Position numbers and translations under genes: made by a program. Source: Haloplanus salinarum (GTDB lineage Archaea > Halobacteriota > Halobacteria > Halobacteriales > Haloferacaceae). Taken from it: a DNA stretch of 64,000 nt. A model generated the notes under the pieces. That model was not told the DNA's origin and did not search any database. It worked only from the letters and a program-made list of their open reading frames with translations. Location: NCBI RefSeq assembly GCF_024498175.1, contig NZ_CP101823.1, positions 868,001 through 932,000 on the forward strand. The letters run 5' to 3'. Shown piece after piece: positions 1-64,000 of this stretch; position 1 is the stretch's first letter, and the number at the start of each line of letters is the position of its first letter.

Positions 1-128
1 GTCGCGTCGAGCACCGTTCGGCAGTCCGGGTCGTGGAGGGCGTCGAGCACCGCCTGCACTTCCTCCGCGTCGTCGACGGTCGATTCCTCGGGCGTCTCCT
101 TGCGGCGAGCGGTGGTTGCGATAGCCAT
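1..128 (-). CDS. Winged-helix regulator, N-terminal part (runs off the window)
   Basis: Leftward gene whose ATG is at 128 and which continues past base 1, so only about 42 codons are visible. The peptide starts MAIATTARRKETPEES and then reads EVQAVLDALHDPDCRTVLDA. The last part matches the first helices of haloarchaeal ArsR-like winged-helix regulators, in which an 'ALxDPxCRxVL' segment precedes the HTH. The HTH itself lies outside the window, so target and ligand are unknown. The 158-bp divergent gap to the next gene holds a TTTATAAA box at 191-198, suitably placed to drive this gene. The class is fairly secure and the exact family is inference. Confidence 0.6.
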   Translation of the reverse strand, partial: MAIATTARRKETPEESTVDDAEEVQAVLDALHDPDCRTVLDA

Positions 129-286
129 CGTCGGTCGGGTTCGTGTATCGGCCGAGCCCCGACCAACCTTCACCCACGATATCGGGGTGATTTATAAACT
201 AGTCGAACCCGTTGGTGTGCTAGTTAATACCACGAGACGGTCGTAGAGGGGCACACTTAGGAGGTTCGACCGCAAATCCCCGCTCG

Positions 287-943
287 ATGGGCACCGGCAT
301 TCGGGCGGAGCTGAAAGTCGACGCGGACGGCACCTGTCCCGTCGCGGACGCCGCCGCGGAGGCGGGCGAACCCACGTTCTCGGTTTCGAAAGGGACGAAT
401 CCGGGTGCGTCGGGTCACGTCACCGAGGAGTTCATGCTGAAGGACGCGGGCGATGGGGTGGTGTCCGACACCGAGACGCCGGTCGACCCCGTGTTCACCT
501 ACGGGTCGAAGACGGTGTACCGGTTCAGCCGCTCGCAGGGGCAGGGTTGTCCCTGCGAACGCGTCGAATCGTTCGACTGTCCGGTCGTCGACGTCCACAC
601 GCGGGACGGCTGGCTCTATCTGGTCTTTCACGCCGCGGATATGACCGAACTGCAGGATATCATCACGACGCTGCGGGAGGAGTACCCCGCCGTCGACATC
701 CGTCGGCTCCTCCGCTCGCGAGGCGATCCGTCCGATCACGACCTAGTGTTCGTCGACCGTGGACGCCTCACCGACCGACAGCGTGAGGTTCTCGAACGCG
801 CCCACGAGATGGGATACTTCGAGCGCCCGAAGGGGGCGAACGCGGGCGAGGTGGCTGCGGCGCTCGACATCTCCCGATCGACGTTCACCGAACACCTGAG
901 TGCCGCTCAGTCGAAACTCCTCGATGCGATCCTCGAGGAGTAA
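287..943 (+). CDS. Bat-like HTH-10 regulator with an N-terminal cysteine-containing domain
   Basis: 218-aa probable transcription factor. Residues ~160-218 (LTDRQREVLERAHEMGYF, then ALDISRSTFTEHLSAAQ) are the HTH domain of the haloarchaeal bacterio-opsin-activator (Bat/HTH_10) type, ending in the usual helix-turn-helix. Residues 1-150 form a separate sensory domain with Cys17, Cys88, Cys90 and Cys98; the last three form a C-P-C-x7-C cluster that could bind a metal or sense redox. That role is inference. The ATG at 287 gives a normal family length. The gene is divergent from another regulator at 128 and its stop abuts the palindromic element at 944. Regulon unknown. Confidence 0.8.
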   Translation: MGTGIRAELKVDADGTCPVADAAAEAGEPTFSVSKGTNPGASGHVTEEFMLKDAGDGVVSDTETPVDPVFTYGSKTVYRFSRSQGQGCPCERVESFDCPVVDVHTRDGWLYLVFHAADMTELQDIITTLREEYPAVDIRRLLRSRGDPSDHDLVFVDRGRLTDRQREVLERAHEMGYFERPKGANAGEVAAALDISRSTFTEHLSAAQSKLLDAILEE

Positions 944-1016
944 CTACTGTGACCGTTTACCGGTAGCTCGCCGGACTGTCCCGGCGAACTACCTAACGAC
1001 GTACGAGGGGTAGTCA
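944..1016. repeat. Palindromic intergenic element, copy D (decayed)
   Basis: Imperfect inverted repeat between two convergent genes. Its core arms pair TAGCTCGCCGG (964-974) with CCGGCGAACTA (981-991) around the loop ACTGTC. The outer arms are recognisable but diverged from copies A-C. The left end follows the TAA of the upstream gene directly, and the right end contains the TGA (1014-1016) of the leftward gene. The family is described in the findings. Confidence 0.6.
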
Positions 1017-1460
1017 CTGCTCGACGTCGATCCGGCGGCCGCTCAGCTCGTCGGGTTCGAGTTCGTAGAGATCGATCGTCAGATCCGCCTTCGGTTCGCC
1101 CCACATCTCGAACAGCGGTCGCTTGGCCGAACCGTACCGCTCGACGTGATCGGCCGTGAGTTCCGATTTGGGGAGGTGTTCGAGTCGACCGTCGGCGATG
1201 ACGCTCCGGTAGGTCGTCTCGTCTTCCTCGTAGACGACGAACCGGACCCGTGGGGAGTCGGTGAGAAAGCGGCGTTTTCGACTCTCGGGCGTAGATACCA
1301 GTCGCATGCAGAACTGTCGGGGCCCCGCGTCGTATCCGTACGAGATCGGCACCGCGTAGGGTTCGTCCCCGCGGGCGAGCGAGAGGACACCCGTCTCGTG
1401 GCGTCCGAGGAGGGCGTCGGTTTCGGCCCCCGTCATCACGGTCTGTTGCTCTACGGTCAT
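1014..1460 (-). CDS. Pyridoxamine 5'-phosphate oxidase-like flavin-binding protein
   Basis: 148-aa cytoplasmic protein with the split-barrel FMN-binding fold of the pyridoxamine 5'-phosphate oxidase family. Visible signs are the N-terminal 'ALLGRHETGVLSLARGDEPYAVPISYGYD' type strand pattern, the basic stretch ESRKRRFLTDSPRVRFVVYEE, and a C-terminal acidic strand. Short haloarchaeal members of this group often reduce or sequester flavins, heme or nitro compounds rather than make PLP, so substrate is not assigned. ATG at 1460. The stop codon at 1014-1016 forms the end of palindromic element D, and the gene converges on the regulator at 287. Confidence 0.8.
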   Translation of the reverse strand: MTVEQQTVMTGAETDALLGRHETGVLSLARGDEPYAVPISYGYDAGPRQFCMRLVSTPESRKRRFLTDSPRVRFVVYEEDETTYRSVIADGRLEHLPKSELTADHVERYGSAKRPLFEMWGEPKADLTIDLYELEPDELSGRRIDVEQ

Positions 1461-1535
1461 CGATGGCGTCCCTTGGAGGAACGGCTGGCGGGTGTTTATA
1501 TTTGTGCAACTGACTCGGCGAGGCTCACGCCGCGA

Positions 1536-1709
1536 TCAGCACTCGGCGTCGCCGTCCGGTTCCGGGGTGGAGAACGCGCTCCGAGGGACGGCCGTTCCAC
1601 AGACCACACAGCCGTGGTTCAGGAGCGCCTCCCGCATCGGCGCGTTCACGGCCATGGATTCGCCACAGGACGGGCAGTGGAACGTCAACTCCGTTCCCCC
1701 GGTCATCAT
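1536..1709 (-). CDS. Small zinc-ribbon protein
   Basis: 57-aa protein with two knuckles, H-C-P-S-C-G (residues 11-16) and C-V-V-C-G (34-38), spaced as a one-zinc ribbon. The tail is short and acidic. Small haloarchaeal zinc-finger proteins of this form are widespread; some were detected by proteomics in other species and affect stress or biofilm phenotypes, but no function can be given here. Two ATGs (1709 and 1706) are possible. Codon positions are G/C rich at position three, as in real genes. It lies alone between the flavin-binding protein and the ZIP transporter. Confidence 0.7.
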   Translation of the reverse strand: MMTGGTELTFHCPSCGESMAVNAPMREALLNHGCVVCGTAVPRSAFSTPEPDGDAEC

Positions 1710-1792
1710 CGGATCGGTAGAACGGCCTCCGGTATATGATACCCCCGTCTTTCCAGTGCCGTGGGAACTCTACCCGGGACCGGTGCCGTCCA

Positions 1793-2620
1793 TCACGCTA
1801 GGGCGATGTCGAGATAGAGCATCACAATCACGCCCGCGAGCGTCCCGAGGGTCGCGACCCGTTCGTTCCCCCGCGTGTGCGTCTCGGGAACGATCTCGTC
1901 GCTGATGACGAAGAGCATCGCGCCGGCGGCAAAGCCCATCGCGTACGGCAGCAGTGACGACACCGCCCCGACGGCGTACGCGCCGAGGATCGCCAGCGGG
2001 ATCTCGACCACGCCCGAGCGGATCCCGGCGAAGACGGCGTAGGTCCGCCGATCCAGTCCCGCGTTGATCGCCGCGACCGAGACCGCCAGTCCCTCGGGTA
2101 CGTTCTGGATGCCGATGGCGAGCATCAGCGGGATGGCGGTCGCGAGGTCGCCGCTCCCGAACCCGACGCCGACCGCGAGTCCCTCCGGCATGTTGTGGAG
2201 GGTGATCGCGAGGACGAACAGCACCACCCCGGCGAACCGCTCGTCGTCGACGGGCAGGTCCCGGCCCGGACTCGCCGCGTCGGGCCGTCGCCGCCCCGAT
2301 ACGAGGTAGTGGGCGTGGGGCACCAGCGAGTCGGCCCGGTCGAGGAAAAGCGCCCCCAGGGCGACCCCCAGCAACACGGGGATGGGGTCGCCGTTCGCGT
2401 ACGTCTCGATTCCGGGGATGATGAGGCTCGTGAAACTGGCCGCGAGCATCACCCCCGCCGCGAAGCCGAGCGCGCCGTCGAGGCTCCGCTCCGAGGGGTC
2501 CCGCCAGACGAAGACCAACGACGCCCCGAACAGGTTGAACGTAGCGATGACGATACCGCCGACGACCCCGTGGATCAGCGGATCGGTCCCGAACAGACGT
2601 GTGAACGTCTCGATCACCAC
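1793..2620 (-). CDS. ZIP family divalent metal transporter
   Basis: 275-aa integral membrane protein, likely importing Zn2+ or a similar divalent cation. It has about eight hydrophobic segments and the two ZIP signatures in the metal-conducting helices: HNMPEGLAVG (near residue 142) and QNVPEGLAVS (near 172), each with the metal-ligand His/Asn and Glu. A short loop (near 105-125, GRRRPDAASPGRDL) separates helices III and IV, as in the family. I chose the GTG at 2620 because a strong Shine-Dalgarno GGAGGGG lies just upstream. The frame is open to 2698, but the extra 26 residues do not look like ZIP sequence. Metal specificity cannot be read. Confidence 0.85.
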   Translation of the reverse strand: MVIETFTRLFGTDPLIHGVVGGIVIATFNLFGASLVFVWRDPSERSLDGALGFAAGVMLAASFTSLIIPGIETYANGDPIPVLLGVALGALFLDRADSLVPHAHYLVSGRRRPDAASPGRDLPVDDERFAGVVLFVLAITLHNMPEGLAVGVGFGSGDLATAIPLMLAIGIQNVPEGLAVSVAAINAGLDRRTYAVFAGIRSGVVEIPLAILGAYAVGAVSSLLPYAMGFAAGAMLFVISDEIVPETHTRGNERVATLGTLAGVIVMLYLDIALA

Positions 2621-2729
2621 AACACGAACCCCTCCCTGGTACTCCCGCTCACACGCCCGACTACTCGGCGGGCGGTATTGAACGTACCCGCCGGGCACCG
2701 AACGGGTCGACCCGGGTGGCGGCGGCCGA

Positions 2730-4250
2730 TCACTCCGATCCCAGACGCTGTACCGCCTCGTCGACCTCCCGAATTCGCTCGGTCTGCTGTTCGTTGGCCG
2801 CCGCGACGTGTTCGACCTCCGCAGCCACGCGGTCGGCCTGTTCGACCAGTTCGTCGATCATCCCCGCGACCTGCTCGGTCGACGCTGCCTGGTCGTCGGT
2901 CGCGGTCGACACCTCGCGGATCCCCTGTGAGGCGTCGGCGACGGCGTCGACGATCGACTCCAGTTTCGTCATGGCCGATTCGACGCCCTCGACCCCGCGT
3001 TCGACCTCCGCGGCCGTGGACTCCAGACTCTCGACCGCGTCTTCGGTCTCGGATTTGATGTCGTCGACCATGGTTTCGATCTCGCCGGCGTGTCGCTGTG
3101 ACTCCTCGGCCAACCCCTTGACCTCGTCGGCGACGACGGCGAAGCCTTCCCCCGCTTCGCCGGCGCGGGCCGCCTCGATGGAGGCGTTGAGCGCCAGGAG
3201 GTTCGTCTGGTCCGCGATGTCGTTGATGACCTCGACGACCTCGTCGATCTCGTCGACCCGCTCCTCTAGGTCGTCCACGTCCGCCGTCACCGCGTGTGCC
3301 GACTCGCTCACCGATCGCATCACTTCGATGGATTCGGTCGCCGCCTCCCGGCCCTCGGCGGCGAGGTCCTCGGCTCGTTCGCTGGTCGCCGCCACTTCGT
3401 CCGCCGTGGAGGCGATCTCCTCGACCGTCGCACTCATGTTCGAGACCTCCCCCGCGACCTCGCCCATGGTGTCGGCCTGTTCGTCCGCCAACTCGCTGAT
3501 CGATCCCGCGCTCGCGGCCACTTCCTCCGCCGAGTCGCGGAGCGTCGCCACCGGATCCGCGAGGTCACGTTCGACCTCCTCCATCAGTCGCTCGTGGTCC
3601 TCGATCGTGTCCTGCAGTTTCTGGCTGTAGGAGTGGATGTACGTGTCGGCAACGACCTGCATATCGAGGTTGAGAAGACGGAGGACCGCGAGGGTTTCGG
3701 CGAGACCCTCGTCGAGTTCCGCGCGGACGGCCCGTTCGACTGCGTCCTCGTCGGCGTCCGTCTCCGTGGCGAGGCGGTCGACGAGACGGTCGCCCGTCCG
3801 CTCCATCAGGAGCGGCAGGAGGAGGTCGTAGTAGACGCCGTACTGGCCGATGTACTGTTTCATCGGCATCTCGAGGAGGTCGTGGAGCTTCCCGATCCGC
3901 GCGCGGTTGCGGATGTAGTCCATCCCGTACTCGCCGTCGGCGAGCGTGACCAGATACGCGGACTGGGTGCGTTTCAGTTGCTCCACCTCCTTCTCGGAGC
4001 GGTCGATCACGGACCGGGTCTGTTCGTACTGCGTCAGGTTCTCGTAGAAGTCGTCAGCGATCCGATCGGCCTGCTCGCGGAACACCCCTTCGAGATCCCG
4101 AAGACGACGGGCGTCGTCCTCGTCGAAGCCGATGAACTCCTTCCGCCAGGCGATTTCGTCCTCGTCGAGACCACACTCTTGGACGAGAGCGTCGGCCGAG
4201 ATCCGGTCGTTCAGTCCACCGCGGCCGAACGCCGACTCGAAATCCTGCAT
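2730..4250 (-). CDS. hemAT: Globin-coupled aerotaxis transducer (HemAT-like)
   Basis: 506-aa soluble methyl-accepting chemotaxis transducer that senses oxygen through heme and signals to CheA/CheW. Residues ~30-190 form the sensor globin; RIGKLHDLL places a candidate proximal heme ligand at His123. Residues ~210-506 are a long coiled coil with methylation-type Glu/Gln/Ala heptads. The universal signalling tip [18 protein letters not shown] sits near 345-362, followed by [18 protein letters not shown]. There is no transmembrane segment, as expected for HemAT. Length is close to the Halobacterium protein (about 490 aa). A TTTAT box at about 4277 suggests a leaderless mRNA starting at the ATG. 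No other chemotaxis gene is in the window. Confidence 0.93.
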
Positions 4251-4336
4251 GACTGGACCGTCGACGGGTCCGGGCGATAAAGCTGTCTGCCGATTCCAAT
4301 CGATGATAATCCCCGGCCCGAACCGGGTGCCGACCC

Positions 4337-5215
4337 TTACGACGTCGCCGTTCCGCGGACCGTCAGGACCGGCACCGGCGAGGCCCGCACGAGTTTCTCG
4401 GTGACGCTTCCCAGTACGTACCGATCGAATCCGGTCCGACCGTGTGTGCCGGCGACCACGAGGTCGACGTCGTGATCGTCGACGTACGACCGGACGACAC
4501 GGGCGACCGACGTGCCGAGTTCGACGGCCGTCGCCGCCGGCGTGACGCCCGCCTCGTTCGCCGTCGCCGTCGCGGACTCGACGACGTCGGCCGCGCTCTC
4601 CTCCAGCGACTCGACCGCGATGTCGGTCCGGACGTCGATACCGAGACTCGTCACGTCGACGACCGAGAGGAGGTGAAGCCCCGCGCCCTCGGCCGCGGTC
4701 AGGTCGAGGGCCAAGTCCAGGGCCGCGTCGGCGGTGGCACTCCCGTCGGTGGGCACCAGGACGTTCCGGTAGGGATGTCGAACCCGTACGTCGTCGTCCG
4801 GGCGGAGCGTGAGGACGGGCACGTCGGCGCGGCGGATCACCCGCTCGGTCGTGCTCCCGAGGAGGAAGCGTTCGAGGCCCCGTCGCCCGTGTGTGGGCAT
4901 GACGATGACGTCGACGTCGTTTGCGGCCGCGTAGTCGACGACGGTGCTGTAGGGCTCGCCCTGCAACACCTCAGTGACCGTCGCGACCCCCCGGTCGCTC
5001 GCCCGCCCCGCCGTCTCCTGTACGACCCGTGCCCCCTCGCGTTCGAGCGCGTCGATCACTTGCCCTTGGATCTGTGTGACGCTGTCGCGGGTAGTATCGG
5101 CCACGTTGAGGACGTACACCGTCGCGTCGTGGGCCTCGGCCAAGTCGAGTACGTGTCCGAAGGCCGCCTCCGCCCCGTCGCTGCCGTCCGTCGGGAACAG
5201 TATCGTGTCGAACAT
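4337..5215 (-). CDS. Tandem universal stress protein (two UspA domains)
   Basis: 292-aa cytoplasmic protein made of two UspA domains (residues ~1-140 and ~148-289). Both keep the ATP-binding signature G-x2-G-x9-G-(S/T): [13 protein letters not shown] in the first and [13 protein letters not shown] in the second. A nucleotide-binding, dimer-like monomer is expected. Start at ATG 5215 ([12 protein letters not shown]) is set by the canonical first beta strand; a longer open frame upstream lacks family character. A GCTTTTG box about 29 bp upstream fits a leaderless transcript. It lies downstream of, and parallel to, no obvious partner. The physiological trigger is unknown. Confidence 0.9.
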
Positions 5216-5377
5216 ACGACACGGGACGCGGGCCAACGACAAAAGCAAGGGGGTGATCCCCACGGCGTCGGAGGACGGGGCGGTCGGGGTGGCTCCCCCC
5301 GTAGATCGGCCGTGACAAGAGCCGTACTCGGGGACGTCGCCGTCCCGGATTCGCTCGGCCGGACGCACCAAGTAAGA

Positions 5378-5388
5378 AAGGTATTTAG
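5378..5388 (+). promoter_or_regulatory. Probable TATA box of psmA
   Basis: AAAGGTATTTAG, with a purine-rich BRE-like stretch before it. It predicts a transcript start near 5410 and so a leader of roughly 119 nt before the proteasome gene, unusually long for this window. I see no closer TATA box. The rest of the 313-bp gap to the stress protein holds only the divergent promoter of that gene. Confidence 0.4.
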
Positions 5389-5528
5389 GACGCCGGACCG
5401 GAGTAGCGACGCGAGAGACGCGTCGTGTTCGAGCACGACCGCCGGTGGGTCGCCGTCCACGGAGGGTGGGACCGGACCGGCGGCCGTCGCGGGCGCGACC
5501 GAACTCGATTTCGAGTCAACGTGATACA

Positions 5529-6323
5529 ATGCAGGGACAAGCCCAACAGCAGGCCTACGACCGCGGGATAACGATCTTCTCGCCCGATGGCCGCCTCTAT
5601 CAGGTCGAGTACGCCCGAGAGGCCGTCAAGCGAGGGACAGCGAGTATCGGCATCCGAACCGAGGACGGCGTGGTACTGGCGGCGGACAAGCGCTCCCGGT
5701 CGCCGCTCATGGAGCCGACGAGCGTCGAGAAGATTCACAAGGCGGACGACCACGCCGGCATCGCGTCGGCCGGGCACGTCGCCGACGCGCGCCAGCTCAT
5801 CGACTTCGCCCGCCGGCAGGCCCAGATCAACCGCCTCCGGTACAGCGAGCCCATCGGCATCGAGACGCTCACGAAGGAGGTCACCGACCACATCCAGCAG
5901 TACACGCAGGTCGGTGGTGCCCGTCCGTTCGGCGTGGCCCTCCTCATCGGCGGCATCGAGGACGGCGAGCCGCGCCTCTACGAGACCGACCCCTCGGGGA
6001 CGCCCTACGAGTGGAAGGCCGTCTCGATCGGCGCGAACCGCGGCGATCTGCAGGAGTACCTCGAGGACAACTACGAGGACGGCCTCGACCTCGACGGCGG
6101 GATCGCCCTCGCGCTCCGGGCGCTCGCCACCAGCAACGACGGCAGCCTCGAACCCGCGGGCGTCGACGTGGCGACCGTCAGCCTCGACACCGAGGCGTTC
6201 CACGAACTCGACAACGACGAGATCGAGAGTCACCTGAGCGACTTCGATCTGTTGCCCGACGAGGACGACGAGGACGCCGACGCCGACGAACCGGCGGACG
6301 ACGGCGACGACGGCGAGGAGTAG
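5529..6323 (+). CDS. psmA: Proteasome alpha subunit
   Basis: 264-aa alpha subunit of the 20S proteasome. Seven copies form each outer ring, gating substrate entry for the PAN ATPase. The N-terminal gate sequence YDRGITIFSPDGRLYQVEYA (residues 9-28) with the YDR motif, and the following AVKRGTASIGIR, are diagnostic. The C-terminal ~25 residues are an Asp/Glu tail typical of haloarchaea. ATG 5529 begins directly at the MQGQAQQQ gate segment. The catalytic beta subunit and the ATPase are not in the window. In many haloarchaea psmA lies near the RNase P genes; here those are about 20 kb away. Confidence 0.97.
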   Translation: MQGQAQQQAYDRGITIFSPDGRLYQVEYAREAVKRGTASIGIRTEDGVVLAADKRSRSPLMEPTSVEKIHKADDHAGIASAGHVADARQLIDFARRQAQINRLRYSEPIGIETLTKEVTDHIQQYTQVGGARPFGVALLIGGIEDGEPRLYETDPSGTPYEWKAVSIGANRGDLQEYLEDNYEDGLDLDGGIALALRALATSNDGSLEPAGVDVATVSLDTEAFHELDNDEIESHLSDFDLLPDEDDEDADADEPADDGDDGEE

Positions 6324-6363
6324 ACGCCGGATCGGCGCGCTCGATCCCTTCTTTCGGCGGCGA

Positions 6364-6714
6364 TCAGTACTCTTCGTACGCCAGGTTCATCAGCCACTGC
6401 GAGAAGGCGTCGCTCCGGGGATCGACCTCCTCCTCGCCGATGAACGGCGACAGCATGTCGCCGGCCATCAGCAGGGAGAAATTCAGATCACGGGCCGTCG
6501 GCATCAGGAAGTACGTGTTGTGTCCCTGATAGACGGTCTCCTCGCGGCGGATGAGCCCCGCTTCGACCAGCGACTCGGCGATGCGACTCCCCTTCCGCGA
6601 GGAGATGTCGAGTTCCTTCCACAGTTCGCTCTGGTGGATGCCACGCGTTTCGAGGACCAGATCGAGTGCCGCCCGCTCCGCCTCCGACAGGTCGGCTTCC
6701 TCGGCGGCGCTCAT
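6364..6714 (-). CDS. Winged-helix transcriptional regulator (MarR/Lrp-type HTH)
   Basis: 116-aa DNA-binding protein. Residues ~8-70 form a winged helix: ERAALDLVLETRGIHQSELW, then LDISSRKGSRIAESLVEAGLI and the wing YQGHNTYFLMPT. The C-terminal 45 residues are helical and probably dimerise. The ATG at 6714 (MSAAEEADL) fits the domain start; an in-frame ATG at 6756 would add a stretch of poor quality. A CTTTAAAC box at 6771-6777 is well placed as its promoter and overlaps the stop codon of the upstream NRDE gene. It converges on psmA with a 40-bp gap, and its targets are unknown. Confidence 0.8.
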   Translation of the reverse strand: MSAAEEADLSEAERAALDLVLETRGIHQSELWKELDISSRKGSRIAESLVEAGLIRREETVYQGHNTYFLMPTARDLNFSLLMAGDMLSPFIGEEEVDPRSDAFSQWLMNLAYEEY

Positions 6715-6771
6715 CGGCGCACCTCCAGGTCGACGATCCGATGCATACACCCACAAACCGTTGCGGCGGGT

Positions 6772-7560
6772 TTAAAGCTGACTTTCGTCCGTCTCGACGC
6801 GGCGGTACGGCGTCTCGCAGGGCGGCCCGTCGGCGAACCGGTAGGTTCCCCCGTCGTCGTCGAGGCGGAGCAGCGAGGACGAGCGGGTGCCGTAGCCGTC
6901 CGCGTGGATGCAGACGCCGAACTCGTGGTCGCCGAGGACCGTCCCCGCCCGGTCGAGCCAGGCGTCGGCCGCCTCGCCCGGTTCGGGCGTCAGCGCCGCC
7001 CGCACGGCGCGGGCGTTGGCGGCCTGTTCGGCGGCGCGGTTCGGGTCGCCGTCGTCGTCATCGTCGGGGCCGGGCGTCCGGAAGGCGTCGACGACGGCCC
7101 CGCCGCCGCCGAGCGCCGCCCCGCTGTTGACGACGACGTGAACGCCCGGGTCGAGTCGGTGGGTCCGGAGCCGGCCGTCCCACTCGAAGAGGAAGGCGCC
7201 GCTCCGGTCGGCGACGACGAGGTTGAAGCCGTCGTACCCGTCCGTCTCGACCGCCCGTTCGACGAGGCGGGCGGCCGAGCGCGCGTCGGGTTCCCGGAGC
7301 GCGTCGTCGACGAGCAGCCCCCGCGACCGCTCCGCGGTCGGGTTCGCCATCGGCCGGTTCGTGATGCCGACGAAGAGGCCGGCGTCGTTGTAGCCGATCC
7401 ACGTGCCGCCGGCCTCGGCGTCACGCGGTGCGATCACGGCCGGGGTCGAGCCGGTCCACTCCGGCGGCTCCGCGGGCCGGTCCCGTCGCTCGTCCCGGTT
7501 GGCGGCGACGAGCACCGGCGCGTCGACGAACGTCTGCCAGGCGAGGGTCAGGGTACACAC
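6772..7560 (-). CDS. NRDE (TANGO2-like) family protein
   Basis: 262-aa protein of the NRDE/TANGO2 family, named for the Asn-Arg-Asp-Glu motif seen here in VLVAANRDERRDRP (residues 16-29). The N-terminal Cys2 (MCTLTLAW) is typical and suggests an Ntn-hydrolase-like fold, with Cys as nucleophile after Met removal. Other family hallmarks are GGTWIGYNDAGLFVGITNRP and the C-terminal GTRSSSLLRL segment. Eukaryotic homologues are linked to heme or lipid handling; the archaeal role is unknown. The gene sits 33 bp downstream of folCP in the same direction, so co-transcription is likely. Confidence 0.88.
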   Translation of the reverse strand: MCTLTLAWQTFVDAPVLVAANRDERRDRPAEPPEWTGSTPAVIAPRDAEAGGTWIGYNDAGLFVGITNRPMANPTAERSRGLLVDDALREPDARSAARLVERAVETDGYDGFNLVVADRSGAFLFEWDGRLRTHRLDPGVHVVVNSGAALGGGGAVVDAFRTPGPDDDDDGDPNRAAEQAANARAVRAALTPEPGEAADAWLDRAGTVLGDHEFGVCIHADGYGTRSSSLLRLDDDGGTYRFADGPPCETPYRRVETDESQL

Positions 7561-7593
7561 GCCTCGGGGTAACGGAGCCGGCGACTTAAGCTA

Positions 7594-10035
7594 TCACTCC
7601 CGCCACGCCTCGGGTACGTCCGCGGCGTCCGCCGTCGCGACGGCGGTCCGCACCGCGGCCACGTTCTCCGCGACGTCGTGGACGCGCACGATGTCGACGC
7701 CGCGGTCGACCGCCAGCGCCGTCGTCGCCACCGTCGCCGGCAGGCGCTCGCCCGCGTCCTGTCCCACGTGGCCGAACATGGACTTGTGGGAGTGACCGAG
7801 GAGGATCGGACAGCCGAGCGCCCGGAACTCCGCGAGGCGGTCGAGGAGTTCGAAGTTCTCGACGTTCGACTTCCCGAAGCCGAGTCCGGGGTCGACGATC
7901 ACCTGCTCCCGGTCGAGTCCCGCCCGCTCGGCGAGGGCCACCCGCTCCGCGAGTTCGTCGATCACGTCCGAGACCACGTCGTCGTACGTAACTGCACGGT
8001 CGGGCACGACCGGCGCGTCGATGCTGTGCATCACGACGACCGGCACGTCGTGTTCCGCGGCGACGAAGCGCATCTCGGGGTCCGCGAGGCCGGTCACGTC
8101 GTTGAGGATGTCCGCGCCCGCCTCTAGGGCTGCCCGCCCGACCGCCGCCTTTCGGGTGTCGATCGACACTAGGACGTCGAGGTCCGCGAGCGCGTCGATC
8201 ACCGGCCTGACGCGGTCGATTTCGTCCTCCACTGGGACGGGATCGGCGCCCGGGCGCGTGCTCTCGCCGCCCACGTCGATCACGTCGGCCCCCGCCTCGA
8301 CCATCGCCTCGGCGCGCTCGACGGCCGTCGTCGGGTCGAAGTACTCGCCGCCGTCGTGGAAGCTGTCCGGGGTCACGTTCAGGATGCCCATGACCGCGGG
8401 GCGGTCCTCCCAGGGGTAGTGCGTGGGCGCGTCGTCGCCGACGCCGATCCGGTCGCGCAGGCGGTCGACGACGCCCGTCAGCGTCCCGTCGAGCGCGTCG
8501 GCGAGCGCGCGGAGGTCGGCACGCGTGCCCGCGATCACCGCCTCCCGGAGTTCGCGGCCGGTGCGGTACTCCGCGGTGACGGCGATCGCGCCGGTCCGAC
8601 CGGCCGCGCGCTCGACCGCCCGCGCCTCCCGCCGGTCGAGACGGACGGTCACGACGCGGTGGACGCCCTCCTCGGCCACGCCGGCGGGGGAATCCGCGTT
8701 CGAGCGGTCGAACACCGCCCTCGCGTCCTCGACGGTGTCGACCCGGCGCCCCACCGCCAGCCGCGACCACGTGCGACGGGCCTCGGCGACGGCGAAGAGC
8801 GACCCGACGACGAGGACGCAGTCCCCCGGGCCCGCCGCCGCCCGGGCGTCGTCGAGGGCGGCCGCCACCGTCCCCGCCGTGGTCACGTCGCTCGCGCCGG
8901 CCGCCCGGAAGGCCGCGGCCAGCACCGCCGGGTCGGCCGCCCGCTCGTGTGCGGGTGCGCAGGCTCGCACGGACGCCGCCGCCGGGAGTTCGGCCGCCAT
9001 CTCGCGGTGGTCCTTGTCGTGCATCGCGCCGACGACGAGGTGGAGGTCGTCGTAGTCGTACTCGTCGAGGGTCGCCGCGGCCGCGCGGCACGCGCCGGGG
9101 TTGTGGGCGCCGTCGAGGACGACCAACGGATCGCGCTCCATGACCTCGAACCGGCCGGGCCAGTGGGCTCCCCGCAGGCCGCGTGCGACGACGGCGTCGG
9201 TGACGCGGTCGCCGCCGACCTGTCGGGCGAGCACCGCGGCGACGCCGGCGTTGCGCGCTTGGTACGACCCGGGCACGGGAATGCGCGTCTCGACGTCCAG
9301 GTCCGGGCCCGTGACGCCGACGCCCGCCTCGGTGTGGTTGACGAGGCCGTCGTAGCTGACGGTCACGTCCGGCGACTCGTCGGCGAAGCCGACGGTCAGG
9401 GCGTCGGTCGCGTGGCGGCGGACGGCCGTCCGCGCCTCACCGCTCGCGCCCGTCACCAGCGGGGCGTCCTCGGCCTCGACGGCGACCTTCTCGGCCGCGA
9501 TCTCGTCGAGCGTCTCGCCCAGGATGCCGGTGTGCTCTAAGCTCACCGCCGTCACCGCGGCGGCGACGGGATCGACCACGCTCGTCGCGTCGAGGCGGCC
9601 GCCCATCCCCACCTCGAGGACGGCCACGTCGACGTCGGACCGGCCGAAGTGCCAGAGCGCCATCGCCGTCAGCGTCTCGAAGGAGGTGAGCGGGTCGCCC
9701 TCGACCGCCCGGTCGACGAGGAACGGGCGGACCCGCTCGACGAACTCGACGACTTCGGACTCGGGGATTCGGCGCCCGCCGACCCGGATCCGCTCGCGGA
9801 CGTCGTCGAAATGCGGCGAGGTGTACAGTCCGACCCGGTAGCCCGCCGCGCCGAGGATCGACTCGGTCATGCGGGCCGTGCTCCCCTTGCCGTTCGATCC
9901 GGCGATCTGGACGAACTCGACGCCCTCGTGAGGGTCGTCGAGGTGGGCCAGCAGGTCACGGATCGACTCCGTGCCCGGATCGAGCGCGAACCGGCGGAGG
10001 TCCGACAGAAAGTCCGCCGCGGCGTGATAATCCAT
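7594..10035 (-). CDS. folCP: Bifunctional folylpolyglutamate/dihydrofolate synthase - dihydropteroate synthase
   Basis: 813-aa natural fusion for folate biosynthesis. Residues 1-~430 are FolC (Mur-ligase-like), with the P-loop GSNGKGS at 46-52, the TSPHF ligand loop at 72-76 and HNPGA at 311-315. Residues ~546-813 are dihydropteroate synthase: GILNVTPDSFHDGG (550-563), DVGGESTRPGA, SIDTRKA, NDVTG, DPGLGFGKS and the C-terminal RVHD. The ~110-residue linker (~435-545) is alanine/arginine rich and ends in HYPWEDRP. FolC-FolP fusions are established in haloarchaea. A 70-bp gap separates it from the membrane protein upstream. No other folate gene is nearby. Confidence 0.96.
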   Translation of the reverse strand: MDYHAAADFLSDLRRFALDPGTESIRDLLAHLDDPHEGVEFVQIAGSNGKGSTARMTESILGAAGYRVGLYTSPHFDDVRERIRVGGRRIPESEVVEFVERVRPFLVDRAVEGDPLTSFETLTAMALWHFGRSDVDVAVLEVGMGGRLDATSVVDPVAAAVTAVSLEHTGILGETLDEIAAEKVAVEAEDAPLVTGASGEARTAVRRHATDALTVGFADESPDVTVSYDGLVNHTEAGVGVTGPDLDVETRIPVPGSYQARNAGVAAVLARQVGGDRVTDAVVARGLRGAHWPGRFEVMERDPLVVLDGAHNPGACRAAAATLDEYDYDDLHLVVGAMHDKDHREMAAELPAAASVRACAPAHERAADPAVLAAAFRAAGASDVTTAGTVAAALDDARAAAGPGDCVLVVGSLFAVAEARRTWSRLAVGRRVDTVEDARAVFDRSNADSPAGVAEEGVHRVVTVRLDRREARAVERAAGRTGAIAVTAEYRTGRELREAVIAGTRADLRALADALDGTLTGVVDRLRDRIGVGDDAPTHYPWEDRPAVMGILNVTPDSFHDGGEYFDPTTAVERAEAMVEAGADVIDVGGESTRPGADPVPVEDEIDRVRPVIDALADLDVLVSIDTRKAAVGRAALEAGADILNDVTGLADPEMRFVAAEHDVPVVVMHSIDAPVVPDRAVTYDDVVSDVIDELAERVALAERAGLDREQVIVDPGLGFGKSNVENFELLDRLAEFRALGCPILLGHSHKSMFGHVGQDAGERLPATVATTALAVDRGVDIVRVHDVAENVAAVRTAVATADAADVPEAWRE

Positions 10036-10105
10036 GTCCGAGGAGTCCGCGTCGGGAGGGTTTTAGTCCCACGGTCGTGGCCGAACCTACCGAACGGGCG
10101 GTCGG

Positions 10106-11917
10106 TTACGCGTAGCCTCGCTCGCGCGCCCGGTCGAGGGCGTCGTCCTCGACGAACACGACGATCTCGTCGTTCCAGAGCCGGAAGTCGTGCCGGTGGG
10201 TCGAATAGCCCGTGATCTGTCGGTCGACGACGTCCTCGTCCCAGCTGGCGGCGACGATCACTGGCGGCGGATCCGACCCGAGCGTCTTGTCGTCCGGGGG
10301 TGTGCTCGTCACCGCTGCCCCGTAGCGTTCGAGATACCAGGGCAGCGGAAGCCGCGTGTGCCAGGACGGCCCGCCGGGGCGTGGCTGGTCCAGCGACCCC
10401 TCGTCCGTGACGTGGAAGCGGACGTCGCTCGGGTTGCCGGGCGTGTGCGTGCCGACGAACAGGACGTCCGGGCCCTCGTCGTCGACGCGGACCACCCCGC
10501 GGACCAGCGCCAGCGTCTCCTTGAGGTCGTTCTCGGGCTGCGCCCACTGGATGACTTCCCCGGCCTCGTCGTCGTCGGTGCTGTTCGTGTACGTGGCGTT
10601 GGCGCCGACGACGCCCGCGACGGCGCCACAGAGCAGGAGCGCCGCGAGCGCCGCCGAGGGCGTCCACGCGGCCCGGAGCGTGCGCACCACGTCGCTCCCG
10701 CCCCCGCCGGCGCGGGAGCGTGCCCGTTCGACCGCCGTCCGGACCTGCCGGGCGAGGGTGGCGACGCCGACCGCCGCGGGGACCGCGAGCGGAATCACGG
10801 CGTGGACGGCGGCCCACGGCGCCCGGATGTCGGTCGCGATGGGGTAGCCGACGATGCTGACCGCGCCCCAGTAGGTCGCGAAGGCGACGAGGCCCCGCGA
10901 TCCGGGCGTGTCGACGTCTACGGCACCGTAGCCGTCGGCGACGAACCCGACGACGGCGAAGAGGACGACGAAAGGCGCCCCGAACAGTAATGTTTCGAGG
11001 TAGTCATAGAGGAAGGGCAGATAGTCGTGGCTCTGGTGGCTCCCGGAGACCCAGAGGTCGAAGAAGGACTCCCAGGAGCCGACGGTGGCGCTCTCGACGA
11101 CCCCCGGGAGGCGGGCGGGCGCCGCGAGGGCCCCCCACAGGTCGGGCCGCGGTGCGTAAAAGAAGGCGACGACGGCGACGAAGACGACGACGGCGGCGAC
11201 GAGGTGGGCGACCGCGAGGCCGAGTCCGCGACGGACCGACCCGCCCCACGACGTCAGGCGGTAGGCGGCGGCCGTCCGCCACTCCGTGCGGACGAGGGTG
11301 ACGACCGACGCCCCGTCGCGGGCCCGCCGGTACAGGCGGTGGTCGACGAGGAGGGCGCCGGCACCCAGATAGCAGAGGAGGTAGACGACGGCGTTCTCCT
11401 TGGTGGTAAAGGCGAGACCGAGGAGGGCCGCGGCGGGGTAGAGGTAGCGGACGTCGCCCCGGTCGAGGCCGCGGACGAAGACGGCGAGCGCCGCGAACGC
11501 GAAGGCACCGACGAGGACGTCGTTGCGCATGAACCGGGAGTAGTAGACCAGCAGGGGGTTGGCCGCGAGGACGAGCGCGAGCGCGACGACCTCTGTGTCC
11601 CGCAGTCGGTCGCGGAGGAGCCACGCCGTGAGCGGGAGGCACCCGCCGACGAGGGCGACGATCAGGCGGGCGCTGAAGTCGCTCGCCCCGAGGCCGGGCA
11701 CCGAGAACATCCAGTCGTTGACGACGAAGAGGAAGGGACCGTGGACGATGGGCCGGTAGGCGAACTCCCCGGTCTCGTGGTACCGGAGGATCCAGTAGCC
11801 GACCCGACCCTCGTCCCAGTGGAAGATCCGGGCGCCGAGGGCGAGGAGCCTGACGGCGAGCGCGAGGGCGGCGATGGCGAGTACCGCCCGGAGGGTACGG
11901 CGGCCGTCGGAACGCAT
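10106..11917 (-). CDS. agl23: Polytopic membrane protein, Agl23-type (TIGR03663-like, GT39 fold)
   Basis: 603-aa membrane protein with about 11-13 hydrophobic helices, and a soluble C-terminal ~130 residues. After the first helix comes FHWDEGRVGYW (residues ~33-43); an acidic pair here is the hallmark of GT39/ArnT-like glycosyltransferases that use polyprenyl-phosphate sugars. This family is annotated in haloarchaea as TIGR03663, a flippase-activity-associated N-glycosylation protein (Agl23); that link is from memory, not a search. ATG 11917 is chosen because it directly precedes the signal-anchor helix LRAVLAIAALALAVRLLAL. A weak TATA-like sequence lies near 11945. No other agl gene is present. 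Confidence 0.75.
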   Translation of the reverse strand: MRSDGRRTLRAVLAIAALALAVRLLALGARIFHWDEGRVGYWILRYHETGEFAYRPIVHGPFLFVVNDWMFSVPGLGASDFSARLIVALVGGCLPLTAWLLRDRLRDTEVVALALVLAANPLLVYYSRFMRNDVLVGAFAFAALAVFVRGLDRGDVRYLYPAAALLGLAFTTKENAVVYLLCYLGAGALLVDHRLYRRARDGASVVTLVRTEWRTAAAYRLTSWGGSVRRGLGLAVAHLVAAVVVFVAVVAFFYAPRPDLWGALAAPARLPGVVESATVGSWESFFDLWVSGSHQSHDYLPFLYDYLETLLFGAPFVVLFAVVGFVADGYGAVDVDTPGSRGLVAFATYWGAVSIVGYPIATDIRAPWAAVHAVIPLAVPAAVGVATLARQVRTAVERARSRAGGGGSDVVRTLRAAWTPSAALAALLLCGAVAGVVGANATYTNSTDDDEAGEVIQWAQPENDLKETLALVRGVVRVDDEGPDVLFVGTHTPGNPSDVRFHVTDEGSLDQPRPGGPSWHTRLPLPWYLERYGAAVTSTPPDDKTLGSDPPPVIVAASWDEDVVDRQITGYSTHRHDFRLWNDEIVVFVEDDALDRARERGYA

Positions 11918-12007
11918 CGCTAACCCCTGTCGCCTCGGCGGTAACAACTCTTTCCCTTGACGGCCGGGAGGGCAAGGACTTTGCCACCCCGCGCCGAGGC
12001 GGCGCAC

Positions 12008-12418
12008 ATGATCAGGCTGGGACTGGTGGTGGCGGAGTTCAACGCGTCCGTCACCGAACCGATGGCGGACGCGGCCCGGGACGCGGCCGCGACGGCCGAC
12101 GGGGACGTGGAAGTGACGACGGAGCTGTCGGTACCGGGGAGTTACGACACGCCGCTCGCGGCCGACCGACTGGCGCGCCGCGACGACGTCGACGCCGTGG
12201 CCGTCGTCGGCGCCATCGTCACCGGCGACACGGACCACGACCGGGTGATCGGCGACGCGACGGCGCGGGCGCTGACCCGCGTGAGCCTCGACCGCGACAC
12301 CCCGGTCACGTTCGGCGTGTCCGGGCCGGGGATGAGCGGCGCCGAGGCCCGGGAGCGCGTCGAGAAGGGAGCGGAAGCGGTAAACGCAGCCGTCGAGATG
12401 GTACGCACGTTACCATGA
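12008..12418 (+). CDS. ribH: 6,7-dimethyl-8-ribityllumazine synthase
   Basis: 136-aa lumazine synthase, which condenses 5-amino-6-ribitylaminouracil with 3,4-dihydroxybutanone 4-phosphate in riboflavin synthesis. Diagnostic segments are VVAEFNASVTEPM, VPGSYDTPLAADRLARRDDVDAV and VVGAIVTGDTDHDRVI (the GxxxxGxTxHxxxI-like active site with the catalytic His). Archaeal-length. ATG 12008 lies about 27 bp from a GACTTTGCC box, consistent with a leaderless mRNA. Its TGA overlaps the ATG of the aminotransferase (ATGA at 12415-12418), so the two are co-translated. No other rib gene is in the window. Confidence 0.93.
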   Translation: MIRLGLVVAEFNASVTEPMADAARDAAATADGDVEVTTELSVPGSYDTPLAADRLARRDDVDAVAVVGAIVTGDTDHDRVIGDATARALTRVSLDRDTPVTFGVSGPGMSGAEARERVEKGAEAVNAAVEMVRTLP

Positions 12419-13611
12419 TCGACTTCGACTTCGCCTCGCGCGTCGACCGCGTCGAGCCGAGTGCGACGCTCGCAATCAGCAACCTCGCGAACGAACTCGA
12501 GGCCGACGGGATCGACGTCGTCGACCTCTCGGTGGGCGAACCCGACTTCGACACGCCGGAGAACATCAAACGGGCCGCCGAGGACTCCCTCGCCGCCGGC
12601 GATACGGGCTACACCTCCTCGAACGGTATCCCCGAACTCCGCGAGGCAATCGCGGAGAAACTGCGAGCCGACGGGATCGACTGCGCGGCCGACAACGTGG
12701 TCGTCACGCCGGGCGGCAAGCAGGCGCTCTACGAGATCTTCCACACCCTGATCGACGGGGCTGACGGGCGAAGCCCGTCCGCTAGCGGGACGTCGTCCCG
12801 CACTGGCGACGAGGTGGTCCTCCTCGACCCCGCGTGGGTGTCCTACGAGGCGCAGGCGAAGATGGCCGGCGCCGACCTCTCGCGGGTCGACCTCTCGCCG
12901 TACGACTTCCAACTCGAACCCGCGCTCGACGACCTCGCCGAAACCGTCTCCGACGACACCGAACTGCTGGTCGTCAACTCGCCGTCGAACCCCACGGGCG
13001 CCGTCTACTCCGACGCCGCCCTCGAAGGGGTCCGCGACCTCGCGGTCGATCACGACGTCACGGTCATCTCCGACGAGATGTACGACGAGATCACGTACGG
13101 GGTCGAACAGACCAGCCTCGGCTCGCTCGACGGCATGGGCGAGCACACCATCACCGTCAACGGCTTCTCGAAGGCCTACGCGATGACGGGCTGGCGGCTC
13201 GGCTACTTCTGTGCGCCCGAGTCGTTCGTCTCGCAGGCCGGCAAGATCCAGTCGCACTCGGTGTCGTGTGCCGTCAACTTCGTCCAGCACGCGGGGATCG
13301 AAGCCCTGCGGAACACCGACGAGGCCGTCGGCGAGATGCGCGAGGCCTTCCGCGAGCGCCGCGACATGCTCGCCGACCTCTTCGCCGACCACGGCGTCGA
13401 CGTCCCCGTCGGCGACGGCGCCTTCTACATGATGCTCCCCGTCAGTGACGACGATCAGGCGTGGTGTGAGGGCGCCATCGAGGACGCCCACGTCGCTACG
13501 GTGCCCGGGAGCGCCTTCGGGACGCCCGGCTACGCCCGCCTCTCCTACGCGGCGAGCACGGAGCGCCTCCGCGAGGGCGTCGAGCGGCTGGCCGACGGCG
13601 GCTACATCTGA
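12415..13611 (+). CDS. Class I/II PLP-dependent aminotransferase carrying a 16-residue palindromic insert
   Basis: 398-aa fold-type-I aminotransferase of the AspC/AlaT kind. Visible landmarks are DLSVGEPDFDTP, GYTSSNGIPELREAI, NSPSNPTGAVYS (binding Asn), DEMYDEITYG (Asp/Tyr), NGFSKAYAMTGWRLGY (PLP Lys) and YARLSYA (substrate Arg). Substrate is unresolved; aspartate, an aromatic acid or N-succinyl-diaminopimelate are all possible. Odd feature: residues 115-130 (GADGRSPSASGTSSRT) interrupt the normally tight turn between the FHTLID helix and GDEVVLLDPAW. They are encoded by two perfect hairpins at 12757-12804. The frame is kept, so the protein is probably functional. Operon with ribH. Confidence 0.92.
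   Translation: MIDFDFASRVDRVEPSATLAISNLANELEADGIDVVDLSVGEPDFDTPENIKRAAEDSLAAGDTGYTSSNGIPELREAIAEKLRADGIDCAADNVVVTPGGKQALYEIFHTLIDGADGRSPSASGTSSRTGDEVVLLDPAWVSYEAQAKMAGADLSRVDLSPYDFQLEPALDDLAETVSDDTELLVVNSPSNPTGAVYSDAALEGVRDLAVDHDVTVISDEMYDEITYGVEQTSLGSLDGMGEHTITVNGFSKAYAMTGWRLGYFCAPESFVSQAGKIQSHSVSCAVNFVQHAGIEALRNTDEAVGEMREAFRERRDMLADLFADHGVDVPVGDGAFYMMLPVSDDDQAWCEGAIEDAHVATVPGSAFGTPGYARLSYAASTERLREGVERLADGGYI
12757..12804 (+). repeat. In-frame double-hairpin element inside the aminotransferase gene
   Basis: 48 bp, 16 codons. Hairpin 1: GACGGGC (12763-12769), loop GAA (12770-12772), GCCCGTC (12773-12779). Hairpin 2: GCGGGAC (12785-12791), loop GTC (12792-12794), GTCCCGC (12795-12801). Both stems are perfect. 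The same architecture, with different stem sequences, occurs in dapD at 29991-30038. Confidence 0.8.
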
Positions 13612-13665
13612 GGCGAGCGGCGGGCGGCCGGGGGTTTAGGTACGACCCCGCCCCACGTCGACACG

Positions 13666-15564
13666 ATGCGCGTTCGGGACCTCCCACTGTCGGCGGCCCT
13701 CGTCGATCACTTCGAGTCGCGGGGGATCGAGGAGCTCTACCCCCCTCAGGCGGCGGCCGTCGAGGCGGGCGTCACGGAGGGCGAACGGCTCGTCGCCGCC
13801 GTGCCGACCGCCAGCGGCAAGACCCTGATCGCCGAACTCGCCATGCTGACTGCGGACGGCCCCGGCCTCTATATCGTTCCGCTCAGGGCGCTCGCCCGCG
13901 AAAAATACGAGACCTTCTCCGAACTGCCGGGCGTGAGCGTCGGCATCTCGACCGGCGACTTCGACGAAGCCGGCGAGGACCTCGGCGAGAACGACGTCGT
14001 CGTCGCCACGAGCGAGAAGGTGGATTCGGCCATCCGCAACGGCGCCGACTGGATCGCCGACCTCGCCTGCGTCGTCGTCGACGAGGTCCACCTCGTCGGG
14101 AGCGAGGGCCGCGGCCCGACCCTGGAGGTGACCCTCGCGACCCTCCAGCGGCGGGCGCCCGGTGTCTGCATCGTCGCCCTCTCGGCGACGGTCGCCAACC
14201 CGGAGGAGATCGCCGACTGGCTGGACGCCGAACTGATCCAATCGACCTGGCGACCGGTCGACCTTCGGACCGGCGTCTACGCCGAGGGATCGGCGACGTT
14301 CGACGACGGAACGGAGTTGGCCCCGACGATCGCGGGCGACCCCGAGGACGCCACCGACGCGGCGGACGCCCTCGTCTCGGGAGCCGTCGACGACGGGGGA
14401 CAGGCCTTGGCGTTCGTCCGGTCGCGCCGCGAGGCCGAGACGCTCGCCGAGCGCCTCGCCGGGTCGGGCCTGGGAAGCGCCCCGGACGTGGCGAGCGAGA
14501 TCCGCGACCTCGACGGCAGCGAGACCGGTCGCCGCCTCGCCGACTGCGTCGCCGACGGCGTCGCCTTTCACCACGCGGGGCTGCGGAGCACCCATCGGAT
14601 CGCCGTCGAGCGGGCCTTCCGCGACCGGACCCTGCGGGTCATCTGTGCGACGCCGACCCTCGCGGCGGGCGTGAACGTCCCCGCGCGCCGGGTGGTGGTC
14701 CGCGACCAGCGACGCTACACCGGGTCGGGCATGGAGTGGCTCCCCACGCTGGAGGTCCACCAGATGTGCGGGCGGGCGGGGCGCCCCCACCTGGATCCGT
14801 ACGGCGAGGCGGTGCTGGTCGGCGACGCGTCCACCCGCGACGAGCTGTGGGAGCGGTACGTCGACGCCGACCCGGAGCGGGTGGAGTCACAGCTGGCCGA
14901 CCCGAACGCGCTCCGGACGCACGTCCTCTCGGTCGTCGCCTCCGAGTTCGCGGCGTCCCGCGAGGGTATCCTCGACGTGCTCGACGCGACGTTCTACGCC
15001 CACGGGACGCCGACACGGGAACTGGGCAGCGTCGTCGACACGGCGGTCGCCGACCTCGTGGAGATGGGGATGATCGCCGAGGGGGCGTCGCTGTCGGCGA
15101 CCGACCTCGGCGACCGCGTCTCGAAGCAGTACGTCACCCCCGAGACGGGCGCCCGGATCGTCGCCGGCCTGCGGACGGCGGCGGGGATGGACGCCCCGAC
15201 GGCGCTGACGGCGCTCGAAATCGTCTGTGATACGCCGGACATGCAGGACACCTACCTCGGGAACCGCGAGAGGGCGGACATGTACGACTTCGCGCGGCGC
15301 CACGCCGACGAGTTCACGACCGGGATGAACGAGACGGCGGACTTCGAGGGCTGGCTCACCGCCGTGAAGACGGCGCGGGTCCTCCACGGGTGGGTCGAGG
15401 GAGCGAGCGCGGCGGACCTGGTCGAGCGGTTCCGCATCGGCCCCGGCGACCTGGAGTCGCGGATCGAACGCGCCGCGTGGCTGCTCGGCGCGGCCGACGC
15501 CATCGCGGGAGCGGTCGAGGCCGACGCGGACCTGCCCTTTCGCGACCTGCGGGCGCGGCTCTGA
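13666..15564 (+). CDS. Hel308-like Ski2-type DEAD/DEAH DNA helicase (short paralogue)
   Basis: 632-aa superfamily 2 helicase. The N-terminus MRVRDLPLSAALVDHFES resembles Hel308. Motifs: Q-motif LYPPQAAAV, Walker A PTASGKT (47-53), DEVH box (139-142), LSATVANP, and motif VI QMCGRAGRP (near 365). A winged-helix and ratchet region follow. At 632 aa it is shorter than typical Hel308 (about 700-830), and the C-terminal helix-hairpin-helix brake domain appears reduced or missing. It may be a second Hel308-type paralogue acting at stalled forks or in RNA metabolism. A GGTTTAGG box at 13631-13639 suits a leaderless start at ATG 13666. It converges on a lipoprotein gene through palindromic element A. 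Confidence 0.85.
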   Translation: MRVRDLPLSAALVDHFESRGIEELYPPQAAAVEAGVTEGERLVAAVPTASGKTLIAELAMLTADGPGLYIVPLRALAREKYETFSELPGVSVGISTGDFDEAGEDLGENDVVVATSEKVDSAIRNGADWIADLACVVVDEVHLVGSEGRGPTLEVTLATLQRRAPGVCIVALSATVANPEEIADWLDAELIQSTWRPVDLRTGVYAEGSATFDDGTELAPTIAGDPEDATDAADALVSGAVDDGGQALAFVRSRREAETLAERLAGSGLGSAPDVASEIRDLDGSETGRRLADCVADGVAFHHAGLRSTHRIAVERAFRDRTLRVICATPTLAAGVNVPARRVVVRDQRRYTGSGMEWLPTLEVHQMCGRAGRPHLDPYGEAVLVGDASTRDELWERYVDADPERVESQLADPNALRTHVLSVVASEFAASREGILDVLDATFYAHGTPTRELGSVVDTAVADLVEMGMIAEGASLSATDLGDRVSKQYVTPETGARIVAGLRTAAGMDAPTALTALEIVCDTPDMQDTYLGNRERADMYDFARRHADEFTTGMNETADFEGWLTAVKTARVLHGWVEGASAADLVERFRIGPGDLESRIERAAWLLGAADAIAGAVEADADLPFRDLRARL

Positions 15565-15586
15565 GCGCGGGGGCGTCGGACGGGTC

Positions 15587-15669
15587 ATACGGTTTATTGT
15601 AAGTCATTACCGATGGTTCGCCCAGCGTCCGGCGAACCACCGGTACACAGTTACAATAATCCGTATCAG
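15587..15669. repeat. Palindromic intergenic element, copy A
   Basis: Near-complete inverted repeat: arms of 36 bp (15587-15622 and 15631-15666) agree at 30 positions around an 8-nt loop. Each arm has an A/T-rich outer part (ATACGG.TTATTGTAA) and a GC-rich inner part ending GGTTCGCC. The right end overlaps the TGA stop (15666-15668) of the leftward DUF4349 gene. Best-preserved copy of the family in this window. Confidence 0.85.
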
Positions 15670-16562
15670 AGGATCCGGTGTCGGTACCGGTAGAGCAGTC
15701 CCCCGACGACGGCGAAGGGCGTGAGGAAGACGAGGAGGTACGGCGCGACGAAGGCGGCGGCGACGACGGTCGCCCGGAGGACGACGCCGACGCCCTCGAC
15801 GGATTCGAGGAAGGCGGCGACGACCGACGTGTCGTACCACCGGTCGGGTGCCGGGCGGTCGGGCCGGGGTTCGGTCAGTTCGACCGTGATGGTCGAGTAG
15901 GCGACCCGCCGCTGGATGTTCTGTAACTCGGCCTCCGTGCGCTCGATTTCGGTCTGGACCTCGGAGAGTCGGCGCTCGACCGCGAGGACGTCCTCGGTGT
16001 CGTTCGCCTCCGCGTAGAGGGTCCGCAGGCGCTCGCGTTCGGCCCGGAGGTTCTCGAGCCGCGCCTCCAGGTCGACCACCTGCTCGGTCACGTCCTGGGT
16101 CGAGGTTCGGGACGCACGGACCGTTCCCTCGCGCTCGATGGCGGCCATCGTCGTCGAGAAGTTCTCCGCGGGGACCCGCAGGACGACCCGGCCCTCGGTC
16201 CAGGTGGCGTCGTCGTCGCCGCGGACCTGCTGGGCCGACTCGCCGACGTAGCCGCCCTGGGACTCCACGAGCGCCGTCAGGTTCGACCGGCTCCGCTCGT
16301 AGTCGTCGACCCGCAACTCGACGGTCCCGGTTCGGATGATCGACCGGCTCGTCGCCGACGCGGCGGCGCCGTCGCCCCCGCCATCGCCGCCGTCGCCCCC
16401 GTCGGCCTGGGCGTCGACGGCGCGTTCCTCGGCCATCGACGCCTCGGTGAGGCCGCTGTCGCCCCCGCCACCGGCGTCCGCGCCCCCGGCCGACCCGCCA
16501 CAGCCGGCAAGGAGGACCAGCGCCACGAGCAACACGGTGACCGATCGGTTTCGTCGTGCCAT
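15666..16562 (-). CDS. DUF4349-type membrane lipoprotein
   Basis: 298-aa exported protein. The signal peptide ends in a lipobox (VLLAGCGG, Cys near 19), so a lipid anchor is expected. A Gly/Asp/Ser-rich low-complexity linker follows, then a folded domain starting SIIRTGTVELRVDDYERSRS with the DUF4349 pattern AAIEREGTVRASRTSTQDVTEQVVDLEARL. A coiled coil comes next (residues ~165-215, LRAERERLRTLYAEA.DTEDVLAVERRLSEV), then a C-terminal transmembrane hairpin ending RYRHRIL. Function unknown; the layout suggests an envelope sensor or scaffold. ATG 16562 is chosen because it starts the signal peptide (MARRNRSVTV). It converges on the Hel308-like gene. Confidence 0.82.
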   Translation of the reverse strand: MARRNRSVTVLLVALVLLAGCGGSAGGADAGGGGDSGLTEASMAEERAVDAQADGGDGGDGGGDGAAASATSRSIIRTGTVELRVDDYERSRSNLTALVESQGGYVGESAQQVRGDDDATWTEGRVVLRVPAENFSTTMAAIEREGTVRASRTSTQDVTEQVVDLEARLENLRAERERLRTLYAEANDTEDVLAVERRLSEVQTEIERTEAELQNIQRRVAYSTITVELTEPRPDRPAPDRWYDTSVVAAFLESVEGVGVVLRATVVAAAFVAPYLLVFLTPFAVVGGLLYRYRHRIL

Positions 16563-16685
16563 GGGCGTCCGTACTCGGGGCCGCCCCAAAACCCCTCTCA
16601 AGGCACAAACAGCCGTTTGACACTCCGCTCCCCGCGACTATTGTTGCCACGGCGACGCTCCGGGGGAGAACTGATACTATATACG

Positions 16686-16697
16686 ATATTTTTATCG
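16686..16697 (+). promoter_or_regulatory. TATA box for a leaderless transcript
   Basis: ATATTTTTATCG, centred near 16693 and 27 bp before the ATG at 16721. This spacing predicts that the mRNA starts at that ATG, which supports the small ORF there as the first cistron. Confidence 0.5.
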
Positions 16698-16720
16698 TGA
16701 CACAACGGTGAGCAACGGAC

Positions 16721-16843
16721 ATGACAGGCGAGGACGCGCCCCGCGCCCCGCGTCGGCTGCGGGCGTCGACCACGTCCGGACACGGTCCGTCCGCGAGCGT
16801 GGCGGTGAGACGGCCCGAACGGACGATCGGTGACCGCCGATGA
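16721..16843 (+). CDS. Small leader ORF coupled to the DUF7260-like gene
   Basis: 40-codon ORF (MTGEDAPRAPRRLRAST...) placed exactly where a leaderless transcript from the upstream TATA box would begin. Its TGA overlaps the next ATG (ATGA, 16840-16843), so translation should feed into the downstream gene. The product is basic and Arg/Pro-rich, unlike normal haloarchaeal proteins, so it may be a translational leader rather than a working protein. I recognise no family. Confidence 0.35.
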   Translation: MTGEDAPRAPRRLRASTTSGHGPSASVAVRRPERTIGDRR

Positions 16844-17583
16844 CGGCCCGCATCGAGCGGGCACGGACGGCCGTCGCCGAGGAACGAACCAGCGTCGCGG
16901 CGGAACGCGACGCCTTCGCGGCGTTCGACCGGCGGGTCGCGGAGATATCGGCAGTCGCGGCGTCGTCGTCGCCGCCGCTGCTGACCGATCCCCGGCCGTC
17001 GGGGGCGTCGCTCGAACGCGTCCGGACGGCCTACGTGGAGACGGTGATGAGCGTCCCCCACTACGAGACGGAGTACGGCGACACGGTGGCCGAGAGCCTC
17101 GCGGCGGAGTTCGGCGACGACCTCGCGGCGGCGCTCGTCGGCGGATCGGCGCTGACCCCGGAGTTCCGCGACGCCGTCCGGGCGGCGGCCGCCGCCGCGG
17201 AGCGCGAGCGCGAGGCGTTCCTCGACGTCCTCGACCGCGAGGACGCCTCGCTCGCCCGCGCGGCCGACGACCTGTCCGCGGCCTGGGCCGACCTCGTCGC
17301 CCTGGACGACCGGCCGCTGTCCGAGCAGTCGTTCGACGATCTGTACGACCTGTGGGGATCCGTTCGCGAGGTGGAGGCGCGAATCGACGGGGTCGGGATG
17401 CGCCGCCAGGAGACGATCCGGGGCCGGCGGAGCGAACTCCCGGGCGTCCCCACGGATCTGGCGGAGTACCTCTACGCCGACTGCCCGGCGAACTACCCGG
17501 TCCTCGCGGCGGTCGCGGACCGCGGACGGGCGGCGAGACGCGCCCGGCGACGGGTCGAGCGACGCCTCGCCACGACGGCCTGA
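16840..17583 (+). CDS. Conserved haloarchaeal protein, DUF7260-like
   Basis: 247-aa soluble, largely helical protein. The N-terminal ~50 residues (IERARTAVAEERTSVAAERDAF) form a probable coiled coil. A conserved block LERVRTAYVETVMSVPHYETEYGDT follows (residues ~58-82), and near the C-terminus come LAEYLYADCPANYPVLAAVA and an Arg-rich tail. From memory this pattern belongs to a halophile-specific family (DUF7260) of unknown function, with several paralogues per genome. It overlaps the small ORF upstream by 4 bp and is followed after 56 bp by a class V aminotransferase, so these may form one operon. Confidence 0.65.
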   Translation: MTARIERARTAVAEERTSVAAERDAFAAFDRRVAEISAVAASSSPPLLTDPRPSGASLERVRTAYVETVMSVPHYETEYGDTVAESLAAEFGDDLAAALVGGSALTPEFRDAVRAAAAAAEREREAFLDVLDREDASLARAADDLSAAWADLVALDDRPLSEQSFDDLYDLWGSVREVEARIDGVGMRRQETIRGRRSELPGVPTDLAEYLYADCPANYPVLAAVADRGRAARRARRRVERRLATTA

Positions 17584-17639
17584 TCGCCCCGCCGTCCCGA
17601 CGGGAAACGTTGAGGTGGCACCCTCCCCCAGTGACCGGT

Positions 17640-18740
17640 ATGCGACCCGAAGACCTGCGTGCGGAGATTCCCGCCCTCGAACGCGGCGTCTACTTCAACA
17701 CCGGCGCCTCCGGCCCGGCCCCGCGGCGCGTCGTCGAGGCGGCCGGTGACTTCCTCGAACACCACGAGTACGTCGCCCCCGTCGAGGAGGGAGCGTACCC
17801 CGCGGCCTTCGAGACGTTCGAGGAGACCCGCGAGGTCGTCGCCGACTTCCTGGGTGCCGATCCCGCGGAGATCGCACTCACCGAGAGCACGGCCGACGGC
17901 ATCGCCCGGGTCGCCGCGGCCCTCGACTGGAACCCCGGTGACGTCGTCGTCCGCACCGACCTCGAACACTCCGCGGGGGTCGTCCCCTGGTGGAACCTCC
18001 GCGATCAGGGGGTCGAGGTCCGCGTCCTCGACACCGAGGCCGGTCGCCTCGACCTCGATTCGGTCGCCGAGGCCGTCGCCGACGCGCGCCTGCTCTGTCT
18101 GAACTCGATCACCTGGAATTACGGAACCCGGCTGCCGGTCGCGGAGATCGTCGAGATCGCCCACGACCACGACACGCTGGTGCTGGTCGACGGCGTCCAG
18201 TCGCCGGGGCAGGTCCCCGTCGACGTCCGCGAGTGGGGAGCCGACTTCGTCGCCGCCGCCGGCCACAAGTGGCTCCTCGGGCCCTGGGGGGCGGGATTTC
18301 TCTACGTCGACCGGTCGGTGGCCGACGGCCTCACGCCGGGGATCGCCAGCTACCGGAGCGTCGCGGACGCCAGTGCCGACGACCTGTCGCTGAAAGCCGG
18401 CGCCCCGCGACTGGAGGTGGGGACCACGTCGCCGGCGCCGTACCGCGGGCTGATCGAGGCCATCGACACGGTGGAGGCGCTCGGCTACGACACCGTCACC
18501 GGCCGGATCGAGCGCCTGACCGACCGCCTCAAGGCGGGGCTCGGGGATCGACTGCTGAGCCCCCGCGCGTACGAGTCCGGGCTCGTCACCTTCGACGCCG
18601 ACGACCCCGAAGGACTGGTCGATCGCCTCGCCGACGAGGGGATCCACGTCCGGTCGCTCCCCTACCCCGACGCGGTCCGGGCGTCGGTCCACGTGTTCAA
18701 CACCGCCGCGGACGTCGACGCGTTGCTCGACGCGCTGTGA
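17640..18740 (+). CDS. Class V aminotransferase (cysteine-desulfurase-like)
   Basis: 366-aa PLP enzyme of fold type I, aminotransferase class V. Landmarks: VYFNTGASGPAPRRV at the N-terminus, ALTESTADGIARVAAAL, LDLEHSAGVVPW-type segment (RTDLEHSAGVVPWWNL), VLVDGVQSPGQ with the PLP Asp, and AAAGHKWLLGPWGAGFLY with the Schiff-base Lys. Cysteine desulfurases keep a mobile loop with a catalytic Cys near residue 330; the residues around RLEVGTTSPAPYRGL show none. A selenocysteine-lyase-, kynureninase- or isopenicillin-epimerase-like activity is therefore as likely as sulfur mobilisation. ATG 17640. No Fe-S scaffold gene is adjacent. Confidence 0.88.
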   Translation: MRPEDLRAEIPALERGVYFNTGASGPAPRRVVEAAGDFLEHHEYVAPVEEGAYPAAFETFEETREVVADFLGADPAEIALTESTADGIARVAAALDWNPGDVVVRTDLEHSAGVVPWWNLRDQGVEVRVLDTEAGRLDLDSVAEAVADARLLCLNSITWNYGTRLPVAEIVEIAHDHDTLVLVDGVQSPGQVPVDVREWGADFVAAAGHKWLLGPWGAGFLYVDRSVADGLTPGIASYRSVADASADDLSLKAGAPRLEVGTTSPAPYRGLIEAIDTVEALGYDTVTGRIERLTDRLKAGLGDRLLSPRAYESGLVTFDADDPEGLVDRLADEGIHVRSLPYPDAVRASVHVFNTAADVDALLDAL

Positions 18741-18822
18741 GCGACGCGGTCGGCCGCCGACCACGACGATATTTACCGCGCGGACGGGAACGGGCAGACA
18801 TGGCACGCCAGGAGGGCCGCCG

Positions 18823-19284
18823 ATGAACCGACTCCACCCGCGGGTTCGCGTCGTGTGGGCCGGACAGGCCGCCATCGTCGCCGTCGCCCTCGCCGGCGTC
18901 ACCGTCGCCGTCGACCGGCTGGCGGTCGACCTGCCGGTGTGGGTCCCGCCGGCCGTCCTCGTCGTCGTCCTCGGCTTCGGCGTCGGCCTCGCGCTGGCCC
19001 GCTATCGGGTCTGGCGCTACGAGGTCCGCGACGACGCCCTGTATCTCGAACGCGGCGTCTTCACCCGCGTCCGGACGGTCGTCCCCTTCGTCCGCCTCCA
19101 GCACGTCGACTCCTCGCGTGGTCCCGTCGAACGCCTCCTCGGCCTGGCAAGCGCCGTCGTCTACACCGCCGGCTCGCGGGGCGCGGACGTCCGGATCCCG
19201 GGACTGACGCCCGCCGGGGCCGACGACCTGCGGGAGCGGCTGAAGCGACTCGCCATCCGCGCCGAGGGCGACGACGCCGTATGA
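18823..19284 (+). CDS. PH-domain (bPH2, YdbS-like) membrane protein
   Basis: 153-aa membrane protein: two helices at the N-terminus (AAIVAVALAGVTVAVDRLAV and the next hydrophobic run), then one bacterial PH-like domain with RVWRYEVRDDALYLERGVFTRVRTVVPFVRLQHVDSSRGPVERLLGL. This matches YdbS-type proteins, which pair with a larger YdbT-like partner, as here. A GGAGG Shine-Dalgarno lies 7 nt before ATG 18823. An 8-codon ORF (18800-18826) starts where a leaderless transcript from the ATATTTACC box (18769-18777) would begin, and overlaps this start by ATGA. It overlaps the next gene by 4 bp. Confidence 0.87.
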   Translation: MNRLHPRVRVVWAGQAAIVAVALAGVTVAVDRLAVDLPVWVPPAVLVVVLGFGVGLALARYRVWRYEVRDDALYLERGVFTRVRTVVPFVRLQHVDSSRGPVERLLGLASAVVYTAGSRGADVRIPGLTPAGADDLRERLKRLAIRAEGDDAV

Positions 19285-20849
19285 AGCTCTCCCCGCTCTC
19301 GGTGCCCTACCGGGTGCTCGAACGTGGCGGCAGCATCGTCTTCACCGCCGCCATCCTCTTTTCGGGGGCCTCCGCCGCCTTCGGCCCCGCCGGCGGGCCC
19401 GCCGTCGTCGCCCTCGTCGGCCTCGCCCTCCTCGCGCTGATCGGCTACGAGGTGGCGTACTACCGCCGGTTCGAGTACGCCCTCGACGGCGATACCCTCG
19501 ACATCCGATCGGGGGTGATCTCCCGTCGGAACCGTGAGATCCCCCTCGGACGCATCCAGAACGTCGACATCAGTCGCAACGTCGTCCAGCGGGCGCTCGG
19601 CGTCGCCGTCGTCGGCTTCGAGACGGCCGGCGGGAGCGAGACGGAGGCGTCGCTCCGCTTCGTCGAGTTCGAGGAGGCAAAACGCCTCCAGGGCGAGATC
19701 GGTCGCCTGAAACGCGGCGACGAGGCGGAGGCGGCGGGCGAGGGTCCCGACACGACCGAACTGTTCGCGCTCACGCCACGGGAACTCGCACTCGTCGGGG
19801 CGCTGTCGTTCGACGCCCGCGTCCCGGGACTCCTGATCGTCCTCCTCTCCGGGAGCGTCCCCGCCCTGTCGTCGCTCCTGCCCGACGGGTCGAGACGGCT
19901 CCTCCTCGCCGCGGGCGTCGTCGCGCTCGCCCTCGGCGTCGTCCTCGTGGCGTGGGCGGCCGGGGCCGTCGTGGCCGTCCTCAACTACTACGACTTCCGG
20001 CTGGCGCGGATCGGGGACGAACTACAGTACGAGCGCGGGCTCCTCCGGCGCTACGACGGGTCCATCCCCCTCGACAAGGTACAGACGCTGACGGTGCTCG
20101 ACGACCCCCTGAAGCGGGCCTTCGGCTACGCGTCGCTCCGGATCGAGACGGCGGGCTACGCGCCCGGATCGGGTGAGGGGGGATCGGAGGCGGCCGTCCC
20201 ACTCGCGGCGCGCGACCGCGTCTTCGCCCTCGCCAACCGGATCGAAGCCGTCGGCTCGCCGGCCTTCGAGCGCCCGCCCCGGCGGGTCCGGGGCCGGTAC
20301 GCAGTCCGCTATCTCCTCGCCGTCGGCGTCCTCGTCGGTCTCCTCTACGGCGTGGACCGATTCGTGGCCGGATCGATCCCCTGGTACGGCCCCGCGGCGC
20401 TCGCCCCCCTCACGCCCGTCGCCGCCCACCTCAAGTGGAAACACCGGGGCTACTGGCTCGGCGAGGACCACCTCGTCACGCGGAACGGCGTCCTCAGGCG
20501 GCGGATCAAGGTCGTCCCGTACTACCGGATCCAGACGGTGATCGACACGCGGACCGTGTTCCAGCGGCGGTGGGGAGTGGCGACCGTCACCGCCGACACC
20601 GCGGGGTCGCTCTCGTTGACCGGTCACGACGCCGCCGCCGTCGACGTCGACACGGCGACGGCCGAACGCCTCCGCCGGACCCTCGACGCCCGGCTCCGGA
20701 CGGCGCTCGCCGCCCGACGCGGCTGGATCGACGACGGGCGGCCGGACGACGGCGCCAGCGGCGACGCGGACGACGAGGATGCGGACGACAACGTCGGGAC
20801 GGAGAACGCGGAAGCCGGGGACGCGAACGGCGTCGACGACGACTCCTGA
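19281..20849 (+). CDS. PH-domain (bPH2, YdbT-like) membrane protein, three repeats
   Basis: 522-aa membrane protein with three helix-pair plus bPH2 units. The repeated PH signature is visible as DIRSGVISRRNREIPLGRIQ, QYERGLLRRYDGSIPLDKVQ and VTRNGVLRRRIKVVPYYRIQ, each followed by a 'QR..GVA.V..ETAG'-type strand. The last 40 residues are an acidic, Asp-rich tail. This is the YdbT partner of the gene just upstream; in Bacillus such pairs affect resistance to membrane-acting peptides. The archaeal role is unknown. ATGA overlap (19281-19284) indicates coupled translation. Its stop lies 8 bp from the stop of the convergent ABC permease. Confidence 0.88.
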   Translation: MKLSPLSVPYRVLERGGSIVFTAAILFSGASAAFGPAGGPAVVALVGLALLALIGYEVAYYRRFEYALDGDTLDIRSGVISRRNREIPLGRIQNVDISRNVVQRALGVAVVGFETAGGSETEASLRFVEFEEAKRLQGEIGRLKRGDEAEAAGEGPDTTELFALTPRELALVGALSFDARVPGLLIVLLSGSVPALSSLLPDGSRRLLLAAGVVALALGVVLVAWAAGAVVAVLNYYDFRLARIGDELQYERGLLRRYDGSIPLDKVQTLTVLDDPLKRAFGYASLRIETAGYAPGSGEGGSEAAVPLAARDRVFALANRIEAVGSPAFERPPRRVRGRYAVRYLLAVGVLVGLLYGVDRFVAGSIPWYGPAALAPLTPVAAHLKWKHRGYWLGEDHLVTRNGVLRRRIKVVPYYRIQTVIDTRTVFQRRWGVATVTADTAGSLSLTGHDAAAVDVDTATAERLRRTLDARLRTALAARRGWIDDGRPDDGASGDADDEDADDNVGTENAEAGDANGVDDDS

Positions 20850-20857
20850 CTCCCGGG

Positions 20858-21610
20858 TCACTCCGTCCGCGGGACGGCGACGGCGCCGACGACGAAGAAG
20901 GCGGCCGCGAGCACCGCGAGGACGAGGAGGGGCGCGGACGGATCGCCGCCGGCGGCGGCGGTCCGCACCCCTCGCGAGAAGTAGGTCAGCGGCGAGAACG
21001 CCGTCACCGGGCGGAACCACGCCGGGAGCATCGACGGCGGGACGAACGTCTCGGAGAGCACCCAGACGGGCAGGGCCACGGAGTTGCTGGCGGCGATGAC
21101 GCCGTCCTGCGAGTCGGCGAGGCGACCGATGATCGACCCCAGCCCACAGAAGAGCGCGACGCCGACGACCACCAGCGGGACGAGCGCCAGGAGGGCCGGC
21201 CCGACGACCACCGTCGCGCCCGTCACGGCGAGGACGAGGACGAACAGCAGCAGGCCGGCCAGGCCGATGATGGCGACGTTGACGAGCGTGTGGGCGAGGA
21301 GCCACTCCCAGCGGCGGAGCGGCGTCGTCGACAGCTTCTCGAACCGGTTGCCGTCCCGGTGGCGGGCGATGGTGCTACCAACCCGCGACAGCGGCGTGAA
21401 CACGACGACGACGGCGAGATAGCCCGGAATGTAGAAGGCGGGGTCCCGGGCGAAGAGGCCGCCGCCGGTCGGCCGCGTCCCCACCAGCGCCCCGAAGATC
21501 AGGATGAGGAGGACGGGAAAGAAGAAGGTGAAGAAGACGGCCGTCTTCCGTCGGACGAACGCCCGGAGGGCGGCGCGGAACGTGGCGCCGATCCGGCGTC
21601 CCCGGCTCAT
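20858..21610 (-). CDS. ABC-2 type transporter permease
   Basis: 250-aa membrane subunit of an ABC-2 exporter with six hydrophobic segments. Typical features are the N-terminal cytoplasmic RRIGATFRAALRAFVRRKTAV before helix 1 (FFTFFFPVLLILIFGALVG), the coupling-region HRDGNRFEKLSTTPLRRWEWL, and PVWVLSETFVPPSMLPAWFRPVTAFSPLTYF before the last loop, a classic ABC-2 signature. The substrate is unknown; drug or lipid export is possible. ATG 21610 overlaps the stop of the ATPase gene by 4 bp, so the two are an operon. Confidence 0.9.
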   Translation of the reverse strand: MSRGRRIGATFRAALRAFVRRKTAVFFTFFFPVLLILIFGALVGTRPTGGGLFARDPAFYIPGYLAVVVVFTPLSRVGSTIARHRDGNRFEKLSTTPLRRWEWLLAHTLVNVAIIGLAGLLLFVLVLAVTGATVVVGPALLALVPLVVVGVALFCGLGSIIGRLADSQDGVIAASNSVALPVWVLSETFVPPSMLPAWFRPVTAFSPLTYFSRGVRTAAAGGDPSAPLLVLAVLAAAFFVVGAVAVPRTE

Positions 21611-22557
21611 CCCTCCACCTCGCTCTCGACGCCGGGGCGACCGTCGCCGTCCGTCGGCACGAACGACTCGCCGGTCAGTCGGAGGTAGACGTCCGACAGG
21701 TCGGGTTCGGACCACGCGAACGACTCGACGTCGACGCCGGCCGCCTCCAGCCGCGAGACCACGTCGCCGACGTCGGCGAGTGCGACGTCGCGGACCTCCA
21801 GACGTCCGCCGTGCTCCGTCACCTCGGCGTCGAGGGCGGCCGCGAGCGCCTCCCGGTCGGCAGGGGGCGCCGCGTCGACGACCAGGCGGCTGTCGCCCCC
21901 GTGTTCGGCGATCAGCGACTCGGGGCTGCCGACGGCGACGAGGCGGCCGTCGCGGAGCAGCCCCACGCGGTCGGCGAGGCGTTCGACCTCGGCCATCGAG
22001 TGACTGGTGAGCAGGACGGTGGTGCCGCCGGCCGCCAGGTCGTCGATCAACCGCCACAGCGACCGCCGACCCGCGGGGTCGATGCCGGTCGTCGGTTCGT
22101 CGAGGAAGAGTACGTCGGGGTCGTTCACGAGTGCGGTGCCGACGCAGGCACGGCGTTGCTGGCCGCCCGAGAGCTTCTCGTACCAGGTGTCGGCGTCTTC
22201 GGAGAGCCCCACGTCGTCGAGGACGGCCGTCACGGACCGCGATTCGTCGTAGAGACCGGCGTAGTAGGTGACCAGTTCGCGGGCGGTGAGTCGGTCCGCC
22301 GGGTGGAACGACTGCGGGAGCAACCCCACGCGGGCGTCGTCGACGTCGGCCGGTGGGACGCCGAGCACCCGGACCGTCCCATCACAGCGCGTCGTGCCCG
22401 TAAGCGCCCGCACTAGCGTCGTCTTCCCGGCGCCGTTGGGCCCGACCAGCCCGAACACCTCCCCTTCGGGAATCGACAGCGAGACGCCGTCCAGCGCGAC
22501 GACGTCGCCGTACTGCCTGCGCACGTCCTCGGCGACGAGTGCCTCTGCCTCGGCCAT
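21607..22557 (-). CDS. ABC transporter ATP-binding protein (ABC-2 exporter)
   Basis: 316-aa nucleotide-binding subunit. Walker A GPNGAGKTT (residues ~37-45), Q-loop LLPQSF, signature LSGGQQRR, Walker B VLFLDEPTTGIDP and the switch His in LLTSHSMAE are all intact. The C-terminal ~90 residues (after ESLIAEHGGDSRLVV) form the regulatory domain seen in the DrrA/CcmA group. ATG 22557 (MAEAEALV) is preferred; an in-frame ATG at 22623 would add a proline/arginine-rich run and invade palindromic element E. Forms an exporter with the downstream permease. Confidence 0.93.
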   Translation of the reverse strand: MAEAEALVAEDVRRQYGDVVALDGVSLSIPEGEVFGLVGPNGAGKTTLVRALTGTTRCDGTVRVLGVPPADVDDARVGLLPQSFHPADRLTARELVTYYAGLYDESRSVTAVLDDVGLSEDADTWYEKLSGGQQRRACVGTALVNDPDVLFLDEPTTGIDPAGRRSLWRLIDDLAAGGTTVLLTSHSMAEVERLADRVGLLRDGRLVAVGSPESLIAEHGGDSRLVVDAAPPADREALAAALDAEVTEHGGRLEVRDVALADVGDVVSRLEAAGVDVESFAWSEPDLSDVYLRLTGESFVPTDGDGRPGVESEVEG

Positions 22558-22611
22558 GTCCGAGGGTTCGCGGGGGGGACGGGGTAAGGGTTCCCTTTCG
22601 TCCCGTTCGCC

Positions 22612-22677
22612 GGGAGTCATCACCGGGGGTTCGCCGGGCTGTCCTGGCGACCCAGCGACATACGGGACGCGGTCTCA
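22612..22677. repeat. Palindromic intergenic element, copy E (diverged)
   Basis: Inner hairpin GGGTTCGCCGGG / CTGGCGACCC with intervening CTGTC, plus the shared AGTCATCACCGG segment on one side. It lies between the ABC ATPase start and the stop of the Rdx gene, and its end contains that gene's TGA (22675-22677). The outer arms no longer pair well. Confidence 0.5.
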
Positions 22678-22908
22678 GACCCGGCCGCGGACCGTCGTGA
22701 CGAGTTCGTCGGTGTCGTAGTCGCCGTCCGCGTCCTTGTCGTAGATGGTCTCGCCGTCGACGTGAACCCGGAAGACACCCTTGTCGCCGGTCTCCAAGGT
22801 CACGGCGTCCAGGTCCTCGCCCAGCGACGTCAACAGCGCGTGCTGGATCGTCTCGGCGCGGTCGAGGAAGCCACAGGGGACGCAGTACTCGATCGTCACG
22901 TTCGTCAT
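22675..22908 (-). CDS. SelW/Rdx family thioredoxin-like protein
   Basis: 77-aa protein of the SelT/SelW/SelH (Rdx) family. The redox motif CVPC (residues 9-12, in VTIEYCVPCGFLDRAE) has Cys in place of the selenocysteine of animal members. The family strand pattern continues with VTLETGDKGVFRVHVDGETIYDK. A thiol-redox role is inferred from the motif. The gene is alone, 54 bp downstream of the enolase-superfamily gene and in the same direction. Its stop codon forms one end of palindromic element E. Confidence 0.88.
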   Translation of the reverse strand: MTNVTIEYCVPCGFLDRAETIQHALLTSLGEDLDAVTLETGDKGVFRVHVDGETIYDKDADGDYDTDELVTTVRGRV

Positions 22909-22962
22909 GGTCGATCGTTGGGAATGGGTGGAGTTAAATCCCGGCTCCGACGCCCCGTCCGG

Positions 22963-24114
22963 TCACCTCTCGATCCGCGTGTGACCCGTCCGGCGGCGCT
23001 CGACGAACGCCCAGTCGATATCGACTCCGAGGCCGGGGCCGTCGGGGACGGCCATCCGCCCGTCGTCGTCGACCGACTCCGGCTCGCCCTCGAACCCCTG
23101 GTTCAGGATCCAGTCGCTCCCGGGATTGCGCAGGCCGTGTTCGAAGAAACTGGAGTTCCTGAGCGCGCTCATCAGGTGCATGTGTGCGGGACCGCCGAGC
23201 AGGAGTTCGACGTCGAGGCCGAACGACTCGACGGTCTCTGCGATCTTCAGCGCGCCCGTGATGCCGCCGTCGAGGTGGGCGCTGGCGCGCACGAGGTCGG
23301 TCGCCTCGGTGGCGAGGCTGTTCGCCACCCCGTAGGGGCCGGTCCGGACGTGTTCGAGGCCGAGCATCGGCGTGTCGAGTTCGTCGACGAGTTTCCGGAC
23401 CGCCCGCTCGCTCACGCCGCCGTCGTGGAAGGGATCCTCGTACCAGCGGAAGTCGAGGTCGTCGAGCGCCCGTCCCACTTCGAGGGCGTCGGCGTAGGTC
23501 CGGTAGAGGCTGGAGGCGTCGAGCATGAGCGCCATCCGGTCGCCGACCCGATCCGCGAGCGCCTCGCAGATGGCGACGTCGACGTCGGGCCGCACCTCGG
23601 GGTGGCCGTGGAACTTGAACCCCTCGTAGCCCCGGTCGAGACACTCGGCGGCGAAGTCGGCGAACGCCTCGGGGCCGTCGAGGCCGCCGTTGTCGTCGAC
23701 GAAGGTCGTCGAGGCGTAGGTCGGGAGGGCGTCGCGCCCGCCGCCGAGCAGCGTCGAGACGCTCGCGTCGTGGTGGGCGCCGGCCAGGTCCCAGAGCGCG
23801 ACGTCGATCGGCCCGACGCCGAAGTGGTCGGTGTGGCGAAGCGCCCGCCAGCAGTCCTGCCAGATCTCCCGCCGTTCGAGCGGATCCCGGCCGAGGACGT
23901 GCTCCTCGGCCACCATCCGGATCTGGGCGACCATCGGCGGCGTGAACGCGAACCCCCGGTAGTGACCCTCAGTGCCGTCGGCGGTGCGGATCGTCAGCAC
24001 GAAGCCGGGCGGTTCGAGCGTGGAGTCCGGATCGTACACCCAGTTGCCGCCGACGGTCCCCGTCCGCTCGGCCGCGTAGTCGAACTCGTGGATCTCGATC
24101 TCGTTTATCCGCAT
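22963..24114 (-). CDS. Enolase-superfamily protein (mandelate racemase/muconate lactonizing type)
   Basis: 383-aa TIM-barrel enzyme with the MR/MLE N-terminal capping domain (residues ~1-130). The barrel carries metal ligands in order: Asp in MALMLDASSLY, Glu in FRWYEDPFHDGG and Glu in MLGLEHVR. GFKFHGHPEV supplies the K-x-H/K base position. The late ASAHLDGGITGALKIAE and LLLGGPAHMHLM segments also fit. Such enzymes abstract an alpha proton of a carboxylate; sugar-acid dehydration is the commonest archaeal use. The exact substrate cannot be assigned. ATG 24114 (MRINEIEIHEFDY) is preferred over 24123. Confidence 0.85.
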   Translation of the reverse strand: MRINEIEIHEFDYAAERTGTVGGNWVYDPDSTLEPPGFVLTIRTADGTEGHYRGFAFTPPMVAQIRMVAEEHVLGRDPLERREIWQDCWRALRHTDHFGVGPIDVALWDLAGAHHDASVSTLLGGGRDALPTYASTTFVDDNGGLDGPEAFADFAAECLDRGYEGFKFHGHPEVRPDVDVAICEALADRVGDRMALMLDASSLYRTYADALEVGRALDDLDFRWYEDPFHDGGVSERAVRKLVDELDTPMLGLEHVRTGPYGVANSLATEATDLVRASAHLDGGITGALKIAETVESFGLDVELLLGGPAHMHLMSALRNSSFFEHGLRNPGSDWILNQGFEGEPESVDDDGRMAVPDGPGLGVDIDWAFVERRRTGHTRIER

Positions 24115-24182
24115 CGGCGGCATGTCGGGAGCCGAACGCAAAGTGCTTGCGACGCCGTCACACGCTCCGGTGCGGGACGGCG

Positions 24183-24338
24183 TTACTCCGGTCGTGGGCG
24201 ACTCAGGTTCTGCAACACCCCGTCACATACCGGACAGGCGGGCGGCGACGACGCGCTACAGAGCCGCTCGCCGCACTCCAGACACTCGTAGAGCTGTTCG
24301 TCCAGGTCACAGGGGGCAGGATCCGATGGTGTGGGCAT
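24183..24338 (-). CDS. Small rubrerythrin-like zinc-ribbon protein
   Basis: 51-aa protein with two cysteine pairs, YECLECGERL (Cys19 and Cys22) and ACPVCDGVL (Cys35 and Cys38), the rubredoxin/rubrerythrin-type metal knuckles. The tail NLSRPRPE matches the 'G.L.N...P' ending of the halophile rubrerythrin-like (DUF7129) family as I remember it. Iron or zinc binding is expected; function unknown. An extra Cys10 is present. It lies 68 bp downstream of its own promoter region, divergent from the membrane-protein gene, and upstream of the enolase-superfamily gene in the same direction. Confidence 0.7.
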   Translation of the reverse strand: MPTPSDPAPCDLDEQLYECLECGERLCSASSPPACPVCDGVLQNLSRPRPE

Positions 24339-24517
24339 TCTTTCATCAGCTTGGATATGTGCCGTGTTAACTCTTGTCGATGTCTCGGCGGAGTGGACGT
24401 TCGTTCGATTCCGACGGGAGCGAGCCGTTTTTGTATCGGTGAGGTGACGTTCCGGCGCTGTCCCCGCGTGGTTCCCTCCGACCCTCAGAGACGTGGCCGT
24501 ACGCCCTCATCGGCGGC

Positions 24518-24892
24518 GTGGCGTCGATTCCCCCGACCGTCGGCGCCTACTGGCTGTCGGGCATGGGCAGCGATTTCTCGCTCGACATGGTGGTCGTCGG
24601 CGGCCTGCTCGCCGGCTACCTCGCCGGCGGATCGACCGTCGACGGCACCGCCGCCGGCGTTCGGGCCGGCGTGATCGGTTCGGCGCCGGGCGTGGTCTGG
24701 ATCCTGGGCCAGACCGTTCCGGCCGCGTTCGGGGCGGGCGGACCGGTCGCCTTCCGCGTCGCCGCCGTCGGCCTCGCCGTGGGGAGCGGCGTCCTGCCGC
24801 CCCTCATCGGCGCACCCGGTGGATTCCTCGGCGGCAAGGTCGGCGGCTGGCTGGCCGGGAAGACGGGCCGGCGACGGTCGGCGCCGGTCTGA
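24518..24892 (+). CDS. Small Gly-rich membrane protein (DUF5518-like), start uncertain
   Basis: Membrane protein with three to four helices; the visible core reads AYWLSGMGSDFSLDMVVVGGLLAGYLAGGS, then a RAGVIGSAPGVVWIL repeat, and ends GGKVGGWLAGKTGRR. This resembles haloarchaeal DUF5518-type proteins. Homologues I remember have an aromatic helix before this point, and WPYALIGGVASIPPT is indeed encoded just upstream in frame. No ATG, GTG or TTG precedes it after the in-frame TGA at 24440-24442. GTG 24518 therefore gives a shortened first helix. The gene may have lost its start, or may use CTG or a reading error. Converges on rnp2. Confidence 0.6.
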   Translation: MASIPPTVGAYWLSGMGSDFSLDMVVVGGLLAGYLAGGSTVDGTAAGVRAGVIGSAPGVVWILGQTVPAAFGAGGPVAFRVAAVGLAVGSGVLPPLIGAPGGFLGGKVGGWLAGKTGRRRSAPV

Positions 24893-24897
24893 GCCTC

Positions 24898-24981
24898 ACA
24901 CTGTTTATCGTAAGTCATCACCGGTGATTCGCCAGAACGGTTCGGCGAACCACCGGTACACAGTCACAATAAACCGTATCA
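24898..24981. repeat. Palindromic intergenic element, copy B
   Basis: Inverted repeat with arms ending GGTGATTCGCC (left) and GGCGAACCACC (right) around the loop AGAACGGTTC. The outer arms pair GTTTATCGTAAG with the complement of CAATAAAC. It fills the gap between two convergent genes; the right end overlaps the TGA of rnp2 (24979-24981). Confidence 0.8.
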
Positions 24982-25332
24982 GTCGAGGTACTTCTCCGTA
25001 CAGCCACGGAGGGTGCCCGAGACGCCCCGGACGTACAGACCGATCGGGTCGCCGCCCACCTCGCTCACGCAGGCGAGCGCCGCCCGCGCCGGTCGAACCT
25101 CGCCGTGGCGAGCGCGCACGGCGGCCGTCCCCTCGCCCGCCGCGGCGTCGAAGGAGAAGCGAAGCACCCGGAGGTCGGCGTCGGCGCTGCCGGCGTCGCC
25201 CAGCAGGTTGCCCGCGGCGTACCACACGGCCCGCTGGAAGTCGCTCCGCGTGAGCGACGCGTCGGGTCGCGTCTCCAGGGCCACCGCGAGGTAGCGCCAC
25301 CGCGGCCGGAGGTGTTTGGGAAGGTGTTTCAT
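24979..25332 (-). CDS. rnp2: Ribonuclease P protein component 2 (Pop5)
   Basis: 117-aa Pop5 homologue, one of the protein subunits that assist the RNase P ribozyme in tRNA 5' maturation. The N-terminus MKHLPKHLRPRWRYLAVALE is characteristic, followed by TRSDFQRAVWYAAGNLLGDAG and VSEVGGDPIGLYVRGVSGTLRG. ATG 25332 overlaps the stop of rnp3 by 4 bp (ATGA), so Pop5 and Rpp30, which form a heterotetramer, are co-translated. Its stop lies in palindromic element B. Last gene of the dap-rnp cluster. Confidence 0.93.
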   Translation of the reverse strand: MKHLPKHLRPRWRYLAVALETRPDASLTRSDFQRAVWYAAGNLLGDAGSADADLRVLRFSFDAAAGEGTAAVRARHGEVRPARAALACVSEVGGDPIGLYVRGVSGTLRGCTEKYLD

Positions 25333-26033
25333 CGGCTCCCCCCGTCGTCCTCGTACGGCCCCCGTTCGACGCCCGGTTCGACGAACGACTCGGACCGGCG
25401 GTGGCGGTTGCGCCCCGCGAGCGCCCCCCACTCCCGTAGCCCCGCGCGGACGGTGTCGGGGTCGAACCCGATGGTCTCGCCGACGGCGACGAGTTCTCTC
25501 GGCGCTCGCAATCCCAGACGCGAGGGGGCGCCGGCGCTGACGACGAACGGCGCGTCGGCGTCGACGACGAGTTCCCGGAGTTTCCGCAGGTCGCGGAGTG
25601 CCTGCACCCGCGGACCGCCCGTCGACCGGAGGACGGGGCCGAGGTCGAACTCGATCCGGACGCCGTTCTCGGCGGCCCGGTTCGCCAGGACGTGGTTCAC
25701 GTCGCCATCGTCGGCCATGGGGCGGGTCAGCACGTCGACGCGTTCGTTCTCGACCGCGAACCGGTTGAGGCGGTCGGTGCCGCCACGGACCGCGAGGACG
25801 GTGTGGTTCGGGCGTCGGCCCCCGACCGCGCCGCTCGCGCGCTCCGGGTCCGGCGCGACCACCTCGACGCCGTCGACGACGTCGATGCCCGACGCGTCGC
25901 GGAGGGCGTCGTGCTCGGGCGTCGCGTCCCGGGCCAGGACGACGACGCCCTCGAACCCCAGCCGCGCGGCTCGCTCGACGACGTCCGTCGCGGGGGAGTC
26001 GCCGTCCGGGGCGACGTGGACCGCCTCGTACAT
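25329..26033 (-). CDS. rnp3: Ribonuclease P protein component 3 (Rpp30)
   Basis: 234-aa Rpp30 homologue with a TIM-barrel-like PHP-related fold, partner of Pop5. Recognisable segments are MYEAVHVAPDGDSPATDVVERAARLGFEGVVVLAR, RPNHTVLAVRGGTDRLNRFAVEN, VNHVLANRAAENGVRIEFDLGPVLR (the conserved barrel strand) and APFVVSAGAPSRLGLRAPREL. The C-terminal ~25 residues are charged and variable. It follows dapE by 39 bp in the same direction; in other haloarchaea lysine and RNase P genes are also neighbours. Confidence 0.93.
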   Translation of the reverse strand: MYEAVHVAPDGDSPATDVVERAARLGFEGVVVLARDATPEHDALRDASGIDVVDGVEVVAPDPERASGAVGGRRPNHTVLAVRGGTDRLNRFAVENERVDVLTRPMADDGDVNHVLANRAAENGVRIEFDLGPVLRSTGGPRVQALRDLRKLRELVVDADAPFVVSAGAPSRLGLRAPRELVAVGETIGFDPDTVRAGLREWGALAGRNRHRRSESFVEPGVERGPYEDDGGSR

Positions 26034-26072
26034 GGTCGTTCCGAGTCCCCCCGGGCGCTTGGGGGTTGCGCT

Positions 26073-27185
26073 TTAGCCGACCAGCGCCGCGAGCGCGTCG
26101 CCGAGCGCCGCCGCCGACCGCTCCACCTCGGCGATCCGGACGTACTCCCGGTCGGCGTGGGCGACGGGCCCCCGCTCGTCGGCGAGGACGCCGGGGCCGA
26201 AGACGACGGTCGGCGCGGGCGAGAAGTAGGAGGCCTCGGTGGCGGCGGTGAAGGGACGGACCGTGCCGGCGTCGCCGTCGGTGGCGCGGGCGGCCGCGTC
26301 GGCGAGGTGTCGGACGACCGGTTCGTCGGCGTCCGTCGCGAACGCTTCGAGGAAGGGCGTCGGGCGCTCGGTCAGGTCGAACGCGACGCCGACGGGGTCG
26401 GGCGTGGCGTCGTCGACGGCCCGCTCTAGGGACTCGCGGAAGCCCGCCGCGGACTCCGGCGGGACGCTCCGCCGGTCGACGGTGATCGCACAGGTCGCGG
26501 GCACCTGGTTCGTCGCCTTCCCGCCCTCGACGACCGTCGGCGTGAGCGTCGCCGGGCCGAGCGACGGGTGGGGGTCGCGGTCGGCGTCGAAGGTGCGGAC
26601 GGCCGACAGCGCCCCCTCCGCGGCGGCGACGGCGTTGACGCCGCTCTCGGGTTCGGCCGCGTGGGCGTTCGTCCCCGAGAGGGTGATCGTGCCCTCGAAC
26701 CGGCCCTTCGCGGCCGTACAGACGTCCAGCCCGGTCGGCTCGCCGACGACGTAGGCGTCGCCGGTCGAGGACTCGACGCCGGGGAGGGCCGACAGGTCGA
26801 GCGCCGCCGCGCCCGTGGAGTACACTTCCTCGTCGGGTGTGACCGCGAGGGTCAGCCGTCCCGCTTCGGGGTCGGTCCCGAGGAAGGCGTCGAGGATGGC
26901 CGCGAGCGGCCCCTTCGCGTCGCAGGCGCCGCGCCCGTGGATCACGCCGTCCTCGCGGCGGTAGTCGACGTGTGGCGACACCGTGTCGACGTGGGTGTTC
27001 AGGACGACGTGTGGCGACCCCGCTCCTCTGGTGGCGAGCGTGTTGCCCGCGTCGTCGACGTGGGGGTCGACGCCGGCCGAACCGAGCGTCTCGACGAGGA
27101 ACTCACGCATCTCCGTCACGTCCTCGTGGGACTCGATGCGGACGGCGGCATCGAGGAAGTCGACGGGGTCGAAGCCGTCGGTCAC
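26073..27185 (-). CDS. dapE: M20 metallopeptidase, probable succinyl-diaminopimelate desuccinylase
   Basis: 370-aa M20 family enzyme that removes succinate from N-succinyl-LL-diaminopimelate. Metal and catalytic residues are visible in VVLNTHVDTVSP (His, Asp), HGRGACDAKGPLAAIL (bridging Asp), AVTPDEEVYSTG (general-base Glu, metal Glu), VVGEPTGLDV and the last His near VAHADREYV. Dimerisation insert ~170-280. The start is GTG 27185, which overlaps the TGA of dapF. The pathway context strongly favours DapE over other M20 peptidases such as ArgE or LysK. Confidence 0.9.
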   Translation of the reverse strand: MTDGFDPVDFLDAAVRIESHEDVTEMREFLVETLGSAGVDPHVDDAGNTLATRGAGSPHVVLNTHVDTVSPHVDYRREDGVIHGRGACDAKGPLAAILDAFLGTDPEAGRLTLAVTPDEEVYSTGAAALDLSALPGVESSTGDAYVVGEPTGLDVCTAAKGRFEGTITLSGTNAHAAEPESGVNAVAAAEGALSAVRTFDADRDPHPSLGPATLTPTVVEGGKATNQVPATCAITVDRRSVPPESAAGFRESLERAVDDATPDPVGVAFDLTERPTPFLEAFATDADEPVVRHLADAAARATDGDAGTVRPFTAATEASYFSPAPTVVFGPGVLADERGPVAHADREYVRIAEVERSAAALGDALAALVG

Positions 27186-28063
27186 TCGGGGACCTCCAGT
27201 TCGGTCGCGAACTCGCGTTCGACGGGGCCGGTCAGCGTCGCCGGACCGTCGTCGGGGACGACGATCACCAGGTCGCCGCCGGGGGGCGAGACGCGGACCG
27301 GGCCCTCGGTGTCGAGGCGGCCGGTGCGCCTGGCCGCGGCGACGACGGCCACCGCGCCCGTCCCGCAGGCCAGCGTCTCGCCCTCGACGCCGCGTTCGTA
27401 GGTCCGCTGCCGGTAGGCCTCGGGCGCGCCGGGCGCCCCCTCGACGGCGTCGTCGTCCAGATCCACCCGCGTGGCGAGCGTGACGTTCGCTCCCTCGGGG
27501 AAGATCGCGGCGTGGCGAACCGGCGGGGCGACCGCCGTCAGGTCGACGGCGTCCACGTCGTCGACGAACGCGACGGCGTGGGGGACGCCGGTGTTCACCG
27601 CGGTGACGGTCAGGCCCTCGATCGGCGTGTCGATCAGCGGCCCGCCGGCGTCGCGGGCGAGGGGCACGTCCGCGGGTTCGAAGGACGGGCGGCCCATCTC
27701 GACGGTGACGCCCTCGTTCCGGACGACGGCGTGTCGGTCGCCCGCCGGCGTCTCGACGATCACCTCGCGGGCACCCGTCTCGCGGGCCGCCCACGTCGCG
27801 GTGATCCGCGCCCCGTTGCCGCACATCTCGGCTATCGAGCCGTCGGGCTGGACGAGCGTCATCGTCACCCGGACGGGCGAGGCCGACGGATCGAGGTCCA
27901 GAAAGAGGACGCCGTCGGCGCCGGTCCGCTCGCCGCCCACGCCCGTCTCGCGGTCGCAGTGCGTCCGGGCGAAGGCCGCCCGGTCCGCCACCGGGGCGTC
28001 CGCAGCGACGACGAGGAAGTCGTTCTCCGTGCCGTGGTACTTCTCCGCGGCGACGGCCGTCAT
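27182..28063 (-). CDS. dapF: Diaminopimelate epimerase
   Basis: 293-aa PLP-independent epimerase converting LL- to meso-diaminopimelate. It has two pseudo-symmetric halves with the catalytic cysteines in AEMCGNGAR (first half) and TLACGTGAVAVVAAA (second half). The N-terminal KYHGTENDFLVV replaces the usual HGxGNDF. Substrate-binding GVPHAVAFV is present. It overlaps lysA upstream (ATGA 28060-28063) and dapE downstream (GTGA 27182-27185). Confidence 0.95.
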   Translation of the reverse strand: MTAVAAEKYHGTENDFLVVAADAPVADRAAFARTHCDRETGVGGERTGADGVLFLDLDPSASPVRVTMTLVQPDGSIAEMCGNGARITATWAARETGAREVIVETPAGDRHAVVRNEGVTVEMGRPSFEPADVPLARDAGGPLIDTPIEGLTVTAVNTGVPHAVAFVDDVDAVDLTAVAPPVRHAAIFPEGANVTLATRVDLDDDAVEGAPGAPEAYRQRTYERGVEGETLACGTGAVAVVAAARRTGRLDTEGPVRVSPPGGDLVIVVPDDGPATLTGPVEREFATELEVPE

Positions 28064-29313
28064 CGCTCTACCTCCAGTGCGGTGACGTCGGCGATGGTCT
28101 CTCGCTCGCGGGCGAGTCGCGTTCCGTCCCCGTCCCGAACGACCTCCGCGGGTCGGGGCCGGGAGTTGTACGTGCTCGCCATCTCGTAGCCGTAGGCGCC
28201 GGCGTTGCCGACCGCGAGCAGGTCACCCCGCCGCGGTGAGGGCATCGATCGCCCCTCACAGAACAGGTCGGCCGTCTCGCAGACCGGGCCGGCGACGGTG
28301 ACCGGTCGCTCCGGCCGGTCGTCGGTCAGGTTCCGGATGGCGTGGTAGGCGTCGTACATCGCCGGCCGGAGGAGCGTCGTCATGCCGGCGTCGACGCCGG
28401 CGACGACGGGAACCGCCCCCGTCGCGCCCGCGTCGTCGACCGGCTTCACCGTGTTCACCCGCGTCAGGAGGACGCCGGCGTCGGCGACGACGTAGCGGCC
28501 GGGTTCGACGGCCAACTGGGCGTCGACCGCGCCGAGTGCCTCCCGTGTCGCGTCGGCGACGGCGGGGAGGTCGAGCGGCGGTTCGTCCTCGCGGTAGGGG
28601 ACGCCGAAGCCGCCGCCGACGTCGACGAACTCCAGGTCGCCCACCTCGCGGGCGAGTTCGCCCATCCGGGCGACGAGTTCGCGGTGGGCCGACAGGTCCT
28701 CGCCGGAGATGCCGCTGCCGGCGTGCGCGTGGATGCCCACCACGTCGAAGTCGGCGCGGGCGTCGGCCACCACCTCGGCCGCGCGGTCGTAGGGGACGCC
28801 GAACTTGGCGTGGCCGCCCGTAGTCACCTTCTCGTGGTGGCCGGCGCCGACGCCGGGGTTCACCCGGACCGCCAACCGACCGTCGAAGCCGCGTTCCCGG
28901 AGTCGGTCGAGGGTGTCCCGCGCGCCGGCGACGACGGTCAGGTCGGCCCCCGCCCGCCAGCGGTCGACGACGACGTCCAGGTCCGCGGCCGGCGGGTTGA
29001 CCGCGGTGTACTGGATGGCCTCGAACCCGGCGTCGAGGGCGCGGACCACCTCACCCGCGGAGGCACACTCGGCGCCGAGTCCCGCCTCGCGGACGGCGTC
29101 GAGGACGGCCCGGCCGGTGTGGGCCTTCACCGCGTAGCGCACGTCGGCGTCGGGGAAGGCCGCGCGCAGGCGGGCGGCGTTCTCCCCCACCCGGTCGCGG
29201 TCGGTGACGTACAGCGGCGTGTCGTACTCGGCGGCCAGGTCCCGCAGGTCGGCGGCCGACCAGTCGGCGAGTCGTCGCACGGCGGGGCCGGTGTCGGCCG
29301 CCTCCCCGCTCAT
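28060..29313 (-). CDS. lysA: Diaminopimelate decarboxylase
   Basis: 417-aa PLP enzyme of fold type III that makes L-lysine from meso-diaminopimelate, the last step of the pathway. Landmarks: PLP lysine in VRYAVKAHTGRAVL, GLGAECASAGEV, HAHAGSGISG, VDVGGGFGVPY, EPGRYVVADAG (substrate Arg), and the second-subunit cysteine motif GPVCETADLF followed by NAGAYGYEMASTYNSRPRPAEV. Length is normal. ATG 29313 overlaps the dapD stop by 4 bp. Confidence 0.96.
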   Translation of the reverse strand: MSGEAADTGPAVRRLADWSAADLRDLAAEYDTPLYVTDRDRVGENAARLRAAFPDADVRYAVKAHTGRAVLDAVREAGLGAECASAGEVVRALDAGFEAIQYTAVNPPAADLDVVVDRWRAGADLTVVAGARDTLDRLRERGFDGRLAVRVNPGVGAGHHEKVTTGGHAKFGVPYDRAAEVVADARADFDVVGIHAHAGSGISGEDLSAHRELVARMGELAREVGDLEFVDVGGGFGVPYREDEPPLDLPAVADATREALGAVDAQLAVEPGRYVVADAGVLLTRVNTVKPVDDAGATGAVPVVAGVDAGMTTLLRPAMYDAYHAIRNLTDDRPERPVTVAGPVCETADLFCEGRSMPSPRRGDLLAVGNAGAYGYEMASTYNSRPRPAEVVRDGDGTRLARERETIADVTALEVER

Positions 29314-30188
29314 TCCCGGAGCGCCTCCTCGCGCCGCGTGGCGTCCCGTGTCTCCGCCTCGATGTCCATCGCGACGACGGCGGGCTTGTACGCGCCGCCG
29401 GCGAAGAGGTCGTGGTCGCCGATGGAGGACTCGACCATCCGGGTGAACGCCCGGCGCTCCGGGGGTAGACGGCCGTAGATGACCTCCTCCTCGACGAGGT
29501 CGTAGACGGGGATGCGCGGCGAGAGCAGCGTGTTCTCGCCGACGACCGTGTTCTCGCCGACGACGAAGCCGCTCGTGACCCGACAGCCGGCGCCGAGCGA
29601 GACGCCGTCCTCGACGATCACCGGCGCGTCCTCGACCGGCTCCAGTACCCCGCCGATCAGCGTGTTCGCGCCGAGTTTGACGTTCTCGCCGATCTGGGCA
29701 CACGAGCCGACGGTGTCACAGGAGTCGACGAGCGTCCCGTCGCCGACGTGTGCGCCCACGTTGACGAAGGAGGGACTCATCATGATGCAGTCGCTCCCGA
29801 GGTAGGCACCGCGGCGGATCGTCGTCCCATCGGGCGTGTTACGGGTGCCGCGTTCGCCCAGGTCGCCCGTCTCGCGCAGGGGGAGGACGTCGTGGTAGTC
29901 GACGCCGCCGTAGGAGCGGGCCTCGGTGGCCCGCAGGCCGAAGTTGAGCAGGATGCCCCGTTTGACCCACTCGTTTACCTCCCACTCGCCGTTCCCGGCC
30001 GACGGCCGGGAGCCAGCCGAGGTTCCCTCGGCGCTGCCGCGCTTCTCGGCGGCGCGGACCTCGCCCGCCTCCAGTGCGTCGAGGAAGGCATCGAGCGTGT
30101 CGTAGTCGTCGGCGGTCGCCGTCCCGGCGTCCACGTCGTCGTCGTCGTAGCGCTGCCACAGGTCGGATACGTCGGCTTGCAGTGTCAT
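29310..30188 (-). CDS. dapD: Tetrahydrodipicolinate N-succinyltransferase with a 16-residue palindromic insert
   Basis: 292-aa enzyme that succinylates tetrahydrodipicolinate using succinyl-CoA. Residues ~115-235 form a left-handed beta-helix of hexapeptide repeats (RRGAYLGSDCIMMSPSFVN, VGAHVGDGTLVDS, VGSCAQIGENVKLG). DapD hallmarks are the EWVKRGILLNFGL segment and the acyl-CoA-binding loop. Odd feature: residues 51-66 (GSAEGTSAGSRPSAGN) sit between AAEKR and GEWEVNEWVKRG, where I remember relatives having a short loop. They are encoded by two perfect hairpins, the same kind of insert as in the aminotransferase at 12415. ATG 30188 overlaps the dapB stop. Confidence 0.95.
   Translation of the reverse strand: MTLQADVSDLWQRYDDDDVDAGTATADDYDTLDAFLDALEAGEVRAAEKRGSAEGTSAGSRPSAGNGEWEVNEWVKRGILLNFGLRATEARSYGGVDYHDVLPLRETGDLGERGTRNTPDGTTIRRGAYLGSDCIMMSPSFVNVGAHVGDGTLVDSCDTVGSCAQIGENVKLGANTLIGGVLEPVEDAPVIVEDGVSLGAGCRVTSGFVVGENTVVGENTLLSPRIPVYDLVEEEVIYGRLPPERRAFTRMVESSIGDHDLFAGGAYKPAVVAMDIEAETRDATRREEALRE
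29991..30038 (-). repeat. In-frame double-hairpin element inside dapD
   Basis: 48 bp, 16 codons on the coding (minus) strand. Hairpin 1: GCCGAGG, loop GAA, CCTCGGC (30016-30032). Hairpin 2: TCCCGGCC, loop GTC, GGCCGGGA (29993-30011). Loops fall at insert codons 5-6 and 12-13, exactly as in the element at 12757-12804, while the stem bases differ. Confidence 0.8.
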
Positions 30189-30958
30189 AGTGCGTCCTCG
30201 AAGTCGTATTCGCCGGCCTGGCGGCCGACGAGCCACTCCGCCGCGTCGAGCGCGCCCGCGGCGAAGACGCCGCGGGACTCGGCGCGGTGTGTGAGCGTCA
30301 GTACCTCGTGGTTCCCCGCAAGTAGAAGTTCGTGTTCGCCGGTGACGTCGCCCGCCCGGCGCGCGTGGACGCCGATCTCGCCGTCCTCGCGGGGCTGTTC
30401 GCCCTCGCGGCCGTGGACACGGTCCGCGTCGGGCGAGGAGTCACGCTCCTCGCGCACCTCGTCCACGTCGTCGAGGAGGGTCAGGGCGGTGCCCGAGGGG
30501 GCGTCCCGCTTGCGGTTGTGGTGGGTCTCGGTGAGTTCGACGTCGTAGGATGGCACCGCGGCGACGGCCTCGCGGACGGCCCGCCGGAGCGCCGCCACGC
30601 CGCGCGCGAAGTTGGCCGCCCGGAGGACGGGCACGGATTCGGCGGCGTCGGCGAGGACGGCCAGCTGTGACTCCGAGAAGCCCGTCGTGCCGACGACGGC
30701 GGCGACGCCGGCGTCGGCGCAGGCCTCGACGTACCGGGTGCTCGGGTCGGGGAGGGTAAAATCGACCAGGACGTCGGGATCGCGCTCCGCGAGCAACGCG
30801 GGGAGGTCGGCCTCGTCCTCGACCGGGACGCCGGCGACGGGGCCGACCGACGTGCGGTTGACCGCGAGGGCGACGTCCACGCCGTCGCGGTCGGCGGCGG
30901 CCTCGATCACCTCGCGGCCCATGTGGCCGCCGGCGCCGGTGACGGCGACATCGATCAC
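30185..30958 (-). CDS. dapB: 4-hydroxy-tetrahydrodipicolinate reductase
   Basis: 257-aa NAD(P)H-dependent reductase, second committed step of the diaminopimelate pathway. The N-terminal Rossmann motif is VTGAGGHMGREVIEAA (residues ~5-20). The C-terminal domain carries ELTETHHNRKRDAPSGTALTLL, with the catalytic His-His and substrate Lys, and a GEHELLLAGNHEVLTLTHRAESR strand set. It overlaps dapA (ATGA at 30955-30958) and dapD (30185-30188). Intact and of normal length. Confidence 0.96.
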   Translation of the reverse strand: MIDVAVTGAGGHMGREVIEAAADRDGVDVALAVNRTSVGPVAGVPVEDEADLPALLAERDPDVLVDFTLPDPSTRYVEACADAGVAAVVGTTGFSESQLAVLADAAESVPVLRAANFARGVAALRRAVREAVAAVPSYDVELTETHHNRKRDAPSGTALTLLDDVDEVREERDSSPDADRVHGREGEQPREDGEIGVHARRAGDVTGEHELLLAGNHEVLTLTHRAESRGVFAAGALDAAEWLVGRQAGEYDFEDAL

Positions 30959-31857
30959 GGCTCGGCCTCCACCGGACCGAGATCCGCGAGGATCGCTTCG
31001 AGGTCGTCGCGGTACTCCCCGGAGAGGCGGGTGAGCGGCGAGCGGACCGTCCCGGGGCCGTAGCCGCGGATGGCCATCGCCTCGTTGACCGGGATGGGGT
31101 TGGTCTCCCAGAACAGGGCGCGCATCAGCGGGCCGAGTTCGTGGTGACGTTCCCGTGCGTGTTCGAAGTCGCCGTCGAGCGCCGAGTGGACCAAGTCGAC
31201 GGTCCGTTCGGGTTCGACGTTGGCGACGACGCTGATGGTTCCCGTCCCGCCGACGGCGAGGGTGGGAAGGATCAGGCCGTCGTCGCCGGCGAGCACCGAG
31301 AAGTCCTCGTCGCGGGTGCGCTCGACCACCTCGGAGACCTGGTTCAGATCGCCGCTGGCGGCCTTGTAGCCGAGGATGTTGGGGTGGGTGGCGAGTTCGA
31401 CGGCGGTGTCGGGGGTGATGTTCCGGCCCGTCCGCCCGGGGACGTTGTAGACGATCTGTGGGAGGTCGACCTCGTCGGCGATGGTGCGGTAATGCTCGAT
31501 CATCCCCGCGGGTTCGGGCTTGTTGTAGTACGGCGAGATGAGGAGGAGCCCGTCGGCGCCGGCGTCGGCCGAGCGCCGGGAGAGCGAGAGCGCCTCGGCG
31601 GTGTTGTTCGAGCCGGAGCCGGCGATGATCGGCACGTCGTCGCCGACGGCGTCGACGACGGCCTCGACCACCTCGATGTGTTCGTCGTGGGAGAGGGTCG
31701 CGCTCTCGCCGGTCGAGCCGACGGGCACCAGCCCGTCGACGCCGGCGTCGGCGAGCCGTCTGGCGTCGGTTCGGAGCGTCTCGAAGTCGATACTGCCGTC
31801 CGCGTGGAACGGCGTGATCATGGCGGGATAGACCCCGCGGAACTCGGATAGCGTCAT
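30955..31857 (-). CDS. dapA: 4-hydroxy-tetrahydrodipicolinate synthase
   Basis: 300-aa class I aldolase that condenses pyruvate with aspartate semialdehyde. TIM-barrel landmarks: GVYPAMITPFHADGSIDF, VPVGSTGESATLSHDEH (TTGE-like site), IAGSGSNNTAEAL, YYNKPEP, YNVPGRTG (catalytic Tyr) and ILGYKAASGD (Schiff-base Lys). First gene of a six-gene lysine operon in which every junction overlaps by 4 bp, so a single mRNA with coupled translation is very likely. Its 5' leader is unusually long if the TATA box at 32067-32075 is used. Confidence 0.96.
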   Translation of the reverse strand: MTLSEFRGVYPAMITPFHADGSIDFETLRTDARRLADAGVDGLVPVGSTGESATLSHDEHIEVVEAVVDAVGDDVPIIAGSGSNNTAEALSLSRRSADAGADGLLLISPYYNKPEPAGMIEHYRTIADEVDLPQIVYNVPGRTGRNITPDTAVELATHPNILGYKAASGDLNQVSEVVERTRDEDFSVLAGDDGLILPTLAVGGTGTISVVANVEPERTVDLVHSALDGDFEHARERHHELGPLMRALFWETNPIPVNEAMAIRGYGPGTVRSPLTRLSGEYRDDLEAILADLGPVEAEP

Positions 31858-32095
31858 TGTCGGATGGGTGTCGTCTGCGCTGTTAGTCGTGTCGGAACGG
31901 GTCGGTCGTCGGCGGTCACCCGGGACGGGGTCGCCACCCCCGCCACGAGCGGAGCTACCGACCGCGTTTTTTCAGGAGAGCCGCGAGGCCACCCGTCGCT
32001 GCCGACCGGCGTGCGGGTTCGGCGACGACGCGTGGCGGTATCACGTGCGAATAGGGACACGCGGCGGATTTATAGTTTGTGTCCGCGGCCGACCA
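31858..32095 (-). other. Long intergenic leader upstream of the lysine operon
   Basis: 238 bp without a convincing gene. A minus-strand CTATAAATCC lies at 32067-32075, and a start near 32045 would give a leader of about 185 nt. One ORF (GTG 32060 to TGA 31854, 68 codons) ends exactly at the dapA start by ATGA overlap, but it starts upstream of the predicted transcript start and has poor, basic composition. A weaker TATA-like GACTAACAG lies about 27 bp before dapA and could give a leaderless mRNA instead. Confidence 0.4.
32067..32075 (-). promoter_or_regulatory. Strong TATA box upstream of dapA
   Basis: Minus-strand CTATAAATC, the clearest TATA match in the gap between the DUF7549-like gene and dapA. 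It is the candidate promoter of the dap-rnp cluster. Confidence 0.45.
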
Positions 32096-32596
32096 TCACT
32101 CGGTCCGGTCGACCGTCAGCAACACGACGCCGAACAGGAAGAGGAAGACGACGCCGATGGGGATGGGGATGCCCGGGAACCCCCGGGAGAGGAGGAAGTA
32201 CGTCGCCGCCGCGAGGACGACTCCCGTCGCCAGGAGGAGGGTCCCGAGGAGTCGGACGGGGTCGACGGGCCAGGATTCGGCCCACGCCTCGCGGCGGTAG
32301 TAGACGGCCGAGACGACGAGGGCCGCGGCGAAGATTCCGGCGCCGACCGTCCACAGCCGATAGGGGAGTTCGAGCGCCTGTCCCCCCTGGAAGGCCGTCG
32401 CCGTGAGGGGGTCGACGACGGCGATGCCGGCGGCGATGGGGACGCCGAAGGTGTACCGGACCTGGAAGAGTGGAAAGCGGACGAACAGGAGGGCGCCGTC
32501 CCCGAGGTTCGCGAACGTCACGTTCCACGGGATCAGCGCGGCGAACCACGTGGTCAGGACGGCCAGTTCGCCCGCGTACTCCGACCGGACCCACAT
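32096..32596 (-). CDS. Haloarchaeal four-helix membrane protein of unknown function
   Basis: 166-aa integral membrane protein with four hydrophobic segments. The N-terminal MWVRSEYAGELAVLTTWFAALIPWNVTF and the FVRFPLFQVRYTFG block are strongly conserved among haloarchaeal homologues as I recall them (possibly DUF7549). The C-terminal helices end FPGIPIPIGVVFLFLFGVVLLTVDRTE. No catalytic residues are evident. A TTTATT box at 32619-32625 on the minus strand is 25 bp from ATG 32596 and predicts a leaderless mRNA. It is divergent from the gene at 32721. Role unknown. Confidence 0.75.
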   Translation of the reverse strand: MWVRSEYAGELAVLTTWFAALIPWNVTFANLGDGALLFVRFPLFQVRYTFGVPIAAGIAVVDPLTATAFQGGQALELPYRLWTVGAGIFAAALVVSAVYYRREAWAESWPVDPVRLLGTLLLATGVVLAAATYFLLSRGFPGIPIPIGVVFLFLFGVVLLTVDRTE

Positions 32597-32720
32597 ACCG
32601 TCGCCGAGGGCAAGCCGGTCAATAAACCCCTCGGCGTCCGTCCCGACGGACCGCCGAAACCCGGTTGCGGTCGCGGGGCGTTACGTTCATACCGCCTGAA
32701 CACAAAAGCGAGGATACGGA

Positions 32721-33194
32721 ATGAGGCGTGACCACTTCGAGTTGGAAGCACACAACGTCGACTGGGTGGAGACCGGGGACGAACCGGCCGAACCCCGCGT
32801 CGTTATCGACTTCCACGGACCGAAAGAGACGTTGACGGAGCGGCTGACCGATGCCGAGGGAGACCTGCTGGGGGCAGAGGAGACGGACGTGACTTTCCGC
32901 TTGCAGGACTCGCTCGATACGCCCGACGCCACGGGGGTCGTCAGCGTCACCGATCGGATCACCGGCGACTTTCTCCTCGAACTCAACGAGGAGGCCGACG
33001 ACGTCCTGCGATTCGTTCGTGCCGCCCGGGAGTACGGCCAGTCGACCGACGGCGACGCGGGTCGCTACAGCGTCGTCCTCCGCATCGACGGCGAACCGCT
33101 CGCCACCTACTCGAAGAGTACGTTTCTCGTCTACGACGCCAACGGGAGCCTCCTCCGGTCGAAGAGCCTGATCCCCTCCGGCGTCGAACTGTAG
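32721..33194 (+). CDS. Conserved haloarchaeal protein, DUF5793-like
   Basis: 157-aa soluble, acidic protein. It starts [21 protein letters not shown] and continues with [58 protein letters not shown] and the conserved C-terminal LIPSGVEL. This pattern matches a halophile family I know as DUF5793, of unknown function, probably a compact beta-sandwich. It is followed after 31 bp by the uracil-DNA glycosylase-like gene in the same direction, so the two may be co-transcribed. Confidence 0.8.
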
Positions 33195-33225
33195 ATTTAG
33201 GTTCCTGGCCGCGTAGGCGGTACCC

Positions 33226-33852
33226 GTGCGAAACGTCACCGACCGCGTCAGCAACCCGTTCGGCATGGACCCGCCCTGCGAGCGGAACGTCCCGGGATAC
33301 GGGGACGCGAACGCCCACTTCCACGTCGTCGGCGACCACCCCGGCGTCCACGGGGGTGCGGAGACGGGCGTCCCCTTCACGGGAACGCCCGCCGGTCGAC
33401 GCCTCCAGCGGGCGCTCCACGACGCGGGCCTCCTCCGATCCACCGGCGACGAACCGACCGTCGAGAACACGTTCCTCTCCTATCTCCACACCTGCGTCCC
33501 GGAGGGGGAGCCGACCGACGACGACTACGCGGCGATGGAACCCTTCTTCGACGCCGAACTCCGAGCCATCGCGGCACACGTGCTCTTTCCCGTCGGCGAG
33601 CGTGCAACCGAACACGTCGTCGAGATCTGTACCGCCCACGACGTCGACGCCCTCGACGTCGCGACGCTCCACGCGACGGAACTGCGCGGGAGCGGGTGGC
33701 TCGTGCTGCCGATCCGGGAGCCGTCGGACTGGGAGTCCGACGACGCCGGCCGCCTCGTCGACGCCATCGACCGCCTCCGGTCGACCGACTACCGGCGCGA
33801 GACCGACCTCGGGCGCTTCGTCGCGGGCAACGATCCGTATCTCGTCCGATGA
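33226..33852 (+). CDS. Uracil-DNA glycosylase family protein
   Basis: 208-aa protein of the uracil-DNA glycosylase superfamily, archaeal branch. The N-terminal block [33 protein letters not shown] resembles motif 1 (GExPG-like, here GDHPGVHGG). [19 protein letters not shown] corresponds to the catalytic loop region, and [22 protein letters not shown] to the late motif before the DNA-intercalating loop. Whether it removes uracil or has another base-repair activity is uncertain. GTG 33226 is chosen since the frame opens there, with a TATA-like TTTAGG about 25 bp upstream. Confidence 0.75.
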
Positions 33853-34207
33853 GCGTCATCGTTCGGGCCGAACGTCCACGGGAACCCGTTTCAAATATGA
33901 TATACGAGTACTCAGCTCACAGTTTGTGGAAGGTATTGGTCCGATCGACAGACTTTTTAGCACAAATGTAAACCTAGTAGATGACGCGAACGGCCTTCGG
34001 CCCGACGCGTCACGTATCGCAGAGCACATTGCGAGTCTGGTGCTCCTCGCAGTGGCTTGGTCAGTCGGGAGACCACCTCGCGTGGTCCCGTACGTTCTCC
34101 GTTCGGGGGACGCCATCCCGGCGTCGCCCGTTCGTTGGGCACCCGACCGTTCGGCGGGCCGACACGGTTACGAAACCTTGAAACGCCAACCGCCGGTAGC
34201 GTTGGGT
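33853..34207. other. 355-bp intergenic region with an AT-rich block
   Basis: No recognisable gene. 33885-33980 is clearly lower in G+C than its surroundings. CTTTTTAG (33953-33960) lies about 25 bp before an ATG at 33981 that opens a 66-codon ORF (to 34181) with a basic, Arg/Ser-rich product unlike haloarchaeal proteins. A hairpin GGGA(G)ACCAC / GTGGTCCC lies at 34071-34093. The region could hold a small RNA, a young ORF or a decayed insertion. The promoter of rpoL is probably near 34175. Confidence 0.35.
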
Positions 34208-34492
34208 ATGGAACTGCGGGTCATCGAGAAGACCGACGAGGAACTACGCATGGAGATCGCCGGGGAGGATCACACGTTCATGAACGTCCTCAAGGGGGCG
34301 TTGCTGGAGACCCCGGGCGTCACGGCCGCGACCTACGACATGAACCCCGAACAGTCCGGCGGACAGACCGAGCCGATCCTCTCGATCAAGACCGAGGACG
34401 GGACCGATCCCCTCGACGCCGTGGGCGACGCCTCGCGGCGGGTCCAGGGCCTCGCGGACGACTTCGTCGCGGCCTTCGACGCGGCGGCCTAG
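34208..34492 (+). CDS. rpoL: DNA-directed RNA polymerase subunit L (Rpo11)
   Basis: 94-aa Rpo11/RPB11 homologue that pairs with Rpo3 in the assembly platform of archaeal RNA polymerase. The alpha-like dimerisation motif is plain: [20 protein letters not shown] (residues ~18-37), then [26 protein letters not shown]. The C-terminal helix [22 protein letters not shown] is normal. ATG 34208. Its TAG stop shares the CTAG at 34489-34492 with the stop of convergent hisF. Confidence 0.95.
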
Positions 34493-35304
34493 AGCCGAAC
34501 GGGGATCCCGCGGTCGTCGAGATACTCCTTGACCTCGCGGATCGTGTACTCGTCGAAGTGGAAGATGGAGGCCGCGAGTGCGGCGTCGGCGCCCGCCTCG
34601 GCGAACACCTCGCGGGTGTCCTCGGGACCGCCACACCCCGACGAGGCGATGACCGGCGTCGAGACGTTGTCACAGACCGCCCGCGTCAGCGGGATGTCGT
34701 AGCCTTCCTTGGTGCCGTCGGCGTCGATGGAGTTGACGAACAGCTCGCCCGCGCCCCGGGATTCGACCTCCCGGGCCCACTCCACCACGTCGACGCCGGT
34801 CCCCTCGCGGCCGCCCTTGATCGTACACTCGAACCAGCAGGACTCGCCGTCGATCCGCTCGTAATGTTCCCCCTGCTCGTCGTAGCGGCGGCGGGCGTCG
34901 ACGCTGATGACGATACACTGACTACCGAAGGCGGTCGCCCCGGCGTCGACCAGCTCCGGGTTCTCGATGGCCGCGGTGTTGATCGACACCTTGTCCGCGC
35001 CGGCCCGGAGCGTCTCCTTGATGTCCTCCCGGGTCCGGATCCCCCCGCCGACGGTCAGCGGGATGAACACCTCGTCGGCCACCTGCTCGACGACGTGGAG
35101 CATGGTCTCGCGGCCCTCCGCGCTCGCCGTGATGTCGAGAAAGACGAACTCGTCGGCCCCCGCCTCGTTGTACCGACGGGCCATCTCGACCGGGTCGCCC
35201 GTATGCTTCAGGTCCTCGAAGTTGACGCCGGTGTACACCGCCGGGTTGCCGTCCTCGTCGAGGTCCACGTCGATACAGGGAATGATGCGCTTGGTTACGG
35301 CCAT
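34489..35304 (-). CDS. hisF: Imidazole glycerol phosphate synthase cyclase subunit
   Basis: 271-aa TIM-barrel cyclase that, with glutaminase HisH, makes imidazole glycerol phosphate and AICAR in histidine biosynthesis. Catalytic Asp residues lie in [13 protein letters not shown] (strand 1) and [11 protein letters not shown] (strand 5). Phosphate-binding loops are TVGGGIRT and [36 protein letters not shown] is the standard C-terminus. ATG 35304 ([10 protein letters not shown]). HisH is not adjacent. Stop overlaps the rpoL stop through CTAG. Confidence 0.96.
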
Positions 35305-35406
35305 CCGTATCCCGGGCTACGACGGGCCCGGTCAAAGGCCGTTCGGTAGTCGACGGCGTTCATCCCGTCGGCTGTAACCGTTTCGAGACTTACGTCCAAC
35401 GTATCA

Positions 35407-35418
35407 GGTGTATTTTTG
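35407..35418 (+). promoter_or_regulatory. TATA box of the small DUF7550-like gene
   Basis: AGGTGTATTTTT, centred near 35413, about 29 bp upstream of ATG 35443. It predicts an essentially leaderless transcript. Confidence 0.45.
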
Positions 35419-35442
35419 TAACGCGACGCCCGAGGGGCACCC

Positions 35443-35622
35443 ATGGCCGATCACGTCGACGATCACGCGGACCACGAGCACCACCCTCACGGCGAGGACG
35501 AGGCCGACGAAGGACGCGTCACCTCGCCCATGCAGGAGTTCACGACCGGACAGGCCGGCGTCGGGTTCGTCGTCCTCCTCGTCGGCCTCGCGGTCACGTT
35601 CGGCCTGCCGCTGTTCCTGTGA
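35443..35622 (+). CDS. Small His/Asp-rich single-helix membrane protein (DUF7550-like)
   Basis: 59-aa protein. The N-terminal ~25 residues are rich in His and Asp (MADHVDDHADHEHHPHGEDE), followed by VTSPMQEFTTGQAGVGF and one transmembrane helix ending FGLPLFL. The MQEF.TGQ..VGF..LLVGLAVTFGLPL pattern recurs in haloarchaea, known to me as DUF7550. The His-rich head could bind metal, which is inference. Its TGA lies 1 bp from the TGA of the convergent small gene at 35624 (TGACTCA). Confidence 0.75.
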   Translation: MADHVDDHADHEHHPHGEDEADEGRVTSPMQEFTTGQAGVGFVVLLVGLAVTFGLPLFL

Positions 35623-35623
35623 C

Positions 35624-35788
35624 TCATCGGCCGACACGGAAGGCGTAGCCGAGCAACGCTGCGAACACGAGTAACCCGACCGTCGTCTCGGGCGCGAACC
35701 GGAGCGCGAGCGCCAGCAACAGGACGACGGCCGCGGCCAACAGCACGAGGGCGGCGTCGAGTCGCCGCCGGAGGGAACGATCGTTCAC
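35624..35788 (-). CDS. Small two-helix membrane protein of unknown function
   Basis: 54-aa protein with a basic start MNDRSLRRRLDAAL, a helix LVLLAAAVVLLLALALRFA, a short PETT turn and a second helix VGLLVFAALLGYAF ending RVGR. GTG start at 35788. Third-position G/C bias and tight packing with the convergent gene (1-bp gap) support it as real. I recognise no family. It follows the start of purL by about 45 bp in the opposite order, so it sits upstream of nothing in its own direction. Confidence 0.55.
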   Translation of the reverse strand: MNDRSLRRRLDAALVLLAAAVVLLLALALRFAPETTVGLLVFAALLGYAFRVGR

Positions 35789-35832
35789 GGCGGTTCACGC
35801 GCCCCGATCCACCTAAAACCGACGAGCGGCCG

Positions 35833-37956
35833 CTACGCCAACTCGTCGTCGATCACGGCCCGCAGGTCGCGAATCCCCGCGGCGTCGCGCGTCAGTCGCT
35901 CGTCGCCGACCGACACCACGAGTTCGCCGCTCGTCGTCGCCGCGCCCAGATCCCGCACGGGGACGTCGCCCGCCGCCTCGCGTACGGCGTCGGGGTCGGT
36001 CGTCTCGACGACGACCCGGCCGGGCGTCTCGTCGAACAGCGCGTCGACGCCCTCGACGGTCGCACTGATGCCCGCCTCGGCGCTCACCATCTCCGCGAGC
36101 GTCACCGCGAGGCCGCCGTGGCTCACGTCGTGGGTCGCGAGCGTCGAGTCGAGGTTCGCCACCGTGCGGACGGCCTCGACCGTCGCCGGCGCGTCCGCGG
36201 GCAGGGCCGGGAAGCGGTCGCTCCCGCCCATGCGTGCCAGGAACTCGGAGCCGCCGAGGGCACCGCCGCGTGCCCCCACTTCGAGGAGGGTCCCCTCGCC
36301 CGTGACCCCGAGCGGCGGGGCGTCGTGGCCGTCCCGGACGCCGATCATCGCCACCGTCGGCGTCGGTGGGATGGGGCCCGTCACCGAGTCGTTGTACAGC
36401 GAGACGTTGCCGCCGACCACGGGGACCGAGAGGTCGCGACACATGTCGGCCAGGCCGTCGACGATGGCACCGAAGCCGCCGTAGACGTCGGGTTTCTCCG
36501 GGTTGCCGCCGTTGAGGCAGTCGACCGCGGCGTGGGGTCGCGCGCCCTTGGCCGCGAGGTTGGTCGCGTTCTCCAGCGCGACGGCGCGGGCGCCCTCGTA
36601 GGGGGCGGTGTCCGTCCACGCGGGGATCGCTCCCGCCGAGAGCGCCAGGCCCGTGCCCGCTTCGCGGATCGCCATCACGGCGGCGTCGTCGCCCGGCCGG
36701 CGGGCCGTCCGCGTTCCGACCTCGTGGTCGTACTGGCGGTAGACCCACGCCTTGCTCGCCGTGTTGGGGCTGGCGACGACGGCGTCGAAGGCGGCGTCGA
36801 GCTCCGCGTCCGGGCGGTCGCGCGGGGGTTGCTCCGGCTCCGCCATCGCCAGGTCGTTCATCGGCGCGCCGTCCGCGAGGAACTCGGCGGGGACGTCGAC
36901 GACCGTCTCGCCCCCGAACGTACAGACGTAGTTGCCTTCGCGGACCTCGCCGATGACCGAACAGCCCAGGTCGTAGCGATCGGCGATTTCGGCAACCCGG
37001 TCGACGTCCTCGGGGCGGACCTCGTAACACATCCGCTCCTGGGACTCCGCGAGCAGGATCTCCAGAGCCGACATGTTCGGCTCGCGCTGGTGGACCGCGT
37101 CGAGTTCGATGTCGGCCCCCAGGCCGCCCTTGGCGACGAGTTCGCTGGAGGCGCCGCCCAGTCCGGCCGCGCCCAGGTCCCGGGCCGATCGGATCAGGTC
37201 CTCGTCGATCAGCGCCTCGTTGGCCTCGATCAGGAGTTTCTCCGTGTAGGGGTCGCCCACCTGCACCGCCGGGCGGTCCTCCGTCTCGGCGTCCTCGCTC
37301 AGGTCCTCGCTGGCGAAGGAGGCGCCGCCCAGGCCGTCGCGGCCGGTGGCGTTGCCGACGAGGACGAGTTTGTTCCCCGGGCGCTTCGCCTCGGCGGTGA
37401 CGAGGCGGTCCTCGGTCACTAGACCGACGCAGGCGACGTTCACCAGCGGGTTGCCCTCGTAGCCCTCGTGGAACTCGACGCTCCCGCCGACAGTGGGCAC
37501 GCCGATGGCGTTGCCGTAGTCGGCGATACCCTCGACGACACCCTCGAAGAGGTAGCGGGAGTGTTCGCGGTCGAAGCCGCCGAAGTAGAGGGAGTCGGTC
37601 AGGGCGATGGGGTACGCGCCCATCGAGAGGATGTCGCGGACGATGCCGCCGACGCCGGTGGCCGCGCCGTCGTACGGGTCGACGTAGGAAGGGTGGTTGT
37701 GGCTCTCGACGCCCATCGCGACGTAGGTCTCCTCGGCGTCGTCGCCGTACTCGGGCAGCGAGACGACCGCGGCGTCGTCGCCGGGGCCGACGACGACCTG
37801 GTCGGCCTCGCTGTCGAACGCCGACAGGAGCGGCCGCGAGGAGCGGTAAGCGCAGTGTTCGCTCCAGAGGTTCTCGAAGAGCGCCGCCTCGGCGGGCGTG
37901 GGGTCCCGCCCGAGTTCGGCGGCGACGAGGTCGTGATCCGGATCGGACAGGCTCAT
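35833..37956 (-). CDS. purL: Phosphoribosylformylglycinamidine synthase subunit PurL
   Basis: 707-aa small-type PurL, the ATP-dependent synthetase subunit that works with PurS and PurQ in step four of purine synthesis. Features: [15 protein letters not shown] (residues ~29-43), [85 protein letters not shown], and the second half with [18 protein letters not shown] and [11 protein letters not shown]. Both halves of the pseudo-dimer are complete. ATG 37956. PurS and PurQ are not in the window. Confidence 0.97.
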
Positions 37957-38037
37957 TCACCTCCGTCTTTCGCGCTGTGGGGGTAATGTCTTTCCATGTG
38001 CGCCACTCCCGCCGTCCCGGACGGTTCGGACCGGCGG

Positions 38038-38047
38038 CCTTTTTACC
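38038..38047 (+). promoter_or_regulatory. TATA box of the PHP phosphoesterase gene
   Basis: CCTTTTTACC centred near 38043, 27 bp before the GTG at 38070. This decides the start codon, because a leaderless transcript would begin there. Confidence 0.5.
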
Positions 38048-38069
38048 GCCGGCACCGCACAGTACGACC

Positions 38070-38753
38070 GTGTTATCGGTCGAGTTGCACACGCACTCGT
38101 CGCTGTCACACGACGGCCGGGACCCGGTCGACCACCTGCTCGAGCAGGCGCAGTCGATCGGCTTGGACGCCTTGGCCGTCACCGACCACGACGAGATCGA
38201 CGCGAGCCTCGACGCCGTCGAGAAGGCCGCCGACTACGGCCTGATCGGCATCCCCGGCATGGAGATCACCTCCGCCGCCGGGCACGTCCTCGCGTTCGGG
38301 ATCCGGGAGGCGATCCCCGCGGGCCTCCCCTTCGAGGCGACGCTCGACCGCATCCACGACCAGGGCGGCATCGCCGTGGTCCCCCACCCCTTCCAGTCCT
38401 CGCGTCACGGCGTCGCGCCCCACGTCTCCACCGAGGCCCTCGCCAGCGCCGACGCCATCGAGGTGTACAACTCCCGGCTCCTGACCGGGCGGGCGAACCG
38501 CAAGGCCGAACGCTTCGCCGAGGCCCACGGCCTCCCGATGACCGCCGGAAGCGACGCCCACATCGCCGAGATGGTCGGCCAGGCGACCACCGAAGTCGGC
38601 ACCGACGACCGTACCGCCGCGGGCATCCTCGACGCCATCGCCGCCGGCCGGACGAGCGTCGTCGGTCGCCGCACGCCCTGGCACATCAGCTTCAGACAGG
38701 CCGCCGGCGGGGCGAAACGACGGATGATACGGGCGCTCGGCGACCTGCTGTGA
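38070..38753 (+). CDS. PHP-domain metal-dependent phosphoesterase
   Basis: 227-aa PHP-domain protein. Metal ligands are visible as VELHTHSSLSHDG (H-x-H and a later His/Asp), AVTDHDEIDA, PGMEITSAAGHVLAFG (Glu, His), VVPHPFQSS and GLPMTAGSDAHIAEMVG, the complete trinuclear-site set. Members hydrolyse phosphoesters such as 3',5'-nucleoside bisphosphates or histidinol phosphate; the substrate here is not known. GTG 38070 is chosen from the TATA spacing; the open frame extends upstream to 37977 without conserved sequence. Overlaps the next gene by GTGA (38750-38753). Confidence 0.88.
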   Translation: MLSVELHTHSSLSHDGRDPVDHLLEQAQSIGLDALAVTDHDEIDASLDAVEKAADYGLIGIPGMEITSAAGHVLAFGIREAIPAGLPFEATLDRIHDQGGIAVVPHPFQSSRHGVAPHVSTEALASADAIEVYNSRLLTGRANRKAERFAEAHGLPMTAGSDAHIAEMVGQATTEVGTDDRTAAGILDAIAAGRTSVVGRRTPWHISFRQAAGGAKRRMIRALGDLL

Positions 38754-39847
38754 CCGTGCTCCGCGGCGCCGACCCCGCGACCGTCCGCCGCGCCGTCGAA
38801 CGCGCCGATCCGCTCCCCGGAACCCACGGGTTCGCCGGCGCGCTCGACGGCCGTCTCGTCCGCGACGTCCTCGGTCGCCAGCCGCTCTTCGGCACGCCCG
38901 AAAACTGGGGGTTCTCCCCCGACGACGCCGCCGGCGCGACGCCGGTGCCCGCGGGCCACGTCAGGGAGCGCCGGAACGGCGAAACCGTCGATCGGCGGGT
39001 CTGGTCGCTCCCCGACCCGGCGGTCTCGACCGACGATGCAGCGGCCCTCGCGGCCGTCGAGCGCGCCGTCCGGGAGTCCGTGACCGCCGTCGACGGGGCG
39101 GCGGACCTCGCCGTCGCCTTCTCCGGCGGCGTCGACTCCGCACTGGTGGCGGCGGGCGTCCCCGACGCCCCCTGCTACGTCGCCGGCTTCCCCGACGCCC
39201 ACGACGTGGCCGCGGCGCGGGACGCGGCGGCGGCGATGGATCGGGACCTACGGGTGGTCGAACTCGACCACGACGCCCTCGAACGCGCGGTGCCCGAGGT
39301 GGTCGCCGCGACGGGGCGGACCGACGCCATGACGGTCGGCATCGCGCTCCCGCTGTATCTGGTCGCGGAACGCGTCGCCGCCGACGGCTTCGACCGTCTC
39401 GCGCTCGGCCAGGGGGCCGACGAACTGTTCGGCGGGTACGCGAAGGTGGTCGACCCGGCAGACGACGACCGGGTCGACGCGACGACCGTCCGCGGCGCGA
39501 CCCGGGAGGTGATCCGGTCGTTGCCCGGCCAGCTGGAACGCGACACGCTCGTCCTCCGGGCCGCGGGCGTGACCCCCGTGACGCCGCTGCTCTCCGACCG
39601 CGTCGTCGGGGCGGCCCTTCCCCTCCCGGGCCACCTCCTCGCGACGCCCGACGAGCGGAAGGTGGCGCTCCGTCGGGCGGCCGCCGGCTGGCTCCCGGGG
39701 CCGGTCGTCGGCGCCGACAAGAAGGCCGTCCAGTACGGCAGTCTGGTCTCCCGGGAGCTCGACCGGCTCGCCCGGCAGGCGGGGTTCAAACGCCGGATGG
39801 ATCGCCACGTCGACCGGTACGTCGAGTCGCTGGTCGACGGGACCTAG
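38750..39847 (+). CDS. Asparagine-synthase-like PP-loop protein
   Basis: 365-aa protein with an asparagine synthase-type ATP-pyrophosphatase domain: AVAFSGGVDSALVAAG (residues ~122-137), LALGQGADELFGGYAK and ADKKAVQYG. The N-terminal ~110 residues resemble a reduced glutaminase domain (GFAGALDGRLVRDVLGRQPLF) but lack the N-terminal nucleophilic Cys2, so ammonia or another amine is the likely donor. The acceptor is unknown; free asparagine synthesis is possible but unproved. GTG start overlaps the PHP gene; its TAG shares CTAG 39844-39847 with the NUDIX gene. Confidence 0.82.
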   Translation: MTVLRGADPATVRRAVERADPLPGTHGFAGALDGRLVRDVLGRQPLFGTPENWGFSPDDAAGATPVPAGHVRERRNGETVDRRVWSLPDPAVSTDDAAALAAVERAVRESVTAVDGAADLAVAFSGGVDSALVAAGVPDAPCYVAGFPDAHDVAAARDAAAAMDRDLRVVELDHDALERAVPEVVAATGRTDAMTVGIALPLYLVAERVAADGFDRLALGQGADELFGGYAKVVDPADDDRVDATTVRGATREVIRSLPGQLERDTLVLRAAGVTPVTPLLSDRVVGAALPLPGHLLATPDERKVALRRAAAGWLPGPVVGADKKAVQYGSLVSRELDRLARQAGFKRRMDRHVDRYVESLVDGT

Positions 39848-40308
39848 TCGGCCGCCACCGCGATGGCCTCCAGGCCCAGCTCCCGCACGTCCGCGTCCAC
39901 GTCGGCCTCGCGCAGGGCGGCGGGATCGTACCAGGTCCACGCCTCAGGACCCGGTTCGCCCGGTGCGGGGTCGATCCGTCGGCCGTCGACAGTCGCGTAG
40001 TAGACGTGGTCGACGTGCTGGTGACCCACCTCGCCGTCACAGACGTTCACGTCGGCGAGCATCAGATGTCGAGGCCGGGGAACGGCTCGCGCCGTCGACG
40101 ACGACACGTCCGCGTGGTCGGTCAGGAGCGTCGGCTCAAGCCCCGTCTCCTCGCGGGCCTCCCGCAGCGCGGCCTCGTGGGGGAGTTCGCCGCGTTCCAG
40201 GTGCCCCCCGGGCGGAAGCCGGAGGCCGAGTCCCGGGTGGTCGTGCAGCGCCGTCGCCCCGTCGGCGACGAGATACACCGTGGCGGTGAAATGTCGCGTC
40301 CGTTCCAT
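39844..40308 (-). CDS. NUDIX hydrolase
   Basis: 154-aa NUDIX protein. The box GGHLERGELPHEAALREAREETGLE (residues ~39-62) fits G-x5-E-x7-R-E-U-x-E-E-x-G-U with every metal-binding Glu present. The C-terminal half is HVDHVYYATVDGRRID and PEAWTWYDPAALREADV. It likely hydrolyses a nucleoside diphosphate derivative; the substrate is not predictable. ATG 40308 starts MERTRHFTATVYLV; the longer open frame to 40398 lacks conserved sequence. Convergent with the asparagine-synthase-like gene, sharing one CTAG for both stops. Confidence 0.88.
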   Translation of the reverse strand: MERTRHFTATVYLVADGATALHDHPGLGLRLPPGGHLERGELPHEAALREAREETGLEPTLLTDHADVSSSTARAVPRPRHLMLADVNVCDGEVGHQHVDHVYYATVDGRRIDPAPGEPGPEAWTWYDPAALREADVDADVRELGLEAIAVAAD

Positions 40309-40399
40309 GGCCGGGGAACGGACGGGGGACGTATCGGCCTTCCGACCGGATACCTTTTTTACAGGTGGGGTGGTACCGTCCCCCGGGAGCCCCTCCACC

Positions 40400-40546
40400 G
40401 TGAGTCACGTTTGCATCAAGGACGACCGTCTGCACCGAACCGTGCCCGTCGAGTCCACCGTCGGGACAATAGAGATCGATCTCTCGGGCGAGGAAAACAC
40501 CGTCGTGCTGCCCGCCGAGGCGCCGGTGACGATCGAGTACCGGTAG
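40400..40546 (+). CDS. Small conserved haloarchaeal protein
   Basis: 48-aa soluble protein: MSHVCIKDDRLHRTVPVEST, then GTIEIDLSGEENTVVLPAEAPVTIEYR. The alternating strand pattern suggests a tiny beta domain; one Cys (residue 5) is present. The start is GTG 40400, downstream of a CCTTTTTTACAG box (40354-40365) that implies a short leader of about 15-20 nt. TAG is directly followed by the stop of convergent tfb (TAGCTA). Composition is typical of real genes, and the family name is unknown to me. Confidence 0.55.
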   Translation: MSHVCIKDDRLHRTVPVESTVGTIEIDLSGEENTVVLPAEAPVTIEYR

Positions 40547-41536
40547 CTACGGGACCTGGATCTGCTCTTCGGCTTCGAGCAGTTCGTGATACCGGTTGCG
40601 GATGGTGACCTCGCTGATGTTGGCCACCTCGCTGACCTCGCTCTGGGTCACCTTCTCGTTGGTGAGGAGGGCGGCGGCGTAGATGGCGGCGGCCGCGAGG
40701 CCGACCGGACTCTTGCCGCTGTGGACGCCCTGCTCCTTGGCGGTCTTCAGCAGATCGCGGGCGCGGCGCTCCGACTCGTCCGAGAGATCGAGTTCGGAGG
40801 CAAAGCGCGGGACGTACTGTTCGGGGTCGGCGGGCTGGATCTCGAGACCGAGTTCGCGGACGACGTAGCGGTACGTGCGGGCGATCTCGTCTTTCTCGAC
40901 GCGGGAGACGGTGGCGATCTCGTCGAGGCTTCGTGGGGTGCCGGCCTGGCGCGCGGCGGCGTACAGCGCGCTGGTGGCGACGCCCTCGATCGATCGGCCG
41001 GGTAGGAGGTCGTCGGCGAGCGCGCGGCGGTAGATGACGCTCGCGGTCTCGCGGACGTTCTCGGGCAGGCCGAGCGCCGAGGCCATGCGATCGATCTCGC
41101 CGAGGGCCTGTTTGAGGTTGCGCTCCTTCGAGTCACGGGTGCGGAACCGCTCGTTCCAGGTCCGCAGGCGCTGCATCTTCTCGCGCTGGCGCGACGAGAG
41201 GGTCTTGCCGTAGGCGTCCTTGTCCTGCCAGCCGATGTTCGTCGACAGCCCCTTGTCGTGCATCATCTGGGTCGTCGGGGCACCCACGCGGGACTTCTGG
41301 TCTTTCTCCTTGGAGTCGAAGGCGCGCCACTCGGGGCCGTGGTCGATCTCGTCCTCCTCGACGACGAGTCCACAGTCGGCACACACGGTCTCGCCGTGTT
41401 CGGTGTCGGTGGCGAGTTGCCCGCCACACTCCGGACAGCGCAACTGCTCGCTGTCCCCGTCGGTACTTTCCGTCTCGTCCTCGCTTTCGCGCGCGCGTGC
41501 GCGCTCGGTCGTGTAGCCGCGTACGCTATCGGTCAT
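40547..41536 (-). CDS. tfb: Transcription initiation factor IIB
   Basis: 329-aa archaeal TFB, which binds TBP-DNA and BRE and recruits RNA polymerase. A N-terminal charged tail (~1-30) precedes the zinc ribbon CPECGGQLATDTEHGETVCADCG (Cys near 34, 37, 53, 56). Next come the B-finger/reader GPEWRAFDSKEKDQKSRVGAPTT and two cyclin-like repeats (~130-220 and ~230-320) with SRVEKDEIARTYRYVVRELG and VSEVANISEVTIRNRYHELL (the BRE-reading HTH). One of several TFB paralogues expected in haloarchaea. A TATA-like ATTTAAATATC lies 55 bp upstream. Confidence 0.97.
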   Translation of the reverse strand: MTDSVRGYTTERARARESEDETESTDGDSEQLRCPECGGQLATDTEHGETVCADCGLVVEEDEIDHGPEWRAFDSKEKDQKSRVGAPTTQMMHDKGLSTNIGWQDKDAYGKTLSSRQREKMQRLRTWNERFRTRDSKERNLKQALGEIDRMASALGLPENVRETASVIYRRALADDLLPGRSIEGVATSALYAAARQAGTPRSLDEIATVSRVEKDEIARTYRYVVRELGLEIQPADPEQYVPRFASELDLSDESERRARDLLKTAKEQGVHSGKSPVGLAAAAIYAAALLTNEKVTQSEVSEVANISEVTIRNRYHELLEAEEQIQVP

Positions 41537-41586
41537 TGGTTGGTATCGGTGAGCAAAACGGCTCTATACAGAAAATAGTCGTCCGA

Positions 41587-41599
41587 AGATATTTAAATC
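41587..41599 (-). promoter_or_regulatory. TATA element upstream of tfb
   Basis: Minus-strand AGATTTAAATATC, nearly palindromic, in the 156-bp divergent gap between tfb and the CobW gene. It predicts a tfb leader of about 25-30 nt. Confidence 0.4.
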
Positions 41600-41692
41600 T
41601 GGCGGAATGGGAGAACGGGACGACGACGTCCGGATGTCCCCGTCCGATCGCGTGACACGGGATTGATCCGTCCGCGGAACGTGCCCGGAGAC

Positions 41693-42796
41693 GTGACTCA
41701 CACTCCCGACGAGATCCCGATGACGGTCATCAGCGGTCCGCTCGGCGCGGGGAAGACGACACTGGTCAACAACCTGCTGAACGACCCCGGCGACCGACGG
41801 ATCGCCGTCGTCGTCAACGACATGGGCGAGGTGAACGTCGACGCCGAACTGCTGGACGACACGGCCGAGGACGGAATCGTCGACCTCTCGAACGGCTGTA
41901 TCTGCTGTCGACTGCAGGACGACCTCGTGACTGCGGTGACCCGTCTCGCCGACGAACGCGACTTCGACTACCTCGTCGTCGAGGCCTCGGGGATCAGCGA
42001 ACCGATCCCCATCGCGCGGACGCTGACCGAGGGGACCGACGGCGGCAGCCTCCCCGACCGGTTCCGCCTCGATACGACCGTCTCGGTGATCGACGCCTAC
42101 GGGTTCTGGAAGGCCTTCGACCCAGCGGCCTCGCTCCCGGACGGCGCGCCTACCCCCGAGCGACCGCTGACGGAGGTCCTCGTCGATCAGATCGAGTTCT
42201 GTGACGTCCTCCTGTTGAACAAGTGTGACACGGTCCCGGACGACGAACTCGACGCCGTCGAGGCGTCGGTCCGGGAACTCCAACCCCGGGCGACGATCCA
42301 CCGGACGACGTATTCGGAGATCGACCCGGCGGCGGTACTCGACACCGGGCGCTTCGACTTCGAGGCGGCCCGGCGCCGGCAGGGGTGGAAGCGGGCGCTC
42401 GCCGCGGCCGAGGGGAGTGACGGCCACGGCCACGACCACGACGACGGCGCGGCCGCCGCTCACGGCGTCGAGTCGTTCGTCTACCGCCGCGAACGGCCGT
42501 TCGACCCCGAACGTTTCGACGGCTGGCTGGACGAGTGGGTGGGCGACGTGGTCCGTCTGAAGGGGTTCGCGTGGGTGGCGAGTCGTCCGGGGACCGTCCT
42601 CGGCGTGAGCCAGGCCGGGCCGGCGGTCCAGGCCGGACCGATCGGCGAGTGGGGCGACGACGACCCCGCGACGCGACTCGTCGTCATCGGCCGTGACCTC
42701 GACGTCGACGCGATGACCGCGGCGCTCGACGAGTGCCTGTCGAACGAGTCGGACGGGGTCGTGGCCGCGGACGACCCCTTCCCGCGGGAGTCCTAG
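41693..42796 (+). CDS. CobW/COG0523 family GTP-binding metallochaperone
   Basis: 367-aa G3E P-loop GTPase. Walker A GPLGAGKTTLVNNLL, Walker B-like EASGISEP, guanine-specificity NKCD, and the family metal motif C-x-C-C in LSNGCICCRLQDDL are all present. A His-rich loop DGHGHDHDDGAAAAHG (near 245-260) supports metal handling. The C-terminal CobW_C domain runs VESFVYRRERPFDPERFDGWL to RLVVIGRDLDVD. The likely role is delivery of zinc or another metal to a client. GTG 41693 is chosen; TTG 41663 and ATG 41720 are alternatives. Shares CTAG 42793-42796 as stop with the small gene opposite. Confidence 0.9.
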   Translation: MTHTPDEIPMTVISGPLGAGKTTLVNNLLNDPGDRRIAVVVNDMGEVNVDAELLDDTAEDGIVDLSNGCICCRLQDDLVTAVTRLADERDFDYLVVEASGISEPIPIARTLTEGTDGGSLPDRFRLDTTVSVIDAYGFWKAFDPAASLPDGAPTPERPLTEVLVDQIEFCDVLLLNKCDTVPDDELDAVEASVRELQPRATIHRTTYSEIDPAAVLDTGRFDFEAARRRQGWKRALAAAEGSDGHGHDHDDGAAAAHGVESFVYRRERPFDPERFDGWLDEWVGDVVRLKGFAWVASRPGTVLGVSQAGPAVQAGPIGEWGDDDPATRLVVIGRDLDVDAMTAALDECLSNESDGVVAADDPFPRES

Positions 42797-42951
42797 GCGC
42801 CGAGGCCGACGTCCTCGCGGAGGTCGTCCCACGCTTCGTGGAAGCCGTAGGTCGACTCGGACTCGGCCTGCATCGCCGTCCGGTAGGTCTCGTCGTACGA
42901 GAGCAGTTGCGTCCAGCCGTCGTGGAGTCGGTAGCTACAGTACTGGCACAT
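42793..42951 (-). CDS. Small CxxC protein opposite the CobW gene
   Basis: 52-aa acidic protein: MCQYCSYRLHDGWTQLLSYDE, then TYRTAMQAESESTYGFHEAWDDLREDVGLGA. Cys2 and Cys5 (C-x2-C) could bind a metal with His10 or His38, though four clear ligands are not obvious. Good codon bias and an ATG at 42951 support it. Its TAG overlaps the CobW TAG in one CTAG. Family not recognised. Its position beside a metallochaperone invites, but does not prove, a functional link. Confidence 0.65.
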   Translation of the reverse strand: MCQYCSYRLHDGWTQLLSYDETYRTAMQAESESTYGFHEAWDDLREDVGLGA

Positions 42952-42995
42952 ATGATCGAAGAGTCGGAGCGTGGTAATAGGCGTGTCGCGTGTGC

Positions 42996-44159
42996 TTACG
43001 GCTCCAGCAGCACCTTCGTCACGCCCTCTTCCCGGTTGTCGAAGGCCTCGTACATCTCCGGGGCGTCCTCCAGGCCGACGCGGTGGGAGACGACCCAGCT
43101 GGGGTCGGCGCGACCGGCAATGATCATGTCGCGGAGTTCGCGGTTGTACTCCTTGACGTTACACTGGCCGGTGCCGAGCGCCTGGCCCTTCTCGAAGAGG
43201 AGGCCGAAGTCGATCCCGAGTCGGCCCTGGGCCGCCATCTCGTCCGGCGCACCGGGGTCCTCCGGCACGTAGAGTCCCGGAATCCCGAGTTCGCCGGTCG
43301 GCTTTACCGTCCGGATCAGGTTGTTGATGACGACCGCGGGGTTCTCACGGGCCGGGTCGTAGGCGCCGTCGCCCTCCTTATCGGGGTCGACAGCCTGGTA
43401 GCCGACGGCGTCGACGCCCTTGTCGACGCCACCACCGTGCAGGTCCTTGATCTGCTCGACGGGGTCGCCCTCCTCGAAGTTGATCGCCGTCGCGTCGCAG
43501 TGTTCCTCGGCGAGTTCGAGCCGGCTCGGCACGCGGTCGACGACGTAGATGTCGGCGGCTCCCTTGAGCTTCGCGCTGTACGCAGCCATCAGGCCGACCG
43601 GACCGGCGCCGTAGATGGCGACCGAGTCGCCGGCTTCGAGGTTGGCGAGTTCGGTGCCGTGCCACCCCGTCGGGAAGATGTCCGCGAGGAGCGCAAAGGA
43701 GTCCTCGTGGGCGTCGCCCTCGGGGAGCTTCAGCGCGTTGAAGTCGGCGTAGGGGATGCGAAGCTTCTCCGCCTGTCCGCCCTTGTACGGACCCATAGCG
43801 ACGTAGCCGTACGCGCCGCCGGCGAAGCCGGGGTTGACGTTCGTACAGAACCCGGTGAAGCCCTCTTCGCAGTTCTCACAGTGTCCACACGCCACGTTGA
43901 ACGGGGCGACGACGCGGTCGCCCACCTCGAGGCTCGACACCGCGTCGCCGGTCTCGGTGACGATGCCCATGTTCTCGTGACCGAAGACGATGCCCGGTTC
44001 CGCGGCCGTCCGCCCCTCGTACATGTGGAGGTCGGAGCCACAGATACACGTCGTCGTGATGTCGATGACGACGTCGTTGGGGTGTTCGATCTCCGGCCCG
44101 TCGACTTCCTCGACCGCGACCTCGTGGGGGCCCTTGTAGACGACGGCGTTCATCGACAT
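42996..44159 (-). CDS. Zinc-dependent alcohol dehydrogenase (formaldehyde-dehydrogenase-like)
   Basis: 387-aa medium-chain dehydrogenase. Catalytic zinc ligands: CGSDLHMYEG (Cys), GHENMG (His-Glu). The structural zinc loop is CGHCENCEEGFTGFC with four Cys. The Rossmann motif YGAGPVGLMAAY (near 180) and VVDRVPSRLELA (acidic end of strand 2, favouring NAD+) follow. The insert YQAVDPDKEGDGAYDPARENPAVVINNLI is typical of the glutathione-independent formaldehyde dehydrogenase subgroup. Aldehyde or alcohol oxidation is expected; true substrate unknown. It begins where the GlcG-like gene ends (TGATG), forming a two-gene operon. Confidence 0.92.
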   Translation of the reverse strand: MSMNAVVYKGPHEVAVEEVDGPEIEHPNDVVIDITTTCICGSDLHMYEGRTAAEPGIVFGHENMGIVTETGDAVSSLEVGDRVVAPFNVACGHCENCEEGFTGFCTNVNPGFAGGAYGYVAMGPYKGGQAEKLRIPYADFNALKLPEGDAHEDSFALLADIFPTGWHGTELANLEAGDSVAIYGAGPVGLMAAYSAKLKGAADIYVVDRVPSRLELAEEHCDATAINFEEGDPVEQIKDLHGGGVDKGVDAVGYQAVDPDKEGDGAYDPARENPAVVINNLIRTVKPTGELGIPGLYVPEDPGAPDEMAAQGRLGIDFGLLFEKGQALGTGQCNVKEYNRELRDMIIAGRADPSWVVSHRVGLEDAPEMYEAFDNREEGVTKVLLEP

Positions 44160-44605
44160 CAGTCGCTCGCCTCCACGTGTGCGTCACCGCGGATCGACTC
44201 CCACTGATCGACGCCCGCCTCCGCGACTTCCATGTCCTGTTCGACGGCGCCGCCGGAGACGCCGAAGGCGCCGACGACGTTCCCCTCGTCGTCGAAGAGC
44301 GGATAGCCCCCGCCGAAGATGACCATCCGCCCCTCGTCGGTCGACTGGAGCCCGTACAGCGAGTTGCCGGGCTCGGACGGCTCCGCGAGTTCGTGTGTCG
44401 GCATGTCGAGCGCCGCCGAGGTGTAGGCCTTGTTTCGCGAGATGGAGACCGACGCGAGCCACGCGCCGTCCATCCGGCGCTGTGCGACGAGGTTCCCCTC
44501 GCTGTTCGTCACCGCGATGACCATCGGGTTGTCGATCTCCTCGGCCTTCCGCTCCGCCGCGTCGATCAACTCCTTTGCAGTGTCGAGAGTGATGGATTGA
44601 ACCAT
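44159..44605 (-). CDS. GlcG/HbpS family protein
   Basis: 148-aa single-domain protein of the GlcG/HbpS (DUF336) fold. Hallmarks are ITLDTAKELIDAAERKAEEI, MVIAVTNSEGNLVAQRRMDGA, ISRNKAYTSAAL, FGGGYPLFDDEGNVVGAFGVSGG and EQDMEVAEAGVD. Some members bind heme or cobalamin, or form part of diol/glycolate utilisation loci; nothing here identifies the ligand. ATG 44605 is supported by a minus-strand GTTTAT box at 44634-44639 (leaderless spacing). Directly coupled to the downstream zinc dehydrogenase, so it may assist that enzyme. Confidence 0.88.
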   Translation of the reverse strand: MVQSITLDTAKELIDAAERKAEEIDNPMVIAVTNSEGNLVAQRRMDGAWLASVSISRNKAYTSAALDMPTHELAEPSEPGNSLYGLQSTDEGRMVIFGGGYPLFDDEGNVVGAFGVSGGAVEQDMEVAEAGVDQWESIRGDAHVEASD

Positions 44606-44990
44606 TACGGATTGAGTCTCGCTCCCGACGATGATAAACATTCGCCTTTACGCAATCAGGATAACAATTAAATGGGTGAAATAGTGTAAAGTCATCTCGA
44701 ATGGCCATAGATCCCATTAGAAGGCGCAAAAACGGGGAATAGACGAATATCGGCACTCGCATCGTGAGACTATTTCCGAACACCGGTGTAATCGGAGTAA
44801 ACGAAACGCCTTACAAATTGTCCGTCAGCGCGATCGGAGATAACGACGCTAGCGCGCGGTTTTTTGGGCAGCCTAAATAAATCCTCTCTTCGTTCACCGA
44901 TGGGGATCGCGGTAGGACCCGCCGAGCACGTCGCCGGGGCTCGGCTACGGGACGTGTCGGACCGGGAGGGGAGCGGCGACGGTCGCCGGG
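44606..44990. other. 385-bp AT-rich intergenic region
   Basis: No gene with convincing codon bias. 44640-44880 is markedly richer in A+T than the rest of the window. It contains the GTTTAT promoter of the GlcG-like gene near 44636. A minus-strand GATTTATTTAGG at 44872-44883 could start a transcript near 44850, and a run GGTTTTTTGGG lies at 44858-44868. The region may hold a small RNA or the remains of a lost gene. Confidence 0.35.
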
Positions 44991-46142
44991 TTAGAGGTCG
45001 AAGTGTTCGGCGGCCGTCTCCATGTCCTTGTCGCCGCGCCCCGAGAGGTTCACGAGGATGCTGTCGTGTTCGCCGCGTTCGGCGAGTTCGATGGCCAGCG
45101 CCACGCCGTGACTCGATTCGAGGGCGGGGATGATCCCCTCCGTTTCGGAGAGTTCGCGGAAGGCCGCGAGCGCCTCGTCGTCGGTGACGGCGGTGTACTC
45201 GGCGCGCCCGGCGGCCCGGAACATGGCGTGTTCGGGGCCGACGCCCGGGTAGTCGAGGCCGGCGGAGACCGAGTGGACCTCGGTGCCGTCGTCGATGACG
45301 CGCGTCTTCATCCCGTGGATGACCTCGTCCTCGCCCTCGGCGAGAGGGGCGGCGTGGCGGCCGGAGCCCTGGCCCTCGCCGCCGCCCTCCGCGCCGTAGA
45401 AGGCGACGTCGTCGTCGCGGAGGGGATGGAAGAGGCCGATAGCGTTGGATCCGCCGCCGACGCAGGCGACCGCCACGTCGGGCAGGGAGCCGGTGCGGTC
45501 GAGGATCTGTTCGCGGGCCTCCTCGCCGATGACCGACTGGAAGTCCCGGACCATCCGCGGGAACGGATCGGGACCGACGACGCTCCCCACGAGATAGTGG
45601 GTGTCCTCGACGTTCGCGGCCATGTCCTCCAGCGCGGCGTCGACGGCGTCGGCGAGGCCCGCCCCGCCGCGGGTCACCTCGTTGACCGTCGCCCCCATCA
45701 GCCGCATCCGGAAGACGTTCATCTTCTGGCGCTCGACGTCCTTTTTCCCCATGTAGATCTCGGTATCCAGATCGAGGAGGGCACCGGCCATCGCCGTCGC
45801 CGTCCCGTGTTGGCCGGCCCCCGTCTCGGCGATGAGGCGGTCCTTGCCCGCCCGCTTCGCGAGCAACGCCTGGCCGAGGGTGTTGTTGATCTTGTGGGCG
45901 CCGCCGTGGAGCAGGTCCTCCCGCTTGAGGTAGATGTCGGCGCCGTACCGCTCGCTGAGGTTGCGGGCGTAGTACAGCGGCGTGGGCCGCCCGGCGAACG
46001 TCTCCAGGAGGTCCCGGAGGTCCGCCTGGAACGACTCCGTACCCGCCACCTCGTCGTAGGCGTTCGCGAGGTGTTCGAGGGGCTCTTCGAGCATGTCGGG
46101 GACGTGACGACCGCCGTAGCCGTCGAAGGTTCCGTCGGCCAT
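44991..46142 (-). CDS. trpB: Tryptophan synthase beta chain
   Basis: 383-aa PLP enzyme that makes tryptophan from indole and serine. Signatures: [34 protein letters not shown] (PLP Lys in HKINN), [12 protein letters not shown] (active-site Glu), [31 protein letters not shown] and [17 protein letters not shown]. These place it in the TrpB1 type that pairs with TrpA. It stands alone here, with no trpA or trpC next to it, so it may be a second copy or a partner of a remote trpA. A TTTATG box 29 bp before ATG 46142 suggests a leaderless mRNA. Confidence 0.95.
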
Positions 46143-46167
46143 GGGCGTCGGATGCTCGCTCGGGGCA

Positions 46168-46174
46168 CATAAAC
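46168..46174 (-). promoter_or_regulatory. TATA box of trpB
   Basis: Minus-strand GTTTATG centred near 46171, 29 bp before the trpB ATG at 46142. The divergent gatC promoter is probably CCTTAGTG near 46230. Confidence 0.4.
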
Positions 46175-46257
46175 GCTACTGGCCGACGGTCGCCGCTGGG
46201 CCGCCGCTCGACCGGTGGACCGAAACCCTTAGTGCCGGCCCGGAAGTGGCCACACAC

Positions 46258-46536
46258 ATGAGCGAGACGCCCGTCGATCCCGACGAGGTCCGCCACACCG
46301 CGGATCTGGCCCGGATCGACCTGGACGAGGACGAGGTGGAGCGGTTCACCGAGCAGTTCTCCGACGTTCTCTCCTACTTCGATACCCTCGACGACGTGCC
46401 GGAGGTCGACGCCGAGGCCGACCTGGTGAACGTCATGCGCGCCGACGAGGTGCGTGACGGGCTCTCACAGGAGGAGGCCCTGGGGAACGCCCCCGAGACC
46501 GAGGACGGCTACTTCAAGGGGCCGAGCGTCTCATGA
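46258..46536 (+). CDS. gatC: Glu-tRNA(Gln)/Asp-tRNA(Asn) amidotransferase subunit C
   Basis: 92-aa GatC, the small subunit that stabilises GatA. Recognisable sequence: DPDEVRHTADLARIDLDEDEVERFTEQFSDVLSYFDTLDDV, then NVMRADEVRDGLSQEEALGNAPETEDGYFKGP. ATG 46258, about 27 bp from a CTTAG box, suggests a leaderless mRNA. Overlaps gatA by ATGA (46533-46536). GatB is not adjacent. In haloarchaea GatCAB mainly serves Asn-tRNA formation, since Gln-tRNA is made by GatDE. Confidence 0.94.
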   Translation: MSETPVDPDEVRHTADLARIDLDEDEVERFTEQFSDVLSYFDTLDDVPEVDAEADLVNVMRADEVRDGLSQEEALGNAPETEDGYFKGPSVS

Positions 46537-47804
46537 GCGTCGACGCCTTCATCACCGAGACGACGGTCGAGGGCGACGACGACGGACCGCTCGCCGACCG
46601 GACCGTAGCGATTAAGGACAACATCTCGACGGCGGGCGTCCGGACCACCTGCGGCTCCGAGATGCTCGCCGACTACGTTCCCCCCTACGACGCGACGGTC
46701 GTCGAACGGCTCAAGGGCGCCGGCGCGACGCTCGTCGGCAAGACCAACATGGACGAGTTCGGGATGGGGACGACGACCGAGACGTCGGCGTTCGGGCCGA
46801 CGCGCAACCCGGTCGACGAGTCCCGGGTCCCCGGGGGGTCCTCGGGCGGCAGCGCCGCGGCCGTCGCCGCCGGCGAGGCCGACGTCGCCCTCGGGAGCGA
46901 CACCGGCGGCTCCGTCCGCTGTCCGGCGGCGTTCTGTGGCGTCGTCGGCATCAAGCCCACCTACGGGCTGGTCTCCCGGTACGGGCTGGTGGCCTACGCC
47001 AACTCCCTGGAACAGATCGGCCCGCTGGCCCCGACCGTCGAGGAGGCCGCCGAGGTCCTCGAGGTGATCGCCGGTCCCGACGACCGCGACGCGACGACCC
47101 GCGAGGCGGGCGCCGACGCCGACTACGCGAGCGCCGCCGACGGCGACGTCGAGGGGCTCTCGGTCGGCGTCCCGACCGAGTTGATCGAGGGGGCCGACGA
47201 GCGGGTCGTCGAGCGGTTCGAGGCGACGCTCGACGACCTGAAAGCACAGGGCGCGGAGACCCACGAGGTGAGCCTCCCCTCCGTCGAGCACGCGGTCCAG
47301 GCCTACTACGTGATCGCCATGTCCGAGGCGTCCTCGAACCTCGCGCGGTTCGACGGCGTGCGCTACGGTCCGGAGACCGACGCCGAGGGCAACTGGAACG
47401 AGACCTTCGCCCGCGTCCGCGAGGAGGGCTTCGGCGACGAGGTGAAACGCCGCATCCTCCTCGGCACGTACGCCCTGTCGGCCGGCTACCACGACAAGTA
47501 CTACGCGAAGGCACAGGACGCCCGCGCGTGGCTCAAACGGGACTTCGACGAGGCGCTGGCCGAGGCGGACGTGCTCGCGTCGCCGACGATGCCAGTCCTC
47601 CCCTTCGAACTCGGCGAGAGCCTCGACGACCCGCTCCAGATGTACCTCGCGGACGCCAACACGGTGCCGGTGAACCTGGCGAACCTCCCGGCCATCTCCG
47701 TGCCCGCGGGACGGGCCGACGGCCTCCCCGTCGGCTTCCAGTTGATCGGCCCGGCCTTCGGCGAGCGCGACATCGTCCGGGCGGCGAGCGCCGTCGAGAA
47801 CTGA
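46533..47804 (+). CDS. gatA: Glu-tRNA(Gln)/Asp-tRNA(Asn) amidotransferase subunit A
   Basis: 423-aa amidase-signature glutaminase that releases ammonia for tRNA-dependent amidation. The Ser-cisSer-Lys triad is visible: Lys in RTVAIKDNIST, Ser pair in PGGSSGGSAAAVAAGEA and GSDTGGSVRCPAAFCGV. GKTNMDEFGMGTTTETSAFG and KPTYGLVSRYGLVAYANSL are further family blocks. It is slightly short at the N-terminus relative to bacterial GatA (about 480 aa), as is usual in haloarchaea. Forms an operon with gatC. Confidence 0.96.
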   Translation: MSVDAFITETTVEGDDDGPLADRTVAIKDNISTAGVRTTCGSEMLADYVPPYDATVVERLKGAGATLVGKTNMDEFGMGTTTETSAFGPTRNPVDESRVPGGSSGGSAAAVAAGEADVALGSDTGGSVRCPAAFCGVVGIKPTYGLVSRYGLVAYANSLEQIGPLAPTVEEAAEVLEVIAGPDDRDATTREAGADADYASAADGDVEGLSVGVPTELIEGADERVVERFEATLDDLKAQGAETHEVSLPSVEHAVQAYYVIAMSEASSNLARFDGVRYGPETDAEGNWNETFARVREEGFGDEVKRRILLGTYALSAGYHDKYYAKAQDARAWLKRDFDEALAEADVLASPTMPVLPFELGESLDDPLQMYLADANTVPVNLANLPAISVPAGRADGLPVGFQLIGPAFGERDIVRAASAVEN

Positions 47805-47825
47805 ACCATCCGGTCCGCAGTCCGG

Positions 47826-47966
47826 CTAGTTATCGATCGTGGTAGGAGTACTGGGGAGTGTCACACGCGACGGGCGTCCCGATCCGACGACGACGCGTTC
47901 CCCCCGGAGCCGCGCCGTGTCGGCGTCGACGAACGTCAACGCCGTAACCGTGATCGGGAAGCCCAC
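47826..47966 (-). CDS. Possible small protein, 46 aa
   Basis: GTG at 47966 lies 25 bp downstream of a minus-strand GTTATA box (47989-47994), the spacing of a leaderless gene. The product MGFPITVTALTFVDADTARLRG, then GERVVVGSGRPSRVTLPSTP, has a plausible small beta character. There is no Shine-Dalgarno and no recognised family. It sits in the 311-bp gap between convergent gatA and trkA, which otherwise shows nothing definite. Low confidence. Confidence 0.3.
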   Translation of the reverse strand: MGFPITVTALTFVDADTARLRGERVVVGSGRPSRVTLPSTPTTIDN

Positions 47967-48115
47967 CAGAACCCGCGTCCCGTGACGGTATAACGTTACG
48001 CCCCGAGTTCTCAATGCTGATATCGGGGGGCGGCGGCCGGAACCGACGGGTGCTCAGTTCGCGTCGAGGCTCGCCCCACCCGCCCGCGCTATCCGACCAT
48101 CGTGGCCCCCGACCG

Positions 48116-49453
48116 TCACAGCTCCGGGGTCACCTCGTCCGCGACGCAGGCGTCGAGGAAGGCGACGACGTGATCCACCGGCTGGATCACCGTGTCCCCG
48201 CGCGGGGTGATGAGGTTCCCATCACGAGTGATAGCGCCGATGACGACGCCCTCGGGGAGGTCGGCGACCGACTCGTGGATCGGCCGACCGGCGAGGACGC
48301 TCGCGTCGTCCACCTCGACTTCCACCACCTCGGCTCGGTCGCTCTCGATGATGGCGACGTTCTCCGCGCCGCCGTCGCGGGTGAATCGAGTGATCTCCTC
48401 GGCCACCACCTCGCGGGGGTTGATCCCCACGTCGACGCCCACGGTCTCGAACAGTTCGACGTACGCCGGGGTGTCGATGACCGCGACGGTCCGCTCGACG
48501 CCGAGGCGGCGCGCCAGCAGCGACACCAGCAGGTTCTTCTCGTCGGAGTCGAGCGCCGCGACCATGAAGTCGGCGTCGCCGACGTGTTCGCGCTCCAGGA
48601 AGTCGATGTCCGTGGCGTCGCTCTCCATCACCACGGTGTTCGGGAGGTCCTCCGCCAGTTGCCGGGCGCGTTCGGTGTCCCGTTCGATCAGCCGCGGCTT
48701 GAACCCCCGCTCGCCGAGCAGTCGGGCGACGTGATAGCCGATCTCGCTCCCGCCGACGATGACGACCTCCTCCGCGGTCCCGGGGCGCTCGTTCGGCGCG
48801 ATGGTGGTCGCGAACCCCCGAACCGACTCGGGACTCCCGATCACGACCACGCGGTCACCTTCGCCGAGGTTCGTGTCCCCGCGCGCGATCTCCACCTCGT
48901 CGTCCCGGAGGACGGCGGCGAAGGTGAGGCTCTCGAAGCGGTCGGCCTCGGCGATCGACTGGTCGGTTACCGGACTGCCAGCGGGGATCTCGAACTCCGC
49001 CATCTGGACGTGTCCGTCGGCGAAGGAGTCCACGTCGCGGGCGGCCGGGATGCCGACCACCCGGACGATGGACTCCGCCGCGAGCAGGTTCGTACAGACC
49101 ATGAAGTCGACGCCGAACGCTCCCTGTGAGCGCTCCCAGGTCCGCAGGTACTCCGTGTTCTTGACGCGGGCGACGGTGAAGGAGTCGCTCACCGCGCGCG
49201 CCGTCGAACAGATGACGATGTTCGTCTCGTCGTTGTCGGTGCTGGCGATGACCATGTCGGCCTCGTCGATGTCGGCCTCCTCCAGCGTCGACAGCGCGGT
49301 GCCGTCACCCTGAACGGTCAACACGTCGAGCGAGTACGCCAGATCCTCGGTCCGGTCGCCGTCGCGGTCCACGACGACGATGTCGTGTGCGTTCGCGAGG
49401 TCGGCTGCGATGCTCGATCCGACCTGTCCGGCGCCGACGACGATTATGTGCAC
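48116..49453 (-). CDS. trkA: Trk potassium uptake regulator TrkA
   Basis: 445-aa cytoplasmic gating protein of Trk/Ktr potassium transporters. It has two RCK units: NAD-binding motifs VVGAGQVGSSIA (residues ~5-16) and IVGGSEIGYHVARLL (near 232), each followed by an RCK_C domain (AEFEIPAGSPVTDQSIAEAD and VEVEVDDASVLAGRPIHESV). Acidic residues after strand 2 (VVVDRDGDR, LIERDTERA) favour NAD(H). GTG start at 49453. No TrkH channel gene is adjacent. Potassium uptake is central for salt-in haloarchaea. Palindromic element C lies between it and the upstream gene. Confidence 0.93.
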   Translation of the reverse strand: MHIIVVGAGQVGSSIAADLANAHDIVVVDRDGDRTEDLAYSLDVLTVQGDGTALSTLEEADIDEADMVIASTDNDETNIVICSTARAVSDSFTVARVKNTEYLRTWERSQGAFGVDFMVCTNLLAAESIVRVVGIPAARDVDSFADGHVQMAEFEIPAGSPVTDQSIAEADRFESLTFAAVLRDDEVEIARGDTNLGEGDRVVVIGSPESVRGFATTIAPNERPGTAEEVVIVGGSEIGYHVARLLGERGFKPRLIERDTERARQLAEDLPNTVVMESDATDIDFLEREHVGDADFMVAALDSDEKNLLVSLLARRLGVERTVAVIDTPAYVELFETVGVDVGINPREVVAEEITRFTRDGGAENVAIIESDRAEVVEVEVDDASVLAGRPIHESVADLPEGVVIGAITRDGNLITPRGDTVIQPVDHVVAFLDACVADEVTPEL

Positions 49454-49518
49454 GCTTCGACGCTCCCGAGTGACATACCGTCCCCTCCACGGGCCCGCGG
49501 CTTCATGATTTCGCTTCT

Positions 49519-49603
49519 CGTACGGATTGTTGTAACTGTGTTCCGGTGGGTCGCCAGGACAGTCCGGCGACCTACCGGTACTGACTCACAATAAACAGTC
49601 TCA
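49519..49603. repeat. Palindromic intergenic element, copy C
   Basis: Inverted repeat with arms 49521-49555 and 49566-49601 around AGGACAGTCC, itself partly self-complementary. Inner arms GGTGGGTCGCC / GGCGACCTACC; outer arms include TACGGATTGTTG and CAATAAACAGT. The right end carries the TGA (49601-49603) of the leftward START-like gene; on the other side it lies upstream of trkA. Confidence 0.8.
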
Positions 49604-50140
49604 GCGCTCACCCGGCGCCTCGTGGACGACGAGTTCGGCGTCGCGCCGCCGCCCTTCCACGTCGGCGACGATCCGTTCGACCACGCGTTCGGCCTCCGCG
49701 ACGAGCACCGGTTTCACCTTCTCGACGACCCAGTCGAGGGAGACGAACCGCGGCAGATCCAGCATCTCTCCGCCGACGGAGCCGGGATCGAACTCGACTT
49801 CGAGGTGGACGCGACACGCCGGTCCCGTCGCGTCCGGCACCGTCTCGGGGACGTCGTCGAGGGGATCGACCCGCCACCGCCCCTTGGCGTCGAGGTCCTC
49901 GGTCACCCGCCAGTCCAGCCGGGTCGGCGGCTCGGCATCGCTCACCTCGGTGTGGGCGGTGTAGGAGAGCTTCCACCACGAGAACCGCAGCCGATACCGG
50001 GTGCCCGGCGAGCCGTCGCCGTCGGCCTCCACCTCGGTCAGATACTCCGAATACCTGGCGTATCGCGGGAAGTCGACGAGGAAGTCGTACACCTCCTCGG
50101 TCGACAGGCAGACGACCGTACTGACGTGGATACGGTCCAC
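49601..50140 (-). CDS. SRPBCC (START-like) family protein
   Basis: 179-aa protein with the helix-grip ligand-binding fold. VSTVVCLSTEEVYDFLVDFPRYARYSEYLTEVEADGDG is the standard first strand-helix pair, followed by GTRYRLRFSWWKLSYTAHTEV and the long C-terminal helix LVAEAERVVERIVADVE. Such proteins bind hydrophobic ligands such as quinones or polyketides; nothing fixes the ligand here. GTG 50140 is supported by an AGTATTACC box at about 50164-50171, giving leaderless spacing; upstream open frame is not conserved. The stop codon is the first base group of palindromic element C. Divergent from coaBC. Confidence 0.83.
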   Translation of the reverse strand: MDRIHVSTVVCLSTEEVYDFLVDFPRYARYSEYLTEVEADGDGSPGTRYRLRFSWWKLSYTAHTEVSDAEPPTRLDWRVTEDLDAKGRWRVDPLDDVPETVPDATGPACRVHLEVEFDPGSVGGEMLDLPRFVSLDWVVEKVKPVLVAEAERVVERIVADVEGRRRDAELVVHEAPGER

Positions 50141-50277
50141 GTGGGATCCACGGACCGTGGCGTGGTAATACTGCCGGCTGTCCCAACCGGCCTCCCACGG
50201 TGGTGGATCTCGCGAGCGACGGCCGGCGGTGGGAGCGTCGCTCGGGTCGGGGGCCGCCACGCGCCCCCCGGCGCCGA

Positions 50278-50286
50278 CCCTTAAGA
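50278..50286 (+). promoter_or_regulatory. TATA box of coaBC
   Basis: CCCTTAAGA, about 28 bp before ATG 50311, giving a leaderless transcript. Confidence 0.4.
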
Positions 50287-50310
50287 CCCTCGCCACGAAA
50301 GTGCGGACGA

Positions 50311-51474
50311 ATGCTCGAGGGAACGCACGTCGCGCTCGGGGTGACGGGTAGCATCGCGGCGGTGAAGACGGTGGAACTCGCCCACGAACTCCGTCGCCAC
50401 GGCGCGCGCGTCAGAGCCGTGACGACCGACGCCGCCCGTGGGATCGTCCACCCGTGGGCACTCCAGTTCGCCACCGACACCCGGCCGGTGACGGAACTGA
50501 CTGGCGCGGTCGAACACGTCGAGCTCTGTGGGCGCGAGGGGTGGGCGGACGTCCTGTTGATCGCCCCGGCCACCGCGAACACCGTCGGCAAGGTGGCCGC
50601 GGCCGTCGACGACACGCCCGTGACGACGTGTGCGACGACGGCCCTCGGCGCGGACGTGCCGGTCGTCGTCGCGCCCGCGATGCACGAACCGATGTACGAC
50701 CACCCGGGGGTCCTCGACGCCATCGACCGCGTCGAGTCCTGGGGCGTCGACTTCGTCGACCCGCGGATCGAGGAGGGGAAGGCCAAGATCGCGAGCGAGG
50801 ACGCCATCGTCACCGCCGTCGCGCGGGCGACGACCCCCGATCCGCTCGCCGGCCGGCACGTCGTCGTCACGAGCGGCGCGACCACGGAGTCGGTCGACCC
50901 CATCCGGACGCTCTCGAACCGCGCCTCCGGGCGCACCGGGCGGGCGGTCGCCCGCGCCTGTCACGTCCGCGGTGCCGACGTGACGCTCGTCCACGACGGC
51001 CCGGCCGTCCACTACGCCGACGTGCGCGCCGTCGAGAGCGCGGCGGAGATGATCGACGCCGTATCGGCGGCGGTCGCGGGCGACGACCCGGCCGACGCCC
51101 TCGTCTCGGCCGCCGCCATCTCCGATTTCACGGTCGAGCGCGCCGGCGAGAAGATCCGCTCGGGCGAGCCGATCACCCTCGAACTGGAACCGACGCCGAA
51201 GCTCCTCGACGCCGTGCGTGCCGACCACCCCGGCCTCGCGATGGTCGGGTTCAAGGCGGAGACCGGCGGCGACGACGAGGCGATGATCGAGCGGGCTCGA
51301 CGCCTCCGGGACCGTGTCGACCTGGCGTTCGTCGTCGCCAACGACGCGTCGGTGATGGGGGGTGACGACACCCGGGCGCTGGTGGTCGACGCGGACGACG
51401 TGGATCGGTTCCGGGGCTCGAAGGGCGGCCTGGGCCGGCGGGTCGCCGACCGTCTCGCGACGACCCTCGACTGA
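50311..51474 (+). CDS. coaBC: Bifunctional phosphopantothenoylcysteine decarboxylase/phosphopantothenate-cysteine ligase
   Basis: 387-aa coenzyme A biosynthesis enzyme. Residues 1-~185 are the FMN-dependent decarboxylase CoaC: ALGVTGSIAAVKTVELAHELRR, IAPATANTVGKVAAAVDD and APAMHEPMYDHPGV (PxMN-like site, here PAMHE). Residues ~190-387 are the CTP-dependent ligase CoaB: VVTSGATTESVDPIRTLSNRASGRTGRAVARA, SAAAISDFTVE, EKIRSG and FVVANDAS. Both catalytic halves are complete. In archaea the phosphopantothenate itself comes from the PPS/PoK route. Monocistronic with its own TATA box. Confidence 0.94.
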   Translation: MLEGTHVALGVTGSIAAVKTVELAHELRRHGARVRAVTTDAARGIVHPWALQFATDTRPVTELTGAVEHVELCGREGWADVLLIAPATANTVGKVAAAVDDTPVTTCATTALGADVPVVVAPAMHEPMYDHPGVLDAIDRVESWGVDFVDPRIEEGKAKIASEDAIVTAVARATTPDPLAGRHVVVTSGATTESVDPIRTLSNRASGRTGRAVARACHVRGADVTLVHDGPAVHYADVRAVESAAEMIDAVSAAVAGDDPADALVSAAAISDFTVERAGEKIRSGEPITLELEPTPKLLDAVRADHPGLAMVGFKAETGGDDEAMIERARRLRDRVDLAFVVANDASVMGGDDTRALVVDADDVDRFRGSKGGLGRRVADRLATTLD

Positions 51475-51603
51475 CGGATCGACGGCCGCGTAGGGACGCT
51501 CGCCGGCCGTATAGCAATAGTTATGAAAGCGGAACCGAACGCTACACGATGATACGAATGCACGGGAGAGCCACCGCTCGGGTCGCCGGAGGTCGACCGC
51601 CCG

Positions 51604-52707
51604 ATGGCGGGTGAAGGCGGACGCGACGTACTCGTCCCGGTCGGTGACTCGGAGACGTTGCGGCGGACGGTGACGTACGCGGTCGAACGAGCTTACGCGT
51701 CGGTCACCGAAGACGCGGACGAGGGCGAGGTGACGGTCGACACCGTGGGGACGCCGCTCACGCTCCACTTCGTCTACCCCGCGCGCTGGCGCACCGTCGA
51801 GGCCGACCCGGCGGACGTCGAGTCCGCGCGGACGCTGCTGGACCGGGTCGTCGCCTGGGCACGTGAGGACCTCGACGGGTTGACCGCCGAGGACGCCCCC
51901 GAGACCGTCGTCTTCGAGTCGTCCATCGTCGGGACGAACGAGTACGTCTTCAGCCCCGGCGACTTCGCCGACGTCATCGCGGGCTACGCCGCGGCGAACG
52001 ACGTCCAGCGGGTCGTCGTCGATCCGTCCTTTCGTCCCGGCGGGAGCGCTCCGATCCTGCGCTCCTTCGAGGCGGAACTCGCGGACCGGGGCTTCGACGT
52101 ACTGGAGGCGCCGGTCACCCGCCGGACGCGGCGGAGCCTCCCCTTTACCGCCATCGGCCTCCCCGAGTTCTTCGTGGTCTTCTCCGCGTCCTTCCTGTTT
52201 TACCTGGCGCTCGGCGGGTGGCACGTCACCGACCCGTACGAACTGATCACGGGCGTCGCCACGGCCGGGGTGGTGGCGGTCACCCTCGCTAGCGTGGCAC
52301 TCAAAGGCGAGGTGCCGAACCTGCGGTTCGTCGCCGCCACGCTCGCCCGGCTGGCGGCGTACACGCCGATCCTGCTCTGGGAGATCGCGAAGGCGAACGT
52401 CGCGCTCGCGTACGTGGTGTTGCATCCGCGTCTCCCCATCGACCCGCGGATGGTCGAGTTCGACGCCGCGGTCTGGGGCGACATGCCCGTCACCACGCTC
52501 GCCAACTCGATCACGCTGACACCGGGGACGCTGACGGTCGACGTGAGCCGCCAGCACTTCCTCGTCCACGCGCTGATCCCCGACGCGGAGACGGACCTCC
52601 TCGACGGGAAACTCGAACGACTCGTCCGCTTCGTCTTCTACGGCCGCGAGTCGGCACGCATCGCCTCGCCGCGCGAACGGCTCGACGACCGGGAGGGTGA
52701 GTCGTGA
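51604..52707 (+). CDS. mnhE: Mrp/Mnh antiporter subunit E with a stress-protein-like N-terminal domain
   Basis: 367-aa protein. Residues ~1-170 resemble a UspA-type alpha/beta domain (RDVLVPVGDSETLRRTVTYAVERAYA, FADVIAGYAAANDVQRVVVDP) but lack the ATP-binding G-x2-G-x9-GS signature. Residues ~180-367 are MnhE: LPEFFVVFSASFLFYLALGGWHVT, NLRFVAATLARLAAYTPILLWEIAKANVALAYVVL and NSITLTPGTLTVDVSRQHFLVHAL. First gene of a nine-gene Mrp operon; the upstream 129 bp hold a TATAGCAATAGTTATG promoter region. Overlaps mnhF by GTGA. Confidence 0.93.
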   Translation: MAGEGGRDVLVPVGDSETLRRTVTYAVERAYASVTEDADEGEVTVDTVGTPLTLHFVYPARWRTVEADPADVESARTLLDRVVAWAREDLDGLTAEDAPETVVFESSIVGTNEYVFSPGDFADVIAGYAAANDVQRVVVDPSFRPGGSAPILRSFEAELADRGFDVLEAPVTRRTRRSLPFTAIGLPEFFVVFSASFLFYLALGGWHVTDPYELITGVATAGVVAVTLASVALKGEVPNLRFVAATLARLAAYTPILLWEIAKANVALAYVVLHPRLPIDPRMVEFDAAVWGDMPVTTLANSITLTPGTLTVDVSRQHFLVHALIPDAETDLLDGKLERLVRFVFYGRESARIASPRERLDDREGES

Positions 52708-53027
52708 CGCCGTTCCTCCTCGCGGCCGCCGGCGGCCCCGACGTCACCGTCTCCGCGACGTTGTCGTCGATCCTCCTCGCCGCGGCCGCGGCCTTCACGC
52801 TGTTCGCGGTGGTCCTCCTCTACCGGGTCGTCCGCGGCCCGACCACGCAGGACCGCATCGTCGCCATCAACGTCGTCGGGACGAACACCGTCATCGTCAT
52901 CGCGCTGGTGAGCGTCGCCCTCGGCGAGTACGGCTACCTCGACGTGGCTCTGGTGTACGGCCTGCTCAACTTCGTCATGAGCATCGCCGTCTCGAAGATC
53001 ACCGTCGAGTGGGGTGGTGTCCTGTGA
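52704..53027 (+). CDS. mnhF: Mrp/Mnh antiporter subunit F
   Basis: 107-aa small membrane subunit with three helices. FTLFAVVLLYRVVRGPTTQDRIVAINVVGTNTVIVIALVSVALG (residues ~30-75) is the family core with the conserved RGPT.QDRI loop, and the last helix ends VYGLLNFVMSIAVSKIT. GTG 52704 overlaps the mnhE stop and the gene overlaps mnhG by GTGA (53024-53027). Structural subunit of a Na+/H+ antiporter. Intact. Confidence 0.93.
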   Translation: MTPFLLAAAGGPDVTVSATLSSILLAAAAAFTLFAVVLLYRVVRGPTTQDRIVAINVVGTNTVIVIALVSVALGEYGYLDVALVYGLLNFVMSIAVSKITVEWGGVL

Positions 53028-53356
53028 CGCCGATCGAGATCCTGGCGGCGGTTTTCGTCGTCGTCGGGACCTTCTTCGGCTTCGTCGCCACCGTCGGCCT
53101 CGTCCGCCTGCCCGGCCTCTACGCCCGCCTGCACGCGGCGTCGAAAAGCGACACCCTCGGCTCGGTCCTGTCGCTTGCCGGTATCGCCATCGTCCTCGGT
53201 GTGAGCACCGAGTCGCTGAAGCTCGTCTTCCTGTTGCTCTTCCTGTTCGTGACGAGCCCGACGGCCGCCCACGCCATCGCCCGCGCCGCCAAGGAGGAGG
53301 GGATCGAACCGACCGGCGAGGACGCCCGGATCGGCGACGAGGGAGGTGAGTCGTGA
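53024..53356 (+). CDS. mnhG: Mrp/Mnh antiporter subunit G
   Basis: 110-aa membrane subunit with three helices: IEILAAVFVVVGTFFGFVATVGLVRLPGLYARLHAASKSDTLGSVL carries the conserved G..RLPD.Y.RLHA..K..TLG motif. LKLVFLLLFLFVTSPTAAHAIARAA follows. A short hydrophilic tail (EEGIEPTGEDAR) ends the protein. GTG start and stop both overlap neighbours by 4 bp. Confidence 0.94.
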   Translation: MTPIEILAAVFVVVGTFFGFVATVGLVRLPGLYARLHAASKSDTLGSVLSLAGIAIVLGVSTESLKLVFLLLFLFVTSPTAAHAIARAAKEEGIEPTGEDARIGDEGGES

Positions 53357-53889
53357 GCCTCTCCGTCCCCGTCGCGGTCGTCCTCCTGTTCATGCTGGGG
53401 AGCGCGCTCGCGGCCGCCGTCATCCGCGACGTGGTCGGCAGCATCGTCGCCTTCGCCGGCTACAGCTTCGGCGTCGCCGTCCTCTGGGCGTTCCTCCGGG
53501 CCCCCGACGTCGCGCTCACGGAGGCGGCCGTCGGCGCCGGGATCACGACGGTCCTCTTCTTGCTCACCATCGCCCGGACGACGGTCACCCGCTCCGAGCG
53601 GTTCGAGGGGATCGGCCTCCGCTCCGGGCTGGCGGTCGTCGCCGTCGTCGTCACGGTCGGCGCGACGGTGCCGGCGCTCCCCGCGGTCGGCGATCCGTCG
53701 GCCCCGGTCCTCGCCGGCGAGGTGAGCCAGCACTACCTCTCCAACGCCTACGACGACACCGGCGTGACGAACGTCGTCACGGCCGTCCTCGTCGGCTACC
53801 GTGGCTTCGACACCCTCGGCGAGGTGGCCGTCGTCTTCGCCGCCGGCATCGCCATGTTGCTCGTCCTCCGACGGGAGGCGTTCGTATGA
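53353..53889 (+). CDS. DUF4040 subunit, detached C-terminal part of MrpA
   Basis: 178-aa membrane protein with five to six helices. The DUF4040 core AAVIRDVVGSIVAFAGYSFGVAVLWAFLRAPDVALTEAAVGAGITTVLFLLTIARTT equals the C-terminal region of MrpA or the MbhD/E subunits of membrane hydrogenases; PDVALTEAAVGAG is the signature. The second half (VSQHYLSNAYDDTGVTNVVTAVLVGYRGFDTLGEVAVVF) matches the N-terminal extension usually in MrpB. So the MrpA/MrpB border is moved compared with bacteria. GTG start; 4-bp overlaps on both sides. Confidence 0.9.
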   Translation: MSLSVPVAVVLLFMLGSALAAAVIRDVVGSIVAFAGYSFGVAVLWAFLRAPDVALTEAAVGAGITTVLFLLTIARTTVTRSERFEGIGLRSGLAVVAVVVTVGATVPALPAVGDPSAPVLAGEVSQHYLSNAYDDTGVTNVVTAVLVGYRGFDTLGEVAVVFAAGIAMLLVLRREAFV

Positions 53890-54464
53890 GCGACCGTGAC
53901 CCGACCCCAGACCCGGCGGCCGACTCCGAACGCGCCGGCGACGACGACGACCGGCCCGACGCGGGACCCGACGGCGAGGGGTCCATCTCACGGCCCGCCG
54001 ACGAGCGGCCCCCCTACGTCGAGAGCACGATCATCATGACGACCGTCCGGGTGATCGCCCCCTTCGTTCTCACCCTCGGCGTGTTCGTGATGTTCCACGG
54101 CGCGAGCTCCGCGGGCGGCGGGTTCCAGGGCGGCGTCATCGCCGCGACGACCGTCGTCATGCTCGGGTTCGCGTTCGGTATCGAACCCATCGCCGCGCAC
54201 CTGCGGAACGAACAGCTCGCCCTCCTCGTCCTCTCCGGGGTCGGAACCTTCCTCCTCATCGGCCTGGGGGGCTATCTCGTCGGCGGCAACTTCCTCCAGG
54301 TCTCCGGATACGAGACGTTGTTCCACCATGGCAGCAAATACAGCATCGAACTCGTCGAAGTCGGCATCGGCGTCGTGGTGTCGGGCGTCATCACCGGCCT
54401 CTTCTTCCTGCTGGGGACCGGGGTCGACGTCGACGACGACGCCGGCTCGGAGGGGGATCGGTAG
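53886..54464 (+). CDS. mnhB: Mrp/Mnh antiporter subunit B
   Basis: 192-aa membrane protein. The N-terminal ~45 residues are a hydrophilic Asp/Pro-rich tail. ESTIIMTTVRVIAPFVLTLGVFVMFHGASSAGGGFQGGVIAATTVVMLGFAFG is the MnhB core with the diagnostic G...PGGGFQGG-like loop (here SSAGGGFQGG). Two further helices follow and the protein ends in an acidic tail. ATG 53886 overlaps the previous stop; the next ATG follows the TAG directly (54465). Confidence 0.93.
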   Translation: MSDRDPTPDPAADSERAGDDDDRPDAGPDGEGSISRPADERPPYVESTIIMTTVRVIAPFVLTLGVFVMFHGASSAGGGFQGGVIAATTVVMLGFAFGIEPIAAHLRNEQLALLVLSGVGTFLLIGLGGYLVGGNFLQVSGYETLFHHGSKYSIELVEVGIGVVVSGVITGLFFLLGTGVDVDDDAGSEGDR

Positions 54465-54830
54465 ATGATCGAACTCCTCACGACGAAGTACACCTACCTC
54501 GTCGTGGTGGCGCTGCTCGGCATCGGCGCGTACGTCATGATCGAGAGCGACAACTTCGTGAAGAAGATCATCGGGATGAACGTCTTCCAGACCGGCATCT
54601 TCGTCTTCTTCATCTCGGCGGGCTTCCACACCGAGGGCCGTTCCCCGGTGGTCCAGAGCGGCGGCGGTGGCGGCCCCTTCGTCTCGCCGCTGCCGCACGT
54701 GCTCATCCTGACCGCCATCGTCGTCGGGGTGAGCCTGACGGCCGTCGCGCTCGGCCTCGTCGTCCGCATCTACGAGAGCTACGGCACGATCAACGAGCGC
54801 ACGCTGGAGGAGGTGCGCACGGATGAGTGA
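54465..54830 (+). CDS. mnhC: Mrp/Mnh antiporter subunit C (NuoK-like)
   Basis: 121-aa subunit with three helices, homologous to NuoK of complex I. Conserved stretches are VALLGIGAYVMIESDNFVKKIIGMNVFQTGIFVFFISAG and PLPHVLILTAIVVGVSLTAVALGLVVRIYESYGTI. A glycine run (SGGGGGP) lies in the loop between helices 2 and 3. ATG 54465 starts right after the mnhB stop. Overlaps mnhD by 8 bp. Confidence 0.94.
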   Translation: MIELLTTKYTYLVVVALLGIGAYVMIESDNFVKKIIGMNVFQTGIFVFFISAGFHTEGRSPVVQSGGGGGPFVSPLPHVLILTAIVVGVSLTAVALGLVVRIYESYGTINERTLEEVRTDE

Positions 54831-56349
54831 CGCCTACCTCCCCCTCCTGGTCGCCCTCCCGCTGTTGGGGGCGCTGCTCGCCGTCGCGGCCGGACTGGGC
54901 TCCGAGCGGGGACCGGCGGTCGTCGCGCCGGTCGTCCTCGCCGCCCAGACGGGGCTCGCGGGGTGGCTCGGCTCCCGGGCCATCCTCGACGGTCCGCTCT
55001 CGGTGGGGGTCGGCGGCTTCGTCGCCCCCTACGGCATCGAACTCGTCGTCGACGGCCTGTCGGCCGCGGTGGTCGTCCTCGTCGCCGTCGTCTCCCTCGC
55101 GGCCCTCGCGTTCGTCACGGAGGACGACCCCGGCGGGACGGCCTTCTACGCCGAGTACCTCCTCCTCGTCGCCGGTCTCTCGGGGATGGCCGTCACCGGC
55201 GACGTGTTCAACCTCTACGTCTTCCTCGAGATTACGGGGCTGGCGACCTACGCGCTGGTCGCGAGCGCCGGGACCGGTCGCTCGGCCGTGTCGGCGCTCA
55301 AGTACCTCCTCTTCGGCACCGTCGCCGCTTCGCTGTACCTGCTCGGGGTCGGCTACGCACTGGTGGCGACGGGGACGCTCAACATGGCCGACCTCGCGAC
55401 CGAGCTGGCGGCGGCCGGCTACGACTCGCCGCTCGTGCTCGCCTCCTTCGGGTTCATCGTCGTCGGCCTCGCGACCAAGACGGCGCTGTTCCCGCTGCAC
55501 ACCTGGCAGCCCGACGCCTACGCCGACGCCCCGGACAGCGTGAGCGCGCTCATCGCCGCGCTCGTCTCGACGGTGGCGGCCTACGCGCTCCTCCGGCTGG
55601 TCTACACCGTCTACACCCCGGCTTTCTTCGAGGCCGTCCCGGTCGCCCGCGACGCCCTGATCGTCTTCGCGGCGGTCAGCATCGTCGTCGGGAGCGTCCT
55701 CGCGGTGACCCAATCCGAGGTCAAGCGGATGCTCGCCTACTCGTCGGTGTCGCAGTACGGCCTGGTCGTCGTCGGCGTCGCCATCGGCACGCCGGCGGCG
55801 GTCTTCGGCGCCGTCGTCCACCTGCTCGGTCACGCGATCATGAAGGGTGGGCTGTTCGTCGCCGCGGGCACCGTCGCCGACGTGACCGGCGCCCGGACCG
55901 TCGACGAGTACGCCGGCCTCGCCGACCGGTTCCCGGTTCTCGGCGGGGCGAGCGCCGTACTCATGCTCGCGATGGTCGGCGTCCCGCCGGCCGTCGGCTT
56001 CGCGGGCAAGTGGTACATCGCGCTCGGCGCCGTCCGGGCGGGCACCTGGCCCGTCGCCGTCGTCATCTTCGCGTCGACGCTCCTGACGCTCGCGTACTTC
56101 GCCCTGCTGGTCGAGCGGATGTTCGTCGCGCCGGCCTCCGAGAGCGTCCTGGCCGCGACCGACGGTGGCCGTGACGGCGACGCCGAGGGCGACGCACTCG
56201 GCCCCTCGCCCCCGCCGACCGCCCGCCCCAGTCGCCGGGCGCTCGCGCTCGTCGTCGGCGCCGCCGTCGTCGCCGTCGTTCTCGGCCTCGTCGTCACCGA
56301 CCTCGGGACCGCGCTGGAACCGACCATCGACACGCTCCTCTCGCCATGA
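54823..56349 (+). CDS. mnhD: Proton-conducting Mrp subunit D, first copy
   Basis: 508-aa NuoN/L/M-type subunit with about 14 helices. Channel residues: TM5 Glu136 (YVFLEITGLATY), TM7 Lys219 (LATKTALFPLHTWQPDAY) and the EVKRMLAYSSVSQYG loop. At the TM8 position, where the second and third copies have Lys (Lys256, Lys232), this protein has Thr250 (AALVSTVAAYALLRL). C-terminal linker ~445-475 is Asp/Pro rich. ATG 54823 overlaps mnhC; overlaps the next gene by 4 bp. Probable proton or sodium half-channel. Confidence 0.93.
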   Translation: MSDAYLPLLVALPLLGALLAVAAGLGSERGPAVVAPVVLAAQTGLAGWLGSRAILDGPLSVGVGGFVAPYGIELVVDGLSAAVVVLVAVVSLAALAFVTEDDPGGTAFYAEYLLLVAGLSGMAVTGDVFNLYVFLEITGLATYALVASAGTGRSAVSALKYLLFGTVAASLYLLGVGYALVATGTLNMADLATELAAAGYDSPLVLASFGFIVVGLATKTALFPLHTWQPDAYADAPDSVSALIAALVSTVAAYALLRLVYTVYTPAFFEAVPVARDALIVFAAVSIVVGSVLAVTQSEVKRMLAYSSVSQYGLVVVGVAIGTPAAVFGAVVHLLGHAIMKGGLFVAAGTVADVTGARTVDEYAGLADRFPVLGGASAVLMLAMVGVPPAVGFAGKWYIALGAVRAGTWPVAVVIFASTLLTLAYFALLVERMFVAPASESVLAATDGGRDGDAEGDALGPSPPPTARPSRRALALVVGAAVVAVVLGLVVTDLGTALEPTIDTLLSP

Positions 56350-58055
56350 CCGACATCGCCTCACTCAGACCGGCTCTGGCCGTCGCCGTCGCGGCGGTGG
56401 CCGTGGTACCGATCCTCGCCTCCGCCCGTCGACCGAACCTCCGCGAGGGGTGGACCGTGCTCGCGGCCGTGGGATCGTTCGCCCTCGTCGCCAGCATGCT
56501 CCCCGGCGCCCTCGACGGGACGGTCTACGTGGCCGACCTCGGGACGCTCGTCGCCGGCGTGGAGTTCTCCCTGCAGGCCGACCCGCTGGGACTGCTCTTT
56601 GCGACCGTCGCCAGCCTGCTCTGGTTGGTGACCAGTTTCTACAGCATCGGCTACATGCGCGGGCTGGACGAGGGCGATCAGACGCGCTACTTCGCGGCCT
56701 TCGCCGCGAGCGTCGCCGCCGCCCTCGGCGTCGCCTTCGCCGCCAACCTCGTCACCATCTTCGTCTTCTACGAACTCCTGACCGTCGCGACGTATCCGCT
56801 CGTCACCCACGACGAGACGCCCGAGGCGCGGGCCGCCGGCCGGAAGTACCTCGCGTACACCTTCGGCGGCGGCGTGGCCGTCCTCGCGGGGACGGTGCTG
56901 GTCGCGACGATGGCGGACACCACGGCCTTCGCCGCGGGCGGCATCGACGCCCTCGCGACCGCCGACCCCGTCCTCGCTCGGGCAGCCTTCGTCCTCCTGA
57001 TCGGCGGCTTCGGCGTGAAGGCGGCGCTCATGCCGCTGCATTCGTGGCTCCCCGACGCGATGGTGGCGCCCACACCCGTCTCGGGGCTGCTCCACGCCGT
57101 CGCCGTCGTCAAGAGCGGCGTCTTCGGCATCGCGCGCGTCGTTCTCGACGTCTACGGCGTCGACCTCACCGGCGCGCTCGGGATGGGCCTGCCGCTCGCC
57201 GTCGTCGCCGCCGCGACGCTCACGCTCGCCAGCGTCATCGCGCTCCGCCAGGACAACCTCAAACGCCGGCTGGCGTTCTCGACGGTGAGTCAGCTCTCCT
57301 ACATCGTCCTCGGCATCGCCATCCTCGATCCCACGTCGATCGTGGGCGGCCTCCTGCACATCCCCGCTCACGCGTTCATGAAGCTCACTCTCTTCTTCAC
57401 CGCCGGCGCCATCCACGTCGAGACCCACACCGACGACATCAGCGACATGGCCGGCATCGGCAAGCGGATGCCCCTGACCATGCTCGCCTTCGGCGTCGCC
57501 GCCGCGGGTATGGCCGGCATCCCGCTGGTCGCCGGCTTCGTCAGCAAGTGGTACCTCCTGATCGGGAGCGTGAGCGCCGACCAGGCCGTCTTCGCCGTCG
57601 TCCTCCTGGTCTCGGGCGTCCTCAACATCGCGTACTTCTGGCCCGTGTTCTATCAGGCCTTCTTCGAGGCCGAGGACGAACACGACGCCAAGCCGCTCGT
57701 GGAGTTCCCCCTCGGCGGCGAGTCGCGGTCGATCCTCCCCGCGGAGCCGACGCCCGACTCCGGCGCCGTCACGGACGGCGGGCACGACGGGGCGGACGGG
57801 CACGACGACCACGGATACGACAAACACGACGAGCACGGACACGACGACGAACACGACGACGACCACGGCGGCCCGCCCGTCGGCGGGTGGGAACGCCGAG
57901 GCTGGGTCGGCGGCGAGAGCACGTGGTTCATGCTCGGGCCCATCCTCGCGGCGATGGTGGGTGCGGTTCTCATCGGCGTCGTCCCCGAGACGGCGGTGTT
58001 CCTGCGCCTCGTCGACGTCATCGTCGAGGGCGCCACCGGGGTGAGCGTCCTGTGA
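56346..58055 (+). CDS. Proton-conducting Mrp subunit, second copy (NuoM-like), His/Asp-rich loop
   Basis: 569-aa NuoM/MrpD-type subunit. Channel residues appear complete: Glu143 (FVFYELLTVATYPLV), Lys225 (GFGVKAALMPLHSWLPDAM), Lys256 (AVAVVKSGVFGIARV) and LKRRLAFSTVSQLSY. Unusual is a cytoplasm-side loop of ~55 residues (about 475-530) consisting largely of His, Asp and Gly (for example HDDHGYDKHDEHGHDDEHDD), which may bind metal or buffer protons. This is inference. Overlaps neighbours by 4 bp each side (ATGA, GTGA). Confidence 0.92.
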   Translation: MTDIASLRPALAVAVAAVAVVPILASARRPNLREGWTVLAAVGSFALVASMLPGALDGTVYVADLGTLVAGVEFSLQADPLGLLFATVASLLWLVTSFYSIGYMRGLDEGDQTRYFAAFAASVAAALGVAFAANLVTIFVFYELLTVATYPLVTHDETPEARAAGRKYLAYTFGGGVAVLAGTVLVATMADTTAFAAGGIDALATADPVLARAAFVLLIGGFGVKAALMPLHSWLPDAMVAPTPVSGLLHAVAVVKSGVFGIARVVLDVYGVDLTGALGMGLPLAVVAAATLTLASVIALRQDNLKRRLAFSTVSQLSYIVLGIAILDPTSIVGGLLHIPAHAFMKLTLFFTAGAIHVETHTDDISDMAGIGKRMPLTMLAFGVAAAGMAGIPLVAGFVSKWYLLIGSVSADQAVFAVVLLVSGVLNIAYFWPVFYQAFFEAEDEHDAKPLVEFPLGGESRSILPAEPTPDSGAVTDGGHDGADGHDDHGYDKHDEHGHDDEHDDDHGGPPVGGWERRGWVGGESTWFMLGPILAAMVGAVLIGVVPETAVFLRLVDVIVEGATGVSVL

Positions 58056-59800
58056 CGGGACCGCTCACCGCGCTCCCGCCGGGGGTCGTCGTCCTCGCCG
58101 CGGCGCTCGCGACCGGTCTCGCCGGCGGACGACGCCGCCTCGCCCACCTGCTCGGCGGGGGGACGACCGCACTCGTGACGGTCTGGATCTGGCTGGTCCC
58201 CGAGGGGACGCACCTGACCGGGCGGCTCTTCGGCTTCGACGCCGTCTTCTTCAACGTCGATCCGTTCTCATGGGTCGTCGGCCTCGTCTTCGCCTTCATC
58301 GGGACCGTCGCCGTCGGTTACTCGTGGGCGACCGGTGCGGAGAGCAAGCAGACGGCCTACGCGCTCACCTACGTCGGGTCGAGCCTCGGCGCCGTCTTCG
58401 CCGGCGACTGGCTGACCCTGATCGTCTGGTGGGAGCTGATGGCGGTGACGAGTACGCTCCTCGTCTGGGACTACGGCGGGAAGGCCGTGCGCGCCGGCTT
58501 CCGGTACGCGCTCCTCCACGGCATCGGGGGGAGCCTCCTGCTGGCGGCCATCGTGTGGCACTACGCCGCCGTCGGATCCGTCCTCTTCAGCGCCGCCGAC
58601 GGCATCGTCGGGACGGTGCCACAGGTGCTCGCCGCCCTCGGCATCGGCGTCAACGTCGGCTTTATCGGCCTGCACGCGTGGCTCCCCGACACCTACCCGA
58701 GACCCCACATCGCGGCGAGCGTCTTCCTCTGTGTCTACACCACCAAGACCGGCGTCTACGGCATGTACCGGGCGTTCCCCGAGGGCCACCTCTGGGTCGC
58801 CTACATGGGCGGTGCGATGGCCGTCTTCGGCGCGGCCGCGGCGCTCCTCCAGAACGACATGCGACGGCTGCTCTCCTATCACATCCAGTCGCAGGTGGGC
58901 TACATGGTCGCGGGCGTAGGCATCGGCGGCGCGCTGGCGCAGGCCGGCGCGTTCGGCCACGTGTTCAACCACATCCTCTACAAGAGCCTCCTCTTCATGA
59001 CCGCTGGCGCCGTGATCTACCGGACCGGCGAGGAGAACCTGAAGTACCTCGGCGGACTGGCGCGGAAGATGCCCGTCACCGCCGCGGCTTTCACCGTCGC
59101 CGCGCTCTCCATCGCCGGCTTCCCCGGGTTCAACGGCTTCGTCAGCAAGGGGATCGTCATCTCCGCCAGCCACTACGAGTTCGTGAAGGGGCCCCTCGTC
59201 GTCGGCGACTTCTACACGCTCGAGTTGCTACTCCTCGTCGGGGGCGTCGGCACGTTCCTGTCGTTCATCAAGTTCGGCTACTACGCCTTCCTCCACGGGC
59301 CGTACGAGGGCGACCCCGTGACGCCGGCCCCGCGGGCACAGCAGGTCCCGATGCTGCTCGTCGCGACGCTGTGTGTGTTCTACGGCGTCTTCGACGGCGC
59401 GCTGTTCGGCCTGCTCCCGTTCGACGTGACCGACGGAAGCGTCGTCGGGCACGTCTACCACACGTACACCGTCCCTCACATCGTCGAGGGACTCGTCCTC
59501 GCCGCGGCGGGCGTCGTCGGCTTCGCGGTCCTGAAAAAGCCGCTGTCGAAGGTCGGTCGGGTGCCCGACGTGGACGCCGGGTACAACCCCCTCGTCTTCT
59601 ACGGGACGCGGGCGCTGGTCCACGGGGTGACCGAGACGTACGCGGCCGTCGACCGGGCCGCCGTCGGCCTCGCCGACCGGGCCGCCGCCGTCCGCGCCGA
59701 CCCCGCCCCGCTCTCCCGGTATCGCGCCGACATCGGCGGGAGCATCTTCATCCTCATGCTCGTCCTCGGCGGCGTCCTCGCGTGGCTGGGCATCGTCTGA
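58052..59800 (+). CDS. Proton-conducting Mrp subunit, third copy (NuoL-like)
   Basis: 582-aa NuoL/MrpA-N-type subunit. TM5 Glu128 (IVWWELMAVTSTLLVW) and TM8 Lys232 (CVYTTKTGVYGMYR) are kept. The TM7 lysine is replaced by Asn201 (GIGVNVGFIGLHAWLPDTYPRPHI). The loop RRLLSYHIQSQVGYM and FPGFNGFVSKG are normal. The long C-terminal part (~480-582) ends in an amphipathic stretch and a last helix SIFILMLVLGGVLAWLGIV, recalling the lateral helix end of NuoL/MrpA. GTG 58052 overlaps the previous stop. Last gene of the operon. Confidence 0.91.
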   Translation: MTGPLTALPPGVVVLAAALATGLAGGRRRLAHLLGGGTTALVTVWIWLVPEGTHLTGRLFGFDAVFFNVDPFSWVVGLVFAFIGTVAVGYSWATGAESKQTAYALTYVGSSLGAVFAGDWLTLIVWWELMAVTSTLLVWDYGGKAVRAGFRYALLHGIGGSLLLAAIVWHYAAVGSVLFSAADGIVGTVPQVLAALGIGVNVGFIGLHAWLPDTYPRPHIAASVFLCVYTTKTGVYGMYRAFPEGHLWVAYMGGAMAVFGAAAALLQNDMRRLLSYHIQSQVGYMVAGVGIGGALAQAGAFGHVFNHILYKSLLFMTAGAVIYRTGEENLKYLGGLARKMPVTAAAFTVAALSIAGFPGFNGFVSKGIVISASHYEFVKGPLVVGDFYTLELLLLVGGVGTFLSFIKFGYYAFLHGPYEGDPVTPAPRAQQVPMLLVATLCVFYGVFDGALFGLLPFDVTDGSVVGHVYHTYTVPHIVEGLVLAAAGVVGFAVLKKPLSKVGRVPDVDAGYNPLVFYGTRALVHGVTETYAAVDRAAVGLADRAAAVRADPAPLSRYRADIGGSIFILMLVLGGVLAWLGIV

Positions 59801-59865
59801 CCGGCCGACCCCCCGACTGAACCCTACATTTACGGTGCGAGACACGGGACGGTACCACACGACCG

Positions 59866-60636
59866 ATGAGGGGGTACCTATCCGCAGCGAACGGGGAGAA
59901 AGACGGGAGGCGGATTCCGCTCGATTCGCCGACGGAGCTGTATCGCGAACCCGAGGAGCACAACCGCGTGGTCGCGGAGAGCGAGGGCCGGGTCCGGCCG
60001 CTCGGCGTCGCCGACGCGACGGTGTCGCGCAAGAAGGACGGACGGGCGCCGGTCCGTCTCACGCCGCGGTCGGAGTTCGTGGAGATCAGAAACGACGGCA
60101 ACACCAACGGCGTCACCGTCTCGACCGGCGGCGACGAGTTCGAGGTCGAGGAGGGGTTCGTCGAGACGGTGGCCCGGGACGCGACCATCTCGCTCGGCTA
60201 CCGGACGACGCTCCGACTCACCGTCGAGCGCGAGGCGAGCGTCGAGCAGAACGTCGTCCACCAGGGCGACGGGGACGTCGTCGTGGGCGATCAGAAAAAC
60301 GTCGACCGGAGCACCACCGTCGGCGACGACAACGTGATCAACCGGTCGTCGATCGGCGAGTCGTCCAGCGCTGAGGACGGGAGTGGCGGATCCGGTTCCG
60401 CGCCGGCGGCCGGCCGGGATTCTCGCGGCGCCGGCCCCGACACCGCCGCCGATCCCGCCCCGGGATCGCGGGGGCCGTCGTCGCCGACCTACTGCACGGA
60501 CTGCGGGACGAAACTCGTCGACGGCACCTGTCCCGAGTGTGCGGCGGGCGGGACGACCGACACGAAGCAGTTCTGTGAGCGACACGAACGGACCTACACC
60601 GGCGACGCCTGTCCGGAGTGCCGGCAGTCACCGTGA
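59866..60636 (+). CDS. FHA-domain protein with C-terminal double zinc ribbon
   Basis: 256-aa protein. Residues ~25-125 fit an FHA phosphothreonine-binding domain: GRVRPLGVADATVSRKKDG (S-R-K before the second loop) and FVEIRNDGNTNGVTVS (N-x-x-NG core). Residues ~126-160 carry short repeats rich in Val-Gly-Asp (GDGDVVVGDQKNVDRSTTVGDDNVINRSSIG). A Gly/Ser/Pro linker follows, then two C-x2-C ... C-x2-C units: CTDCGTKLVDGTCPEC and CERHERTYTGDACPEC. It is 3 bp upstream of a PP2C phosphatase, so the pair likely reads and erases protein phosphorylation. No kinase is nearby. Confidence 0.75.
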   Translation: MRGYLSAANGEKDGRRIPLDSPTELYREPEEHNRVVAESEGRVRPLGVADATVSRKKDGRAPVRLTPRSEFVEIRNDGNTNGVTVSTGGDEFEVEEGFVETVARDATISLGYRTTLRLTVEREASVEQNVVHQGDGDVVVGDQKNVDRSTTVGDDNVINRSSIGESSSAEDGSGGSGSAPAAGRDSRGAGPDTAADPAPGSRGPSSPTYCTDCGTKLVDGTCPECAAGGTTDTKQFCERHERTYTGDACPECRQSP

Positions 60637-60639
60637 CGG

Positions 60640-61356
60640 ATGACGGGCCACACCGCCGCCGGGACCGACGTGGGGCGGACACGCGACCACAACGAGGACG
60701 ACTACCTCGTGACCACGTACGGGGACCGGACGCTCCTCGCCGTCGCGGACGGGATGGGCGGCCACCGCGCGGGCGACGTCGCCAGCGAGACGGCGCTCGA
60801 CGCGTTCGAGAACGCGCTCGCGGGCCGCCTCGGCGGGAGCAGTGACGACCTCGCTGCGTCGCTCCGTGGGGCGGTCGAGGCGGCCAACGACCGCGTCCGC
60901 GAGCGAGCACGGGCCGAGGGTCGCGAGGGCATGGGGACGACGCTCGTCGCCGCCCTCGTCCACGACGACGAGGCGACCGTCGTCAACGTGGGCGACAGCC
61001 GCGCCTACCACGTCGACGGGTCGGCTATCGACCGGATCACGGTCGATCAGTCCCTCGTCCAGTCGCTGGTCGATGAGGGAGTCGTCGACCCGGACGAGGC
61101 CGCCGATCACCCCCAGCGACACGTCCTCTCGCAGGCGCTCGGGACGAACGATGACGTCGACCCGGACGTGTACGAACGACCGGTGACGGGCACTCTGCTG
61201 CTCTGCTCGGACGGGTTGACCGAGGAGGTCCCCGAGCCGTCGATCCGTGAGGTCGTCGTCGACGACTCCCCCGACGACGCCGTCGACCGTCTCGTCGACG
61301 CCGCCAACGACAACGGCGGGAGCGACAACGTCACCGTCGTCCTCCACCGGCCGTAG
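60640..61356 (+). CDS. PPM-type (PP2C) serine/threonine protein phosphatase
   Basis: 238-aa metal-dependent phosphatase of the compact bacterial type. Motifs: GRTRDHNEDDYLV (Asn-Glu-Asp), LLAVADGMGGHRAGDVAS (metal Asp-Gly), GMGTTLVAALV, VVNVGDSRAYHV, LLLCSDGLTEEV and NDNGGSDNVTVVL; all metal ligands are present. Cytoplasmic, with no transmembrane segment. It follows the FHA/zinc-ribbon gene by 3 bp, which suggests that dephosphorylation and FHA binding act on the same targets. The cognate kinase must be elsewhere. Confidence 0.95.
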   Translation: MTGHTAAGTDVGRTRDHNEDDYLVTTYGDRTLLAVADGMGGHRAGDVASETALDAFENALAGRLGGSSDDLAASLRGAVEAANDRVRERARAEGREGMGTTLVAALVHDDEATVVNVGDSRAYHVDGSAIDRITVDQSLVQSLVDEGVVDPDEAADHPQRHVLSQALGTNDDVDPDVYERPVTGTLLLCSDGLTEEVPEPSIREVVVDDSPDDAVDRLVDAANDNGGSDNVTVVLHRP

Positions 61357-61414
61357 ACCGCCGGGACCGGATTCACAAAGCATTTTACCTCCGGTAATTA
61401 TATCTCATTACACG

Positions 61415-62383
61415 ATGAGCGAGTTCCCCGACTACCTCGACGTCGACTACGCCGACGGCGAGGGCGAGACGCCGGACGACTATCCGACGCTCGAAGACAA
61501 GATCGAGAAGGCGATCGATGTCACCCGGATCGGCCTCGAACAGTACGAAACCCCCGCGGTCATGTGGACCGGCGGCAAGGACTCGACGCTCACCCTCTAT
61601 TTCATCAAGGAGGTCGCCGAGCAGTTCGGGCTGGAGACGCCGCCCGCGGTGTTCATCGACCACTACCAGCACTTCGACGCCATCCACGACTTCGTCGATC
61701 ACTGGGCCGAGGAGTGGGACCTCGACGTCATCTACGCCCGCAACGAGGACGTGGGCGACTACGTCGAGGAACACGGCTTGGAGCCGGGCGACGACATCCC
61801 CGTCGCCGAGCTCTCGGAACACAACCAGCACCACATCCGGAACATCCTCGAGTACGAGGAGGACGACTTCCCGTTCCTGCTCGACACCTACGTCGGCAAC
61901 CATCTCCTGAAGACCGTCGCGCTGAACGACGCGCTCGAGGAGTACGGCATCGACGGCGTCATCTCCGGCGTCCGCTGGGACGAACAGGAGGCCCGCGCCG
62001 ACGAGACGTTCTTCAGCCCGCGTCACGACCCCGACATCTACCCGCCCCACGACCGCATCCAGCCGATCCTGCAGTTCGCGGAGCGCGACGTGTGGGACGC
62101 CTTCTGGAACTACGTCGTCCCCGACACCGTCGAGGACTTCCCGAACGAGGGTTACGTGCCCCAGAGCGCCGAGGACCTCCCGAACGGCCTCACGCAGGCC
62201 GACATCCCGGTCAGCCCCAAGTACTTCGCCGGCTTCCGCTCGCTCGGGAGCGAGGTCAGCACCGAGAAGTCCGACGAGGAGCCCGCCTGGCTCCAGGACA
62301 TCGAGAACACGACCGAACGCGCCGGCCGCGCTCAGGACAAGGAGGACCTCATGGAGCGCCTCCGCGACCTGGGCTACATGTAG
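61415..62383 (+). CDS. PAPS reductase-like PP-loop protein
   Basis: 322-aa PP-loop ATP-pyrophosphatase of the phosphoadenosine phosphosulfate reductase family. PP-loop variant VMWTGGKDSTLTLYFIKEV (residues ~48-66, TGGKDS instead of SGGKDS), then FIDHYQHFDAIHDFVDHWAEEWDLDVIYAR, and GVISGVRWDEQEARADETFFSPRHDPDIYPPHDRIQPILQF. The C-terminal catalytic Cys motif of true PAPS reductases (ECGLH) is absent, so a different adenylation-type reaction is more likely. A CATTTTACC box (61381-61389) gives leaderless spacing to ATG 61415. Confidence 0.85.
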   Translation: MSEFPDYLDVDYADGEGETPDDYPTLEDKIEKAIDVTRIGLEQYETPAVMWTGGKDSTLTLYFIKEVAEQFGLETPPAVFIDHYQHFDAIHDFVDHWAEEWDLDVIYARNEDVGDYVEEHGLEPGDDIPVAELSEHNQHHIRNILEYEEDDFPFLLDTYVGNHLLKTVALNDALEEYGIDGVISGVRWDEQEARADETFFSPRHDPDIYPPHDRIQPILQFAERDVWDAFWNYVVPDTVEDFPNEGYVPQSAEDLPNGLTQADIPVSPKYFAGFRSLGSEVSTEKSDEEPAWLQDIENTTERAGRAQDKEDLMERLRDLGYM

Positions 62384-62385
62384 CG

Positions 62386-62452
62386 CGTATCGCCGTCCAT
62401 AGCGGGGCGGGCCGTCTCCGCACGGCGTGGCCCGCTCGATAGGTACGATACG
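62386..62452. repeat. Nested inverted repeat after the PAPS-reductase-like gene
   Basis: CGTATCG (62386-62392) pairs with CGATACG (62446-62452), and inside it GCGGGCC (62407-62413) pairs with GGCCCGC (62429-62435) around a GTCTCCGCACGGCGT loop. It lies in the 126-bp gap between two parallel genes. It could be a 3' processing or termination structure; it shares no sequence with elements A-E. Confidence 0.4.
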
Positions 62453-62509
62453 AGCTATCTCGGCCGACGAACCGCAGTTTCTAACCGCACTCCCCGTATA
62501 GCATCCCCA

Positions 62510-63232
62510 ATGACCGAGCAGTGGGCGAGTCTCTTCTCCGGCGGCAAGGACTCCTCGTGGGCGCTGTATCGCGCGCTCGAGGACGGGCTGAACGTGACGC
62601 GACTGGTGACCGTCCACCCCGGCGAGGACTCCTACATGTACCACGTGCCGGCGACCGACCTCGCCGCACTCGCGGCCGAGAGCATCGGCATCGACCTGCT
62701 CGAAGTCGATCCGGGCGACCTCGGCGCCGCGGCCGCCACCGACGCGGGCGCGCAGGGCGACGCCGAACTCGAACCGCTGGAGGCGGCGCTCCGGGAGTTG
62801 GCCGAGCGGGAGGGGCTGTCGGGCGTCACCGCCGGCGCCGTCGAGAGCGAGTTCCAGACGAGTCGCATCGAGGCCATGTGTGAGCGGCTGGGGATCGACC
62901 TGTTCGCGCCGCTCTGGCAGCGGGATCCGGTCGCACTCGGCGAGGCGATGATCGACGCCGGCTTCGAGATACTGATCGTCCAAGTGGCCGCCGGCGGGCT
63001 GGACGAATCCTGGCTCGGTCGCCGCCTCGATGCCGACACCCTCGACGACCTCGTCGCGCTCGAAGCGTCACACGGCGTCCATCCCCTCGGTGAAGGCGGC
63101 GAGTTCGAGACGCTCGTGACCGACGGGCCACATATGGACCGACCGATCGAACTGTCGTGGGAGCCGGTGTGGGAGGGGACCCGCGGCCACGTGCGGATCA
63201 CGGACGCTCGTCTCGGTCCCGGGGAACGTTGA
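62510..63232 (+). CDS. dph6: Diphthine-ammonia ligase
   Basis: 240-aa ATP-pyrophosphatase that amidates diphthine on elongation factor 2 to finish diphthamide. The PP-loop SLFSGGKDSSWALYRAL lies at residues ~8-24. The Dph6/MJ0570 signature is clear: GVTAGAVESEFQTSRIEAMCERLGIDLFAPLWQRD (near 105-140), and VQVAAGGLDESWLGR plus HPLGEGGEFETLVTDGP (near 190-206). Length is normal for archaea. ATG 62510. Dph2 and Dph5 are not in the window. Confidence 0.93.
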   Translation: MTEQWASLFSGGKDSSWALYRALEDGLNVTRLVTVHPGEDSYMYHVPATDLAALAAESIGIDLLEVDPGDLGAAAATDAGAQGDAELEPLEAALRELAEREGLSGVTAGAVESEFQTSRIEAMCERLGIDLFAPLWQRDPVALGEAMIDAGFEILIVQVAAGGLDESWLGRRLDADTLDDLVALEASHGVHPLGEGGEFETLVTDGPHMDRPIELSWEPVWEGTRGHVRITDARLGPGER

Positions 63233-63258
63233 TAGCCTCGGGCGACGTATGGTGACCG

Positions 63259-63738
63259 ATGTCCGTGCCCTCTCGGGGAGTGTCGCCCGTGGTGGGCGTC
63301 GCCCTCATGGTGGCGCTTGTCGTTTTGCTGGCGCTGGTCTTCGCGACGCTCGCGTTCGGGATCGACATGCCGAGCGACCCCCACCCACAGTACAGCTACC
63401 GGACCGCGTACGTCGCCGACGGCGAGGGGAACACGAACGACCGCCCGTTCGTGAACCTCACCCTCTCGGGTGGCCGTATCGAGGTCGGCGAGGACTTCTA
63501 CATCGTCGACAGCGACGGCAACGAGGTCCGATGGGACGCCGTCTGGACCACGTCGGGGCCGCTGACAGCCGGCGACCACGCCCACATCGACGGCTACGGG
63601 AGCGACGACGCGCTCAACCGCGCCTGCGAGGGTGAGGTGTACCGCTTCGTCCACCGTCCCAACGCCGAGGAGAGCGCCGTCCTGGCCACGATCCGGATCG
63701 AGCGGCAGGCGGTCGGGTCCGCCGCCGACCACTGCTGA
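63259..63738 (+). CDS. Type IV pilin-like protein
   Basis: 159-aa secreted protein with a class III (PibD-processed) signal: basic SRGVSPVVGVALMVALVVLLALVFATLAFG, with cleavage expected after the Gly before VSPV. This is the archaeal type IV pilin/DUF1628 N-terminus. The mature part is a beta-rich domain (PFVNLTLSGGRIEVGEDFYIVDSDGNEVRWDAVWTT) that ends with two Cys residues (in RACEGE and DHC), possibly forming a disulphide. Pilus subunit or solitary surface protein. ATG 63259. It stands alone with no pil genes nearby. Confidence 0.85.
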   Translation: MSVPSRGVSPVVGVALMVALVVLLALVFATLAFGIDMPSDPHPQYSYRTAYVADGEGNTNDRPFVNLTLSGGRIEVGEDFYIVDSDGNEVRWDAVWTTSGPLTAGDHAHIDGYGSDDALNRACEGEVYRFVHRPNAEESAVLATIRIERQAVGSAADHC

Positions 63739-63748
63739 CGGCCGGGAG

Positions 63749-64000
63749 TCAGTCCCCGTCCGCGCCGTTCGTCATCGTCGAGTGCGCGCCGATGAGCGCG
63801 TCGGCCAGGTCCAGGTTCTCGACCCGGGTCTCCTCGTCGATGATCGACCCGCGGACGTCGGCGTTGCGGATGGTCGCGTCGGGGAAGACGACGGTGCGTT
63901 CGAGCGTCGAGTCGACGACTTCCGCCCCCGCCATCACGTGGACGTCGCCGCGGAGCCGGGAGTCCTCGACGGACGCCGTCGGGTGGACGCGGTCGTCGCC
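63749..64000 (-). CDS. C-terminal end of a sugar nucleotidyltransferase-like left-handed beta-helix protein (runs off the window)
   Basis: The frame is open from the right edge at 64000 to the TGA at 63749, giving about 83 residues. It shows hexapeptide-type repeats: GDDRVHPTASVEDSRLRGDVHV, then AEVVDSTLERTVVFPDATIRNADVRGSIIDEETRVENLDL. This layout is the C-terminal beta-helix of haloarchaeal glucose-1-phosphate thymidylyl/uridylyltransferase-like proteins; the catalytic domain would lie outside the window. The end reads LIGAHSTMTNGADGD. The activity cannot be confirmed from this part. Confidence 0.65.
   Translation of the reverse strand, partial: GDDRVHPTASVEDSRLRGDVHVMAGAEVVDSTLERTVVFPDATIRNADVRGSIIDEETRVENLDLADALIGAHSTMTNGADGD

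Follow-up and report, generated by a model that had tools for sequence, protein, structure and literature searches.

A family of 45-bp double-hairpin inserts in haloarchaeal genes that looks like tiny mobile coding DNA

Mitochondrial double-hairpin elements (DHE), present in Allomyces and others, consist of two adjacent hairpins, are mobile and are also found inserted in genes. Rickettsia palindromic elements (RPE) and the coding palindromes of Wolbachia are short palindromes that lie in frame in conserved genes, are translated and also occur between genes; RPE measure 105-146 bp and form one long stem-loop (PMC2229807). Methanocaldococcus jannaschii has palindromic repeats with coding potential that are fused in frame into protein genes, according to Suyama 2005 as cited in PMC2229807, and Haloquadratum carries the PATEs, IS605-related elements with palindromes, the shortest of about 52 bp, which make no target duplication (PMC3119063). 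Template switching is known to create hairpins and to restore or maintain their pairing (PMC8794818).

We analysed a 64-kb stretch of the Haloplanus salinarum genome (64,000 nucleotides, hereafter the window), for which a sequence-only reading had reported two perfect 7-bp stems with 3-nt loops inside each of two genes. Both pairs were found where they had been placed. They are the only perfect double 7-3-7 hairpins in the window with a spacer of 0-15 nt, and both spacers are exactly 5 nt; single 7-3-7 hairpins number 17. The features are as follows.

12415..13611, plus strand: class I aminotransferase gene, 398 aa (PF00155, 6e-61), host of copy 1
12760..12804, minus strand: copy 1, 45-bp in-frame insert of 15 codons, ADGRSPSASGTSSRT in the gene; family orientation opposite to the gene
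12763..12779: copy 1 hairpin GACGGGC-GAA-GCCCGTC
12780..12784: copy 1 spacer CGCTA, 5 nt (family consensus in the same orientation, AGCCA)
12785..12801: copy 1 hairpin GCGGGAC-GTC-GTCCCGC
29310..30188, minus strand: dapD, tetrahydrodipicolinate N-succinyltransferase gene (PF14805 and hexapeptide repeats), host of copy 2
29991..30035, minus strand: copy 2, 45-bp in-frame insert SAEGTSAGSRPSAGN, family orientation A
30016..30032, read on the minus strand: copy 2 hairpin H1, GCCGAGG-GAA-CCTCGGC
29994..30010, read on the minus strand: copy 2 hairpin H2, CCCGGCC-GTC-GGCCGGG
Spacer of copy 2: TGGCT, 5 nt

The reading frame of the aminotransferase is unbroken by its insert, as had been claimed, but against empty orthologues the net gain is 45 bp (15 codons) rather than the 48 bp first given, with an uncertainty of about 3 nt in the exact boundaries. 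The empty congener sequence reads GAC GCG GGC GAC, and the flanks in our genome are Haloplanus-like right to the edge of the insert. The expectation that orthologues would lack the inserted residues held for every Haloplanus congener in which the gene was found and for most haloarchaea, but not for all: among 191 genomes with a match, the site is filled in nine and carries a shortened or partly deleted insert in two (G088 and G110), scattered over several families. The loops differ freely between these orthologous copies. Alignment with the Thermus aspartate aminotransferase 1bkg places a gap precisely at copy 1, at the turn between 'FQAILD' and 'PGDEV'. An AlphaFold2 model of the protein with its insert retains the fold (pTM 0.84), and residues 117-129, one of its three segments at pLDDT<50, lie between a helix (101-114) and a strand (133-138); the model thus agrees with the earlier suggestion that the insert is tolerated in a surface loop.

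The dapD insert is likewise real, and likewise of net 45 bp rather than 48 bp: the empty site reads CGG GGC GGC GAG and the filled site CGC GGC-(45 bp)-GGC GAG. The nearest named relative of this dapD is that of Haloplanus ruber (92%), which lacks the insert, as do seven congeners; among the other Haloplanus, G001 has an identical insert and G009 one that differs by 1 nt. Synonymous codons beside the insert differ among these three genomes. In G006 the insert (L374) has lost one hairpin (18 bp) and kept the frame. Overall the site is filled in 6 of 186 genomes with a match, scattered over several families, and insert-bearing species do not cluster in the dapD tree, in which the nodes are weak. 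A tract from a Halobiforma-like donor was considered and withdrawn, because most of the shared codons are also present in other Haloplanus. The same residues in distant genera had been named as an observation that would speak against a mobile insert; at both genes the inserts do extend beyond one genus, but patchily. Taken together, the insert and flank patterns at the two sites fit exchange at the same site through very short tracts, with rare moves elsewhere.

We scanned other genomes with covariance models, as the sequence-only reading had proposed. The initial model (R1) was built from the two window copies and mixed both orientations, the aminotransferase copy being reversed; at E<=0.1 it had matches in 118 out of 195 Halobacteriales genomes. 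It was replaced by R2, built from 35 sequences after sorting by orientation. From 42 distinct orientation-sorted sequences, the family consensus is AGC [H1] TGGC(A/T) [H2] (G/A)AC, each hairpin being 7-3-7. With R2, our genome holds about 32 copies at E<1e-3, Haloplanus genomes hold 4-44 copies each, and 48 of 53 Halobacteriales genomes were positive at E<=0.01; E-values within the family reach 1e-16. Both window inserts are members of an order-wide family. Outside Halobacteriales, nine of 242 other archaea of the phylum gave marginal matches (best E 1.6e-4 to 0.009). Eleven such matches (best E 1.6e-4) fall in a single archaeon, G339, and perhaps belong to an unrelated repeat. A search of eight loci against Rfam returned nothing at gathering level; the only weaker matches, to sot0042 and HgcC, lie beside the tnpB of L179.

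Membership in one family changes how the pair is to be read. Describing the two copies as twins of unrelated sequence was too strong, as both match the one consensus, and their shared GAA and GTC loops, pointed out earlier, are coincidental because the copy in the aminotransferase points the other way. The broader claim, that structure and frame are conserved and sequence is not, is borne out across the family.

The unit has a simple arithmetic: H1 (17), spacer (5), H2 (17) and 6 more nucleotides make 45 bp, or 15 codons. Tandem model matches in our genome and three congeners are spaced at 45- or 90-bp steps. In an independent scan around 135 copies, extra hairpins peaked at -90, -68, -45, -23, +45, +67 and +112 from H1, as a lattice of 45-bp units would predict. 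Another type of 45-bp unit also exists in our genome (L182, L185, L189, L113); its hairpins are 8-3-8 and 6-3-6, it is coding (EGSEIPREAGKAGDG), and in several genes it adjoins the first type. Histidine kinases (L181, L184, L201 and congeners) carry tandem 15-residue units straight after the N box (NSVEHGST...; NSVEHGSTSSRTQSGD). In these arrays VEHG recurs at the unit borders, and the first hairpin arm falls on native N-box codons.

Most located copies are coding, and both orientations occur inside genes. Hosts in our genome include MetRS, PheRS alpha, a zinc dehydrogenase, a CBS protein, a LonB-like AAA protein and several histidine kinases. In a first set of 55 distinct coding copies, every one read in frame 0 (41 of orientation A and 14 of orientation B); in a second set 36 of 38 were, and inspection returned one of the exceptions (L333) to frame 0. 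Thus 92 of 93 coding copies share one codon phase, the one-frame preference within open reading frames that had been proposed as a check; host frames were assigned from open length and third-position G+C, so that the coding strand may be wrong for a few copies, with the phase unaffected. The genuine +1 copy (L353, G009:C1:193032-195482) sits within a further unit, in the array of a histidine kinase. The phase may stem from selection, the frame being acidic, hydrophilic and stop-free, or from target preference, and the data do not separate the two. In our preferred reading the elements are translated as flexible hydrophilic loops.

The stems are kept while their sequences change. In the R2 alignment 99.8% of cells are paired against a shuffled mean of 76%, and double changes occur in 13 of the 14 pairs, figures biased by the picking of loci for pairing. 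In a set where G-U was accepted as a pair, 58 of the 76 elements are perfect. At the orthologous sites of both the aminotransferase and dapD there are compensated stem differences, alongside some broken pairs.

On balance, we think it probable that both inserts belong to a haloarchaeal 45-bp family of non-autonomous palindromic coding elements, acting at the DNA level and spread by short-tract recombination or template switching. A copy would reach a new or orthologous site by short-tract recombination or by microhomology template switching, having no transposase of its own. Microhomology template switching is the spreading route we would prefer, although flank likeness gives that step no direct support. 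Quasipalindrome template switching, that is hairpin-templated repair, would re-match the arms after mutation, so that the shape outlives the sequence. Units could be gained in tandem and removed by hairpin slippage, each step preserving the frame, and the elements would be tolerated as near-neutral. More tentatively, the family may be transposase-free selfish coding DNA that enters and leaves genes by replication template switching alone, in one codon phase, homing at the same sites across haloarchaeal families through very short tracts, with arms that are self-templated rather than selected; this stronger version we regard as possible but doubtful.

The main rival takes them for minimal elements of PATE or IS605 type whose movement depends on a Y1 (TnpA/IS200) transposase acting in trans, which reads the hairpins as single-stranded DNA and excises them seamlessly. 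Two hairpins near the ends and the lack of target duplication suit it, as do the 52-bp terminal-only PATEs of Haloquadratum (PMC3119063). It also gains from a double hairpin found 58-190 nt behind some tnpB genes of IS1341 type. An IS1341-type tnpB element of 1474 bp occurs in three near-identical copies in our genome (L177-L179; G000:C1:856919-858068, about 10 kb before the window), one with a broken tnpB, and its double hairpin lies 58 nt past the tnpB stop codon. However, no such double hairpin was found downstream of the other readable tnpB loci of our genome; the element therefore seems to ride certain IS rather than to be their end. The idea that it is an integral part of TnpB omega-RNA was rejected since most of our tnpB loci are without it. 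Nor does the presence of elements track Y1_Tnp (PF01797; counts 75/43/40/37, Fisher p=0.14): no PF01797 match turned up in 43 of the 118 genomes with elements, where mobilisation may lie in the past, and a Y1 transposase as obligatory partner was rejected. Flank comparison gave no target duplication, the net gain being 45 bp, and target-site duplication was rejected, left and right flanks at most positions resembling each other no better within copies than between them. A flank consensus GAC RGC ... GAC GGC was seen but is part of the unit itself; the flanks showed no clearly conserved target tetranucleotide, and the stems vary freely. We consider Y1-driven movement unlikely, though a serious contender.

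Selection on the transcript would explain perfect covarying stems in transcribed genes, the hairpins then serving as regulatory structures, an RNase site or a translational-bypass element. Such selection should tolerate G-U, yet the 23 non-Watson-Crick cells of the 76-element set comprise 5 G-U, 10 A-C and 8 others; G-U is not favoured over A-C, and RNA-level selection is therefore disfavoured. The same counts divide the earlier proposal of a mobile or structure-generated coding element spread through RNA or DNA hairpins: a dispersed coding palindrome it is, but spread at the RNA level fits poorly. The occurrence of both orientations in genes and the patchiness at orthologous sites also speak against an RNA function, and the near-fixed codon phase and stop-free inserts point to plain translation and disfavour bypass. 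We judge an RNA function improbable, and equally so selection for a linker motif at the peptide level with palindromes as a by-product of codon bias. The hydrophilic, Ser/Gly/Asp/Glu-rich peptides in nearly one frame, and the arrays immediately behind the histidine kinase N box, are what a linker would look like; against this, the same DNA consensus in reverse orientation gives a different peptide, structure is kept in intergenic and IS-borne copies, and paired positions co-change. Chance hairpins in G+C-rich coding DNA are scarcely credible. At 70% G+C single 7-3-7 hairpins are indeed common, with 126 in 400 kb of G013 besides those of the window (a spacer histogram from the same 400 kb had too few doubles, and its sampled stretches missed known copies). 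Chance would not, however, yield the E-values obtained, the 45-bp arrays or the empty sites, and the haloarchaeal genomes G092, G110 and G116 have no R2 match at E<=0.01, so a haloarchaeal composition is not by itself enough to generate the element. Double hairpins at chance level, the outcome that had been named as refuting the proposal, were thus not observed. DNA-level spread by short-tract recombination or template switching is the reading we retain.

The family looks like undescribed tiny mobile coding DNA whose shape is kept while its sequence changes. Its roughly 75 distinct copies, with empty and half-deleted orthologous sites, make it a natural system for asking whether DNA template switching is enough by itself to build perfect hairpins, correct them and take them out again. 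Many of the unusual 15-residue loops and linker arrays of haloarchaeal proteins, notably after the histidine kinase N box, may be DNA elements and not protein adaptations. Our search of the open-access literature found no description of the family; subscription papers lay outside that search, and priority is not proven by it. The sequence-only reading knew of no haloarchaeal equivalent, which stands only in part, as archaeal equivalents are partly known in the Methanocaldococcus coding palindromes and the Haloquadratum PATEs.

PATEs are the nearest described haloarchaeal elements. Their near-terminal palindromes are related to IS605 ends, whereas the present family has no Y1 transposase link and its copies are mostly in-frame and coding. 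As for the M. jannaschii repeats, a scan of the phylum with the haloarchaeal model gave only marginal matches outside Halobacteriales. Two adjacent hairpins with divergent stems, the mark of DHE, are found in the haloarchaeal family too, a likeness we expect to be convergent; to our knowledge DHE have no fixed 45-bp unit or codon phase. Clusters of short intergenic palindromes recall REP/BIME, and in G136 the family does form intergenic clusters of this kind (L153-L157), with three to four hairpins each and conserved blocks of about 126 bp in common. Unlike the mostly coding family, REPs are seldom in genes and share common sequence motifs (PMC12306157, PMC3733652), and the family consensus has no GTAG/CGTC-type REP tag. 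Nematomorpha mitochondria resemble the family in having perfect inverted repeats inside functional coding genes, but theirs reach 284 bp, with arms that encode conserved residues and are not inserts (PMC6649704). The parallel with RPE, drawn from the sequence at the outset, serves well as an analogy. By description, the family shares with RPE the in-frame insertion into conserved genes but not the size or the single stem: its unit is 45 bp with two 7-3-7 hairpins, compensated stems, tandem arrays and an archaeal host. If our reading is correct, these elements would be a widespread archaeal counterpart of the coding palindromes of Rickettsia: most Halobacteriales carry them, with up to about 40 copies in a genome, and essential enzymes (MetRS, PheRS and DapD) are among their hosts.

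Follow-up and report, generated by a model that had tools for sequence, protein, structure and literature searches.

Small near-palindromic elements flanked by duplicated triplets, mostly stop codons, in Haloplanus salinarum and other haloarchaea

A 64,000-nt stretch of the Haloplanus salinarum genome (contig NZ_CP101823.1, positions 868,001 to 932,000; hereafter the window) carries a palindromic intergenic sequence near position 15,587 with look-alikes elsewhere in the window. This raises the question of whether such sequences are cellular hairpins kept at gene ends or copies of an element that moves. The evidence presented here indicates that the family very probably consists of very small, non-autonomous MITE-like DNA transposons that are moved in trans and whose placement at stop codons is shaped by survival.

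Copies and anatomy of the element

A preliminary description of the window had reported five dispersed copies of a palindromic element, A to E. Using a covariance model built from 40 other copies, with A, B and C left out of its building, these three were recovered as significant matches (Table 1), confirming them as palindromic, dispersed units of about 80 bp. Copy D is a diverged member of the family, and copy E is a possible remnant, as suggested by its core and by a TGA stop close by. The positions first assigned had the right place but took in a flanking TCA that belongs to the target duplication and lies outside the element, and the loop GGACTGTCC, given as a consensus feature, proved inconstant across copies. 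Copy D overlaps the final codons and the TAA stop of a plus-strand DmsR/HTH_10-like gene (287-943), so the end of this gene may consist of element sequence.

Table 1. Element copies, flanking triplets and empty sites in the window
Feature	Position	Strand	Score or basis
Copy A, element proper, 78 bp	15588..15665	+	84 bits, E 1.3e-19
Copy A, left target-site duplication TCA	15585..15587	.	
Copy A, right target-site duplication TCA = TGA stop of minus-strand DUF4349 gene (15666-16535/16601)	15666..15668	-	
Copy B, element proper, 80 bp, occupying the gap between two convergent genes	24899..24978	+	71 bits, E 3.4e-16
Copy B, left target-site duplication TCA	24896..24898	.	
Copy B, right target-site duplication = TGA stop of Rpp14/Pop5-family gene	24979..24981	-	
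Copy C, element proper, 80 bp, reverse orientation	49521..49600	-	75.6 bits, E 2.2e-17
Copy C, far-side target-site duplication, decayed to TCG	49518..49520	.	
Copy C, target-site duplication = TGA stop of polyketide-cyclase-like gene	49601..49603	-	
Copy D, diverged, boundaries approximate	936..1013	-	32 bits, E 7e-6
TGA stop of pyridoxamine-oxidase-like gene, adjoining copy D	1014..1016	-	
Copy E, possible degenerate remnant, core only	22616..22665	+	14.5 bits, E 0.38 (not significant alone)
TGA stop of predicted gene beside copy E	22675..22677	-	
Empty site: stop TTA (= TAA) where sister genome G008 has an 80-bp element between TCG and TCA	26073..26075	-	
Empty site: TCA = TGA stop of ORF 6364-6756; sister genome G005 has TCA-80 bp-TCA	6364..6366	-	

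In the whole 3.45-Mb genome, which is one contig, the covariance model gave 150 matches at no fewer than 90 distinct places. The length is exactly 80 bp in 54 of 62 copies, and an alignment of 40 diverse copies, drawn from two haloarchaeal families, spans 80 columns with no gap. The family is therefore short, non-coding, multicopy and dispersed, as MITEs are. Eight copies in the genome are identical, so a family first described as old and spreading is not solely old. Searches of Rfam and of phage records returned no match to the element.

The element has terminal inverted repeats: TACTGTTTATTGTAAGTC at the left end and TACGGATTATTGTAACTG at the right, the latter read inwards. It is a near-palindrome in which left and right ends are kept distinct, with an interior formed by a 13-bp stem and a loop, and with conserved non-pairs at positions 16/65 (G-G) and 18/63 (C-C). 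The hairpin of copy A folds 8 sd better than shuffles. Stem sequence differs between lineages yet pairing is maintained, with changes on both sides in 20 of 30 pairs and 113 doubly changed cells compared to 33 in shuffles. This covariation would fit a hairpin or, alternatively, a pair of half-sites for one protein.

Target duplication and empty sites

The triplets flanking the element were compared in 57 copies of this genome. TGA stands on both sides in 24 and TCA on both sides in 20; no copy mixes TGA with TCA, and in the remaining 13 one or both triplets are altered. The TAGGG-type relatives gave 36 concordant flanks, again with no mixture. Since a palindrome would give one TGA and one TCA, the concordant triplets point to a duplicated target; a pure palindrome is ruled out as the cause of the flanks, which are direct and not inverted repeats. 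The duplicated triplet is TSA, rarely TTA, and its fixed length of 3 bp, seen in 44 concordant copies and at empty sites, is a further property of MITEs.

Comparison of empty sites between strains had been proposed in the preliminary description, and at two sites in the window it shows a single triplet where a sister genome holds the element (Table 1). At position 26073 the window and sister genome G008 share an identical left flank, and the size difference is 80+3 bp. As this empty site is a single triplet, not TSA-TA-TSA, an IS630-like TA duplication is ruled out. In genome G416, another element is nested in an 80-bp copy with TGA on either side, one TGA having been duplicated. The 3-bp duplication on both sides, taken with the single-triplet empty sites, points to a MITE-like non-autonomous element.

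Further comparisons concern single loci. In sister species, the orthologous loci that were found lack copies A and B, and diverged flanks there leave no base-perfect empty sites. One copy is common to this genome and G007 at the same site, so some insertions predate the species. At one pair of convergent genes (L026 versus L073 and L075), the copy in this genome lies 4 bp from the position of the copy in the sister species G008 and G010, and the two insertions occupy the stops of different genes.

The same comparisons bear on a conserved cellular 3'-UTR hairpin, that is, a terminator or mRNA stabiliser kept for function at gene ends. The strong stem covariation and the location at gene ends, often convergent ones, would suit such a hairpin, but sister species lack A and B at the same genes, empty sites and target duplications are present, the element is found in both orientations relative to the gene, and it has no U-tract and no Rfam counterpart. 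We consider this explanation very unlikely. With copies spread through all 12 genomes of the genus, the evidence bears out the earlier preference for a dispersing element over a conserved terminator.

A second alternative, also raised earlier, is a REPIN/REP-like element moved by a Y1 (RAYT/IS200-IS605) transposase by way of single-stranded hairpins. A near-palindrome could form a single-stranded hairpin, and the conserved internal mismatches are in keeping with one. Y1 transposition, however, is not known to make a target duplication, and the 3-bp duplication found throughout, on both sides of the element, argues against an IS200/IS605-like mechanism and leaves this alternative highly improbable.

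For a MITE-like element, we envisage a trans-acting transposase that would recognise the ends TAC[GT]G.TTATTGTAA and make a 3-bp staggered cut at GNC-TSA-GNC, presumably by cut-and-insert chemistry; the element would be inserted, and gap repair would duplicate TSA.

Other arrangements were observed among the copies. At L346, L317, L256 and L269, elements of different types stand in chains with only a shared TGA or TCA between them, as if later insertions had reused an earlier duplicated triplet. At L037 (G000:C1:1204936-1205212), an A+T-rich stretch contains a pair of divergent-subfamily copies (core CGACCGC) in opposite orientations at a spacing of about 120 bp, each with its duplications intact. 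L188 (G002:C1:357301) is a 40-bp core-deleted derivative that keeps both termini and adjoins TGA, and at L258 (G404) a different small inverted-repeat element with ends TACTGTCGGACAG is nested in a relative of the family, flanked by TTA and TCA.

Placement at stop codons

At all five window sites, the triplet beside the copy is the TGA stop of a minus-strand gene; this placement and the target duplication had both been missed in the preliminary description. Based on gene calls from a simple home-made caller, 65 of the 85 copies in this genome (0.76) stand at stop codons. The first set of copies contributed 46 of 62, and among held-out copies, which were found later and not used in forming the idea, 19 of 23 abut an in-frame stop. 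Relatives show the same placement (33 of 45). Of eight cases in public plasmid records, four have an annotated CDS whose end coincides exactly with the start of element sequence; in these four Natrialbaceae plasmids, from Natrinema thermotolerans, Natrialba magadii, Halomontanus rarus and Natribaculum luteum, the abutment rests on independent annotation.

For the null expectation we took all TSA triplets that are either stops or outside coding sequence and asked what share of them are stops: 34% in the window, or 43% after weighting by target context, and 10-14% across the loci fetched. The target sequence by itself should produce part of the enrichment. In a genome of 70% G+C, a non-coding TGA or TCA would commonly be a stop codon. 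The observed share exceeds every null estimate (0.10-0.43; p=4e-10 versus 0.43). By gene context, 26 of about 61 copies are convergent and 3 of about 60 lie between divergent genes.

Placement also differs with age. Taking as youngest the copies within two substitutions of another, a cut-off picked after seeing the data, and counting all 23 later-found copies as older, 10 of the 20 youngest are at stops compared to 55 of 65 older copies (p=0.005); the rank test gives p=0.06. Only three of the eight identical copies are at stops. These figures suggest that insertions go into TSA sites generally and that those at stops persist, and that survival, not strict targeting, is behind much of the pattern; we infer that selection is the main cause of the concentration at stops. 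Insertion into TGA re-creates TGA, so the host gene is spared. With TGA becoming TGA-element-TGA, the reading frame would end as before and the event would be silent at the protein level; insertions outside stops would be lost more often, and the family would accumulate in stop codons.

Two other accounts of this placement were weighed. The mobilising enzyme might actively seek stops or gene 3' ends, guided by terminating ribosomes, 3'-end chromatin or nearby sequence. A stop share above the highest null estimate and the chains that reuse the same TGA (L346, L317) would agree with this, but the youngest and the identical copies occur at stops at about the null rate and the consensus GNC-TSA-GNC is present on the non-stop side too, which makes active targeting the less likely account. 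Domestication, in which the element serves the host by insulating the ends of convergent genes so that old copies persist at stops, appears improbable; the convergent contexts and the stems maintained by paired changes across lineages speak for it, but paired changes are equally expected for the inverted ends of a transposase. Survival of MITE-like insertions at stops remains our preferred reading.

Relatives, mobilising partner and known systems

Beyond the genus, 11 genomes from other genera of the same family have matches, and a plasmid of Haloplanus sp. GDY1 carries a copy. Relatives with other cores are found in a second haloarchaeal family, and named plasmids with matches come from Natrinema, Natrialba, Natronorubrum, Halomontanus and Natribaculum. 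Related elements of 77-109 bp with the same ends and duplication occur in several haloarchaeal families. The TAGGGATTATCGTA-ended type, also 77-109 bp and again with TSA duplications, is present in 31 of the 392 order-level genomes. This class (L302-L331, L340-L348) is very abundant in genome G076, with 54 exact ends. Tentatively, all of these could belong to a haloarchaea-wide, transposase-free superfamily (77-109 bp, ends TA[CG]KG..TTAT[TC]GTA) served by one common mobilising system, its 3-bp staggered cut matched to stops as safe landing sites where each insertion would restore the stop.

A larger element with the same ends and a transposase, which the preliminary description proposed to look for, did not appear in the genomes and transposase loci examined. 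The 12 sister genomes hold no autonomous element with the same ends, the PF01609 loci fetched from four genomes have no matching ends, and PF13359 (DDE_Tnp_4) is absent from the genus. Ends lacking the MITE core, sought in about 150 family-level and about 390 order-level genomes, revealed no autonomous element. One exact pattern gave seven matches among GTDB species genomes, none of them haloarchaeal, and in IMG/VR the end motif occurs bare, with no element core behind it. Single ends in G002, G011, G004, G329, G384, G076 and G247 were followed up as autonomous candidates and proved short, truncated or paired.

These observations expose a widespread set of haloarchaeal elements without a known mobiliser and suggest a form of near-harmless parasitism of compact genomes, in which a 3-bp duplication equal to a stop codon repairs the entered gene. 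The family offers a clean system for separating insertion preference from selection, since it allows young copies to be set against old ones and occupied sites against empty ones. Exact abutment to gene 3' ends means that the elements may also influence where transcripts end. No open-licence paper that we found describes an element that duplicates a stop codon as its target.

Elements of the IS5 family and PIF-Harbinger, with Tourist MITEs, make a 3-bp TNA target duplication and have ends GG or GAG. The present family resembles MITEs derived from IS5, IS1031 or PIF-Harbinger in its TNA-type duplication (TSA, rarely TTA) but differs in its TAC/TAG ends, and neither a DDE_Tnp_4 gene in the genus nor an end-matching PF01609 locus among those fetched accompanies it. 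In RUP/Correia-type MITEs, the duplication is TA itself, of the IS630 type. RUP, Correia/NEMIS and other bacterial MITEs with TA ends are non-coding, multicopy, shorter than 200 bp and flanked by target duplications (PMC2229807, PMC10969869). The elements described here share with them inverted ends beginning TA, high copy number, lack of coding sequence and target duplication, but in the present family the duplicated triplet is a TSA external to the TA, and its duplication restores a stop codon. Pneumococcal BOX repeats can supply a stop codon at gene 3' ends (PMC3049150); in those repeats the stop is encoded within the repeat, whereas in the present family it is supplied by the duplicated target.

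Among published systems, the small mobile repeats (SMRs) of Haloquadratum walsbyi come closest; they comprise SMR-A of about 110 bp and SMR-B, which includes the 80-bp HqIRS41 (PMC3119063). They reach up to 54 copies, have no transposon with matching ends and are mobilised in an enigmatic way; they are described as making no target duplication, and SMR-A as preferring the palindromes of IS605-type elements (PMC3119063). Both groups are haloarchaeal, 80-110 bp long, and bounded by inverted terminal repeats, and for neither has a transposon with matching ends been found. The 3-bp TSA duplication and the placement at stop codons set the present family apart, as judged from the published SMR descriptions.

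Follow-up and report, generated by a model that had tools for sequence, protein, structure and literature searches.

We found that the dapD gene of a Haloplanus chromosome carries a 45-nt double-hairpin insert, which is probably one copy of a dispersed haloarchaeal family of mobile palindromic elements. We consider this explanation probable as a whole, and in everything except the step by which the units move we hold it with high confidence. Units occur at new places in single species, with a net gain of 45 nt and no target duplication, mostly just 3' of GAC or another RAY codon. They run on the strand of the gene and in its reading phase, free of stops; they form tandem stacks and are worn down by in-frame deletions.

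The window, that is, the whole 64-kb stretch of DNA analysed, is part of a 3.45-Mb haloarchaeal chromosome of the genus Haloplanus. Its dapD product scored 267 bits against the NF008808 equivalog (cut-off 204), and the match to the PF14805 N-terminal domain, residues 3-85, encloses the insert (Table 1). On the coding strand the insert reads AGC GCCGAGG-GAA-CCTCGGC TGGCT CCCGGCC-GTC-GGCCGGG AAC, both hairpins being perfect (7-3-7 nt), and folded as DNA it gives z = -3.46, with 1 of 200 shuffles equally good. A sequence-only reading had placed a double hairpin here, and the place was confirmed; the insert is the top-scoring double hairpin of the window, the insert of a class I/II aminotransferase gene being next among distinct places. 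That reading had also taken the segment for an insertion, which the relatives bear out: 11 of 12 Haloplanus genomes gave a dapD match, with three full inserts (G000, G001 and G009), seven empty alleles and one 27-nt remnant (G006), which has lost hairpin 2 through a deletion between GG words. The extent it gave, residues 51-66 (29991-30038), was right in location and one codon too long, since the empty alleles show the first Gly codon (30036-30038) to be native and the net insert to be 45 nt (residues 52-66, 29991-30035). These alleles read KRGGEW, with both Gly codons already present, and the gain is 45 nt without duplication in dapD and the aminotransferase alike, so that the short target duplication around GG(C) suggested by the same reading is ruled out by the empty alleles of both genes. 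The codon preceding the dapD unit is GGC, not GAC.

Table 1. Positions in the window of the two host genes, their inserts and the parts of each insert.
Feature	Position	Strand	Evidence
dapD, tetrahydrodipicolinate N-succinyltransferase (292 aa), insert host	29310..30188	-	NF008808 equivalog; PF14805; solved DapD relatives
45-nt double-hairpin insert of dapD, codons 52-66, SAEGTSAGSRPSAGN	29991..30035	-	Net 45 nt against 7 empty Haloplanus alleles; R2 58.1 bits
dapD insert, hairpin 1 (7-bp stem, loop GAA)	30016..30032	-	
dapD insert, linker (5 nt, TGGCT)	30011..30015	-	
dapD insert, hairpin 2 (7-bp stem, loop GTC)	29994..30010	-	
Class I/II aminotransferase (398 aa), host of the other copy in the window	12415..13611	+	PF00155, 207 bits
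45-nt double-hairpin insert of the aminotransferase, ADGRSPSASGTSSRT, boundary uncertain by one codon	12760..12804	+	Net 45 nt against 10/10 other Haloplanus alleles; R2 47.2 bits
Aminotransferase insert, hairpin 1 (loop GAA)	12763..12779	+	
Aminotransferase insert, hairpin 2 (loop GTC)	12785..12801	+	

The aminotransferase insert, GCT GACGGGC-GAA-GCCCGTC CGCTA GCGGGAC-GTC-GTCCCGC ACT, has a layout identical to that of dapD, the stem bases that differ between the two changing in pairs, and it folds as DNA with z = -4.45 (0 of 200 shuffles equally good). The family covariance model (R2, below) matches both, in agreement with the earlier view that they belong to one family. This insert is found in G000 only, the site being empty in 10 of the 11 Haloplanus genomes with the gene, and has no duplicated target; the codon before it is GGG, or GAC with the boundary set one codon away, a placement permitted by the variability of the neighbouring codon. 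In G008 (L077) the insert site is empty, yet the aminotransferase match exceeds that of most relatives by 54 nt, the extra sequence lying elsewhere. A functional link between the two hosts, with the aminotransferase supplying the DapC step, is unsupported: the insert is present in 1 of 11 genomes, and the best-scoring model is the archaeal aspartate aminotransferase (386 bits, cut-off 550), while the LL-diaminopimelate aminotransferase model gave 214 bits, far below its cut-off of 593. The broader idea of a link through amino-acid enzymes is not supported either, as other hosts were read as MetRS, TrpRS, MutL, Trm5, quinone oxidoreductase, PEP synthase and aconitase.

The unit is made of two 7-3-7 hairpins joined by a 5-nt linker and flanked by 3 nt at each end. 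A first covariance model (R1), built from the two window copies, found more copies in the same genome and in the genus; its weak matches at L006-L011 were read as chance. The second model (R2) rests on 23 aligned copies without repeats of one place or array, and L049, L050 and L057 were left out of its alignment as imperfect. Nine of the 14 stem pairs changed on both sides among these copies, and the share of cells that pair is 99.7%, compared with 81.6% in shuffles, figures in which paired stems are favoured, the copies having been found with a structure model. R2 gave 47 matches at E<=1 and 40 at E<=0.011 in the window's genome (one place counted on both strands), and 10-60 matches in each of 12/12 Haloplanus genomes (E<=0.1; 150 candidates scored per genome). 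Among Halobacteria it matched 333 of 391 genomes, spread over 75 of 86 genera; 16 candidates were scored per genome there, and per-genome counts are thus floors. Across a sample of the phylum 43 of 294 genomes matched, all of the order of Haloplanus, with 10 others of the order lacking a match and 0 of 241 genomes outside it matching (order membership among the rows listed, sorted by kinship, with 231 further rows). Those 241 controls are archaea of other classes, probably lower in G+C, so a second control matters: one unit was searched by blastn against 72,556 plasmid records, of which seven matched, all of them haloarchaeal. A search of phages gave no match, and Rfam returned nothing at the gathering score for 8 loci.

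That each insert arose independently by local slippage in low-complexity sequence might be read into the tandem 45-nt arrays of several proteins. Such units stand at exact 45-nt spacing at 320956/321001/321046 and 717287/717332/717377 of the window's genome, and five lie in tandem at one locus of G010. The same sequence and structure, however, recur in unrelated genes of different genera, some without any tandem copy and with empty relatives, and we regard slippage as extremely improbable. Many tandem units lie in proteins reading ..ENLFRN/SVEHGST.. (L181, L187, L188, L222, L224, L225, L230, L234, L248 and others, around 1411-1680), which we take to be the N-box of histidine kinases, and each unit there repeats the SVEHGS start; the unit family may derive from this motif or have become adapted to it. 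We also observed a second 45-nt type with different hairpins and a peptide near SEGSEIPREAGKAGD, in register with the first type inside arrays (L160:1456-1500, L216:1456-1500, L185:1570-1614, L230:1456-1500). Two 53-nt relatives with longer stems and common flanks (L242 and L243, 1501-1553) are apparently intergenic, and three near-identical copies with in-frame stops (L219, L220 and L221, 1501-1545) lie on the opposite strand just downstream of the end of an apparent TnpB-type gene.

Units are strongly tied to the reading frame of their hosts. Among 108 oriented copies (80 loci), counted as 122 matches minus 14 weaker overlapping opposite-strand matches and including orthologous copies across genomes, 99 lie on the gene strand in phase 0 and contain no stop, and 97 of these also pass a GC3-over-GC2 codon-bias test; the commonly encoded peptides are variants near SEERSSSGSRTQSGD. 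Two of the nine remaining copies are in phase 0 on the opposite strand by the codon-bias test, L163 with an apparently uracil-DNA-glycosylase-like host and L196, where the gene appears instead to be broken and on the strand of the unit; the remaining copies seem to be intergenic or are too short to judge. The four named plasmid copies examined, from the 7 records matched, all lie in annotated genes in phase 0, namely PEP synthase, phosphatase-family and hemolysin-family genes (preceding codon GAC) and aconitase (AAC). Were the 45 nt skipped in the RNA or by the ribosome, as in an intron-like element or in the bypassing of phage T4 gene 60 and the mitochondrial byps, strong hairpins and the Gly codons flanking the dapD insert on both sides would fit. 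But skipped DNA need keep neither an open phase, which 99 of 108 copies have, nor a length that is a multiple of three, and the flanking codons vary between sites, so that we give this reading very little credence.

Units also prefer a codon. GAC stands before the first unit in 42 of 72 cases against 9.8% of nearby codons (p = 3e-24), followed by AAC (12/72) and GAT or AAT (6/72), and GAC precedes the unit in the dapD copy of Halobiforma haloterrestris as well. The codon after the last unit is more varied, with GAC in 19, GGC in 18 and AGC in 11 of 72. The observation that both window inserts end before GGC-GAC or GGC-GAG therefore holds for these two and does not extend to the family, whose preference sits upstream of the insert (GAC) and not in the downstream GGC. 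The last codon of the unit itself is GAC in 79 of 99 copies and AAC in 3. A strict 3-nt GAC duplication was rejected, as upstream and terminal codons often differ (AAC upstream in 12/72, terminal in 3/99); terminal inverted repeats with target duplication, as in a MITE, are absent, and nine sites show a net 45 nt with two internal hairpins instead. GAC words of the window lie in phase 0 on the same strand in 31% of cases, in phase 0 on the opposite strand in 30% and between genes in 12%. The GAC preference thus explains part of the phasing, as well as the scarcity of intergenic copies. Target choice was rejected as the sole cause of the strand bias, and as GAC is about equally available on both strands, selection or another cause is needed.

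To locate Haloplanus alleles of other hosts, ten host stretches were used as queries and nine sites were aligned, a glpC-like site being left out. Against empty relatives a net gain of 45 nt was found in genes whose names were read from sequence as MetRS, Trm5, TrpRS, quinone oxidoreductase, FNR-like, MOSC and TrxR-like, and with dapD and the aminotransferase 9 of 11 sites gained net 45 nt; in MutL (likewise a name read from sequence) the gain is 39 nt instead of 45, and for Mre11, with its variable-length loop, there is no clean empty allele. That Mre11-like loop is an apparent insertion hotspot, and in G002 (L289) a further repeated insert, VDSEGSKTPRANGEA, occupies the loop where other species hold the unit. 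Decay is visible as a graded series at the MetRS site, from the full unit to remnants of a few codons (L249, L255, L256, L265 and L268), and as one degenerate copy each of MOSC and quinone oxidoreductase in other genomes. Such remnants could also be expected of ancient inserts passed on vertically and lost over and over, an explanation to which the dapD site lends something, being filled in Haloplanus, Halobiforma haloterrestris and archaeon QS_9_68_17 and partly in Natrialba asiatica. Several sites, however, are filled in a single Haloplanus genome, out of 12 for Trm5 and TrpRS, 11 for the aminotransferase and 9 fetched for TrxR-like, and exact empty alleles occur in others; vertical inheritance, which would need many exact losses, seems to us improbable. 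At dapD itself, a tree of 98 proteins with the loop omitted mostly follows taxonomy, and its 7 insert-bearing rows need 7 changes, as many as the supported branches force. The site must therefore have been repeatedly filled, emptied or exchanged, and loss, regain or short-tract exchange must be common there; for the Halobiforma copy, whose right flank differs little from the window's, short-tract exchange is the favoured interpretation.

How the units move is the least secure part of the explanation. We tentatively suggest, at somewhat less than even confidence, that a trans-acting enzyme recognises the folded single strand and joins the unit 3' of GAC, a step that could be likened to the action of IS200/IS605 transposases at their own targets. 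Since the unit itself mostly ends in GAC, each insertion would offer a new target for the next, and arrays would follow. No mover was found. Y1 (IS200/IS605) transposons are not supported as direct parents: 9 of 12 Haloplanus genomes have Y1 transposases, whereas G004 (99% complete) and G011 (99%) lack them despite their 38 and 10 unit copies, the number of transposases correlates weakly with unit copy number (rho 0.52, p 0.08, n=12), and the ends read for four Haloplanus Y1 families are TCAA, TTTAC or unclear, not GAC. An R2 match under E 0.01 was found at one of 30 Y1 loci, about 850 nt from the transposase gene.

Copying without a transposase, by template switching or microhomology recombination helped by stalled hairpins and anchored on short words (GAC, GGCGAC), with filled alleles also crossing species by short-tract gene conversion, is possible but in our judgement less likely than recognition of the folded strand. 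It would account for copies in Y1-free genomes, for the patchy dapD insert, with its seven changes on a mostly taxonomic tree and the flank that Halobiforma shares with the window, and for the repeated words at some junctions: quinone oxidoreductase has GCCGGCGAC both before the unit and at the unit end, MOSC has GTCGGAGA at the unit start and directly after the unit, and the 39-nt gain of MutL leaves the terminal GGCGAC of the element replacing the GGCGAC of the host, although slippage between two GGCGAC words after an insertion could also explain the MutL case. On the other hand, 9 of 11 sites gained net 45 nt though their flanks share little beyond three bases, and such exact ends suggest end recognition. 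Building on recognition of the folded strand, a more speculative and rather doubtful extension is a self-framing mobile element, which would join 3' of GAC, a favoured acidic codon, and so often land in phase and at acidic loops, add a 15-residue Ser/Gly/Glu-rich linker, invite more units through its GAC end, and move by an undescribed single-strand hairpin mechanism.

For the host protein, the simplest effect of the dapD insert would be a neutral, disordered, hydrophilic loop. A weak structure model of DapD (mean pLDDT 65) places insert residues 53-63, with pLDDT below 50, between two short strands, and the 15 residues are probably translated and tolerated as a disordered surface loop. The common unit is stop-free in other phases, where it encodes mostly basic or hydrophobic stretches, and because of these, insertions in other phases or strands would be removed by selection. 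GAC being the common Asp codon here, the preference for it would already favour the codon phase.

The units are a concrete source of short indels in haloarchaeal proteins, in which birth, stacking and decay are visible together, and they can be tested in culturable archaea. Among their hosts are putative genes of aminoacyl-tRNA synthetases, mismatch repair and core metabolism. The gene tree requires seven changes for the dapD insert, and caution is advised before such loops are taken for lineage-specific functional domains or phylogenetic indel markers. If true, the self-framing element would keep supplying essential proteins with new disordered loops, class-wide.

We found no earlier description of these elements in haloarchaea in the open-access literature searched. 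Fungal mitochondrial double-hairpin elements and sponge mitochondrial hairpin elements also have two hairpins as a unit, are dispersed and change their stems; they are organellar and, to our knowledge, have no fixed codon phase or length. REP/BIME elements are short hairpins mobilised in trans by RAYT transposases and are extragenic by name, unlike the haloarchaeal copies, of which 99 of 108 are codon-phased. In-frame mobile palindromes are known mainly from Rickettsia, and the haloarchaeal kind is far shorter, has exactly 15 codons and is present in most haloarchaeal genomes tested. As far as the part of the source consulted describes them, the Rickettsia palindromic elements are palindromic repeats of about 150 bp, in ten families of one bacterial genus, which sit in-frame in unrelated protein genes and are translated as added peptides (PMC10969869). 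The haloarchaeal units share the in-frame position in unrelated protein genes (PMC10969869) and differ from that description in having 45 bp, two separate hairpins, a GAC preference, tandem arrays and a Halobacteria-wide distribution. The PATEs of Haloquadratum walsbyi, in the sections consulted, are transposase-free, have palindromes near their ends that match the IS605-type ends of the host, and make no target duplication; in-frame coding insertion is not among the features described there (PMC3119063). With these the units share a haloarchaeal host, near-terminal palindromes and the lack of target duplication (PMC3119063), whereas their palindromes match no IS605-type end compared (4 Haloplanus Y1 families). 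The haloarchaeal units are in-frame mobile palindromes, and we file them as members of neither the Rickettsia palindromic element nor the PATE families.
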